DNA from: Candidatus Neomarinimicrobiota bacterium
Lineage (GTDB): Bacteria; Fidelibacterota; Marinisomatia; SCGC-AAA003-L08; TS1B11
Assembly (NCBI GenBank): GCA_022560655.1
Contig: JADFSS010000009.1
Coordinates: forward strand, 1-49,781
Length of the DNA: 49,781 nucleotides
Reading direction: 5' to 3'
Shown in pieces: positions 1 through 49,781 of the stretch; the first letter of the stretch is position 1, and the number at the start of each line of letters is the position of its first letter. A program made the position numbers and the translations under genes. Below the pieces are notes generated by a model, which made no database searches, was not told where the DNA came from, and saw only the letters and a list, made by a program, of their open reading frames with translations.

Positions 1-2
1 GC

Positions 3-638
3 TTCATGGATCAACTGGGCTATCCGTACCTCCGGGGCAGGGTCTTTGATACGATTGAAGAGGACCGGGGTCAATATCAGGAAGCGGTGGACCTGTTCTG
101 GGCTTCAGGCGCGGCCTTTGCCATTCGCAAGGATGTGCTGGCCGAGACCGGTCTGCTGGACGAGGACTTTCGCTTGCACATGGAGGAAATCGACCTGTGC
201 TGGCGCCTGCACTTGAGGGGCTATCGGGTGCGGGCCTGTCCAGAGGCCGTCATTTACCACTATGGTGGCGGCACCCTGGGCCGCGGACAGTCTCGAAAAC
301 ACTACTACAACCACCGTAATGGAGTGTTCATGCTCCTGAAAAACTACTCCGCTTTACGGTTGCTCTGGGTCGCGCCGGCCAGGGCGCTACTGGACCTGGT
401 CCTGGTGGTCAAATCGCTGCTCACCCTGGACTTTGCGCGTGCAGCGGCGGTTGTGGCGGCCTACGCCTGGCTGCTACGCCATCCGCTGCTGATCTGGCGC
501 AAGCGCCAACAGGTGCAGCGCCTTCGGCAGCTATCCGACCGGGCACTAGCCCCGCTCCTTCAGCCGGTGAGCATTGTGTGGGCCTACTACCTGCGGGGCA
601 AGAAGACGTATGCAGCTATCTCGGGCAAGGGAGGTTAA
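3..638 (+). CDS. Family 2 glycosyltransferase, C-terminal fragment (5' end outside window)
   Basis: The reading frame is open to the left edge, so the gene starts before the window; the ATG at 6 is probably internal. What remains is about 210 residues. The part near residues 30-85 (ASGAAFAIRK, then a DEDF and an EEIDLCWRL segment) matches the acceptor-side region of rhamnosyltransferase-like GT2 enzymes, where an acidic pair acts near the catalytic base. It is followed by a hydrophobic, basic C-terminal part with likely membrane-associated helices. These enzymes move a sugar from a nucleotide donor to a lipid-linked or polysaccharide acceptor at the cytoplasmic face. The dTDP-rhamnose gene rmlC follows 90 bases downstream, which suggests rhamnose-containing O-antigen or capsule synthesis; the donor sugar is inference. 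Confidence 0.8.
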   Translation, partial: FMDQLGYPYLRGRVFDTIEEDRGQYQEAVDLFWASGAAFAIRKDVLAETGLLDEDFRLHMEEIDLCWRLHLRGYRVRACPEAVIYHYGGGTLGRGQSRKHYYNHRNGVFMLLKNYSALRLLWVAPARALLDLVLVVKSLLTLDFARAAAVVAAYAWLLRHPLLIWRKRQQVQRLRQLSDRALAPLLQPVSIVWAYYLRGKKTYAAISGKGG

Positions 639-728
639 CTTGCCGCACAGCGCTCCACGATTTCGTCATGGGAAACTACCATCGGTCAGCTCCAAGCCTG
701 ACGGTCGCCCTGGCCGGGGGGTACGGGA

Positions 729-1292
729 TTGAAGGCTGAGACGACTCACTTGGGAGGAGTCTACGTTCTTACCCCCGACGTACATCGGGACGGGCGCGGA
801 TTTTTCATGGAGTCATTCCGGCAGGACGTATTTGCCCGTGAAGTCGGCCTGAAACTGAATTTCATGCAGGACAATCATTCCAGGTCGGCGAAAGGGGTCC
901 TGCGTGGCCTGCACTTCCAGTGGGAGCCGCCCATGGGGAAGTTGATGCGGGTAACCGTGGGCCGGGCTTTTGTCGTTGCCGTGGACATTCGCAAGGGTTC
1001 AGCCACCCTGGGTCACTGGTTCGGCCTGGAAATCGATGCCGAGACTCACATTCAGATATGGGCACCCGCCGGATTTGCCCGGGGGTTTTGCGCGCTAACC
1101 GATGTGGCCGAAGTGCAGTACAAGTGCACGGGCATTTACAATCCAGCTGCCGAATCAGGCATCAGGTGGGACGACCCCGACGTGGCCATTGACTGGCCTA
1201 TCAGCCATCCTATCCTGTCCGACAAAGACCGCAATGCGCAGACGCTGGCAGACTGGCTAACTCGGCCAGAGGCGGAAAACTTCACGATCTAG
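729..1292 (+). CDS. rmlC: dTDP-4-dehydrorhamnose 3,5-epimerase
   Basis: RmlC epimerises C3 and C5 of dTDP-4-keto-6-deoxyglucose, the third step to dTDP-L-rhamnose. The 187-residue length is typical. Visible family motifs are the DGRGFF segment (residues 21-26), QDNHS (47-51), and RGLHFQ (59-64), whose His62 is the expected catalytic base, followed by a conserved Lys71. The start is TTG; no in-frame ATG fits the family N-terminus, and a G-rich stretch lies just upstream. It follows a glycosyltransferase on the same strand, consistent with a polysaccharide cluster. The other rml genes (A, B, D) are not in the window. Confidence 0.93.
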   Translation: MKAETTHLGGVYVLTPDVHRDGRGFFMESFRQDVFAREVGLKLNFMQDNHSRSAKGVLRGLHFQWEPPMGKLMRVTVGRAFVVAVDIRKGSATLGHWFGLEIDAETHIQIWAPAGFARGFCALTDVAEVQYKCTGIYNPAAESGIRWDDPDVAIDWPISHPILSDKDRNAQTLADWLTRPEAENFTI

Positions 1293-1350
1293 CTCCACGG
1301 GTGAATCAGGCAGCAGCACAAACGAACTGCCCTCGGGACCCATTGGGTAC

Positions 1351-1378
1351 TTGACACGTGGTGCCTAGTGGGTAACTT
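1351..1378 (+). promoter_or_regulatory. Candidate sigma70-type promoter upstream of gdhA
   Basis: A perfect -35 hexamer TTGACA (1351-1356) is followed after 16 bases by TAACTT (1373-1378), which matches only half of the -10 consensus. It lies in the 195-base gap between rmlC and glutamate dehydrogenase and would give a leader of roughly 100 bases. The weak -10 keeps this tentative. Confidence 0.3.
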
Positions 1379-1487
1379 CAGGCGCTGAATATTGCATGTA
1401 TTTGAGCCGCTGTAGCTCGCCACCGAACACCCTTTCGAACCCACACAGCGCTAACCCTTTTACCCTTTCACTGCCGGGAATCCAATT

Positions 1488-2738
1488 ATGAACCAGACCA
1501 ATCCGTTCGCCATCGCTCAACAGCAGTTTGATGAAGCCGCCGAACTGCTGGGACTAAGCGCCCCCATGCGGGAGTTTCTGCGCTGGCCGCAAAGAGAGTT
1601 CAAGGTCACCCTGCCGGTCAAGATGGATGACGGCACCGTGCGTATATTTCACGGCTACCGGGTGCAATACAACTCCGCCCTGGGCCCCACCAAGGGGGGC
1701 CTGCGTTGGCATCCCGACGAGACGATCGACACCGTGCGGGCCCTCGCAGCCTGGATGACCTGGAAGACGGCTGTGGTTAGGATACCTCTCGGCGGCGCCA
1801 AGGGTGGCGTCACCTGCAATCCCAAGGAATTATCAGACCGGGAAAAAGAGAACCTGGCACGGGCGTACATGGGTGCCGTGGCCCATATTTTGGGTGTTAC
1901 CAAAGATGTGCCTGCCCCAGATGTCTACACGACTCCCCAGATCATGGGCTGGATGATGGACGAGTACGAGAAGATTGTGCGGGAGAGCCACCCCGGCGTG
2001 ATTACTGGCAAACCCATTCCTCTGGGGGGATCACAGGGCCGCCGCGATGCCACCGCCAGAGGCGGCATCTACACCGTGAGGGAGGCTGCTCAGCTGCTGG
2101 ACATCAACCTCACAGGCGGCACCATGGCCATCAACGGCTTTGGCAACGCCGGCCAGTATGCGGCCCTGCTGGGCGAGGAACTTCTGGGGCTGACCCTGGT
2201 GGCGGCCAGCGATTCGCGCGGCGGCATCTACAACAAGAATGGTCTAGCTGCCGGCGATGTGGTTAACTACAAGCAGGAACATGGATCGCTGGAGGGGTAT
2301 CCCGAGGCGCAACCTATGAGCAATGATGATCTGCTGGAGCAGGATGTGACCGTGCTGTTTCCCAGTGCGCTGGAGGGGATCATCACTGCTGAGAATGCCA
2401 GCCACATCAAGGCCAGAATCGTCTGCGAACTGGCCAACGGGCCCACCACCCCGGAGGCAGATTTAATTCTGCAGCAGAACAACGTGTTTGTCATTCCTGA
2501 CTTTCTGGCCAATGCCGGCGGCGTCACTGTTTCTTACTTCGAGCAGGTTCAGAACAGCTACAATTTCTATTGGGAGCTGGCTGATGTGCACCAGCGCCTG
2601 GACGCGAGGATGACCCGCGCCTTTCACGAGGTCTACAGCCAGTATACTTCCCGAAAAGACATCCACATGCGCCAGGCGGCCTACATGATTGCCATCGCCC
2701 GGGTTGCAGAGGCCTGCCACCTCCGGGGCTGGGTTTAG
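1488..2738 (+). CDS. gdhA: Glutamate dehydrogenase (Glu/Leu/Phe/Val dehydrogenase family)
   Basis: Catalyses reversible oxidative deamination of glutamate to 2-oxoglutarate and ammonia with NAD(P). At 416 residues it matches the shorter hexameric type common in archaea and many bacteria. The substrate-binding segment [11 protein letters not shown] (residues 66-76) carries Lys69. Lys93 and the catalytic Lys105 (LGGAKGG) follow, and Asp145 lies in VPAPDVYT. The Rossmann fold begins at GFGNAG near residue 216. The ATG at 1488 gives a normal N-terminus. It is the first gene after a 195-base gap, upstream of a PEP/pyruvate-binding protein and carB, so nitrogen assimilation and carbon metabolism are clustered. 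Cofactor preference cannot be set from sequence alone. Confidence 0.95.
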
Positions 2739-2864
2739 ATCGTCCGGGTTGCTGCAACCTGCCAGCTGCTGGTAAAAGAATCGACGCCGCTAGTGCGGAC
2801 TGTTATTTAGGCCATAGCCGACCTTAACTTCTCGGGCGATACGCCTCCTGGTGAGGTTAAATCG

Positions 2865-5186
2865 GTGACCAAGGCCAAGACAGCAGCACCCCGCAAACCC
2901 CGACCCTCCTACCGTAAGATGCAGGATAAGATTCGCGCATATCCTCATTTGGAGGAGCGGATCTACCTGCAGCTGCTCGTGAGTCTTCACGAGAGACAGT
3001 ACGTTTCCATCGACAACATTTACGAACAGGCCCGCAAGGAGGCCAAGACCTTCACTTACGACCAGGAGACGGGTAATCCCAACGTCGGTCCCGAGCATTG
3101 GTCATCCAACGAGCGACGGCTGATCCGGCGACTCACGCTGCAGGCCGCCACCGAGCACCTTTCCGGGCGCGAGATTGACGAATTGATATTTTCGGTGGTC
3201 AAGCGGGATTACATCTATGCCCTGGAGAACATCGCCAACCTGTCGGATGTCTCCTTTGGCGTCCTGGCAGACAAGGTCCGTGAATTTTGCGCCATACCGC
3301 TCATGAATCCTCTGCCCAAGGAAGAGGTGATCGGCCTGCGGGTGTCTCTGCTGCGCAATTTTATCAGCAACCATCTGGATTACATCCGGATCGCCAAACA
3401 CTACCTCACCATTCGCGACATGGAGCCGCTGGTTGATCATACCCTGGGATCGACGGCAGGGCGTGGGCTTATTGGCGGCAAGGCGGCAGGGATGCTCCTG
3501 GGGCACAAGGTGATCCAGGCCCGGCTCGGCTCAAAATATGGGGATATGATTCGAATTCCGGAGTCGTACTTCCTGCGTACAGATGCGTTCGAGGACTTTC
3601 TCACGCTCAATGGCTTGACCAAATATCAACACCAGAAATACAAGACGACCGAGGAGATCAGAAACGAATTCCCCGTTGTGCAAGAGGTCTTCCGCAATGG
3701 CCAGTTCCCAGCTTACGTCGTTACGCAGTGCCGCGCCCTGCTGAAGCGCGTGGGCAAGCACCCCCTCATTGTGCGCTCCAGCAGTCTCTTGGAAGACAAC
3801 TTCAAGGCGGCCTTCTCCGGCAAGTACCAGAGCATTTTTCTCGGCAACCAAGGTACTCTCGATCAGCGCCTTTCTTCCCTGCTGGCCGCCATCGGCGAGG
3901 TCTATGCCAGTGGGCTGGCACCAGACCCTATCACCTACCGGCAGGAGCGCGACCTGCTGGATTACGATGAGAAAATCGGGCTTCTGATCCAAAAAGTGGT
4001 GGGCTTCAAATATGGACACTTCTTCCTGCCGGCATACTCCGGAGTGGCCCTATCGCGCAATGACTATACGTGGAATCCGAAAATCCGTGAAAAAGCTGGT
4101 TTGCTCCGCCTGGTCGTCGGGCTCGGCACCCGAGCCGTCGACAGGGTAGGCGATGACTACCCTCGGCTGATCGCACTCTCTGCGCCGACTTTGCGACCAG
4201 AGTCAACCCTTGCGGAGCAAAAGAAATATTCGCAGACCCTGGTGGACGTCATTAACCTCGCTACCAATAGCTACGAAATCATCACGCTGAAAAAACTCTG
4301 GCAATCAGACCAACGGCTAAGGCAGTATGAAAACATGTTTTCTTTGGAGGAGGACGATTACCTCCAAGCCCCAATCACCGAAGTATCACCGAGGCACTAT
4401 CCAAGAGGGGTCGTCACTTTCGAAAATCTGGTGAAAAACTCCCCCGTGCCGCGAATGTTTAGCGAAATACTGCGAGTGCTGGAAGAGGCTTATGAATCCC
4501 CCATGGACATTGAATTCTCCCATGATGGCGATTACCTCTATCTCTTGCAGGCGCGTCCCCTGGTCCGGCGGACGGAGGAGAGGGCGGTGGCCATTCCAAA
4601 AAACATTCCCTCCCAGGACCGTCTCTTCAGTACGCGGCGGCATGTGCGTAATGGGCGTGTCGACCGGCTCGACTACATCATCTATTGCGATCCCCGGGCA
4701 TACTACCAACTGACGGACAATCATACCCGTCGCAGACTTGCGCGCCTGGTAGGCAAAATCAACCAAAAGCTGGCCGATTCTCGGTTTATCCTGATGGGAC
4801 CCGGTCGCTGGGGCAGTAACAACATCAGTCTGGGCATCCCCGTGCAGTATAGCGAAATCAACAACACCAAGGCGCTCATCGAGATTGCCTATCGCGATGG
4901 TGACTATACGCCGGAAGTCTCCTTCGGAACCCACTTCTTCCTTGATCTGGTCGAGAAGGGTATCCACTATCTGCCCCTTTACCCGGATGATGACGACAAC
5001 ACCTTTCAGGACAAGTTTTTCAGTGAGAGCCCCAATTCCCTGGGCTCGCTATTCCCCGACGCAACTGAACTGGCGCCCTATATCAAAGTGATTGACGCCG
5101 CGCTGGTCGGGGGTGGGCGCGAACTACGCCTGAGAATGAACAAACGCAAAAAAATTGCGTTGGCCTACTTTGACGGCGACGCCTAG
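2865..5186 (+). CDS. PEP/pyruvate-binding (PPDK N-terminal) domain protein without phosphohistidine domain
   Basis: The central third (about residues 190-560) is the ATP-grasp-like nucleotide/pyruvate-binding domain of PEP synthase and pyruvate phosphate dikinase: IGGKAAGM, then LIVRSSSLLED and FSGKYQS, and finally YLLQARP. Ahead of it is a roughly 190-residue, mostly helical, charged region. Behind it is a 200-residue C-terminal region with GPGRWGSNN and FGTHFFLDLVEKG. I see neither the swivelling phosphohistidine domain nor the TIM-barrel PEP-binding domain, so PEP synthase activity is doubtful. The start is GTG, chosen because GAGG lies 8 bases upstream. Similar uncharacterised proteins occur in several phyla. 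Substrate and role are unknown to me. Confidence 0.85.
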   Translation: MTKAKTAAPRKPRPSYRKMQDKIRAYPHLEERIYLQLLVSLHERQYVSIDNIYEQARKEAKTFTYDQETGNPNVGPEHWSSNERRLIRRLTLQAATEHLSGREIDELIFSVVKRDYIYALENIANLSDVSFGVLADKVREFCAIPLMNPLPKEEVIGLRVSLLRNFISNHLDYIRIAKHYLTIRDMEPLVDHTLGSTAGRGLIGGKAAGMLLGHKVIQARLGSKYGDMIRIPESYFLRTDAFEDFLTLNGLTKYQHQKYKTTEEIRNEFPVVQEVFRNGQFPAYVVTQCRALLKRVGKHPLIVRSSSLLEDNFKAAFSGKYQSIFLGNQGTLDQRLSSLLAAIGEVYASGLAPDPITYRQERDLLDYDEKIGLLIQKVVGFKYGHFFLPAYSGVALSRNDYTWNPKIREKAGLLRLVVGLGTRAVDRVGDDYPRLIALSAPTLRPESTLAEQKKYSQTLVDVINLATNSYEIITLKKLWQSDQRLRQYENMFSLEEDDYLQAPITEVSPRHYPRGVVTFENLVKNSPVPRMFSEILRVLEEAYESPMDIEFSHDGDYLYLLQARPLVRRTEERAVAIPKNIPSQDRLFSTRRHVRNGRVDRLDYIIYCDPRAYYQLTDNHTRRRLARLVGKINQKLADSRFILMGPGRWGSNNISLGIPVQYSEINNTKALIEIAYRDGDYTPEVSFGTHFFLDLVEKGIHYLPLYPDDDDNTFQDKFFSESPNSLGSLFPDATELAPYIKVIDAALVGGGRELRLRMNKRKKIALAYFDGDA

Positions 5187-5263
5187 CACTGCCTGGCCAC
5201 CGGCTCCATCCGTTCCCGCCATAACTGTTTCCTTTTTTCCCCAAAGCCGGGGGCGTTGCCGCT

Positions 5264-8557
<3,294 letters not shown>

Positions 8558-8596
8558 TCGCCAGTTTGGGGCCGGTGCGCCGTTCTTCGAGTAAGA

Positions 8597-9688
8597 TCAG
8601 GATGAGGCTGAGATATTGGGGGGTGATTCCCCGAAATAGACCGTGGTGCTGGGGAAGGCAAATGCCAGTCCGAGGGAATCTACCAGGGCCATGATCTGTA
8701 GGTTGAGCGCTTCCCGAACCTTCAAATGTTCCTGATAATCGGTGGTCTTGGTAAAGTAGTTCACCAGGATGTCCAGCGATGAGGGGCCAAAATTAATGAA
8801 GTGCGCATACTGCCCTTCCGACTCTATCTGGCCATTGCCCCCCAGAAGCGACCGTATTCCTACCAACAGCTCTCGAATCTTGTCAGGCGGGCTGTCGTAT
8901 TGCACACCCACCGTCATGCGTACGCGCCGCCCAGGCTGAGCAGACCAGTTTTCGATGGTCTCCGAAGCCAGCAGCTTGTTCGGAATGGCCACCAGGCTCT
9001 TATCGAAGGTCCGGATGCGGGTAGACCGGAACCCGATCGCCTCCACCGTACCCGCAACAGTTCCGATCTGAACACGGTCGCCCACCACCATGGGACGGTC
9101 GGTGAGAACGACCAGCGAACCGAACAGGTTGGCTAGGGTATCCTGACCCGCCAAAGCAATAGCCAGACCGCCAATCCCCAGCCCGGCCACCAGGCTGGAG
9201 ACGGAAAAGCCCAGGTTCTGGATGATAATCAGTCCGCCCAGCAGCACGATGCTCACCCTTAAGGCCTTTCGAATAAGGGGAGCAAACTGGGTTGCCAAAG
9301 TCTCATCCCGGCGTGCCAGTGCCGTCCGCGCCCACTGGGTGGACAGATCCGATACGCGATAGAGCCCCCAGACTGCGATCAATGCCGTAGCTCCCTTGAA
9401 GATCGGCAGCAGCGCGCCGCCTGCATCGGCAGAAAGGATGAATGTGCTGAGCGCAAAATAGACCCCCCAAACCAGCAGGAAAGCCGCCAGCGGACGCCGA
9501 ATAGCGTCAAGGAACAGCTCGTCATACTGGGTGCTGGTGCGGCTGGCCAATCCGTGAAGCACCCGAAAAAGATAGCGATCAACAAACACCCGCACGACCA
9601 GGGTAGCCAAAATGACCAGGAAGGCCAGCAGGTAACGCATCAGCGGGATGCCGAGGATATCTTGTTGCAGAGTGTCAATCAAGGGCAT
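8597..9688 (-). CDS. MscS-family mechanosensitive ion channel
   Basis: Predicted inner-membrane channel of the MscS type, which opens under membrane tension to release solutes. Several hydrophobic helices fill the first half. They are followed by the pore-helix and beta-domain signature: GLGIGGLAIALAGQDTLANL, VLTDRPMVVGDRV and GTVEAIGFRSTRIRTFD. The frame is open further upstream to a TTG at 9796. I prefer the ATG at 9688 because GGTG precedes it by 5 bases and the protein then begins just before the first helix; the longer form cannot be excluded. It is convergent with carB and divergent from a TetR regulator. Confidence 0.9.
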   Translation of the reverse strand: MPLIDTLQQDILGIPLMRYLLAFLVILATLVVRVFVDRYLFRVLHGLASRTSTQYDELFLDAIRRPLAAFLLVWGVYFALSTFILSADAGGALLPIFKGATALIAVWGLYRVSDLSTQWARTALARRDETLATQFAPLIRKALRVSIVLLGGLIIIQNLGFSVSSLVAGLGIGGLAIALAGQDTLANLFGSLVVLTDRPMVVGDRVQIGTVAGTVEAIGFRSTRIRTFDKSLVAIPNKLLASETIENWSAQPGRRVRMTVGVQYDSPPDKIRELLVGIRSLLGGNGQIESEGQYAHFINFGPSSLDILVNYFTKTTDYQEHLKVREALNLQIMALVDSLGLAFAFPSTTVYFGESPPNISASS

Positions 9689-9810
9689 GCGTGCACCAAA
9701 TGTAAGCAGGCTTGCAGTCCCTTGGCGAAGGTATTGCAAAAGACGGTCAGGGCGATAGGCGCCCATAGAGCGGTTGGGGGTGGGCGACTGCTGCAAAGGG
9801 ATATTGCTTT

Positions 9811-9832
9811 ATTGACCGTACGTACAGTATAT
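9811..9832. promoter_or_regulatory. Candidate TetR operator in the mscS/tetR divergent region
   Basis: An imperfect 22-base palindrome is centred between 9821 and 9822. Its core GTACGTAC (9818-9825) is perfect, and 8 of 11 positions pair across the whole site. It lies about 35 bases upstream of the tetR start, where TetR proteins commonly bind to repress themselves and the neighbouring gene. A TTGACC hexamer (9812-9817) overlaps it and could be a -35 element. Binding is inferred from position and symmetry only. Confidence 0.5.
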
Positions 9833-9866
9833 TTACACCTAGTCATCCACAATCCCGCTCGCTCCC

Positions 9867-10514
9867 ATGACAGTCATCCCCGACAACGCTCAGCGCCCCG
9901 CAACCCAGGAGACCCGCAACCGCATCTTCGCCGCCGCTGAAAATGAATTCGCCGCCCACGGTTTCAGCGGCGCTACCATGCGGCAAATCGCCGCCGCCGC
10001 CAACGTCAACAAGTTCATGCTCTACTACCATTTCACGAGCAAGGAGGCCTTGTACCTCAGGGTGCTGGAAAGTACTTTTCAGCCCATATTCCGCCAGCTG
10101 GCAAAAATTGTCTTCCGCAGAGATGCTTTGGACAAGACCATTGGCGACATATTCGACATGTTTGCGACTCTGTTCGCCATCAGTGACGGGCACTTGCGGC
10201 CGTTCCTGGCGCAAGAGATTGCCATCGGTGCTCCATATCTGGGGCCGATGTTCGCAGCAATTGTCCCCGACATGCGGACTCAATGGCGTCTGAAAATTCA
10301 ATCCTATATGGGCACAGGCCGCCTTTCTGAACGCCGGCTGGAGCAGTTCGTTTACAGCATCTTGACGTCTCTCATCGCCCCCTTCCTTATGCAGCCCGTC
10401 CTGGATTCGGTCATAGCCAATGGTGGTCAAGGTCCTGTCAGTCGGGAGCACAGGGAGCACGCCGTCGACTATATTTTGGGCGGACTGCGCCTTAATGTCC
10501 TAGCTGGTGACTAG
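9867..10514 (+). CDS. TetR/AcrR-family transcriptional regulator
   Basis: A 215-residue protein with an N-terminal helix-turn-helix (about residues 14-62: TRNRIFAAAENEFAAHGF, then TMRQIAAAANV and LYYHFTSKEALY), the classical TetR_N signature. The C-terminal ligand-binding region is helical and not assignable to a known ligand. A palindrome 35 bases upstream is a likely autoregulatory operator. The broken RND transporter starts 30 bases downstream on the same strand, so the regulator probably once controlled an efflux operon; it may also act on the divergent mscS. The gene itself appears intact. Confidence 0.93.
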   Translation: MTVIPDNAQRPATQETRNRIFAAAENEFAAHGFSGATMRQIAAAANVNKFMLYYHFTSKEALYLRVLESTFQPIFRQLAKIVFRRDALDKTIGDIFDMFATLFAISDGHLRPFLAQEIAIGAPYLGPMFAAIVPDMRTQWRLKIQSYMGTGRLSERRLEQFVYSILTSLIAPFLMQPVLDSVIANGGQGPVSREHREHAVDYILGGLRLNVLAGD

Positions 10515-10544
10515 CCGGGAGCACGGCCAGTACATGGGAGCACG

Positions 10545-11671
10545 ATGAAACACCTGCTGATCCAATGGACAAGTAACCGTCCCTGGCAGGCCGTCGCGTT
10601 GGCTCTGGTCCTCAGCCTCGTCATGGCTTCAGGCGTGCGGTACATCCACATCGAAGACGACATCATGAGAATGCTCCCGTCCGATTTGCCCTCGCGGGTG
10701 ATCTGGGACGAAATTTAGGCCTCATTCGGATCCACCGAACCCCTGCTGGTGACCCTTGGGCAGGAGAGCACATCCATTTATAATTAAGGAATCTCTGGCG
10801 GCGGTCTGGGACCTCACCAGGGCCCTGGAGCAGTTGGAAATTGTCGATGAAGTCCAAAGCCTGGCCACCATGAAAAGGCTCGAAAGCGTGGACGGGTTCC
10901 TGGAGGTGGCCAATCTTATGCCGGCACGGGAGCTGACTCCCGAAGAACTCGCCGGCGTCAAGCGATATGTCGAGGAGAACCCTAATATCAGCGGCATGTT
11001 GGTCTCCCCGTCCGGGGATTTTACGATGCTGGCGGTTGTTCCCACCACGAGCACAACGGATGCCGAGCTGGCGCAGCGCGTCCTGGAGACAAATGCCGCT
11101 CTGGAATACGGAATCGGCAGCTACGTCAGCGGCATGCCCTACATACGGGGCGTTCTCGCGGAAGTCGTGCGAAGCGATGTCCTCAGCCTCATGCGCATCG
11201 GCCTGCTGGTTCTCGTCCTGATACTCCTGATCAACCTGCGTAGCCCGGCGGCGCTGCTCATGGTGCTCGCGGTCATCGTGCTATCCACACTGGCCATGAT
11301 GGGCTTCTTTGGCTGGCTTTTTAACCTCACCGGTAACGAGTGGTTCAACTTCACCATGCTCAACACCACCATGCCGGTGATTCTGCTCACCATCGCGACC
11401 GCCGACGGCGTGCATATCATGACGCGCTTCTTCAGAGAGGTGCGCGTGCGACAGGACGCAAAATCTGCCGTTAGGGTGGGCCACCATGGATGTGCTCAGG
11501 CTGCCGGTATTCCTTACCTCCATCACGACGATGGCCGGCTTTATGGCGCTGGAAGCTGCGGTGGACTTGGAGCTGGGGGTTACCTATCTGGGTGGCGGTG
11601 AAGAGAGCCGCCTAAGCGCCATCGGCGACGCGTTCAGCCACGTCCATCTTGGGCTGAAGTACAGCTTCTAG
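10545..11671 (+). pseudogene. Decayed RND-superfamily (MMPL) transporter fused to the tail of an outer-membrane protein gene
   Basis: Starts with a good ribosome site (GGGAG) and ATG at 10545, encoding a typical transporter N-terminus with one membrane helix. A TAG at 10716-10718 interrupts at codon 58, in the middle of the conserved sequence (DEI, stop, ASFGSTEP). A frameshift follows around 10780-10795, after which coding resumes (AAVWDLTRALE) through the periplasmic domain and membrane helices (RIGLLVLVLILLINL; ATADGVHIMTRFF). A second frameshift lies near 11471-11485. The transporter then stops matching after FLTSITTMAGFMAL, at about 11550, and runs into a tail ending HLGLKYSF, which looks like the last strand of a beta-barrel outer-membrane protein. 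At least four lesions make function impossible. Confidence 0.85.
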
Positions 11672-11696
11672 CTCCCGGTCACCCCTGCGTCGAGCT

Positions 11697-11716
11697 ATTT
11701 GCGCCCGGCCGCAAAT
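11697..11716 (+). terminator. Possible hairpin after the RND/outer-membrane pseudogene
   Basis: A perfect 7-base inverted repeat (ATTTGCG / CGCAAAT) with a 6-base loop lies 25 bases after the pseudogene stop, in the convergent gap with the repressor gene. There is no T-tract, so termination is only suggested. Confidence 0.35.
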
Positions 11717-11759
11717 GTCGGCTGGGATCAGGGGCTACCGATGTGCGGTCGTGGTAGGC

Positions 11760-11778
11760 CGGACCCGGGGTGGGTCCG
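11760..11778 (-). terminator. Hairpin immediately after the repressor stop codon
   Basis: A perfect 7-base stem (CGGACCC / GGGTCCG) with a 5-base loop lies directly after the stop codon of the minus-strand repressor gene. GC-rich and well placed for a terminator, but without a T-run. Confidence 0.4.
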
Positions 11779-12450
11779 TTACAACCTGCCCATACGGATG
11801 TAGATCACCGGATGAAGGTGCAGCACCTGATTGCGGGGCAGGCGCCGGTCAGTGTAGGCGGGATTGGTGGAACGCAGCAGCAGCTCCTCGCCCTTGTAAT
11901 ACACCAGCTTGATCATGGCTTCGCCGTCCTGGGTGACCACCACCGCCAGGTCTCCATTCTGGCTGCTGGCTTCCAACGACACAATGACAATGGATCCTGG
12001 CTTGACGATGGGCAGCATGGAGTCGCCATAAACCCGCACCCCGTAGGCCGCCTCGTCCTTCAGATCATCGGGGCGATCCAGGTACTCGTCGGCGGCGATA
12101 GCGGTGCCGTCCAGATTGGGAAACAGCCCCTTCCCGGCGGCGGCCAGACCGATGAGGGGAATGGGAGCCAGTTTGCGGCGGCTCTCGTAAGGGAACGCAT
12201 CCTCGGGCAATCCGGGATGCTGGGTGCGGAATTTTGCCTCAGCCAAATCGGGATAGGATGCATTGAGTATTTCGCACATCTGAATGAGCCGACCTTTGCG
12301 GGGAAAGGTGAGGTTACGCTCGTAAGAACTGACCTGCTGATACTGTATGCCCAGGCGGTCGGCCAGCTCCTTTTGCGTCAGGTCGGCCTGTTCCCGATGA
12401 AAGGCCAGCAGATCGCCAAAGGTCATGCTTTGCATGGTAGAGCGTTCCAT
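11779..12450 (-). CDS. XRE-type repressor with S24 (LexA/CI-like) autocleavage domain
   Basis: A 223-residue regulator. Residues 11-65 form an HTH_3 DNA-binding domain (LTQKELADRLGIQYQQVSSYE). Residues 95-220 form a LexA/CI peptidase domain. The catalytic pair is visible: Ser144 in YGDSMLPIVKPG and Lys181 in EAMIKLVYY. An Ala-Gly (105-106, in LAAAGKG) is a fitting self-cleavage site. Such proteins dissociate from DNA after RecA-stimulated self-cleavage. It is not canonical LexA, whose DNA-binding domain is a winged helix. Starts at 12450, 12435 and 12426 are all possible. It is 78 bases downstream of valS and convergent with the RND pseudogene. Targets are unknown; no other phage genes are present. 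Confidence 0.88.
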   Translation of the reverse strand: MERSTMQSMTFGDLLAFHREQADLTQKELADRLGIQYQQVSSYERNLTFPRKGRLIQMCEILNASYPDLAEAKFRTQHPGLPEDAFPYESRRKLAPIPLIGLAAAGKGLFPNLDGTAIAADEYLDRPDDLKDEAAYGVRVYGDSMLPIVKPGSIVIVSLEASSQNGDLAVVVTQDGEAMIKLVYYKGEELLLRSTNPAYTDRRLPRNQVLHLHPVIYIRMGRL

Positions 12451-12458
12451 ACCTCGTG

Positions 12459-12504
12459 CTCAAATTAATGAGATAACATGAGTGCTACAATATAAATTAG
12501 TGAA
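12459..12504 (-). promoter_or_regulatory. AT-rich promoter/operator region of the S24 repressor gene
   Basis: The short gap between valS and the repressor is AT-rich, unlike its surroundings. It holds a near-repeat, AAATTAATGAG (12462-12472) and AAATTAGTGAA (12494-12504), 32 bases apart (about three helical turns). The palindromic arms CTCA and TGAG at 12459-12472 also lie here. This could be an autoregulatory operator with its promoter; I infer it from composition, symmetry and position only. Confidence 0.3.
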
Positions 12505-12528
12505 TACACACGGTTTCTGTGTTGAGTG

Positions 12529-15201
12529 TTAAGCCAGGGCGCGGTAGTTTTTCCGAAGCTTTGCCAAGTTCTCGTCATAGGCGGCCTGCTTTTCGCGCTC
12601 CCGGGCCACCACATCGGCAGGTGCCCGCTCGAGAAAGTCCTTGTTATCGAGCTTACGCTGAGCGTTTGCCAGGCGTCCCTCCATTTCTGTGATACGCTTC
12701 TCCAGCCGTGTACGCTCGACTGCCATATCGATGAGGCCTTCCAAGGGGACAAATAGCTCCAGCGCAGCCACCACCGCGGTGGCGGCGTGGTCGGGTTTGG
12801 CGATGTCCTGGCCGACGGTGAGACCAGATACCTTGGCCAGCCGCTGCAGGTAGGCCGACTCACGCTCAACGATTACCGTTAGCTCCGCCGGTCCACGGAC
12901 GATAAGGCCCGCCTCTTGCCCCGGATGGATGCCCATGTCGGCCCGGATGCTGCGCACGGCGGTGATCACGTCGCGAACCAGCTGGATGCTCATTTCATCT
13001 TCCTGGCTGACCCATTGATCGTCTCCGGTCAGGGCGGGCGCGACCATCAAGTCGGGCTCCCCAGCGCGCCTTACCTGCTGCCACAGTTCCTCGCTCATGA
13101 ATGGAGCCAGCGGGTGAATCATCAGCAGGGTGCTCCGCAAAATGTGCACCGCCACCGTCAGCGCTGCCTCCTGGTCAGCCTGATTGTCCCCGTGCAGCCG
13201 CGTTTTGATGAACTCCAGATACCAATCGCAATAGTCGGACCAGACAAATTCGTAGATAGCCTTCGCCACGTCGTTGATGCGATAACGAAGGTAGGCCTCC
13301 TCGATTCGTTTACAGGTGCCTTGCAGGCGCGACAGAATCCAGCCGTCGGCGACCTGAAGGCGCTCACGATTCAGCTCCTCCAGAAGGGGCGGGAGGCGGT
13401 CATCATGCAGATTCATTAGCACGAAGCGGGCCGCGTTCCAGATCTTGTTCAGGTAGTTGCGTCCCAGAGCGATATGCTCCTCGTCGTAGAGGATATCCTG
13501 GCCTTGGGGTGCCATCAGCATCATGCCCATGCGTAGAGCGTCAGCGCCGTACTTGTCAACGAGCTCCAGGGGTTCAGGTGAATTGCCCAGGCTCTTGCTC
13601 ATCTTGCGCCCCAGCTTGTCTCGCACGATGCCGGTGAAATAGACGGCACTGAAGGGGGGGCGCCCATCGAACTTGAGCCCCGACATCACCATGCGGGCCA
13701 CCCAGAAAAAGATAATGTCGGGGGCCGTCACAAGGTCCTGAGTGGGGTAGAACCGTTTCAAATCGGCACTGTCGGGGTCCGGCCAGCCCAGGGTCGCCAG
13801 CGGCCACAGCCAGGAGCTGAACCAAGTATCTAGAACATCGGGATCCTGCCTGAGTGCAACCTCATGCTTACCATAGTGGGCCTGGGCCTGAATCTGGGCC
13901 TCCTCCTCGGTACGCGCCACAAATATCTGGTCATCGGGGCCGTACCATGCCGGGATGCGGTGCCCCCACCAGAGCTGCCGGGAGATGCACCAGTCGCGGA
14001 TATTGCCCATCCAATGGTCGTACACCTTCGCCCAGCGCTCGGGATAGAATACGATCTTGCCGGAGGCCACCGCCTTTCGAGCCGGGCCAGCCAGCGTCTC
14101 CATTTTCAGGAACCACTGCAGGGACAGGTAGGGCTCCACCATGGCATCGGTGCGCTCCGAATAACCCACGCTGCTCACATGTTCCTCCACCTTTTCGAGC
14201 AGCCCCTGGCGTTCCAGCGCTGCCACCACCGCCTTGCGGGCCGCCATCCTGTCCAGGCCGCGAAACTCTTCCGGGACATTGTCGTTCAGCGAGGCGTCGG
14301 GATTCAGGACGTTCACCAGCTCCAGGCCGTGCCGCTCACCCATCTGGTAATCGTTGGGATCGTGGGCCGGCGTCACCTTGACCGCGCCCGTCCCAAAGTC
14401 GGGATCGACAAATTCATCGGCGATGATCGGCAACTCGCGGCCCACCAGCGGCAGAATGGCCCGCTTCCCTACCAGGCCGGCATACCTTTTATCATCAGGG
14501 TGCACCGCAATACCGGTATCACCCAGCATGGTCTCGGGGCGCGTGGTGGCTACGATGATGGCCCCATCGCTGTCCTTCAGCGGGTAGCGGAAGTGCCACA
14601 GATGGCCCTTGCTCTCCCGATGAATGACCTCCTCATCCGAGAGGGCCGTCTGCCCTTCCGGATCCCAATTGATCAGCCGTTCACCGCGGTAGAGCAACCC
14701 CTCATTGTAGAGCCGCACAAAAGCCTCAATGACGGCCTTGGAGTAGCCCTCGTCCATGGTGAAAACGGTCCGGCTCCAGTCGCACGAGCAGCCCAACCGC
14801 TTGAGCTGCTCAATGATGGTGCCGCCGTATTGGTCAGCCCAGTCCCATGCGCGGGCGAGGAATTCCTCCCGGCCAACGGTGGATTTATCGGTGCCCTCTT
14901 CACGAAGCATCCTGACGATCTTGTTTTCGGTTGCGATGCTAGCATGGTCCGTGCCCGGCAGCCATAGGGTGCTAAGTCCCTGCATGCGGGCCCTGCGCAC
15001 CAGAACATCCTGCAGCGTGTTGTTCAGCACATGCCCCAGCGTGAGGCGCCCGGTAACATTGGGGGGAGGGATCACCACCGTGAAGGTCTTCGGCCCACCG
15101 CTGTGGGCAGGCCGGAAATAGCCCCGCTCTTCCCAGCGACGGTACCAGCTAGACTCCACTTCCCCGGGCTCGTAAATCTTACCCAGTCGCCGTCGCGCCA
15201 T
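12529..15201 (-). CDS. valS: Valyl-tRNA synthetase
   Basis: Charges tRNA-Val with valine. The 890-residue class I synthetase has the nucleotide-binding motif in PPPNVTG-RLTLGH (HIGH equivalent TLGH, residues 54-57), the editing domain (VATTRPETMLGDT), the KMSKS loop (RKMSKSLGNSPEP), the anticodon-binding helical domain and the C-terminal coiled coil characteristic of ValRS (LEKRITEMEGRLANAQ). The first His of HIGH is Thr, a substitution in an otherwise normal motif. ATG at 15201 gives the expected N-terminus. A good promoter and a 35-codon ORF lie in its leader. Confidence 0.97.
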   Translation of the reverse strand: MARRRLGKIYEPGEVESSWYRRWEERGYFRPAHSGGPKTFTVVIPPPNVTGRLTLGHVLNNTLQDVLVRRARMQGLSTLWLPGTDHASIATENKIVRMLREEGTDKSTVGREEFLARAWDWADQYGGTIIEQLKRLGCSCDWSRTVFTMDEGYSKAVIEAFVRLYNEGLLYRGERLINWDPEGQTALSDEEVIHRESKGHLWHFRYPLKDSDGAIIVATTRPETMLGDTGIAVHPDDKRYAGLVGKRAILPLVGRELPIIADEFVDPDFGTGAVKVTPAHDPNDYQMGERHGLELVNVLNPDASLNDNVPEEFRGLDRMAARKAVVAALERQGLLEKVEEHVSSVGYSERTDAMVEPYLSLQWFLKMETLAGPARKAVASGKIVFYPERWAKVYDHWMGNIRDWCISRQLWWGHRIPAWYGPDDQIFVARTEEEAQIQAQAHYGKHEVALRQDPDVLDTWFSSWLWPLATLGWPDPDSADLKRFYPTQDLVTAPDIIFFWVARMVMSGLKFDGRPPFSAVYFTGIVRDKLGRKMSKSLGNSPEPLELVDKYGADALRMGMMLMAPQGQDILYDEEHIALGRNYLNKIWNAARFVLMNLHDDRLPPLLEELNRERLQVADGWILSRLQGTCKRIEEAYLRYRINDVAKAIYEFVWSDYCDWYLEFIKTRLHGDNQADQEAALTVAVHILRSTLLMIHPLAPFMSEELWQQVRRAGEPDLMVAPALTGDDQWVSQEDEMSIQLVRDVITAVRSIRADMGIHPGQEAGLIVRGPAELTVIVERESAYLQRLAKVSGLTVGQDIAKPDHAATAVVAALELFVPLEGLIDMAVERTRLEKRITEMEGRLANAQRKLDNKDFLERAPADVVAREREKQAAYDENLAKLRKNYRALA

Positions 15202-15207
15202 GCGCCG

Positions 15208-15315
15208 CTATTGCTCCCGGATGAGGCTGATAGCTGTGGTCAGCTTCAGGACATTGCTGTTGGCGGTAATGAGCCGGTCGCAGACAATGCGAGCCAGAAA
15301 ATTCCCGATATTCAT
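15208..15315 (-). CDS. Possible 35-residue leader/small ORF upstream of valS
   Basis: An ATG-initiated frame of 35 codons ends with TAG 6 bases before the valS ATG, between a convincing promoter (15375-15403) and valS. The predicted peptide begins MNIGNFLARIVCDRL and has alternating hydrophobic and basic residues; I recognise no family. The valS ribosome-binding candidate GGGAG lies within its last codons, so translation could be coupled. The start has no strong Shine-Dalgarno, so it may be untranslated leader. It contains only two valine codons, which does not support a classical valine attenuator. Confidence 0.3.
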   Translation of the reverse strand: MNIGNFLARIVCDRLITANSNVLKLTTAISLIREQ

Positions 15316-15374
15316 AAGCTCTGCTTAGCGGATCAAAAGATGGCACCTGCAATCTTGCGCTGCCGTGACGAGAA

Positions 15375-15403
15375 ATAGTAAGGCGTCGGCGCGAGCAAGT
15401 CAA
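15375..15403 (-). promoter_or_regulatory. Predicted sigma70-type promoter for valS
   Basis: On the minus strand, TTGACT (15403-15398) is separated by exactly 17 bases from TACTAT (15380-15375). Both hexamers are close to consensus. It lies 170 bases upstream of valS and just after the ABC permease gene, implying that valS can be transcribed independently with a leader of about 165 bases. Confidence 0.55.
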
Positions 15404-15431
15404 CATGTTTGATACCCGCTGCACGGGCCGC

Positions 15432-16202
15432 CTAGTCCTTGATGCGGTAGCCCCTGGCAAACAGGCCGGCCCCAATCAGCGTAAACAGAGCAGCGGCCGA
15501 TATGCTCACCAGCAGCGACCACCAGGGGGAGGTATCGGAGACCCCCAGCACGGCGTAGCGCAGGCCATTCACCATATAGTAGAGGGGGTTAAGCAATGAA
15601 ATATTTCGCCATGCCGCGGGCAGCATATCAATGCTGTAGAATACACCTCCCAGGAAAACCAGCGGGGTGAGGAAAAAGTTCACCAGTAGCTGGATATGAT
15701 CCCAGGTCTTGGCAAAGATACCCACCAGCAGTCCGGCGCCGCCAAAGGCCCAGCCAACCACCAGCAGAAACGCCAACGCCAGCACCGGATGTTCGATGGG
15801 CATATCAGTGAGCAACATTCCCACCAGCAGCACCAATATACCGTTGATCAGCCCCCTGGCGGCTCCACCAAGAATATAACCCAGCGAAACCTCCAAGCCG
15901 CTGAGGGGCGTAATCAGAATGTCATCCAGAAATCGCATGATTTTGGCCTGGAACAGGCTGGAGGCGCTGTTGGAGTAGGCGTTGGTAATAACATTCATCA
16001 TAGCCAGACCGGGGATAATGTAGGTCATGTAGGGCACTTCCTTGATGTCGCCGATGCGGCTACCAAGGGACTTGCCGAAGACCACAATGTAGAGCACGGT
16101 GGTGAGCAAGCCGGGCAGGATAGTCTGATTATACAGCGACAGAAACCGCCGCAGTTCGCGGGCGACAAAGGTAAGAAAGCCGACCCTATTGCTCGAGGCC
16201 AT
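15432..16202 (-). CDS. ABC-2 type exporter permease
   Basis: A 256-residue integral membrane protein of the ABC-2 family (DrrB/NodJ/YadH-like) with about six hydrophobic helices and the family region LNPLYYMVNGLRYAVLG near the C-terminus. The frame is open much further upstream, but that extension overlaps the ATPase gene and is not membrane-like; the ATG at 16202 gives the usual start before VGFLTFVARELRRF. It overlaps the ATPase gene by 17 bases, typical of coupled ABC pairs. Likely exports a lipid, polysaccharide or drug; the substrate cannot be read from sequence. Confidence 0.92.
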   Translation of the reverse strand: MASSNRVGFLTFVARELRRFLSLYNQTILPGLLTTVLYIVVFGKSLGSRIGDIKEVPYMTYIIPGLAMMNVITNAYSNSASSLFQAKIMRFLDDILITPLSGLEVSLGYILGGAARGLINGILVLLVGMLLTDMPIEHPVLALAFLLVVGWAFGGAGLLVGIFAKTWDHIQLLVNFFLTPLVFLGGVFYSIDMLPAAWRNISLLNPLYYMVNGLRYAVLGVSDTSPWWSLLVSISAAALFTLIGAGLFARGYRIKD

Positions 16203-17112
16203 GCCCGGTAAGCTTGATAAACACGTCCTCCAGCGTGCTGTGAAAGATGGTGGCGTCCTGGACCACGGCACCTGCTGAAGTGACGCGGCCAATAATGTCT
16301 GACAAGCGCAGCTCCGGCCGGGGGGTGAACACCCGCAACTGGCCGTTCTGGTAGTTGTAAGTGTAGCCATCCAGAGCCTGCTCGACCACCTCGCTGAGCC
16401 CTTCCACAGCCAGCGTTAGCCCGTCATTGTTCATCCCCGCCACCAGCTCCGCCGGTGTCCCAATCTTGACGATAAGCCCCTCATCGATGATGGCTACACG
16501 TTGGCAGAGCTTCTCCGCCTCCTCAATGTAATGGGTCGTGAGAATGATGGTAATCCCCTCCTCATTGAGCCGCGTCAGGTAGTCCCACAGCATATGCCGG
16601 AGGCTCACGTCCACGCCGGCTGTGGGCTCGTCCAATATGAGAATTTGCGGGTCGTGTACCATCGAGCGGGCGATTTGGAAGCGCCGCTTCATGCCGCCGC
16701 TGAGCTCCCGAGGCTTGACCCGACGCTTGGCGGTAAGCCCGAATAAATCCAGCAGGCGATCCGAGTTCTGCTTGGCGGTTTCCTTGCTCACACCGTAGTA
16801 GCCGGCCTGCAGCAGCATCAAATCCTCGATGGCGAAGAACCAGTCGAAGTTGAGCTCCTGAGCGGCCAGGCCAATGAGCCGCCGGGCCTGCCTGAACTCC
16901 CGCACCACGTCGTGGCCCATCACGCTAACCGAGCCGGCCGACGGCCGCACCAGGCCGGTGGTAATCCCGATGGCGGTGGTCTTGCCGGCGCCGTTGGGGC
17001 CCAGCAGGCCGAAAAACTCGCCCTGCGGAACGGTGAGGTCGATCCCCTTGAGCGCCTCTACGCCACCCCGGTAGCGCTTGCGCAGACCCCGTATTTCCAG
17101 AGCCGGGGTCAG
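16186..17112 (-). CDS. ABC transporter ATP-binding protein, apparently CTG-initiated
   Basis: Full-length ATPase of 308 residues, partner of the following permease. Numbered from the CTG at 17112, it has Walker A GPNGAGKTT (38-46), signature LSGG (137-140), Walker B LILDEP with Asp161-Glu162, and the switch His in LTTHY. A C-terminal DrrA-like extension follows. In this frame there is no ATG, GTG or TTG between the stop of the preceding gene (17118-17116) and a GTG at 16950, which lies after Walker A. The CTG at 17112 gives the family-like start MTPALEIRGLRKRY, and GGAG (17125-17122) sits 9 bases upstream. A start at 16950 would give a non-functional protein. Confidence 0.85.
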   Translation of the reverse strand: MTPALEIRGLRKRYRGGVEALKGIDLTVPQGEFFGLLGPNGAGKTTAIGITTGLVRPSAGSVSVMGHDVVREFRQARRLIGLAAQELNFDWFFAIEDLMLLQAGYYGVSKETAKQNSDRLLDLFGLTAKRRVKPRELSGGMKRRFQIARSMVHDPQILILDEPTAGVDVSLRHMLWDYLTRLNEEGITIILTTHYIEEAEKLCQRVAIIDEGLIVKIGTPAELVAGMNNDGLTLAVEGLSEVVEQALDGYTYNYQNGQLRVFTPRPELRLSDIIGRVTSAGAVVQDATIFHSTLEDVFIKLTGHGLEQ

Positions 17113-17115
17113 GAC

Positions 17116-18567
17116 CTAGCGCTCCAGCACACAGATATTCTCTATATGGGGCGTGTGGGGGAACATATCCAGCGGCTGGATATGCGCCAGCCGGTAGCCC
17201 CCATCGCAGAGCACGCGCACATCGCGAACCTGGGTTGCCGGATTGCACGACACGTAGACCACCCTCGCCGCGTTCATGTTCAGGATTTCTGACAGCAGCT
17301 TGGGGTGCATACCGGCCCGGGGCGGGTCGGCTACGATAATGTCTGCCGGCGGCACCTGCTTGGCAAGCCGCCTGCCGTTTTCGCTAAAGTAGCGCGCCGA
17401 CAGGTCGGCGTGAAAAAAGCGCGCATTGGTCACTTCGTTGAGCAGGGCATTGCGGGCGGCGTCCTCAATGGCTGCGGGTACCGACTCAAAACCGGCCACT
17501 TCGCTGGCCTCCCGGGCCAGAATAAGGGCGATGGTGCCCGTGCCACAGTAAAGGTCATACACAACCTCCTGTCCGGACAGCCCCGCCGCCTGCTCAATCT
17601 GCTGGTAGAGCACCTCGGCCTGCCGGGTGTTGGTCTGGAAAAAAGAGCTGGCGGATATATCAAAGCTGAGCCCCCGCAGGCGCTCGGTAATGGTGGGCTT
17701 GCCGTGGAGCAAAATTTCACGCTCGCCGTAGGCCACGGCAGCTTTGCGGGTATTGATGGTGTTCACGATGCTGGCTATGGGGGGAAAGGCCGTGACCAGC
17801 GCGTCCACGAGCGGCTGCAGTCGTTCCGGCTGTTGCCGGGCTGTCACCAGATTGACCATCACTTCCAGGTTACCCGAACCAGCCCCCGCCGTGCGGATCA
17901 CCAAATGCCTGAGGTAGCCGGTGTGGGCCTTCACATCGTAGAATTCCAGCTTCAGCTCAAGCGACTTGGCCCGCACCAGCTGCAGAATCTCGTTGCCCAC
18001 CGGCTGCTGAATCCAGCATGCGTCGATATTCAGCACCTTGTCGAAGCGTTTTGGCACATGCAGGCCCAGAGCCGGTGGGAGGGTATCGTCCCCAACGGCA
18101 GGCTGCACCAGCCAGGGGCGCGTGGAGAAAGTAAATTCCATCTTGTTGCGGTAGTGGTAGGTCTCCTCGCTGCCGATGATGGGCTGCACCTCCGCCCCAC
18201 CAAAGCCGCCCAGCCGGTCAAAGAGGTCCTGCACCTGGGCCTGCTTCTGCTCCAACTGCTGTTCATACGGGTAGTTCTGGGTGGCGCAGCCACCGCAGAC
18301 CCCAAAGTGGGCGCACTTGGGTTGGGCTACATGGGGGGACGGCTCCAGCAGCTCCTCCACCACCGCCTCCGCAAAACCCGAGCGCCGCTTCACGATGCGC
18401 GCCCGCACCCGCTCGCCGGGCAGCGCCCGCTTCACGAACACCACAAATCCGTCGTGCCGGGCGACGCCGCCGCCGCCGTAGGCCAAGCTGTCAATCGTGA
18501 GCTCCAGCGCCTCGCCCTTTTTGGGGGGGCTGGCAGCAGTCTTTTCGATGGTGGGGGCCGCAGTCAT
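17116..18567 (-). CDS. rlmD: RlmD/TrmA-family 23S rRNA (or tRNA) m5U methyltransferase
   Basis: SAM-dependent C5-uridine methyltransferase. Numbered from the ATG at 18567, residues about 17-75 form a TRAM RNA-binding domain. Cys85, Cys91, Cys94 (CAHFGVCGGC) and Cys184 are the ligands of a [4Fe-4S] cluster. The SAM domain has DLYCGTGTIAL and DPPRAGMHP, and the nucleophile Cys441 lies in YVSCNPATQ. An earlier in-frame ATG at 18603 is possible but lacks a ribosome site, while 18567 is preceded by GGGG. The next gene, the ABC ATPase, begins essentially at its stop codon. Whether the target is 23S rRNA or tRNA cannot be decided here. Confidence 0.9.
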   Translation of the reverse strand: MTAAPTIEKTAASPPKKGEALELTIDSLAYGGGGVARHDGFVVFVKRALPGERVRARIVKRRSGFAEAVVEELLEPSPHVAQPKCAHFGVCGGCATQNYPYEQQLEQKQAQVQDLFDRLGGFGGAEVQPIIGSEETYHYRNKMEFTFSTRPWLVQPAVGDDTLPPALGLHVPKRFDKVLNIDACWIQQPVGNEILQLVRAKSLELKLEFYDVKAHTGYLRHLVIRTAGAGSGNLEVMVNLVTARQQPERLQPLVDALVTAFPPIASIVNTINTRKAAVAYGEREILLHGKPTITERLRGLSFDISASSFFQTNTRQAEVLYQQIEQAAGLSGQEVVYDLYCGTGTIALILAREASEVAGFESVPAAIEDAARNALLNEVTNARFFHADLSARYFSENGRRLAKQVPPADIIVADPPRAGMHPKLLSEILNMNAARVVYVSCNPATQVRDVRVLCDGGYRLAHIQPLDMFPHTPHIENICVLER

Positions 18568-18644
18568 GGCCCCAAAGTTACGCTGGGAATGAGTCGAAAT
18601 CATGTAGGGAGCTAACGCGCCAGTGTCTGTGCGCCGGCGATGGA

Positions 18645-21195
<2,551 letters not shown>

Positions 21196-21238
21196 GATGC
21201 TCCCCGGCCCTCAGGGCAGAAATGCGCTGTAGAATGTC

Positions 21239-22777
21239 TCAGCCCGACTCGCTACCGGAATCACCACCGGTAGCCGGCCGCTGCAGAGCCTCATCCAAAA
21301 GCTGGCGGATAGAGAACTGCCCCTCCTGGTCCAGGGAAAAGGTATCGTGATGGTACTCGTGGTCGGAGTCCCCGATGCGGTAGTGGGGACGGTACTGGTT
21401 CATGTTCTTGACAATATCCGCCAGCGCCGTCACCAGGGCGTCCACATCCTCGGTAGTGCTATACAAACCGAAACTGGCTCGCACCATGCCCGGTTTGGGC
21501 GTTTTGGACGCGGCGTACTCCTCATCACTCATGGCCACATATTCGGCGGCCCGCTCGGACATCATCTCGATGACGTAGGGGTGCGCGCAGAAACATTCAT
21601 TGCGCACAGCAATATTGTGGTAGTCATTCAGGATCGCCGCCACCAGTGAGTGGTGCAGGTTCTCCACGTTGAACGAGATGGAAGCGGCTCTGGGACAGGT
21701 GACCGTGTCGGTGGAACCGTAGATTTCCACGCCGGGCACACTTTCGAGCTGCTTGATGGCATAGTCAATGAGTCGTTTCTCCTCCTCCGCCAGGAACTCC
21801 ATGCCGATTCGGTCTAGCACTTCAATGGCCAGCCCCAGAGCCACCCCACCGGGGATGTTGGGCGTGCCGGCCTCCTCACGGTCCGGGAAAACGGACGTCG
21901 TGGTGTAGCGCTCGGCGAATACCCGCTCCACCATACCCCCACCCACTTCCTCCGGCTCCAGTTTCGCCAGGTGATCCTTGCGGGCAATCACCACGCCGGG
22001 CGAACCGGGCGCATAGGTCTTGTGCCCTGAAAAAACCAGCGCGTCAATATCCTGGAGGGGATCGTCATGCCCCGAAACCTGTACCGGCAGGTGTGCCACC
22101 AGTTGGGCGCCGTCCACCAGCACTAACGCGTCATACCTGTGTGCCAACCGGGCGATTTCATCCACGGGGTTAATGATGCCCGTGACATTGCTGACCCCCG
22201 TAACAGAGACATAGTTCACCCGCCCCCGTTCGGCCTCCAAAATGCGTTCCAGCGCCTCCGTATCGACGCAGCCCATGCCGTCAGCTTCCATCTGAACGGG
22301 AATATGGATCACCCGGCCCAGGTGCTTGCGGTGGGGCAGGTCGTTGGAGTGATGCTCCATGATGGAGACCACCGCCGTATCACGCTCCGGCCGCAGCTGC
22401 CGGTAAATCCGCGCCAGCCGGTTAATCCCTGCCGTGGTTCCGCTGCCCGTAAAAAAACAGGTGTACTTCTGCGGATCGGCCTGCACAAAGCGGAGAATGC
22501 GGGTATGGGCCCAGGCGTACGTGCTGGTCGCGAGCTTGGCACTATTGTGCAACAGGCTGTGAGTGTTGGCGTAGTGCTGCATAAAAGTGGACAGCCCCCG
22601 ATAGGCCGTCCCCATCATGAGGGTGGAGGCTGTGGAGTCCAGATAGACCCGCCTGGTCGACCCGCCGCCGGCGAGGGGGTAGTGGGTCTCCAGCCCAAGG
22701 AAATCGGTGGCGATATGGCGCAGGAGCTCAGCGCCCTGCAGCTGGCCCGGGGACCTGTCAGTGAGTGCGGTTGCCAT
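21239..22777 (-). CDS. Class V aminotransferase, cysteine desulfurase-like
   Basis: PLP-dependent fold-type I enzyme of 512 residues, related to SufS/CsdA desulfurases but about 100 residues longer. Numbered from the ATG at 22777, the PLP Lys is Lys253 in FSGHKTYAPG, and the cofactor Asp lies in LVDGAQLVAH. Cys395 and Cys397 (NECFCAHPY) fall where desulfurases carry the persulfide cysteine. A final 60-residue acidic tail is unlike SufS. No suf or isc genes are nearby, so the function may be sulfur mobilisation or another elimination reaction. A GTG at 22792 is an alternative start. It appears to head the ligA operon. Confidence 0.88.
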   Translation of the reverse strand: MATALTDRSPGQLQGAELLRHIATDFLGLETHYPLAGGGSTRRVYLDSTASTLMMGTAYRGLSTFMQHYANTHSLLHNSAKLATSTYAWAHTRILRFVQADPQKYTCFFTGSGTTAGINRLARIYRQLRPERDTAVVSIMEHHSNDLPHRKHLGRVIHIPVQMEADGMGCVDTEALERILEAERGRVNYVSVTGVSNVTGIINPVDEIARLAHRYDALVLVDGAQLVAHLPVQVSGHDDPLQDIDALVFSGHKTYAPGSPGVVIARKDHLAKLEPEEVGGGMVERVFAERYTTTSVFPDREEAGTPNIPGGVALGLAIEVLDRIGMEFLAEEEKRLIDYAIKQLESVPGVEIYGSTDTVTCPRAASISFNVENLHHSLVAAILNDYHNIAVRNECFCAHPYVIEMMSERAAEYVAMSDEEYAASKTPKPGMVRASFGLYSTTEDVDALVTALADIVKNMNQYRPHYRIGDSDHEYHHDTFSLDQEGQFSIRQLLDEALQRPATGGDSGSESG

Positions 22778-22901
22778 AGCTGGAAGATACACATATTCGC
22801 CTATTCAGGGGAAGGGAGAGTTGACCCGTACCGCTCCGGTACCGGGAACCCTCCCCCGGCCCCAACCGTTAGACCCCTATCTAATCCAAAGGAGTCGTAC
22901 C

Positions 22902-23651
22902 ATGGCTTTATTAGTTCGCCGGCTGCCCCTGCTGCCGGTCCTCGTGCTGGCGCTGGCGGCCGCCGTTCAGGCACAGATTCCAAGCACCTTCACCAATCTG
23001 CAGGTCCTGCCTCAAGACATCAACCGGGGGGAGCTCATCGGGGTCATGCGGAACTTCGCCGGCTCACTGGGGGTGCGCTGTTTGCACTGCCACGTGGGCA
23101 CTGACGGTGACCGTTTCTCCGATGTGGATTTTGCCGCCGATGATCACGAAACCAAACGCGTGGCCCGTGTCATGTTGGGGATGGTTGCCCAAATCAATGA
23201 GACGCTCACCAGCAAGACCGGCCGTGCCCTGGCGGATCTGACCGAGGTTACCTGCTTAACCTGTCACCACGGGAACAGCGTGCCCGTGACCCTGCGAGCC
23301 GCGCTGGGTGATGCCTACAGTGTAGGTGGTGCGCAAGAATTGCTGCGGCGCTATGGCGAGTTGCGTGAGGAGTACTATGGCCGCGCCGTTTACGATTTCG
23401 CCCCCCATGCACTGGTGAGCCAAGCCGAGGGGCTCGTGGAACAGCATGAGGACCCCGACGGCGCCGTGGCCGTGCTAAAGGAAAACCTCAAGCACTATCC
23501 CGACTCGCACTATACTTTCTACGTTTTGGGCCAGGTCTATATTGAATCCGGAGAAAAGAAACGGGGGGTTCGCGCCCTGCGCAAAGCCGTCAAGATGGAT
23601 CCTGACAATAGCTGGTATCGCACGGCCTTGGCGGAGGCACAAAAAGACTAG
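22902..23651 (+). CDS. Diheme c-type cytochrome (reaction-centre cytochrome c-like) with TPR
   Basis: A 249-residue exported protein. Signal peptide residues 1-24 end at AVQAQ. Two CXXCH haem sites follow: Cys60-His64 (CLHCH) and Cys118-His122 (CLTCH). The surrounding residues (MRNFAGSLGVRC; KRVARVMLGMV) match the photosynthetic reaction-centre cytochrome c-like family found in many non-photosynthetic bacteria. Residues about 170-245 resemble tetratricopeptide repeats (HYTFYVLGQVYIESGEKK). The ATG at 22902 has a strong AAAGGAG 8 bases upstream. It stands alone, divergent from the aminotransferase. Likely a periplasmic electron carrier; the partner is unknown. Confidence 0.9.
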   Translation: MALLVRRLPLLPVLVLALAAAVQAQIPSTFTNLQVLPQDINRGELIGVMRNFAGSLGVRCLHCHVGTDGDRFSDVDFAADDHETKRVARVMLGMVAQINETLTSKTGRALADLTEVTCLTCHHGNSVPVTLRAALGDAYSVGGAQELLRRYGELREEYYGRAVYDFAPHALVSQAEGLVEQHEDPDGAVAVLKENLKHYPDSHYTFYVLGQVYIESGEKKRGVRALRKAVKMDPDNSWYRTALAEAQKD

Positions 23652-23677
23652 CGGAAAGCCGCCTGCTTAGCGGCCGT

Positions 23678-24709
23678 TCAACTTGGAGCTATCTCCTTCA
23701 GCAGCCCCTGGATATCCATCAGATAAATGCTTAACCGCCGGCTCTCCGCGGGCAAGTCGCGGCTGGAGGAAAAGCTGATGGTGTGGCCATCCGGTGAAAA
23801 CGATGGAAAGCCATCGAAGGCCTCACTGTAGGTGAGACGCGTCTGCTCACCGCTGGTCATATTCATCAAGTAGACCTCAAAATTGCCGGGCGGCAGCCGT
23901 TTCACGAACACGATATGAACACTGTCTGGCGAGGGGTGCGGTGCCCAGTTGAGTCCCTCGTCGTGCGTCAGCTGCTGCCGGTCGGCACCGTCATGGCCGA
24001 TGGTATAGATGGTCATTGGCAGATCTCGCTGCCCCTGGTCCTCCCGCTTCCACGCTCGATAGACAATGCGTTTGCCTGCCGGCAGGTAAAAGGCTCCGCC
24101 TTCCTGAAGGTCTGGTGTTGAGGTAATCTGAAAGGGGTCGCTGCCATCGGGCCGCATGCGCCACAGGTCGAGTCTCCCGGCCGTCATGCGGGTGAACAGC
24201 ACCCAGCGGCTATCTGGAGAAAGTGACACCTCCGCCTCGTATTGCGCGTTGCGCGTCAGTCGCCGCAGATTGGAACCGGTGGTGCTGCAGGTGTAAAGCT
24301 CCGCCCCGGTGGGGTAGTTGGTGGGGTCGGAATAGTCGCCCCTGGGCAACTGCCGGTTATCGCGGGTCGATGTAAATATGAGGCGCCGGCCATCGGGGAA
24401 GTAGTAGGAACAGGCGTCCGCGCCCAGGCTGTTGATGCGACGGATGTCGGTGCCGTCGAGATTGACCGTGTAAACGTGGTACTCAGTCTCGCCCTCAATG
24501 AGCCGCGCATTGAGCACCAGGCGCTCACCATCGGGCGAGAAATACGATTCCGCCGCCGAGTAGAAGCCCGGCACCAACCGCACCGGCAGCTCGGCCCCAT
24601 CGCCGGTGGCACCTGGCAGCTCGCCTTTGTTGCCACATCCCAGAGCCAGGGTCAGTAGGGCCAGCAATAGGGTCGTAGGGCGGTTGGTGAAAGCGGCCGG
24701 CGGAACCAT
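23678..24709 (-). CDS. TolB-like beta-propeller lipoprotein
   Basis: A 343-residue protein with a lipoprotein signal (LLLALLTLALGC, acylated Cys expected). It contains about five WD40-like/PD40 blades, each with a repeating SPDG or similar core (YFSPDGERLVLNA; YFPDGRRLIFTS; SLSPDSRWVLFT; SFSPDGHTISFSS). The frame is open upstream, but ATG 24709 is preceded by GGAAG, and the start follows the PspC stop by 2 bases. These propellers often act as periplasmic binding scaffolds; without tolA, tolQ or pal nearby it should not be called the Tol-Pal TolB. It is convergent with the cytochrome gene. Confidence 0.85.
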   Translation of the reverse strand: MVPPAAFTNRPTTLLLALLTLALGCGNKGELPGATGDGAELPVRLVPGFYSAAESYFSPDGERLVLNARLIEGETEYHVYTVNLDGTDIRRINSLGADACSYYFPDGRRLIFTSTRDNRQLPRGDYSDPTNYPTGAELYTCSTTGSNLRRLTRNAQYEAEVSLSPDSRWVLFTRMTAGRLDLWRMRPDGSDPFQITSTPDLQEGGAFYLPAGKRIVYRAWKREDQGQRDLPMTIYTIGHDGADRQQLTHDEGLNWAPHPSPDSVHIVFVKRLPPGNFEVYLMNMTSGEQTRLTYSEAFDGFPSFSPDGHTISFSSSRDLPAESRRLSIYLMDIQGLLKEIAPS

Positions 24710-24711
24710 GT

Positions 24712-24909
24712 CTATTCTTCCGACGGTCCTTCCGGCAACAGCATCCACGCCACCAGATAGGTGACCACCACCGGCACCACTTGGGTCACCAATCCCAGGA
24801 ACACCACCGCCAGCCGGACCAGATTGGCGTCCACGTTGTAAACCTCGGCCAGGCCGCCGCAAATGCCGGCAATTTTCTGATCCGTTGCTGAGCGGTACAG
24901 TTTGGGCAT
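24712..24909 (-). CDS. PspC-domain membrane protein
   Basis: A 65-residue protein that is essentially one PspC domain: KLYRSATDQKIAGICGGLAEVYNVD, then a long hydrophobic stretch (about residues 30-58) ending in WMLLPE. PspC domains are found in regulators of the phage-shock envelope-stress response and in many stand-alone small proteins of unknown role. The ATG is preceded by AGAGGA. It is immediately upstream of the TolB-like lipoprotein (2-base gap), suggesting an envelope-linked pair. No pspA or pspB is present. Confidence 0.9.
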   Translation of the reverse strand: MPKLYRSATDQKIAGICGGLAEVYNVDANLVRLAVVFLGLVTQVVPVVVTYLVAWMLLPEGPSEE

Positions 24910-24981
24910 GATCCTCTTACTCTACGTCCCTCGTCCACCTGTCCTCGGGGACGCCTCCCAGCGGCCATAGGACGGGGGAGT

Positions 24982-26190
24982 TTAAGGCTTATCCGGCGGA
25001 AATTCTACCTGTAGCAGCACAAACTCCGTTTCGTCCCGGCGATCTGCGGCCCGGCCGCCCGTGGCTGGGAAGTTGTTATCATTGCAGATGAGCAGAGTGC
25101 GATCACCCATGGGTTGCACCGACTCGATCGTAACGTACGGCAGGGCAAAACGTCCACTGTCACTAGCCAGTCGGTGTGGGTCGGAGATATCCAGCAGATC
25201 GGCCAGCAGCCACTTGGCCCGCTTTGTCTCCGTGGGTTGCCAGCCAAATACCTGCTTGAACCGGGCCTGTGGGCCGTGACCCCCATCCCGCTCCACCACG
25301 AGGTAATGTTCACGCTCCGGCCAGTAGCTCAGTTCGCCGATGGCGTGGTCGGGGTCCGCCAATGGATAACGCCATGCTGTGCTTACAACCCTGCTCGCAC
25401 CCGGAACATATTCAAACAGCCGCAGCAAATCCGGCGTCTCCCCTCTGAGTGGGCCTTCAAGCAACAGCTGAACCCGCCCCCAAGGTAGCCAGGCCAGCCC
25501 TTCGAAGCCCCGGCTGCGCGCCAGATTGGCGCCTCTCCACCCCGGCCGGTCGGGCGACCGCACCACGATCTCGCCCCTGCTGGTTACCACCACCGCGGAG
25601 ATGGGCGGCGAGAGCAATATACCGGAGGGGGAAAAATGCAGCAGGTAGGGGCCGAATTCCTCGCCTATCCAGAAGCTGCCATCGTCCGCCACATCCATGG
25701 ACTCAGGGTCAAAATCGGCCCCCGTGAGCCTGCGCTGCGGTTCGTCCGCCCGCCGAATCTTGAATCCCGCCCTGCCTTCCGGATCGCGCAGCTCCACAGT
25801 CTCCACAAGTTCCACGTTGCCAGAGCCCCCGCTGGCCGTCTTCCAGTGGAAGCGCAGGCGGTAGATGCACAGCAGGTAGGAGGCCGAGTTGGCCCGCGTC
25901 CCGAACCCGTTATCGCTCAACGCCCAGAAGCTGTGGTTGTAGCCGTGCCCGTCTTGCTCACCGGCAGCGTCCGCCACCGGACGCAGGCTGGAGATGCCCT
26001 GTACCGGTTGTCCCTGCCATTGGAGCGGTGCCCTGCGAAACCGGCCGTCGGGCTGGTCTGTGCTGGGCGGCCCGTCACGAAAAGTGTCGGCAGGCAGGCT
26101 AGCGTAGCCCACCAGTACGGCCTGTGCGGCCAGGGGTGCCGTCGTAAAGACAACCAGGCAACGTCCCAGTGCAAGCAGACTGAAGTGCAT
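24982..26190 (-). CDS. Phytase-like esterase family protein (secreted)
   Basis: About 402 residues with a signal peptide (cut near APLAAQA). The body matches the 'esterase-like activity of phytase' family. Diagnostic segments are GISSLRP, HSFWALSDNGFG, GADFDPESMDVADDGSFWIGEEFGPYLLHF and FEGLAWLPWG, followed by TLLICNDNNFP. Many members act on phosphate esters, but catalytic residues are not well defined, so the activity is only suggested. GTG (26193) and ATG (26190) are adjacent; I chose ATG. It is divergent from pcm across a 111-base gap that may hold both promoters. Confidence 0.85.
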   Translation of the reverse strand: MHFSLLALGRCLVVFTTAPLAAQAVLVGYASLPADTFRDGPPSTDQPDGRFRRAPLQWQGQPVQGISSLRPVADAAGEQDGHGYNHSFWALSDNGFGTRANSASYLLCIYRLRFHWKTASGGSGNVELVETVELRDPEGRAGFKIRRADEPQRRLTGADFDPESMDVADDGSFWIGEEFGPYLLHFSPSGILLSPPISAVVVTSRGEIVVRSPDRPGWRGANLARSRGFEGLAWLPWGRVQLLLEGPLRGETPDLLRLFEYVPGASRVVSTAWRYPLADPDHAIGELSYWPEREHYLVVERDGGHGPQARFKQVFGWQPTETKRAKWLLADLLDISDPHRLASDSGRFALPYVTIESVQPMGDRTLLICNDNNFPATGGRAADRRDETEFVLLQVEFPPDKP

Positions 26191-26301
26191 CACTCGCTGG
26201 CTAGGCCTGCAGCTGATTCAGGCACAGCGAGGCCCGGCGCCAAGTCTGCGGGCACAAGGGGACGATTGCCAAAAATCGCTCCACTGTGTAAGTTGACCAT
26301 C

Positions 26302-26970
26302 ATGGCAAAGCCTGTCGATGTGGCTGCACTTCGGCATCGCATGGTGACCGAGCAAATCCTGGGCCGCGGTATCCGTGACAAGCGTGTACTGCAGGCCATC
26401 GGGGCGCTCCCCCGGCACCTGTTCGTGCCCTACACCAAGCCGAAAGACGCCTACCGCGACGGGCCGCTGCCCATCGGCCATGGACAGACCATTTCCCAGC
26501 CCTTCATCTCTGCCTACATGACCACCCTGCTGGCGCCCCAGGCCTCGCACCGCGTGCTGGAAATCGGCACCGGCTCGGGTTATCAGACCGCCCTGTTGGG
26601 CATGCTGTGCCGGCAAGTTCACTCCATCGAGATTATCGCCGAACACTATGTCCGGGCGCGAAAACTGCTGGCGCACCTGCAATTCAAAAACGTGCATCTA
26701 CGGCTCGGTGACGGCCATGACGGCTGGCCGGAAGCCGCGCCCTTCGACGGCATCGTCGTCACCGCGGCGGCCAGGGACAAGGCTCCCGCCCGCCTCCTCG
26801 ACCAGCTGGTGGAGGGTGGCCGTTTGGTCATCCCCATTGGGCACGCCTTATACGACCAGCAGTTAGTCATCTATACCCGGCAGAAAAATAGGCTGGTGCG
26901 AAAGGAAGATCTGGCAGTTCGGTTTGTGCCCCTCATCCACAGCGACCAGAAAACCCTGGCGGGAGAGTAA
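26302..26970 (+). CDS. pcm: Protein-L-isoaspartate O-methyltransferase
   Basis: Repairs isoaspartyl residues in aged proteins using SAM. The 222 residues carry the typical PCMT order: an N-terminal helix (MVTEQILGRGIRDKRVLQA), the substrate motif GHGQTISQP, the SAM-binding motif VLEIGTGSGYQTALL, and a later GDGHDGWPEAAPFDGIVVTAAA. The frame is open far upstream as antisense to the phytase-like gene; the ATG at 26302 gives the correct length. No strong Shine-Dalgarno is visible. A TTGCCA-N17-TAAGTT pair just upstream could drive an almost leaderless transcript, but is weak. Confidence 0.95.
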   Translation: MAKPVDVAALRHRMVTEQILGRGIRDKRVLQAIGALPRHLFVPYTKPKDAYRDGPLPIGHGQTISQPFISAYMTTLLAPQASHRVLEIGTGSGYQTALLGMLCRQVHSIEIIAEHYVRARKLLAHLQFKNVHLRLGDGHDGWPEAAPFDGIVVTAAARDKAPARLLDQLVEGGRLVIPIGHALYDQQLVIYTRQKNRLVRKEDLAVRFVPLIHSDQKTLAGE

Positions 26971-27008
26971 GACCACCGCCCAGCGCCCGGTTGCGGATAG
27001 GGGTGGTC
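26971..27008. terminator. Candidate bidirectional terminator between pcm and the sugar dehydrogenase-like gene
   Basis: Perfect inverted arms GACCACC (26971-26977) and GGTGGTC (27002-27008) enclose a 24-base GC-rich loop, directly after the pcm stop and before the converging gene. No T-tract, so tentative. Confidence 0.3.
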
Positions 27009-27051
27009 GCCACTTGTTGCCGGCTCTGGCCGCCCGCCCAGCCCGGTGGAT

Positions 27052-28383
27052 TCAGTCGTCCCGCGCACCCGCTCCAGTGTAAATGACCCGCCATAGCTTG
27101 TCGTTGCCGTCATCGGTGATCAGCAGGCTGCCATCCCTGTCTACCAGCACCTCTACAGGCCGGCCCCAGACAGTCTTCGAGGATGATGTATCCTCCCAGC
27201 CGGTCATGAAATCTTCATAGTATCCCAGGGCCAGTCCCTGCTCATCCATCGGCAGGTAGACCACCTTGTAGCCGGTGCGCTGTTTGCGGTTCCATGAGCC
27301 GTGAAACGCCACGAACGCGCCGCCGTGAAAGTGCTCGGGAAATTGGGCGGCAGTATAAAAAGCCATCCCCAGCGCCGCAGAGTGAGCCTGGAACAGGACG
27401 TCAGGCACCACGGCGCGCTCTACCAGCCCGGGCCGGGGCTGGGCGAAGCCCGGCATGAGGTTGGCCCCGATGTAGCTGTAGGGCCAGCCGTAGAACGCGC
27501 CTTCCTCCACGTGGGTTGCGTAGTCAGGCACCAGATCGTCCCCCAGGCCGTCACGCTCATTGACGCAGGTCCACACGGTTCCGCTGCGTGGCTCCCAGGC
27601 CAGCCCCACGGGATTGCGCAAGCCCGATGCGAATATCTCCACATCGCTGCCATCGGGGTTGCACCGCAGAATGGCCGCCCGATACGGCCCCTCCTCGGCC
27701 ACATTCCTGCGACTCCCCACGCTGATATAGAGCTTGTTCTCCTCGGCCTGGTGAAGCAGGTTCCGGGTCCAGTGGCCGCCCGTGGGCAGATCCAGGATTT
27801 TCTCAGGGCGCTGACTGGCCTTGGTCTGCCCTGGCTCATAGGCGAAACGAACCACCGACCCGGTATTGCCCACGTAAACCCACTGATCGATGAAGGCGAT
27901 GCCAAACGGCCTGTCCAGCCTGCTGGAGAACACCCATCGGTGCTCGAACAGTCCGTCGCCGTCCTCGTCACGCAGCACCGTCAGTCTGTCACCACTGGAT
28001 TCGGTGAGAAATAGGTCACCGTTGGGAGCCAGCGCCATGCCGCGCGGTGTGCTGAATCCCTCAGCAACAACCCTGGCGCTGAACCCGGCTGGAACATTCA
28101 CCAGCGCCCCCTTGGGCTGGGGCACTACTTTGGGGGGGTTAACAACTGAGCGGCTGTGATACGGCGCCGGCAGGTCTGAGGGCCGAATGTGATGGCGGGG
28201 TAGCGCGGCGTAAGGGTCGACTTGAGCCGCTAAGGCACCGGCCAGGGTCACGGCGGCCACCAGACAGGCTTGCCAGCGAGACCTCGGGGCGCAGAGGCCT
28301 TTCTCGAGCCGCTGGACGACCCTAGGCCGAGCCGCCGAAGCCGGAGATCTGGGTAATCTCAATGCCGAATTGACGGGCAGCAT
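27052..28383 (-). CDS. PQQ-dependent sugar dehydrogenase-like beta-propeller (secreted)
   Basis: About 443 residues. A hydrophobic export segment (ACLVAAVTLAGALAAQ) is followed by a six-bladed propeller of the soluble glucose/sorbosone dehydrogenase family: FSTPRGMALAPNGDLFLTES, RPFGIAFIDQWVYVGNT, GLRNPVGLAWEP, YGWPYSYIG and the final DRDGSLLITDDGNDKLWRV. Members oxidise sugars with PQQ in the periplasm, but many homologues have no tested activity and no PQQ genes are seen here. The start is uncertain: all ATG options overlap yqgE; ATG 28383 was chosen, giving an unusually long basic N-terminus before the hydrophobic core. Confidence 0.8.
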   Translation of the reverse strand: MLPVNSALRLPRSPASAARPRVVQRLEKGLCAPRSRWQACLVAAVTLAGALAAQVDPYAALPRHHIRPSDLPAPYHSRSVVNPPKVVPQPKGALVNVPAGFSARVVAEGFSTPRGMALAPNGDLFLTESSGDRLTVLRDEDGDGLFEHRWVFSSRLDRPFGIAFIDQWVYVGNTGSVVRFAYEPGQTKASQRPEKILDLPTGGHWTRNLLHQAEENKLYISVGSRRNVAEEGPYRAAILRCNPDGSDVEIFASGLRNPVGLAWEPRSGTVWTCVNERDGLGDDLVPDYATHVEEGAFYGWPYSYIGANLMPGFAQPRPGLVERAVVPDVLFQAHSAALGMAFYTAAQFPEHFHGGAFVAFHGSWNRKQRTGYKVVYLPMDEQGLALGYYEDFMTGWEDTSSSKTVWGRPVEVLVDRDGSLLITDDGNDKLWRVIYTGAGARDD

Positions 28384-28882
28384 CCTTCCATTTGGCGTGA
28401 TCCGCCTTTTCATACATGAAGTTTGCATCGGCGGGGATCACCAGCCAGTCGCCGCTGCCGATTTCCCCCTCCAACTGATCGGGGCCCCAACCGGCGTAAC
28501 CCATGGTAAACCGGAAGCGCTCGGGACCCCGTCCAGCTTCAAGGTCCTTCATGATCTCTGCGCTGGTGGTCAGACATGTCTCGCCAGATATGGCGATGGT
28601 CCCTTCAATCTCGTAGTCCGGTGAGTGGAGCACGAGTCCCACATTGGGCTGAACCGGCCCGCCATAATAGATCCGTTTGATGGCGCTCGACGCCCCGCCA
28701 GCGTCTATGCCCAAGGCCTGCAGAATGGTTTTCCCTTGGGCAGGGGGCAGGGGCCGGTTGATCACCAGGCCCATGGAGCCTGCTCCATCATTTTCGCAAA
28801 TGTAGATCACCGTCTTTTCGAAGAACGAATCCGTAAGGTGCGGCATGGAGATGAGAAAGTGGTCGCGGAACGAGTCAGTCAT
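28322..28882 (-). CDS. yqgE: YqgE/AlgH family protein
   Basis: A 186-residue protein of the UPF0301 (YqgE/AlgH) family. Typical segments are HFLISMPHLTDSFFEKTVIYICE near the N-terminus, GLVINRP, YYGGPVQ and the FTMGYAGWGPDQLEGEI region. The family is widespread but its molecular role is unclear. ATG 28882 with GGGTGG upstream was chosen over a GTG 9 bases earlier. Its 3' end overlaps the presumed start of the sugar dehydrogenase-like gene, so the two are probably co-transcribed. Confidence 0.93.
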   Translation of the reverse strand: MTDSFRDHFLISMPHLTDSFFEKTVIYICENDGAGSMGLVINRPLPPAQGKTILQALGIDAGGASSAIKRIYYGGPVQPNVGLVLHSPDYEIEGTIAISGETCLTTSAEIMKDLEAGRGPERFRFTMGYAGWGPDQLEGEIGSGDWLVIPADANFMYEKADHAKWKDAARQFGIEITQISGFGGSA

Positions 28883-29133
28883 GGTTGCCACCCGTCTATG
28901 GTAGAATATTCATCCTGAATCGCGACAGCCGCGCCAATGTATCTTAGACCTATCATAGGACCCCAAATCTAAACCATTTCGTAGCCGTTGGCCGCAGAAA
29001 ATTCGGTACCAGGCGCGCCCAATCGCGACGGGCACCCTGACCACCCGGCCGCGTGGCGCAAACACGACTTTCTACTGGACGTACCACAGGCGTATAGTCT
29101 AGCTTGTGGTCACATGCTGTGTCTCCCCGAGCC
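28883..29133. other. Divergent intergenic region (yqgE / homocysteine methyltransferase)
   Basis: About 250 bases without a supportable gene, locally less GC-rich at the yqgE end. It must hold promoters for both directions. On the plus strand TATAGT (29093-29098) is a plausible -10, but I found no convincing -35. No SAM or cobalamin riboswitch structure was recognised. Confidence 0.4.
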
Positions 29134-30036
29134 ATGAGTTCGCTGAGCGAACTTTTCGCACGTTCTGGCACGCTTCTGCTCGACGGCGCGCTGGGAACAG
29201 AGCTGGCTCACCGGGGCGTCGGAACTGCGCTGCCATTGTGGTCTGCTGCAGCCCTGGATTCGGACCCTGACACCGTGGGCGCCATTCATCGCGACTACCG
29301 CGACGCGGGCGCCCACATCATTACAACCAACTCTTTCCGCACCACCACGTACACCTATCAATTGGCCGGCGCCGCCGAAGCCGACGCCCGCGAACGGGCC
29401 CGGCGGGCAACCCGTCTGGCAGTGCGCCTCGCCCGCCAGGCAGCGGACGAGCGGATCCTGGTGGCCGGCTCTGTCGCACCGGTGGGGGACTGTTACAGTC
29501 CCGGCGCCTATCCCGGCGACAGGGTGGCGGCAGCCACCTACGGCGAGTTGGCGGGCTGGTTGGCTCACGATGGTGTCGATCTGCTGCTGCTGGAGACACA
29601 CATCACCTTGGCGGAGGCCAACATCGCCCTGCGGGCAGCCACCGCCACGGGCCTGCCCACCCTGGTCTCGTTCCTGGTGGACGGCGCTCTGCGGCTATGG
29701 GGTGGTGCCCCCCTGTCAGCGGCCATCGCCGACGCTGAGCAGGGCGGGGCGCAGGGCGTGCTCATCAACTGCGTCACCCTGCCGGTAGCCCGACTAGGTG
29801 TGGCGGCGCTGGCACGGATGACCAGCCTGCCCTTCGGTGTGTACGCCAACGCCGGCCGGGCGCAACCCACTGTGGAGGGAACCCTGGATGAACTTGTGCC
29901 GGATAATGAATTCCTGGTCAATGTGGACCAGTGGCTCGCAGTTGGCGCCCGCATGATCGGCGGTTGCTGCGGCACCACACCCGCCACCATCTCTGCCTTG
30001 GCCCACCACCTGTCCAACCTTGATAAGGTCGGGTAG
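29134..30036 (+). CDS. Homocysteine S-methyltransferase family protein
   Basis: A single zinc-dependent methyltransferase barrel of 300 residues, like MmuM or the N-terminal domain of MetH. The opening LLLDGALGTEL and the TTNSFRTTTY segment bind homocysteine. The zinc ligands are Cys213 (LINCVT) and Cys278-Cys279 (GGCCGTTP). It lacks the folate, cobalamin and activation domains of MetH, so the methyl donor is likely S-methylmethionine or another small compound, or a partner supplied elsewhere. ATG 29134 gives the usual N-terminus; an earlier start at 29104 is less likely. It lies 18 bases upstream of a MarR regulator. Confidence 0.88.
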   Translation: MSSLSELFARSGTLLLDGALGTELAHRGVGTALPLWSAAALDSDPDTVGAIHRDYRDAGAHIITTNSFRTTTYTYQLAGAAEADARERARRATRLAVRLARQAADERILVAGSVAPVGDCYSPGAYPGDRVAAATYGELAGWLAHDGVDLLLLETHITLAEANIALRAATATGLPTLVSFLVDGALRLWGGAPLSAAIADAEQGGAQGVLINCVTLPVARLGVAALARMTSLPFGVYANAGRAQPTVEGTLDELVPDNEFLVNVDQWLAVGARMIGGCCGTTPATISALAHHLSNLDKVG

Positions 30037-30054
30037 AGGTTGTAATCTGCAACT

Positions 30055-30474
30055 ATGCACATGACCGGCATCCTTCGGGACCTGGCCTGCCAGCTCCAGG
30101 CGCTCATGCGGGGCGTTTCCCGGCGGCACCGGCTGAGCCTGACCCAGGCGCAGGTCCTGCTGAATCTCCCCGTAGACGGACTGCCCCTATCATCACTTGC
30201 TCACCGCTTGGGGTTGGACATCAGCACCATCAGCCGGATTGCAGACAAGATGGTCCAGCGGCAATGGGTGCGCCGCGAGGCGGCGGCTGATGACAAACGC
30301 GTTAGCCGGGTGGTGCCCACCAAGGAGGGCCAGGCGCTCTACAGACAGCTCTCCGATAGCCTGGATGACGAGGTCAAAACATTGCTGGCCGGTCTGGACG
30401 GGAAACGACAGGAGAGCCTCGGTCAGCACCTGGAAGAGTTGACCTGGCGTATGTTGCAGCAACGCACCAGATGA
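30055..30474 (+). CDS. MarR-family transcriptional regulator
   Basis: A 139-residue regulator with the MarR winged helix (about residues 30-95: LTQAQVLLNLP, LSSLAHRLGLDISTISRIADKM, and the wing VRREAAADDKRVSRVVPT with the DxR signature). Flanking helices would form the dimer. It starts 18 bases after the methyltransferase and overlaps mutY by 4 bases (ATGA), so it belongs to one operon with mutY and plsC. MarR proteins often respond to small phenolic or oxidant signals, which would suit control of an oxidative DNA repair gene; this is inference. Confidence 0.93.
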   Translation: MHMTGILRDLACQLQALMRGVSRRHRLSLTQAQVLLNLPVDGLPLSSLAHRLGLDISTISRIADKMVQRQWVRREAAADDKRVSRVVPTKEGQALYRQLSDSLDDEVKTLLAGLDGKRQESLGQHLEELTWRMLQQRTR

Positions 30475-31556
30475 CCGCCCTTCCCGCAGAGATCGCCCGC
30501 GTGCTGCTGGACTGGTACCAGCACCACCAGCGCCGGCTCCCCTGGCGCGGCGACCCGGACCCCTACCACGTCTGGCTCTCTGAGGTCATGTTGCAGCAGA
30601 CCCAGGTGGATACGGTCAAGTCCTACTACCGCCGCTGGCTGGAGCGCTTCCCCACCATCGGTCACGTTGCCCGGGCGAGTCAGGACGAGGTGCTCAAGGC
30701 CTGGGAAGGGCTGGGTTACTACCGACGCGCCCGCCAGTTCCACGCCGCCTGCCACACCATCGAGCAGGATCACGGCGGACAGTTTCCCACCAGCCCCGAA
30801 TCCTTTCGTCAGCTGCCCGGCGTCGGCCCGTACACCTTTGCCGCTGTGCGCAGCATCTGCTTCGGCGATCCCCTTCCGGCTGTGGACGGGAACTTACGGC
30901 GCGTTCTCGCCCGGCTGCTGAAGGCGCCCCAAACGGGGCCGGCCCTCACCAGGGTAGCCGAGAGCAGCATGGCCCCCCTCATGCACACCCGGCCCGGTGA
31001 CATTAATCAGGCCATCATGGACCTCGGGGCCACCCTCTGTACCCCGCAAAAACCCCACTGCCTGCAATGCCCCCTCTCCCGCCACTGCGGGGCCTACCTG
31101 AGCAACCAGGTGCAGCGCTTCCCCCGACGTGAGATCCGTAAGCCCATTCCCCTGGTTCCCGTGGCGCTGGGCGTGGTCTGGCGGGGGGACGAGCTACTCA
31201 TCTGCCGTCGCCCTTCGGACGGTCTGTTGGGCGGTCTGTGGGAATTCCCCGGCGGCAAGCTGGAGCCGGGGGAAACGTCGGCGGAAGCGGTCCGGCGGGA
31301 AATTATGGAAGAGGTGGGCCTCGCCGTTGAGGTGGGACCCTTCATCGGGACGGTGCGGCACACTTATACTCACTTCGCCATCACTCTCGACGCCTACCAC
31401 TGCATCAGTCGGGACGGTGAGGCACGACCGCTGGGCTGCACGCAGGTCCGGTGGATACGGCTGGCGGAACTGTCCCGCTTCGCCTTTCCCAAGGCGAACC
31501 ACAAGCTCTTCCCCCTTCTCAAAAGCCCTTTTGCGCTCCCTGAGGTTGCCGCATGA
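30471..31556 (+). CDS. mutY: A/G-specific adenine glycosylase with intact Nudix box
   Basis: Removes adenine mispaired with 8-oxoguanine. The 361 residues have catalytic Glu38 (SEVMLQQTQVD), helix-hairpin-helix LPGVGPYTFAAV, catalytic Asp139 (AVDGNLRR), and the iron-sulfur loop Cys190-X6-Cys197-X2-Cys200-X5-Cys206. The C-terminal domain is MutT-like. Unlike most MutY proteins it keeps a complete Nudix signature, GX5EX7REUXEEXGU, at residues 262-284, so it may also hydrolyse oxidised nucleotides such as 8-oxo-dGTP. It overlaps marR before it and plsC after it by 4 bases each. Confidence 0.95.
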   Translation: MTALPAEIARVLLDWYQHHQRRLPWRGDPDPYHVWLSEVMLQQTQVDTVKSYYRRWLERFPTIGHVARASQDEVLKAWEGLGYYRRARQFHAACHTIEQDHGGQFPTSPESFRQLPGVGPYTFAAVRSICFGDPLPAVDGNLRRVLARLLKAPQTGPALTRVAESSMAPLMHTRPGDINQAIMDLGATLCTPQKPHCLQCPLSRHCGAYLSNQVQRFPRREIRKPIPLVPVALGVVWRGDELLICRRPSDGLLGGLWEFPGGKLEPGETSAEAVRREIMEEVGLAVEVGPFIGTVRHTYTHFAITLDAYHCISRDGEARPLGCTQVRWIRLAELSRFAFPKANHKLFPLLKSPFALPEVAA

Positions 31557-32269
31557 AGCAGGTCCTTGTATCGCTTTTCCGCTGGACCTTCGGCTACGTC
31601 ATCTTCATCATCGGGGGGACGATCGTGATACTGAGTACGTTTGTTCCCATAGCCTCCGTAAAGTTCCGGGTGGTGCGACTATTCTGCCGGGTGCTGCTGT
31701 GGTCGCTGGGCGTGCAGCTCAGAGTGGAGGGCGAATTTCCCAACGACCAGGCCTATATATTCATGTCGAACCACGCCAGTTTCATCGACATGTTTGTGCT
31801 GGCCGCTGTCACCAAGGACAAGTTCACCGGGGTCATGGCCACCGAGCAGATGAACTATCCGTTCTGGAGTTGGATTGTGAAGCGCTTTGATGTCATTCCC
31901 ATCGACCGGAGCGACCCTGGAGCCGCCGTGGCCGCCATCGAAGCTGCTGAAGACCGTCTGCAAAAAGGCTACCATGTAGGTATTTTACCCGAGGGAACCC
32001 GCACAACAAACGGGAAGCTGGGCCCGCTCAAGAAGGGCGGCTTCCATATGGCCCTCAACACGGGCGCTCCCATTGTCCTCCTCGGCATCGAAGGCTCCTA
32101 CCGTTTCAAGCCCAAATCGTCCTGGCTAATCCGGCCCGGACCGGTCACTGTCCGCGTCGGACCCATTCTCTCGGCAGAACGCTACAAACTAACGGAAATG
32201 GACGTGGTGATGGAGCTGGTGCGCCGACAGCTCACGATCTTGAGCGGGGAAGCGGCTCTCACGCAGTAG
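31553..32269 (+). CDS. plsC: 1-acyl-sn-glycerol-3-phosphate acyltransferase
   Basis: Transfers an acyl chain to lysophosphatidic acid in phospholipid synthesis. The 238-residue protein has N-terminal membrane helices (TFGYVIFIIGGTIVIL), the catalytic HX4D motif in NHASFID (about residues 73-79), the phosphate-binding PEGTR near residue 147, and the GAPIVLLGI block. It overlaps mutY by 4 bases (ATGA). It is the last gene of the marR-mutY-plsC operon and converges on tonB. The acyl donor is not deducible. Confidence 0.93.
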   Translation: MKQVLVSLFRWTFGYVIFIIGGTIVILSTFVPIASVKFRVVRLFCRVLLWSLGVQLRVEGEFPNDQAYIFMSNHASFIDMFVLAAVTKDKFTGVMATEQMNYPFWSWIVKRFDVIPIDRSDPGAAVAAIEAAEDRLQKGYHVGILPEGTRTTNGKLGPLKKGGFHMALNTGAPIVLLGIEGSYRFKPKSSWLIRPGPVTVRVGPILSAERYKLTEMDVVMELVRRQLTILSGEAALTQ

Positions 32270-32294
32270 CAGTAGGGCGGTCTTGGCCGGGGGG

Positions 32295-32930
32295 CTAGTT
32301 CTTCAGCTTGAAATTCACCGGGATGGATATCCACACGGCCACCGGCCTGTCCCGTTGTTTGGCGGGTCGGAACCGGGTGCGCCGGATGGCTTCAGCAGCG
32401 GCCTCGTTCAATCCCGTGTTGGGGATTCCCTTCAAGATCACCGTTTCGGTGACCCGGCCCTTGGCGTCCACAAACGCCTGAACGATCACCGAGCCCTCGA
32501 TCCCTGCCTGTTGGGCCATCTCGGGATAGCGCACGTTTTTCTGAATGGCGAGGTAGCCGCCAATGGGTACCGGGGCTTCGTCGTAGGGGATAAATCTGAT
32601 GGTGGGACCCTCGTCCGGGGGTGGGGGCGGGGCATCCCAGTCGAAGCTCTCCAGCTCCGTTTCCTCAATCGTGATGTCTTCAGCGATGTCCTCCTCCGAC
32701 TCCACCGGGATGGAGGGGCGGGCCGGCGGCGGGGGAATTTCCAACTGCTGGGTGGGAGGAATATCAATGGTCTCGACCACTTCATCAATGCGTTCAATCG
32801 CGACGCTCTCCTCGCCGAGAAAGCGGGGAAATCCATACAGTATGACGACGAGGAACCCCACCACACCGGCGGTGATAAACCGTACCCGCAGGGGGTAGCG
32901 CGCAGCAAACTCATCTTGATAGATGGCCAC
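32295..32930 (-). CDS. tonB: TonB energy transducer
   Basis: Spans the periplasm to couple the proton gradient to outer-membrane receptors. The 211 residues contain a short cytoplasmic N-terminus, a membrane helix (about residues 18-37), a Pro/Glu-rich linker (residues 58-105, with runs such as PPPPARP), and a C-terminal TonB domain ending AIRRTRFRPAKQRDRPVAVW and ISIPVNFKLKN. It is the last gene of the exbB-exbD-exbD-tonB operon, 2 bases after the second exbD. No TonB-dependent receptor is present in the window. Confidence 0.93.
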   Translation of the reverse strand: MAIYQDEFAARYPLRVRFITAGVVGFLVVILYGFPRFLGEESVAIERIDEVVETIDIPPTQQLEIPPPPARPSIPVESEEDIAEDITIEETELESFDWDAPPPPPDEGPTIRFIPYDEAPVPIGGYLAIQKNVRYPEMAQQAGIEGSVIVQAFVDAKGRVTETVILKGIPNTGLNEAAAEAIRRTRFRPAKQRDRPVAVWISIPVNFKLKN

Positions 32931-32932
32931 GG

Positions 32933-33343
32933 CTAGTCGGCCCTCGGCCTGGCGGCGTAATTGACCTTCAGAGCGTTGGCATGCCGGAACTCCTGCTGCA
33001 CCGCGGAGATCAGCCTCATGGGGGTGTCCCGGTCCGCCTTGAGTGAGGTGATCAGCTTCGGGTCCTCAGCCACTTTGGCATACACGACGTTGCGCACCGA
33101 CCGCATCGACACGCGCTTGTCATCGATAGACACCAGGCCCGCCTTGCTCACCCACACGTGGGTGGTGTGCCGCTTGAATTGCAGCTTCTCAATCCGGGTG
33201 GCGGTGGGCAGGGTGAGGGGCAGTCCCTCATATTCTCTGAGGACCGTGGTCACCATAAAAAACACCAGCAGCATGAAAATAATGTCGGGCATGGCGGCGG
33301 TGGGAATCTCGGCCTTGGCACTGGTTTTCTTGGCGAACTTCAT
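32933..33343 (-). CDS. exbD: ExbD/TolR-family protein (second copy)
   Basis: A 136-residue biopolymer-transport protein with one membrane helix (residues 18-36) carrying the conserved Asp of MPDIIFMLLVFFMV, and a periplasmic ExbD domain. It functions with ExbB to use the proton gradient. It follows the first exbD by 15 bases and precedes tonB by 2. The two copies differ clearly in their periplasmic part, and the present one ends in a basic tail, suggesting a heterodimeric ExbD arrangement as in other FCB-group bacteria. Confidence 0.92.
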   Translation of the reverse strand: MKFAKKTSAKAEIPTAAMPDIIFMLLVFFMVTTVLREYEGLPLTLPTATRIEKLQFKRHTTHVWVSKAGLVSIDDKRVSMRSVRNVVYAKVAEDPKLITSLKADRDTPMRLISAVQQEFRHANALKVNYAARPRAD

Positions 33344-33358
33344 AGGGCCAGCGTAACC

Positions 33359-33757
33359 TTAGAAATCGGGCTCCGCGATGGAGATGCGGGTGGCCCCAGC
33401 CTGCTTCAGCTGGTCCAGCACATCGATGTAAATCTGGTGCCTGGTTTGGGGGTGGGTTTTCACCGATACGATCAGCTTGTCGTTTTGCGCCAGTTGGTTG
33501 GAGATTCGGTTGCGCAGTTGATTCAGGGGCACCAGCTCATCATCCAGCAGCACCTGCCCCGTGGCATTCACCAGCACATTAGTAATGTTCTTGGGGTTGA
33601 CCTCAATGACCTCCCCGATGGCGGGCAACACCAGTCCGATGCCCTTGTCCATGCTGATGGTGGTGGTCACCAGGAAAAATACCAGCAACAGAAACGCGAT
33701 GTCTGCCATGGAAGCGGAGGGAATCTCCGCCAGTCCTTTTCGTTTACGTTGAAGCAT
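33359..33757 (-). CDS. exbD: ExbD/TolR-family protein (first copy)
   Basis: A 132-residue ExbD with the proton-relay Asp in SMADIAFLLLVFFLV (residues 16-30) and a periplasmic domain carrying a QLRNRISNQLAQNDKLIVSV segment. It is the gene directly after exbB (25-base gap) in the operon. Expected to assemble with ExbB and TonB in the inner membrane. Confidence 0.92.
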   Translation of the reverse strand: MLQRKRKGLAEIPSASMADIAFLLLVFFLVTTTISMDKGIGLVLPAIGEVIEVNPKNITNVLVNATGQVLLDDELVPLNQLRNRISNQLAQNDKLIVSVKTHPQTRHQIYIDVLDQLKQAGATRISIAEPDF

Positions 33758-33782
33758 GGCTGAATCTTGCCGCCTGTCCCGG

Positions 33783-34409
33783 TCAGGCCTTCAGTGCGCC
33801 CTCCCGGTCCAGGTCCATAATGGTCTCCACCAGAGCCTCGGACCCCTTCTCCATATCAACGACATGGCTCTCGATTTTGTTCAGGGCGATATTCTGAAAG
33901 AACTGCAGAATCACCGCTACGATAAGGCCGAAGGCTGTTGTGAGCAGAGCAATTGAGATTCCGCCCGCCACCACTGCGGGGCTGATGTCGTTGGCTTCCT
34001 TGATGTCGTCGAAAGCCTTGATCATACCCACCACAGTGCCAAGAAAGCCCAGCATGGGGGCCGTCCCGATGAAGAACGATATCCAGGCCATGTTTTTCTC
34101 CAGGTTGGCCATCTCCAGGGTGCCGCGGGCCTCAATGGCCTTCTCCGCCTCCGACGCCCCCAGACCGATGCGCTCCAGCGCCGCCAGAAATATGTTGCGC
34201 ACCGGCCCCGCGGCCTCATCGCACTTGGCTATGGCCGCCTTAATCCCGGACTGCTTCAGGGTCCCGGACACATCGGCAGTGAAGCTCTCCACATCCACAT
34301 TGCCCGAAAACAGGTGGTACAGGCGCTCAATTGAAAAGGCTATCCCCGCGATGCCCGCCACCAGGATAGGCCACATGAAGCCGCCGCCTTGGAGAAAATA
34401 TTCTAACAT
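33783..34409 (-). CDS. exbB: ExbB/MotA/TolQ proton channel protein
   Basis: A 208-residue inner-membrane protein with an N-terminal helix (WPILVAGIAGIAFSIERL) and the two family helices around residues 108-180. These contain the signature FFIGTAPMLGFLGTVVGMI and the GISIALLTTAFGL segment. It forms the pentameric motor core for ExbD and TonB. The ATG at 34409 has a very strong AAGGAGG about 10 bases upstream, and a near-consensus promoter lies 80-110 bases upstream, marking this as the first gene of the operon. Confidence 0.94.
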   Translation of the reverse strand: MLEYFLQGGGFMWPILVAGIAGIAFSIERLYHLFSGNVDVESFTADVSGTLKQSGIKAAIAKCDEAAGPVRNIFLAALERIGLGASEAEKAIEARGTLEMANLEKNMAWISFFIGTAPMLGFLGTVVGMIKAFDDIKEANDISPAVVAGGISIALLTTAFGLIVAVILQFFQNIALNKIESHVVDMEKGSEALVETIMDLDREGALKA

Positions 34410-34490
34410 TTAACAAAAACCTCCTTATGCGCTGTCACCCCAAACCTCGACTCGGTCACAAAACTTTTCGCTGCTTGCTGGTAGCGCAGC

Positions 34491-34519
34491 ATGTTAAAAA
34501 ATCCCGCAGAGAATGTCAA
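34491..34519 (-). promoter_or_regulatory. Strong predicted sigma70-type promoter for exbB-exbD-exbD-tonB
   Basis: On the minus strand a perfect TTGACA (34519-34514) is separated by exactly 17 bases, partly a T-run, from TAACAT (34496-34491). The expected start near 34484 gives a leader of about 75 bases containing a GCTGC/GCAGC hairpin and the strong ribosome site of exbB. No Fur-like box was recognised over it. Confidence 0.65.
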
Positions 34520-34531
34520 TTCGTAATGACC

Positions 34532-36127
34532 CTACCGCTGGGCCAGAAGTTTGCGGGCCTGATCAAACAGTTTCAGCGCCGCCTGTACCTGATTGTCCCG
34601 CTCCAGCCGGACCCGGTACATGGCTGCCCGGTCCCACAGCAACCCCGCTACTTCGCTGGTTACCAGGTTGGAAATGTAGGGCCAGTCCGTTTCCAGCGGC
34701 TGCTCTTCAACGGCCTCGCCCTTGCCAACCAGCCATGCGCTTAGCTGCTGCTTCTCCTTCGGCCCCAGGTCATAGCTGTCCACGAACTCATCAACGTCGT
34801 CATACCTGCCTTTTAAGTCCAGTGCCAACTGCTCGGCGAACTGGTAAAAAAGCCGCTCGGGGTTGTTCAGCAGCCGTAGCGTCTGGTCTGTGAGCTTCAG
34901 GTCCCAGGGGACCGACTCATCCGGCATAATGCCGCCGCCACCGTACACCACTCGCCCGGATCGCGTGCGGTACTGGGGCAGGGTGGCCTTCAGCGAGTCC
35001 AGGGCCCGCGGGTCGTTGCTGCGCGTCATCAGGTCCTGGTAATACTTGTCGCTACCCTCACCGTAGGGCCGCTGGATCAGCCGCCCGCTGGGCGTGTAGT
35101 AACGCCCCACCGTAACCCGCAGTGCCGAGCCATCGTTCAGCCGCCACTGTCGCTGCACCAGCCCTTTGCCGAAACTGGTCTCCCCCACGATGAGGCCACG
35201 GTCCAAATCCTGCAGCGCGCCGGCCACGATTTCGCTGGCGCTGGCGGACCCCCGGTTTATAAGAGCGATAATGGGATAGTCGGGGTGGGTACCGGCCCGG
35301 TGCCCCAGGTGGACCTGATTCAAACTGGCTTCGCGGCCCAGCGTAAAGACCAGCGTGTCCCGTACGCCGATAAATTTGTCCACGATCTCTACCGCCTGCT
35401 CCAGGTAGCCACCACTGTTGTTCCGCAGGTCGATCAGGAGGCGCAACATTCCCTGGGCCTCCAGCTCTAGCAAGGCAGCCTCCACTTCTTCAGCCGTGGT
35501 GCTGGAGAACCGGTTGATGAGGATGTAGCCGGTCCGTTCGTCCAGCATGACGGCCGCCAGCACACTGTATATGGGTATGTCGTCCCGCACGATCGTGAAG
35601 GAGAGGGGCCGCTCCTGACCTGGCCGCCGCACCTTGATGTTCACGGTTGACCCCTTGGGCCCTCGCAGGGTGCGCATCACCTGATCCTGGGTGAATTTGT
35701 GGGCCGACTTACCGTCAATCTCCACGATCTTGTCGCCAGGCCGCAGCCCAACACGCTCAGAGGGACTACCCACGACCGGGGTAATCACAGTAATCCAGTC
35801 ATCGATAATGTCAAACTCAATCCCGATGCCCTGAAACCTGCCCGCGAACTCCTCTGCAATGGTGGCAAACTGCTCTTTCGGGATGTAGTTGGAGTGCGGA
35901 TCCAGATTCTCCAGCAATCCGTCGAAGGCGCCTTCCATCACCGCATCCCAGTCAATGGGGTCCACATAGTGCTTGTTCACCAGACCGATAATCTCGTTCA
36001 GGGTCGTGATCTTGCGGTACACATCGCTTGTCCGCCGCGCAGTCTGCGAGAGCAGCTTGCCTCCCAGCAGGCTCAGAGCTGCTGCGCTCAACAGGGCGCC
36101 AACGATCCAATAATGTTGCTTTTTCAC
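34532..36127 (-). CDS. S41 family C-terminal processing peptidase
   Basis: A periplasmic serine protease of 531 residues, related to CtpA/Prc. An N-terminal membrane anchor (residues 8-22) precedes a helical segment and a PDZ domain (about residues 95-170, with GIGIEFDI and GLRPGDKIVEIDG). The S41 catalytic domain follows. The Ser nucleophile lies in NRGSASASEI (residues 291-300) and the general base is Lys321 in GETSFGKGLVQ. A 170-residue C-terminal helical part is longer than in minimal CtpA. It lies between a putative outer-membrane protein and the exbB promoter. Substrates are unknown. Confidence 0.94.
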   Translation of the reverse strand: MKKQHYWIVGALLSAAALSLLGGKLLSQTARRTSDVYRKITTLNEIIGLVNKHYVDPIDWDAVMEGAFDGLLENLDPHSNYIPKEQFATIAEEFAGRFQGIGIEFDIIDDWITVITPVVGSPSERVGLRPGDKIVEIDGKSAHKFTQDQVMRTLRGPKGSTVNIKVRRPGQERPLSFTIVRDDIPIYSVLAAVMLDERTGYILINRFSSTTAEEVEAALLELEAQGMLRLLIDLRNNSGGYLEQAVEIVDKFIGVRDTLVFTLGREASLNQVHLGHRAGTHPDYPIIALINRGSASASEIVAGALQDLDRGLIVGETSFGKGLVQRQWRLNDGSALRVTVGRYYTPSGRLIQRPYGEGSDKYYQDLMTRSNDPRALDSLKATLPQYRTRSGRVVYGGGGIMPDESVPWDLKLTDQTLRLLNNPERLFYQFAEQLALDLKGRYDDVDEFVDSYDLGPKEKQQLSAWLVGKGEAVEEQPLETDWPYISNLVTSEVAGLLWDRAAMYRVRLERDNQVQAALKLFDQARKLLAQR

Positions 36128-36165
36128 AGCTGTTCCGTCATTGCATTCATGGTGGCCAAGACGCG

Positions 36166-36942
36166 CTATATCCCCATATACAGCATGACCCGCACGGCAA
36201 ACGCATTGAAATTGCTATCGCTGGTGGCCTGGATCTTGCGAAAGCCATTCAGCGTCCACTGGTTTTGGGGCAGGATGCCTACGTGATAGCCGCCGCTCAC
36301 GCGCAAACCTACGCGATTGAGAAATTGCAGTTTGACGGCCACATAGGGCTGAAAGCTGAAGAAAGTCCCCGACAGTGCGACAGCATAATTACTGCTGTCA
36401 ATATCAGTAAACGAATATTGATTCTCCCAGCCCGGTTCATCTTTTGATTTGGCAAATTGTACAATGGCCCGGCTGGCCCCAAACAGGGACCCGGCGGCGA
36501 TCTCAAGGTTACTGAACAGCGGAATCACCAGCTCGATGGAAGCGCTGGCGGTCATGAGCGCCAGCTTGAGATCGACCCGCAAGCCAGCCGTATCAACGCG
36601 GGTAATACTCTTGGAGCCCAGCCCCACGTAGGCCCCCACGCGCCAGTTGCCGGTGATATTGCCAAAGCCCTCAGCCCCGTGGATCACCAGCATATTGCCT
36701 AACGCGGCGATGGAGGAGTCGCTGAAGCCCAGACCATTCGACCCCAGCAGGCCGGTTTCGGTGGCCTTCAAGTCAATGGGATTGAACGGAAACGTTTGCG
36801 CCAGATCAAACATCATGAAGGTGGGCGTATAGCCGATGCCGCCCCCGAAATATTCGTCGGAAGGAAATGGAAAATCGCGCTGTGCATGCAGGGTCGGGGC
36901 CAATGCCAGTGCCAGCCCCAAGAGTAGGAAACGCTTAGCCAT
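36166..36942 (-). CDS. Exported, probably outer-membrane protein of unknown function
   Basis: A 258-residue protein with a clear signal peptide (LLLGLALALAPTLHAQ). The mature part is rich in glycine, aromatic and alternating polar residues (FGGGIGYTPTFMMFD; WRVGAYVGLGSKS; FFSFQPYVAVKLQFLNRVG), which suggests a beta-barrel. The final strand reads NAFAVRVMLYMGI, not ending in Phe. I recognise no named family. It lies 38 bases upstream of the S41 peptidase on the same strand and is divergent from the large FG-GAP protein across a 330-base gap. It may share a transcript with the peptidase. Confidence 0.7.
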   Translation of the reverse strand: MAKRFLLLGLALALAPTLHAQRDFPFPSDEYFGGGIGYTPTFMMFDLAQTFPFNPIDLKATETGLLGSNGLGFSDSSIAALGNMLVIHGAEGFGNITGNWRVGAYVGLGSKSITRVDTAGLRVDLKLALMTASASIELVIPLFSNLEIAAGSLFGASRAIVQFAKSKDEPGWENQYSFTDIDSSNYAVALSGTFFSFQPYVAVKLQFLNRVGLRVSGGYHVGILPQNQWTLNGFRKIQATSDSNFNAFAVRVMLYMGI

Positions 36943-37272
36943 GAGCTGCTCCGTTTTCAGATAGGAGTCGCTGCGATCAAGACGAAAACGGCACCCCCCT
37001 GATCACAGGATGGGTCGCGAGGAATTACGGCATACGACTCGAGCTTGCAATATACTGGGATTCATCTCAGCCAACAATTCATTTTTGCCTGCCATAAGGC
37101 ACCCATATCGGATCGGCAGATTGCATCATGAGAGCTTTTCCCTTGCAAACCCCTGGCGAGCCGTCTAATTTTTTGCATATAGCACCGACCCAGCGGGTTT
37201 GGCACAATCAGGAGCGACCTGCCTAAACTCACCGTCACTTAATAAGTAGCATTAAGTCATAACCGTCAACCT
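36943..37272. other. 330-base divergent intergenic region
   Basis: No supportable gene. The region is clearly more AT-rich than its surroundings and separates the putative outer-membrane protein (minus) from the large FG-GAP protein (plus). A weak plus-strand promoter is possible: TTGCAA (37143-37148), 17 bases, TAATTT (37166-37171). A similar TTGCAA-N17-TAATTC reading exists on the minus strand further left. No repeat, RNA gene or riboswitch was recognised. Confidence 0.4.
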
Positions 37273-40200
37273 TTGGAATCTCCCCACAAAATATTACTGC
37301 TGTTTTTGCTCTTGGTCGGAGCCCTCTCCGCCCAACTGAGTATCAAACGCCTGGACGCCCCGGGACAATCTGTGCGCGTAGTTGAAGCGGGCAGGGACAT
37401 GAATGCTAACGGTCGTTTCGAACTACTCACTATTCATGATCCGGTAGATACTCTGGCGCCATCTGAGGCCGTTTATTACGAGCATGCCGGCCCCGACAGC
37501 CTGGCCGTCTTGTGGCGCTACCGGCTGGACGCCTCAACCCTGAGCCGGATTGTGGATGCCGGGATTACGGACCTGGATGGCGACGGACTGCCGGAGATCA
37601 CAATCCTGTTGCACGTCGAGGCACAGGCAGACACCGTGGTGCCCGCCTGGCTGCGCGTCTTTGCCTGGGATACGGCTGCCGTCTCATTCTCGGCCCACCC
37701 TTCTCTTCTGTGGGACTACCGCGGCCGCGGCACCTCCTATCTGCGGCCGAGGCAGCTGGCGATTGCAGATCTGGACGGCGACGGCGACGATGAACTGGTG
37801 ATCCCCATCGGCAGCCCCGATCGCATGCTGCTGGTGGCCGATATGGGGCCGGACGGCTTACGGGCCAGAGACGTGCTCCGGCCCAAGCCACTCATGTCTG
37901 GCCCCTGGCCGCTCTCTGTGGCCCTGGCCGATTTCAACGGCGACCAGCACATCGACTTCCTCGCCATCGGCGACGGTAGGCCGCCGAAACTATTGGCCTA
38001 TATCAGTGGCCCGGACGGACTCACGGCGATGCCCATCGCACTACCCGCCGGCGCACGCTTGCGCCCCGGCGCAAGCACCACTGGCGATCTCAATGGCGAC
38101 GGCCAGCAAGAGGTTATCCTCTCTCATCTGGACGGTTCCCTCACCTTGGTGAGCATAGCCGATACAAGGCTGCGTGCGACAGTCCTGGCGACCCAACTCA
38201 CCAACCTTGTTGACCTGGCTGCCATCGATCTCGACGGTGACGGCACCACCGAGCTTATCTATCTGGCCGACGACGGCACCATCAGCACCAACGACGCCCG
38301 CTTTATCGCCCCGCTCACCAGCGCTCAGTTGCTCACACAATTGCCGCCGGCGGGTAGGTCCCCTGTATATTCGAGCTTCGTGCCATTTTACACCCTGGCG
38401 GGGGACGCGGTGACTGTCGCTCTCCCCATACAGACCGATCAGGGAATCCTCCTGGCCCTGGCCGACATGAGCGAACTGGCGCTCCAGTCCGTGCCGGTTG
38501 TGGAACTGGGTGAGCCCACACCAGCGGAGCCGCTTTCCGGACCCGATGAGCCGCAGACCGAGGGCCGGGCCGTCTATCTGCCTGAGCTGCCCATTGCCAC
38601 CGATCCCCGCGCGCTCCCGCCGCACCAGACGCCGGATTACCTGCTGTACGTCGGGGATGAATTTTTGGAAAACGTACTGGCAGACCGAGCCGAGCAGTTC
38701 TCTGGCTTCCGCTTCATCCAAAAGGCGCCCGGTATGGTGTTCAACTTTCAGCGGCAGTCCATCGTCTGGCAACCTACTGAGGAGCAAATGGGTGCCTGGC
38801 ACGTAGCCTACGAAATCACCTTCTACCAGGGGGTAAGGCCCGAAGCCGCCGTCACCGATTCGGTACTCCTCTCGGAAACCGTCGTATTTCGCGACCGGAT
38901 GCTACTCTATGTCAACGACCGCCCCACCATCACCAGCCAGCCCGAAAACCTGAACCTGCTGGCGGGGAGCCTGTTCGCCTACCGTGTCGTAGCCCATGAC
39001 GCCAATCCTGACGCCCGCCTCGATTTCCGCCTCGAATCGGGCCCCAAGGAAATGTTCCTGGACCACAACGGCATACTCAACTGGCGAACAAACGAAACCC
39101 ACCATGATGACTACCAGGTGGTGGTCTCGGTGAGCGACGGGTTCGACAAGGACGTGCAAACCTTTACGCTCAACGTGAATGCACGGCTCACCATCACCTC
39201 GGCCGGCCCGCGCGTCGCCCATATCAACAAGCCGTACAGGTATCAGGTCGCCTACTTCCAACCCGGTGCTCCTCGGCAGCAAGTCTTCTCGCTTTCGAAT
39301 GCGCCCGACGGCATGACCATCGACCCCTCAGGCCTCATTTCCTGGACCCCTGCGCCGTCACAGATCGACACCCAGCGCTACCGGGTGCGCATTTCCGATG
39401 GCACGGCCGAAGATGTTCAGGTTGGGTGGGTGCTGGTCAACGCCCAGCCGAAGATCGTCAGCGGACCACAGCCGGCGGTGGTCGTGCTGGCGGGGGATTC
39501 ACTGCAGCTCTCGTTTCGAGGACGTGACCCCAACGCCGGCCAGCGGCTACGCTGGGATCTGGCCAGTGGTCCCGTGGACATGACCATTGACTCCAGCGGT
39601 AATCTGTTGTGGCCCACAACCTATCGGGACCTTAATGAGTCACGGTATGTGGTGACCTTGTCCGATGGAATTGATGAGACTAGGTTCCGGGGCATTGTCT
39701 TTGTCAACAGTCCTATCAGCGTCACATCCGTTCCCCCCGACTCGGTCATTGTGGGACGCCAGTATCGCTACCCCATCACCATAAGGGATGAAAATACCAG
39801 CAGCCTGCTGAAGTATCGGCGGCCTACCGTCGTCACCAATATTGCCCGCACTGTGGGCTACGAAGTGGAGCTCCAGGATGACAAGATCAGGCGCGATCTG
39901 CCGCGCTACCTCGCCCAGTTCAGGGAAATGAAAAATATCTATGTCAACAAACCTCGCCGGCCGGCGGAGGGCGAGGTGGCCCAGGCGGCGCGAATCGATC
40001 TTAAACAGCATGTCAAGCATGCCTTCGTGGAAGAGGGCAAACTGGTGCTGGTGATCCACAGTCCCGAGCAGGGCTTCGTTGAGCTGGAAGATGTGCTGTG
40101 GGAGCTCTTTCAGGGGGGGCGGGGCATCATGCCCAAATACACGGCCGAGCGAATCCCCTTTGTGCACTACAGCCTCAGGAGCTTTCCTGACGGCATGACG

Positions 40201-40944
40201 GTGGACGACGACGGACTCCTGACCTGGAGCCCCAGCCTGGGCCAGGCCGGCTACCATCAGGTACGCCTGTCGGTATCCGACGGTTTTACCCGGGACGACC
40301 AGGCCTTTCAGATCTACGCCAACTACCCGCCCGCCATTATATCCCAGCCCGATACTCTAGCCATCAGTGAGCAGCGCTTCAGCTATCAGGTCCGGGTGGA
40401 CGACAAGAACACGGACGCGCAGCTCAGCTACCGCCTGATCCAACACCCCGATGGCATGCAGATCGATGCACGCGGCATGGTCACCTGGCTCCCATCGCTG
40501 GAGCAGTTGAACTGGCAGCAGTTCGAGGTGGAGGTGTCCGACGGGCATGCGGTGGACCGCCAGGCCGCGACCCTGTTCGTCAATATGTTGCCCCGCATCA
40601 TTTCCCAGCCCCGTCCGGTGGCGCTCAACAATTTCGAATACCGCTACCGGCTGGTGGCGGAGGACTTGAACAGTGACGAATTCCAGTACCATGCCACCCG
40701 GCTGCCCCGCTACTCGGACTTCAATACCCGCACGGGGCTGTTCAAATGGAGGCCGCGCGATATCCAAAAGGGCGCCAACGATGTGGTTCTCGAGGTGATC
40801 GACTCACACGGTGGCGTTACTGTCCACGAGTTCCAGGTGCACGTCTTCGAAGATCCCAGCCGACGCCAGTTCCTCTTCACCGGCTGGCCCCTGATGCTGG
40901 CATTTGTGGGCATCATCTTCGTGTTAGGCGTCGCCGCCGGGTAG
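37273..40944 (+). CDS. Large membrane-anchored FG-GAP / putative Ig-domain surface protein
   Basis: A 1223-residue exported protein. Signal peptide: KILLLFLLLVGALSAQ. Residues about 30-400 carry six FG-GAP-type calcium loops (for example DLDGDGLPEI, DLDGDGDDEL, DFNGDQHIDF, DLNGDGQQEV, DLDGDGTTEL), implying a beta-propeller. From about residue 450 onward come roughly seven 90-residue cadherin/He_PIG-like Ig repeats, each with a DGM-DGLLTW-like core and an SDG turn. The fourth repeat is split by a 115-residue charged insert (about 850-963). A membrane helix (FTGWPLMLAFVGIIFVLGVA) ends the protein. The start is TTG with no good ribosome site. Probably a surface or periplasmic adhesion or scaffold protein; its role is unknown. 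Confidence 0.85.
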   Translation: MESPHKILLLFLLLVGALSAQLSIKRLDAPGQSVRVVEAGRDMNANGRFELLTIHDPVDTLAPSEAVYYEHAGPDSLAVLWRYRLDASTLSRIVDAGITDLDGDGLPEITILLHVEAQADTVVPAWLRVFAWDTAAVSFSAHPSLLWDYRGRGTSYLRPRQLAIADLDGDGDDELVIPIGSPDRMLLVADMGPDGLRARDVLRPKPLMSGPWPLSVALADFNGDQHIDFLAIGDGRPPKLLAYISGPDGLTAMPIALPAGARLRPGASTTGDLNGDGQQEVILSHLDGSLTLVSIADTRLRATVLATQLTNLVDLAAIDLDGDGTTELIYLADDGTISTNDARFIAPLTSAQLLTQLPPAGRSPVYSSFVPFYTLAGDAVTVALPIQTDQGILLALADMSELALQSVPVVELGEPTPAEPLSGPDEPQTEGRAVYLPELPIATDPRALPPHQTPDYLLYVGDEFLENVLADRAEQFSGFRFIQKAPGMVFNFQRQSIVWQPTEEQMGAWHVAYEITFYQGVRPEAAVTDSVLLSETVVFRDRMLLYVNDRPTITSQPENLNLLAGSLFAYRVVAHDANPDARLDFRLESGPKEMFLDHNGILNWRTNETHHDDYQVVVSVSDGFDKDVQTFTLNVNARLTITSAGPRVAHINKPYRYQVAYFQPGAPRQQVFSLSNAPDGMTIDPSGLISWTPAPSQIDTQRYRVRISDGTAEDVQVGWVLVNAQPKIVSGPQPAVVVLAGDSLQLSFRGRDPNAGQRLRWDLASGPVDMTIDSSGNLLWPTTYRDLNESRYVVTLSDGIDETRFRGIVFVNSPISVTSVPPDSVIVGRQYRYPITIRDENTSSLLKYRRPTVVTNIARTVGYEVELQDDKIRRDLPRYLAQFREMKNIYVNKPRRPAEGEVAQAARIDLKQHVKHAFVEEGKLVLVIHSPEQGFVELEDVLWELFQGGRGIMPKYTAERIPFVHYSLRSFPDGMTVDDDGLLTWSPSLGQAGYHQVRLSVSDGFTRDDQAFQIYANYPPAIISQPDTLAISEQRFSYQVRVDDKNTDAQLSYRLIQHPDGMQIDARGMVTWLPSLEQLNWQQFEVEVSDGHAVDRQAATLFVNMLPRIISQPRPVALNNFEYRYRLVAEDLNSDEFQYHATRLPRYSDFNTRTGLFKWRPRDIQKGANDVVLEVIDSHGGVTVHEFQVHVFEDPSRRQFLFTGWPLMLAFVGIIFVLGVAAG

Positions 40945-41014
40945 TGTTCCGCCGTCATTTCCTGCTCCCCAGCGCCCAGACCTATAGTATCGACTAGACA
41001 GCCCTTGTTACCTA

Positions 41015-41045
41015 TCGGAAGATAGCGGTAGCTTTCCGCCGGTTT
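41015..41045 (+). terminator. Candidate terminator after the FG-GAP protein
   Basis: A short hairpin (GCGG 41025-41028, loop of 7, CCGC 41036-41039) is followed within 3 bases by a run of five T. It lies 80 bases after the FG-GAP gene stop and 60 bases before the first gap gene. The stem is short, so strength is uncertain. Confidence 0.35.
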
Positions 41046-41106
41046 TTCAAGGCTTGCAAGGCGCGGATCAAACGCGCACGACAGCGCTGGTCACGAGAGG
41101 AGCCGC

Positions 41107-42156
41107 ATGTCAACCAAGGGGACTGAGTCCCATCATATTCGAGTCGGCCTGATGGGCTTCGGTCGCATCGGGCGCAACCTTTACCGTCTGGCTTCCGAGA
41201 CGGAAGACGTGGACATCGTCGTCATCAGCGACGTGGGACGGCCGGAAATTCTGCACTACCTGTTGCAGCATGACTCCATCCACGGCACTTTCACCCACGC
41301 CGTGCGCCTGCATGACGACCGGCTGCAGTTGGAGGATGACCGCACCACCCAGATGATCATGGGAGTAGCGCCGGGCGATGCCCCCTGGCTCAACTACGAC
41401 GTTGACCTGGTCGTGGATGCTACTGGAAAATATCCCCTCAGAACCCACATGGAGGCGCACCTGAAGGCGGGGGCCAAAAGGGTTCTACTCTCAACCCTGC
41501 CTGGCGATGAGATTGACCGGCTGGTAGTCATGGGTCTGAATGAAGCTACCATATCCCCGGAGGATCGCATGATATCCGCCGGCTCATCCACCACCGCGCC
41601 CGTCGCGCTGATGTTGGATATTCTCGACCAGGCGCTCGGCATCGACCAGGCCCTGATGACCACTGTCCACGCCTATACCAGCGATCAGCCCTTGGCCGAT
41701 CTGGCCGGCAAGGACTTCCGCCGCAGCCGCTCCGCCGCCGAAAATATCATCCCCAACGCCTCACCCACCCCCCAGTGGATCGGCACTATTCTGCCGAGGT
41801 TCAAGGGCAAGCTGGCCGGCATTGCTCTGAACGTGCCTGTCCCCGATGGGTCGTGCGTCGACATGACCTATCGCTTCAAGGAGAGCGGCGTCACCGTCGA
41901 GGCGGTGAACGAGGCCATGCTTTCAGCAGAGGTAGCCATGCCGGACATCGTCGAGGTCACCACCGACCCCATCGTCTCCAGCGATGTCATCGGTAACCGA
42001 CACAGCCTGGTCTTTGACACTCGGGCCACCGTGAAAGCTGCAGACCGGCTGATCAAGACCCTGAGCTGGTACGACAATGGCTGGGGACATGCCGCCCGGC
42101 TTTTGGAACTTATTCAGGCCTATGCCCGGCTGGACCGGGAAGGGGGTATGGCATGA
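41107..42156 (+). CDS. GAPDH paralogue lacking the catalytic cysteine
   Basis: A 349-residue protein clearly of the glyceraldehyde-3-phosphate dehydrogenase family over its full length. The NAD fold is intact (GLMGFGRIGRNLYR, Asp42, DATGKY), His188 (VHAYTSDQ) is kept, and SWYDN survives near the C-terminus. The catalytic motif SCTTNC is replaced by SSTTAP: Ser161 stands at the nucleophile. The usual phosphate-binding Arg is Asn242 (ALNVPVP). It therefore should not form the thioester of normal catalysis. Strong GAGAGGAG precedes the ATG. It overlaps the next, canonical GAPDH by 4 bases (ATGA). A regulatory or structural partner of that enzyme is possible but unproven. Confidence 0.93.
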   Translation: MSTKGTESHHIRVGLMGFGRIGRNLYRLASETEDVDIVVISDVGRPEILHYLLQHDSIHGTFTHAVRLHDDRLQLEDDRTTQMIMGVAPGDAPWLNYDVDLVVDATGKYPLRTHMEAHLKAGAKRVLLSTLPGDEIDRLVVMGLNEATISPEDRMISAGSSTTAPVALMLDILDQALGIDQALMTTVHAYTSDQPLADLAGKDFRRSRSAAENIIPNASPTPQWIGTILPRFKGKLAGIALNVPVPDGSCVDMTYRFKESGVTVEAVNEAMLSAEVAMPDIVEVTTDPIVSSDVIGNRHSLVFDTRATVKAADRLIKTLSWYDNGWGHAARLLELIQAYARLDREGGMA

Positions 42157-43157
42157 GGGTTGCCATTAATGGCTTTGGCCGCATTGGCCGCACCGTCTAC
42201 CGTATCCTCCACGAGCGGGACGACATCAACGTCGTAGCCATCAATGACCTGTTCGATCACGAGGCCCTGGCCTACCTGCTGCAATACGATACGATCATGC
42301 GCAAATTCCCCGAAAAAGTCACCACCAGCGCTGGATACCTGCACACTTCCCGCGACAAGGTGAAAATGCTCAGTGAGCGCGAGCTGGAGGGCCTTGATTG
42401 GGGGGCACTGGACATCGATGTGGTGGTGGAATCAACCGGCATGTTCACCAGCCGCGAGCAGTTGGAACACCATTTGGCGGCCGGCGCGAAGCGCGTTGTG
42501 CTGACCGTGCCTGCCAAGGATGATATCGACATCACTGTGGTCATCGGCGTGAACGAGGACACGCTGAAGCCCGAACATCGCATCATCTCCACCGCCAGTT
42601 GTACCACCAACTGCCTGGCGCCCATGGCCAAAATCCTGCACGAAAACTTTGGCATCGTGGAGGGTATTATCAACACCGTCCACGCCTATACCAATGATCA
42701 GCGGCTGGCCGATGTGCCTCACAAGGACCTGCGCCGGAGCCGGGCGGCGGCGGAGAACATTATCCCCACTACCACCGGCGCGGCGAGAGCCGTAGGTCTC
42801 GTGCTGCCCGAGCTGCAGGGCCGCCTGGACGGCATCGCCTCCCGCGTGCCTGTGCCCGACGGATCGGTGGTGGATCTGGTGGTTGAACTCGAACGGAAAG
42901 TCACCCCCGGTGATATCCACCAGGCCGTGCATGAGGCCACCCTTTCACCGCGCCTGAAGCCCATCCTGTCCTACTCCAGCTCGCCGGTAGTGTCCCGGGA
43001 CATCATCGGCGACCCCCACTCATCCATCTACGACGCCCCCTTCACGCGGGTGACTGGGGGCAATTTTGTCAAGACCCTGAACTGGTATGACAACGAGTGG
43101 GCATACGCCAACAGGGTCGTGGACCTGATCGGCATCCTCAAGGAGCTGGATGCTTAG
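42153..43157 (+). CDS. gap: Glyceraldehyde-3-phosphate dehydrogenase, type I
   Basis: Glycolytic enzyme converting glyceraldehyde-3-phosphate to 1,3-bisphosphoglycerate with NAD. At 334 residues it is typical. The N-terminal INGFGRIGR fold with Asp32 (AINDL, favouring NAD) is followed by catalytic Cys150 (STASCTTNC), His177 (TVHAYTND), phosphate-binding Arg231 (SRVPVPDG), and NWYDNEW at the C-terminus. All expected catalytic residues are present. Its ATG overlaps the stop of the cysteine-less paralogue, so both are translated together. A symmetrical hairpin follows its stop. Confidence 0.97.
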   Translation: MRVAINGFGRIGRTVYRILHERDDINVVAINDLFDHEALAYLLQYDTIMRKFPEKVTTSAGYLHTSRDKVKMLSERELEGLDWGALDIDVVVESTGMFTSREQLEHHLAAGAKRVVLTVPAKDDIDITVVIGVNEDTLKPEHRIISTASCTTNCLAPMAKILHENFGIVEGIINTVHAYTNDQRLADVPHKDLRRSRAAAENIIPTTTGAARAVGLVLPELQGRLDGIASRVPVPDGSVVDLVVELERKVTPGDIHQAVHEATLSPRLKPILSYSSSPVVSRDIIGDPHSSIYDAPFTRVTGGNFVKTLNWYDNEWAYANRVVDLIGILKELDA

Positions 43158-43159
43158 CG

Positions 43160-43197
43160 GATTACCCCCGCTAGCTTTCGCCTGACACGGGGTAATC
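43160..43197. terminator. Bidirectional hairpin between gap and lpxK
   Basis: Perfect 9-base arms GATTACCCC (43160-43168) and GGGGTAATC (43189-43197) enclose a 20-base loop in the 38-base gap of two converging genes, overlapping the lpxK stop codon. No long T-run on either side, so it is a candidate rather than a certain terminator. Confidence 0.45.
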
Positions 43198-44281
43198 AGG
43201 CCTCCCCAGCAGCCAGTGAGGCCTGCGGCAGGGGCAGGTGCCGGGCCAATAGGGCCTCAAACGCCTCCAGGTCGGGTCCGGCCAGGATGAACTCGATGCG
43301 AACGGCGTACACGCGGTGAGCAGCTACGAACTCCGGGGTCAGCTTCACCGCATCCTTCTCCGTCGTAATGACAACCAGCCGGTCGTCCTCGGTCAATTCC
43401 GACAGGTCAGCCAAATCCTCCTCACTATAGCGATGATGATCCGGATAATAGCGCACCGACTCCGGCTCCAGGCCCAGCGACATCAGCGCCCCATAGAAGC
43501 CATGCGGATCGGCTATCCCGCAGAATGCAAGCACCCCCTCGCCCGGCAATTCTTCCGGCGAAACGGCCTCGCCCCCGCCCACAGCAACCAGCTGCCCGCC
43601 AACCTGCATGTGGCTCTGAATCTGGGGGATGCCCATCCCGGCCACCCGCTCCCTGAGCTCCTGGGGCGGCGGGCGCAGGTTGACGCGGGTCCAGACCACC
43701 AGGTCGGCGCGCTTCAATGCGGCCAGGCTTTCCCGCAGTGCCCCACTGGGAAAAATGCGGTAATCCGAGAGCGTGGCATTGGCATCCAGCAAGACTATAT
43801 CGAGATCACGCGCTAGCCCACGGTGCTGGAAAGCATCGTCCAGAATGACCACCTCAGGCTGAAACTGCTTGATCAACTCCACCGTGCCCCGGTAGCGGTC
43901 CTCATCCACGACAATGGGCACCTGCGGCAGACGCCTGGCCAGCAGCTGGGGCTCATCCCCACTGTCTTCCGGGCTGGCCAGGTGCCCCCGGCCATCACTC
44001 ACCAACCTGTGGCCCGATGACAAACGGCCGTAACCCCGGCTCACGATACCTACCCGGTAGCCGAGATGTAACAGGTGCTGCGCAATAAATAGGGTCGCCG
44101 GGGTCTTCCCGGTACCACCCAAAGACACGTTCCCCACAGACAGGACCGGCACCGACACCCGGCGGGTAATAAAAAAGCCGATATTGTAGAACACGTTGCG
44201 CCACCAGGACAGGGCCCAGTAGAACATGGACACGGGCCAGAGCAAGGGACGCAGCCTAGCCAGCGCGCGCCGCGAGGGCAT
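43196..44281 (-). CDS. lpxK: Tetraacyldisaccharide 4'-kinase
   Basis: Phosphorylates the lipid A disaccharide at the 4' position at the inner membrane. The 361 residues contain an N-terminal amphipathic or membrane helix (PLLWPVSMFYWALSWW), the P-loop VGNVSLGGTGKTP, the IVSRGYGR block, VILDDAFQHRGL and the VVITTEKDAVKL motif. The frame is open upstream, but ATG 44281 gives the family start and overlaps the DUF374 gene by 26 bases. It is the last gene of a lipid A operon (oxidoreductase, lpxB, DUF374, lpxK). Confidence 0.96.
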   Translation of the reverse strand: MPSRRALARLRPLLWPVSMFYWALSWWRNVFYNIGFFITRRVSVPVLSVGNVSLGGTGKTPATLFIAQHLLHLGYRVGIVSRGYGRLSSGHRLVSDGRGHLASPEDSGDEPQLLARRLPQVPIVVDEDRYRGTVELIKQFQPEVVILDDAFQHRGLARDLDIVLLDANATLSDYRIFPSGALRESLAALKRADLVVWTRVNLRPPPQELRERVAGMGIPQIQSHMQVGGQLVAVGGGEAVSPEELPGEGVLAFCGIADPHGFYGALMSLGLEPESVRYYPDHHRYSEEDLADLSELTEDDRLVVITTEKDAVKLTPEFVAAHRVYAVRIEFILAGPDLEAFEALLARHLPLPQASLAAGEA

Positions 44282-44927
44282 CGGCCTCCTGTTCCGCCCT
44301 GTCGATCTCCTGTCCCAGAAGCAGGGCGATGTCGTCATCCGGCAGGTCAGAGTCCACCTCCAGAGGCTGTCCGCACTGGATAATAATCCGGCCAAAGGGC
44401 TTGGGCAGCTGAAACTGGTCCCAGCTGTTGGCCAGCGTCCAATGCCGGGTGGCCACTCCGGCGATGGGGATGAGCAGGGCATCCTTCTTGGCGGCCAGTG
44501 CCACCCCGCCTACTTTGGCCACCCGCGCCGGCCCCAGCGGGCCGTCCATGGCGTTGACCAGCATGACACCGGACTGGTCCAGCTGCCGCAGCATCGCTCG
44601 CAACGCCTCGCTGCTGCCCCTGGAACTGCTGCCCCTCAGCGTTCGGTAACCCCACGATTCAAGGAGTCCCGCCAGCAGCTCCCCATCGCTTGATTTACTC
44701 ACGAGCGCAAGGGGGCGGTAGCGGCGCAGATACCAGACGGGGTAGAGGAGCCGGGAGTGCCAGACGCCCACGAAAATAGCCCGGTCCCCTTTCAGCGCCT
44801 GCTCCAGGAGATCCTCCCCGTGCACGACCACCCGGTTCGATCGCAGCAAGGCCGTAATGAGCCAGCGTCCCAGCGGGTACAACAAACGCCTGCCCAGGGA
44901 CGGCGTGGCGATCGCGGCCTCGGTCAC
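44256..44927 (-). CDS. DUF374 family acyltransferase (lysophospholipid acyltransferase-like)
   Basis: A 223-residue protein of the DUF374 group, which is distantly related to PlsC/LpxL acyltransferases. Visible features are VGVWHSRLLYP (His-containing active-site-like motif), SSDGELLAGLLESWGYRTLRGSS and MDGPLGPARVAKVG. It starts with GTG overlapping the lpxB stop by 4 bases (GTGA). Placed between lpxB and lpxK, it plausibly acylates or otherwise modifies a lipid A intermediate; the exact reaction is inference. Confidence 0.9.
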   Translation of the reverse strand: MTEAAIATPSLGRRLLYPLGRWLITALLRSNRVVVHGEDLLEQALKGDRAIFVGVWHSRLLYPVWYLRRYRPLALVSKSSDGELLAGLLESWGYRTLRGSSSRGSSEALRAMLRQLDQSGVMLVNAMDGPLGPARVAKVGGVALAAKKDALLIPIAGVATRHWTLANSWDQFQLPKPFGRIIIQCGQPLEVDSDLPDDDIALLLGQEIDRAEQEADALAARAG

Positions 44928-46087
44928 AGCCGCTCCATGATGGCCCGGGCCGCCAGCTGGGACGCCCCTGCGCCGGAGTTACTCTGCTCTGTCGGGGTCA
45001 CAAGGGAGTGCCGCAGCTGGGCCAGCCTGGCCAGCACGGTCTCACGGTGGGGCCGGTCCTTAAAATAGCGTAGGGCCGCCTCGGCCAGCGGTGCCGGCAG
45101 GGCGCGCTGCTGCAGAAACTCCGGCACTACTTCTTCCCCTGCCAGTATATTGACCATACTCACATAGGGGAGTTTGATCAGCCGCCGACCCAGCCACCAC
45201 GAAAATGGCGCCACGCGGTAGACCACCACCATGGGCACGCCCCACACCGCCCCTTCCACGGTGGAGGTGCCCGAGGCCACGATGGCGGCATCGGCATAAC
45301 GCAGGGCCAGGCGCGGTTGCCCCGCTGTCACGATGGTTCCCTCCGGCAGGCGGGCCGGCAAGCGGTTGGGGTTGAGACCGGATGCCAGGCCCAGCACCAC
45401 CTGCAGCTCCGGCAGGGCCCCGCGCATGAGGCCCGCGGCCGCACTGAATAGTTCCAGATGCCGCTCCAGCTCCTGCTGGCGGCTGCCGGGAAACAGGGTC
45501 AGAACGGGACTGGCTGGATCAAGCCCCAGACCGGACAGATAGGCCTCCCGGGATATATTTGGCTGCGACTCCTCCAGGATGGGGTGCCCCACAAACTGCG
45601 CTTGGACGCCGCGCTGCCGGTACCATTCCACCTCAAACGGAAAGATGACCAGCATTTGGTCTACGTAGCGCCGGATGGTGGCAATGCGCCCCTCTTTCCA
45701 GGCCCACAGCTGTGGGCTGATGTAATAGGTAACCGGGATGCCGGCCCGTTGGGCGCGCCGGGCCAGCCGGAGATTGAAGCCGGGATAGTCGATGAGTATC
45801 ACCCGCGTAGGCCGCCAGTTGCGCACCCTTTGGCTGGTCCGCCTGAGCACCCGTAAAATAAACGGTGCCCGCCTTAATACTTCCCAGAATCCCACTAACG
45901 CCAGGTCTTCGGCGTGGTAGGGGCTCTCCATGCCCTGAGCCTGCATGCGCACGCCGCCGATGCCGGCGAACTGGACCGTGGGGTCGCGTTCCCGCATGGC
46001 GGCCATCAGGGAGGCGCCGTGACGATCCCCGGACGCCTCACCGGCCACGATAAAATAGCGGGGCGCCCCGTTGGACGTCGTCCTCAT
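44924..46087 (-). CDS. lpxB: Lipid-A-disaccharide synthase
   Basis: Joins UDP-diacylglucosamine and lipid X into the lipid A disaccharide. The 387 residues show the GT-B family LpxB signature: VAGEASGDRHGASL at the N-terminus, GIGGVRMQAQGM, VILIDYPGFNLRLA, YYISPQLWAWKEGR, VGHPILEE and LTLFPGSRQQELERHL. It lies 64 bases after the Gfo/Idh/MocA gene and overlaps the DUF374 gene by 4 bases. Confidence 0.97.
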   Translation of the reverse strand: MRTTSNGAPRYFIVAGEASGDRHGASLMAAMRERDPTVQFAGIGGVRMQAQGMESPYHAEDLALVGFWEVLRRAPFILRVLRRTSQRVRNWRPTRVILIDYPGFNLRLARRAQRAGIPVTYYISPQLWAWKEGRIATIRRYVDQMLVIFPFEVEWYRQRGVQAQFVGHPILEESQPNISREAYLSGLGLDPASPVLTLFPGSRQQELERHLELFSAAAGLMRGALPELQVVLGLASGLNPNRLPARLPEGTIVTAGQPRLALRYADAAIVASGTSTVEGAVWGVPMVVVYRVAPFSWWLGRRLIKLPYVSMVNILAGEEVVPEFLQQRALPAPLAEAALRYFKDRPHRETVLARLAQLRHSLVTPTEQSNSGAGASQLAARAIMERL

Positions 46088-46151
46088 GTTGCGGGCGAAG
46101 CCTCACCCGCAGCTGCCACGATCACCACCTGCCAGCCACTGCGGCAGCCCG

Positions 46152-47138
46152 TCACGAACTCTCAGCGATGGCCGCTTCAATACGAATCGCCACATCGAGG
46201 GCTGCCCGGGCCGAATAGCCGTCTACCACCGGTTTTTCCAGGCCCGCCGCCGACCGGATGAAATTGCCCAGCTCCAGGTGCAGCGCATTGCTCTCAATGA
46301 TATCGGGCTTTTCGTAGGATATGAGCCGGCGCCGGTCATTGAATTCCAGCGGCATGGTCAGCGTGGCCTCGGGCGGCGATTCGCCTTCTGCTACCAGTCG
46401 GTAGACTTCCGTCAGCTGTTGCAGAAAGTCGACGCTCACGTAGAGTTCGTGCTGAAACAGCCGCAGCTTGCGCATCTGCTTCTGGGAAATGCGGCTGGCC
46501 GTGAGGTTGGCCACCGCACCGTTCTCGAACTCCAGGCGGGCCGTGGCGATATCCACCGAATCGGTGATAACACTGACACCGTTGGCGCGTACAGTTTTCA
46601 GCGGCGATTTTACCAGGTGCAGGACCACGTCAATATCGTGGATCATCAGGTCGAGCACCACGGGAACGTCGCTGCCTCGGGGGGAGAAGGGGGCGAGCCT
46701 GTGTCCTTCGATGAACCGGGGGGCCAGATCGTACTTTTCCAGCGCCTGGACAGCTGGGTTCAGCCGCTCGATATGGCCCACCTGAATGAGCCGGTCCTGC
46801 TGCTCCGCGAGCCGCAACAGCGCATCGGCCTCAGCCAGGGTCTGGCTGATGGGCTTCTCCACGAAGACGTGGCGCCCGGCCCGTAGGGCCTGCTCGGTCA
46901 CCACAAAGTGCTGATCGGTGGGCACCACCACCGATATGGCCTCCGCCGCCGCCAACGTCTCCTCAAGATTGGCGAACCCGTGGACCTGATAGCGTTGACA
47001 GATTGCCTCCTGGGTGGCGCCATTGAGGTCATATATCCCCACCAGATCAGCTGCCGGTATCTGCAGCAGCTGCTCCACATGGTAGCGGCCCAGGTAACCT
47101 ACGCCTACAACGGCGGTGCGTATTTTCTTGTGCCCCAT
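46152..47138 (-). CDS. Gfo/Idh/MocA-family oxidoreductase, first gene of the lipid A operon
   Basis: A 328-residue NAD(P)-dependent sugar oxidoreductase. The N-terminal Rossmann fold reads VVGVGYLGRYHVEQL; the catalytic Lys is in VEKPIS; the C-terminal substrate domain includes DLMIHDIDVVLHL. The frame runs further upstream, but ATG 47138 matches the family start. Its place directly before lpxB recalls GnnA, which oxidises UDP-GlcNAc at C3 so that GnnB can make a 3-amino sugar for lipid A. No gnnB-like aminotransferase or lpxA is in the window, so that role is a hypothesis; general nucleotide-sugar oxidation is the safe call. Confidence 0.88.
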   Translation of the reverse strand: MGHKKIRTAVVGVGYLGRYHVEQLLQIPAADLVGIYDLNGATQEAICQRYQVHGFANLEETLAAAEAISVVVPTDQHFVVTEQALRAGRHVFVEKPISQTLAEADALLRLAEQQDRLIQVGHIERLNPAVQALEKYDLAPRFIEGHRLAPFSPRGSDVPVVLDLMIHDIDVVLHLVKSPLKTVRANGVSVITDSVDIATARLEFENGAVANLTASRISQKQMRKLRLFQHELYVSVDFLQQLTEVYRLVAEGESPPEATLTMPLEFNDRRRLISYEKPDIIESNALHLELGNFIRSAAGLEKPVVDGYSARAALDVAIRIEAAIAESS

Positions 47139-47351
47139 TGCCGGGAAATTATGGCCCCGCGCGGGTAATAGCCACCTTCGGCTCCGGCTGATACCGCCAC
47201 AACAGGCTGCCGCACTGGCCAGACGGAACAAGGGTCCGGGCCATATTAGCACTTGCATTTTGCGACGGGGTCGCGGAAATTGGGTTGTCAATGTGGCCGG
47301 CCTTAGCCGGGCGGCCGCTGCACCACCCTCTGACCCGAAACAGGAGTGCAT

Positions 47352-48011
47352 ATGTCGCGGGAATCCCGGGTGCTCATCAGCCGCATCATTGTGGTCCTGG
47401 TCTTTCTATCCAGCCTGCTGGCCCTGACCGCCGGCGATTTTTTTGTCACGTTGATCACCGTGAGCTGGGGGCTGATTCTCTGGCTCCTTTACCTGCTGGC
47501 CGCCCATCTCGGCGCGAACCAGTCCGAGGCCGAGGATTCCACCACCATCATCCACAGCCTGACCAAGGTGACCGCAGGACTCGGCGCTATTCTGGCGGCG
47601 TCAGCCGTCAAGACCTACGGCCTGGAGCAGACCATGTGGGGCAGCTACACGTTCAATATGGGCGGGCTGGCCATGGGACTGGGCCTGCTGGTCCTGACGC
47701 TCCTGCCGCTGGTGATTACCCAGCTCACCAGGCCGCCTGCGACCGCCAAAATGGGCCTGCCAAGTGAGCAGCTGCGCAAAGCCGCAGAAGCGCCCCCGGC
47801 CCCGCCTGAGGCGGGCGCTACGGCGCCAGCGCAAACGGGATATGCCCCAGCCGCCTACCCGCCTTATGAGCAGCCCGGCGGGCCGGTCTATCGCGAGGAT
47901 GATGAGGAGTATGCTGAGGACTACGAACCTGGGGATGAAGATTATGACGCTGAGGAAGAGGATTTTGAGTATGAAGAGGATGACGAAGAAAGCGAGGAAG
48001 AGGCTCCTTGA
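47352..48011 (+). CDS. Membrane protein with highly acidic C-terminal tail
   Basis: A 219-residue protein of unknown function. Three hydrophobic segments fill residues about 10-115 (IIVVLVFLSSLLALTAG; WGLILWLLYLLAAHLG; LGLLVLTLLPLVITQL). A Pro/Ala linker follows, then a tail of about 45 residues made almost entirely of Glu, Asp and Tyr (EDDEEYAEDYEPGDED and similar). The ATG at 47352 has AGGAG 6 bases upstream; a GTG two codons earlier is less likely. It is divergent from the lipid A operon. I recognise no family; low-complexity acidic tails evolve fast and may bind cations or proteins. Confidence 0.8.
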   Translation: MSRESRVLISRIIVVLVFLSSLLALTAGDFFVTLITVSWGLILWLLYLLAAHLGANQSEAEDSTTIIHSLTKVTAGLGAILAASAVKTYGLEQTMWGSYTFNMGGLAMGLGLLVLTLLPLVITQLTRPPATAKMGLPSEQLRKAAEAPPAPPEAGATAPAQTGYAPAAYPPYEQPGGPVYREDDEEYAEDYEPGDEDYDAEEEDFEYEEDDEESEEEAP

Positions 48012-48050
48012 CTCAACAGCCGGGGACCGCTAGCCAATCTTGAACGCCGC

Positions 48051-48836
48051 TCACTTCAAAACCTCGTTGACTCCGTAGACATACCACTCTTTCCACTTCA
48101 ATTTCCGCACCGCTCCCGCACCCGCAAATCCGGCGATATCATCAGGCCCCACCAGTTGGTGATAATAGTTTCGCAGCAGCGGCCGCGCCATGGGCTGGTA
48201 GGACCAGTGCCACGGCTCGTAGGCGTAACCGTGCCCCCTGTCCGGGGGGTAGGCCATGACAAAGCCGAAGCGGGCGGCGTGGCGTTCCAGCCAGGTTAGC
48301 GCGGCCAGACCCTCGCCCCCGCGCCAGTAGTCCCGGTCGGTGCGGTTAAAGTCGAGGTCCGTGCCCCAGTGGTGCCGCGAGGTCCCCGGCGCCGACGAAT
48401 ATTGCAGGATGGCCAGGCAGCGCGCCGTGGTGTCGGGATAATCATGCGCCAGATTGCGCCCCACGGCTAGGCGCTCGCCGGTGAATTTGCTGTCCCAGAT
48501 CATCCGCTGTCCCTGAAAGCTGCGCGTCGCGGAGATCACCACAAGCCGTACGCCATCCCCGGCTGCCTCCTGGACAAGCTCCGCCACCGCCGCCGCTGCA
48601 GCGCTACGCAGGTAGGCGCTCGGGTCGCTTGTCAGCGTTGGTGACAGGCGCACAAAGTCGGGCGTCGTATCCGGCCGGAAGTGCCCCAGCAGATAGGCTT
48701 TCGGCTCAATGGGGAACAGCTTGTGCCGCGTCTGGCTGGATTGGGACTCGTCCTGGGCCGGGGCCGGATGTCCGGCCAGCGATCCCAATACCGCCGCGAG
48801 CAGCAGCCCCAGCTGGCGTTCATAGGGCCCCTGCAT
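48051..48836 (-). CDS. M15-family D-alanyl-D-alanine carboxypeptidase (VanY-like), secreted
   Basis: A 261-residue exported peptidase. A hydrophobic signal (LLLAAVLGSLAGHPAPAQ) precedes the M15B fold. Zinc ligands are His155 and Asp162 in SRHHWGTDLD and His210 in EPWHW, with catalytic Glu207. The region VVISATRSFQGQ is also typical. Such enzymes trim D-alanine from peptidoglycan stem peptides in the periplasm. Its ATG abuts the stop of the upstream membrane-protein gene, so the two are co-transcribed. No van regulatory genes are present, so a housekeeping rather than a resistance role is likely. Confidence 0.9.
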   Translation of the reverse strand: MQGPYERQLGLLLAAVLGSLAGHPAPAQDESQSSQTRHKLFPIEPKAYLLGHFRPDTTPDFVRLSPTLTSDPSAYLRSAAAAAVAELVQEAAGDGVRLVVISATRSFQGQRMIWDSKFTGERLAVGRNLAHDYPDTTARCLAILQYSSAPGTSRHHWGTDLDFNRTDRDYWRGGEGLAALTWLERHAARFGFVMAYPPDRGHGYAYEPWHWSYQPMARPLLRNYYHQLVGPDDIAGFAGAGAVRKLKWKEWYVYGVNEVLK

Positions 48837-49349
48837 CTAGTTCCCGTCGGAGCGGGGAGCGCTGCCCTGCTGCCCAGCCAGCCCCACCATCTCCAGAATG
48901 ATGGCCGTGTTCTCCTTCAGGCAGTTGTGCTGCACTTTCAGCGCCCGCAGAAACAGCCCCATGGAGAGCAGCCAGCCTGCCAGATGCCACCAGTGCGACA
49001 GCGACCGGCGGTCCACCGCGCCGCCGAGGATGAAGGTGACCATCACCGCCAGCGTTACCGCCATCGTGGGGGGGTAGAGCACCCGCTTCAGAGCGATGGA
49101 GCGGCGGTGGAAGACGGGGTCGGCCCCTTCGTCACGCACGTACTCCTTGACGCTCACCCCCGTGCCCACGAAGAAGAACATCACCAGCACCTCCACCGCC
49201 AGAAAGAGGATGCTCACCATGAGGGCCAGCGTCGGATGGTTCATTCCCAGGAACCCACGGGGACCCAGAAATCCGCCGATGCCCACCAGCGTGAGCCCCA
49301 CCAGGGAGACCGCCGAAAACAGGTAGATAGCATACATGAAGATGTACAT
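48837..49349 (-). CDS. Four-helix membrane protein of unknown function
   Basis: A 170-residue protein with about four hydrophobic segments (residues 6-28, 42-64, 95-112, 122-138). Charged loops carry KEYVRDEGADP and FHRRSIALKRVLYPP, and the C-terminal helix contains LKVQHNCLKENTAIILEM. I recognise no named family. It lies directly upstream of the M15 peptidase with no gap between stop and start, suggesting a cell-envelope role. A second ATG at codon 5 is an alternative start. Confidence 0.75.
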   Translation of the reverse strand: MYIFMYAIYLFSAVSLVGLTLVGIGGFLGPRGFLGMNHPTLALMVSILFLAVEVLVMFFFVGTGVSVKEYVRDEGADPVFHRRSIALKRVLYPPTMAVTLAVMVTFILGGAVDRRSLSHWWHLAGWLLSMGLFLRALKVQHNCLKENTAIILEMVGLAGQQGSAPRSDGN

Positions 49350-49417
49350 GATAATTACTTCAAACGGAATAGGCGAACACGGAAAATCCCACTTTCTATT
49401 CGCTTCTACTCAGCAAG

Positions 49418-49781
49418 CTAACGATGGAAACGGTAGACTATCCCAATCGAAAACCCGACTTCCGATAAAGGGACCGTGTGGGCAAGGAGTGTTTTCGATT
49501 GGGGACCGAAAAACGACGATTGTGTAGTAAATGTCATCGCGGGTATCTGAACTGGGGGCGAATATCTAGCCGCTACAGATAATCTGAGTAGAAACCTGCT
49601 CGAAAGAACTCGGTCGTGGCGCCATCTCACATAGGCCCCCAGATGACCCTTTTGTACTTTGTAATAATGTTGCCCGTAGGATTCAGGGGCCCCAGGATAA
49701 CCAATTTCGGACTCAACTGTTATGTAAGAATAGCTCAAACCAGCACCATAGCCATTCTCAACCTCTGCCCGGCGCGCCCTA
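49418..49781 (-). CDS. Partial outer-membrane-type beta-barrel protein (5' end outside window)
   Basis: The frame is open to the right edge, so the gene begins beyond the window; the first initiation-like codon (TTG at 49738) is probably internal. The visible 120 residues alternate polar and hydrophobic or aromatic positions (NGYGAGLSYSYITVESEIGY; HLGAYVRWRHDRVLSSRFLLRL; VGFSIGIVYRF), the pattern of barrel strands. The end, YRFHR, places Phe two residues before the terminus, close to but not the usual C-terminal Phe. No family is assigned. Confidence 0.6.
   Translation of the reverse strand, partial: RARRAEVENGYGAGLSYSYITVESEIGYPGAPESYGQHYYKVQKGHLGAYVRWRHDRVLSSRFLLRLSVAARYSPPVQIPAMTFTTQSSFFGPQSKTLLAHTVPLSEVGFSIGIVYRFHR

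Follow-up and report, generated by a model that had tools for sequence, protein, structure and literature searches.

A probable CTG start codon in the ATPase gene of an ABC-2 type exporter behind rlmD in a Neomarinimicrobiota genome

The ATPase gene of a putative exporter has no canonical start codon ahead of its Walker A motif, which raises the question of where its translation begins. The gene lies in the window, the whole analysed stretch of 49,781 nucleotides, which is contig C9 of a 2.33-Mb draft assembly of 128 contigs and 95% completeness. On the minus strand, it follows rlmD (17116..18603), which encodes a 23S rRNA U1939 C5-methyltransferase of 495 amino acids. The gene of the ABC-2 type transporter ATP-binding protein (16186..17112, minus strand) ends with a TAG at 16188-16186 and would encode 308 amino acids if initiated at a CTG. 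The downstream gene for an ABC transporter permease (15432..16202, minus strand) starts with an ATG at 16202, inside the 3' end of the ATPase gene. Profile searches showed matches of the ATPase to PF00005 (E 6.8e-29) and of the permease to PF01061 (E 4.8e-32) and NF011648/PRK15066 (264.7 bits, above the cut-off of 225). With this permease and an ATPase of the ABC-2 CcmA/DrrA-like kind, the pair resembles the YadGH-type ABC-2 exporters. However, the ATPase scores 275.8 against the DrrA family (TIGR01188), below the curated cut-off of 312.45, and the exporter is named by family likeness rather than by substrate.

Reading of the frame on the minus strand confirmed the start region as first described in the original prediction. 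The rlmD stop codon (TAG, 17118-17116) closes the ATPase frame on its 5' side, and no ATG, GTG or TTG was found in this frame between the TAG and Walker A (GPNGAGKT, about 17001-16978). Only past Walker A does a canonical in-frame start appear, the GTG at 16950, and the ORF that the mechanical list opens there has 254 amino acids and lacks Walker A. After the TAG, the minus strand reads GTC (17115-17113), CTG (17112-17110), ACC, CCG, GCT, CTG (17100-17098), GAA and ATA. The gap between the TAG and the first CTG is 3 nt, and a Shine-Dalgarno-like GGAG (17122..17125, minus strand) precedes this CTG with a spacing of 9 nt. Taken alone, about 35 codons without a canonical start are unremarkable. 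What goes beyond chance is that, in the alignment, the CTG falls on the column of the start codons of the family relatives.

The start codons were compared in nine close copies of the gene from eight genomes of the same family, all belonging to genera other than that of the window, after alignment of the sequences on Walker A. The ATPase shares 65-75% identity with these orthologs across nearly the entire length, and most of them show the same synteny with the ATPase gene behind rlmD. The column of the CTG at 17112-17110 holds ATG in seven of the nine (L007, L008, L037, L009, L012, L013 and L014, the last with a length difference of one codon) and GTG in the other two (L010 and L011). Beyond the family, most relatives in the order and class have ATG, GTG or TTG at the start column or within a few codons of it, with one exception (L030). 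The nearest-looking ortholog, L008, reads ctggagcgc TAG GTC ATG ACT CCA GCT GTG where the window reads ctggagcgc TAG GTC CTG ACC CCG GCT CTG, and shares the GGAG and its 9-nt spacing. The two initiation sites are thus alike except for the start codon and a few downstream changes.

Comparison of codons 2-38 of the window with those of six orthologous copies showed 12-17 synonymous and 5-10 non-synonymous differences. This excess of synonymous differences indicates purifying selection and thus a translated N-terminus, in line with the earlier observation that the CTG gives a family-like N-terminus. The selection between the CTG and Walker A also excludes a start at the GTG at 16950, which would remove Walker A together with the conserved N-terminus. 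Relatives with ATG or GTG at the position of 17112-17110 had been named beforehand as grounds for giving up the CTG. Such relatives were found in other genera, but they do not show the base of the window to be wrong; they suggest that the codon changed recently or that the base in the window is erroneous.

The best explanation, to which we assign by judgement rather than by computation a probability of about 0.72, is an intact ATPase gene with a natural CTG start at 17112-17110 that arose by a lineage-specific change from ATG or GTG. The position of the codon, the homology, the intact frame and the selection on the N-terminus are observed, and the explanation takes the base itself to be real. 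The original prediction had left the choice between initiation at the CTG and readthrough of the TAG into a methyltransferase-ATPase fusion; the former is retained, as position, Shine-Dalgarno motif and N-terminal conservation match the orthologs, while the latter is given up. The ancestral start would have been an ATG or GTG at the same position, turned into CTG by a single change of its first base to C. CTG starts are known in bacteria, as in the RepFIB rep gene (PMC11983097), and were annotated in 20 of about 85,000 genes (0.024%) according to the summary in the same paper. In further support, the genome appears to use a second non-canonical start, the ATA of infC described below. No further CTG start was seen among about 20 other orthologous gene pairs from the window and sampled stretches, an informal count on a small sample, and there is therefore no sign of CTG initiation as a habit of the genome.

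Initiation at the CTG would employ fMet-tRNA, whose anticodon can pair with just the second and third bases of CTG (PMC11497404, on an initiator tRNA variant). The GGAG inside the end of rlmD would assist initiation, as would the ribosomes that terminate 3 nt upstream, through translational coupling. Such coupling needs overlaps or very short distances, and in E. coli a lengthening to 2 nt cost 5-70% of reinitiation (PMC10666635). The 3-nt gap lies within such a short distance, making termination-reinitiation at the CTG plausible. A report of reinitiation at non-canonical codons (PMC4648390) was set aside as a comparison because it concerns Xenopus oocytes. The anti-Shine-Dalgarno sequence GGATCACCTCCTT is present in a family member (G001), where it was checked; a 16S rRNA gene was not found in the draft genome of the window. 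The initiation region (17078-17145, minus strand) has a predicted fold of -24.9 kcal/mol (z -1.93), and those of the relatives fold at -7.7 to -23.4, most of them less strongly. Expression from CTG is about 10-fold lower than from TTG (Hecht et al., as cited in PMC11983097). With a fairly structured region and a CTG, initiation would be weak, which speaks against a CTG start, and the CTG probably lowers translation of the ATPase. The predicted hairpin (GACCCCG/CGGGGUC) starts immediately where the CTG ends; that it could be opened by a ribosome completing rlmD is a weak argument.

An error of the base or the assembly at 17112, with ATG or GTG as the true codon of an ordinary gene, is judged unlikely, again by estimate and not by computation. 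All nine family orthologs carry ATG or GTG at this column, the window is one contig of a draft in 128 pieces, and natural changes to CUG are very rare: between closely related genome triplets, AUG-to-CUG was inferred in 2 of 61,358 cases and GUG-to-CUG in 1 of 5,080 (PMC5622118). However, a random error precisely at the first base of a start codon is also very rare, and the neighbouring genes are intact and free of frameshifts. Whether the CTG is natural or an error, the intact frame favours a functional ATPase gene.

Quite improbable, and drawn by analogy with the GTC start of sigR, is a CTG selected as an IF3-sensitive, low-level start that would set the dose of the exporter in this lineage. 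The non-canonical starts of sigR (GTC) and infC (ATT/ATC) have ribosome-binding sites, are repressed by IF3 and were missed by annotation (PMC5472188), and the CTG of the ATPase, likewise behind a Shine-Dalgarno-like motif, would be missed in the same way. However, the starts of sigR and infC are regulated, and that of infC is non-canonical in both E. coli and Streptomyces, whereas the family relatives of the ATPase gene all have ATG or GTG, which argues against a regulatory use of the CTG; nothing therefore points to regulation. The infC gene of the window's own genome (G000:C4 near 50656, minus strand, locus L169) also lacks ATG, GTG and TTG at the expected start and has an ATA there after AGAGGAG. 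In all family members read (L170-L175 and L177), an ATA stands at the corresponding place behind AGAGGAG or a comparable motif. The conserved ATA is consistent with the well-known autoregulation of IF3 through a non-canonical infC start (PMC5472188). Discrimination by IF3 against poor starts thus probably operates in the family and would extend to the CTG of the ATPase.

Use of another non-canonical start, either the GTC at 17115-17113 or the CTG at 17100-17098, is very doubtful. Both lie in the ATPase frame, after the TAG and before Walker A, and a GTC start is known experimentally from sigR of Streptomyces (PMC5472188), but neither is aligned with the start of the relatives. The GTC precedes the ATG of L008 and is thus merely spacer there, and the CTG at 17100 is aligned with an internal Val or Leu codon and has no GGAG at a usable spacing. 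It is highly improbable that the start codon was lost recently and that the gene, barely or not translated, has begun to decay. The low efficiency of CTG would fit such a loss, but the ATPase frame runs through 308 codons without a stop or frameshift and is conserved as in a working gene, and the overlapping permease gene is intact.

A fusion of RlmD and the ATPase of about 800 amino acids, produced by readthrough of the TAG, is scarcely credible, although the frames are in register across the rlmD stop in the window, in L008 and in L007, where the stop is TAA. This continuity is not conserved in the family: Walker A lies 98, 101, 102 or 105 nt from the rlmD stop, placing the two genes in differing frames in several relatives, which carry an ATG or GTG of their own for the ATPase. 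RlmD itself is complete at the TAG, scoring 371.4 bits against TIGR00479 (cut-off 183.55) and matching the profile through its last position (432/432) at residue 488, and the 3' end of rlmD is kept in the ortholog loci. RF1, the reader of TAG, is encoded in the genome, and TAG terminates the four consecutive genes ligA, rlmD, ATPase and permease. The fusion is therefore rejected as a functional arrangement because of the frame phase in the relatives, the completeness of RlmD and the presence of RF1. The four TAG-ended genes and RF1 likewise led to the rejection of a reassignment of TAG.

With CTG initiation as the preferred reading, a close known counterpart is the RepFIB rep gene of F-like plasmids, whose CTG start was shown by N-terminal analysis and mutation (PMC11983097), whereas that of the ATPase is read from sequence comparison. 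The rep gene serves plasmid replication and has CTG across related replicons; the ATPase gene encodes part of a transporter on the chromosome, and its CTG is confined to a single lineage. The rep gene is commonly misannotated at a downstream GTG (PMC11983097), and the same is expected for the ATPase gene at 16950. Gene callers limited to ATG, GTG and TTG would drop Walker A and present a seemingly dead ATPase, and alignment of orthologs recovers such starts in uncultured lineages. CTG starts being already known, the ATPase gene adds a probable case at an otherwise standard initiation site, and it would represent a new mechanism only if the CTG proves regulatory.

Two further loci were noted among the relatives. 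The ATPase ortholog of an order relative (L030 of G011, about 1475-1500) has no ATG, GTG or TTG at the start site, where an ATT with a GGAG upstream is found; it was not counted as a second non-canonical case, as the 55 N in the 3.9 kb of the locus make the sequence quality doubtful. The genome G009 carries two ATPase copies, L008 and L037 (C1:2971723-2972643 and C1:1577296-1578216), each behind an rlmD-like end, which may represent a duplication or a mixed assembly. The two copies differ in the phase of the rlmD stop.
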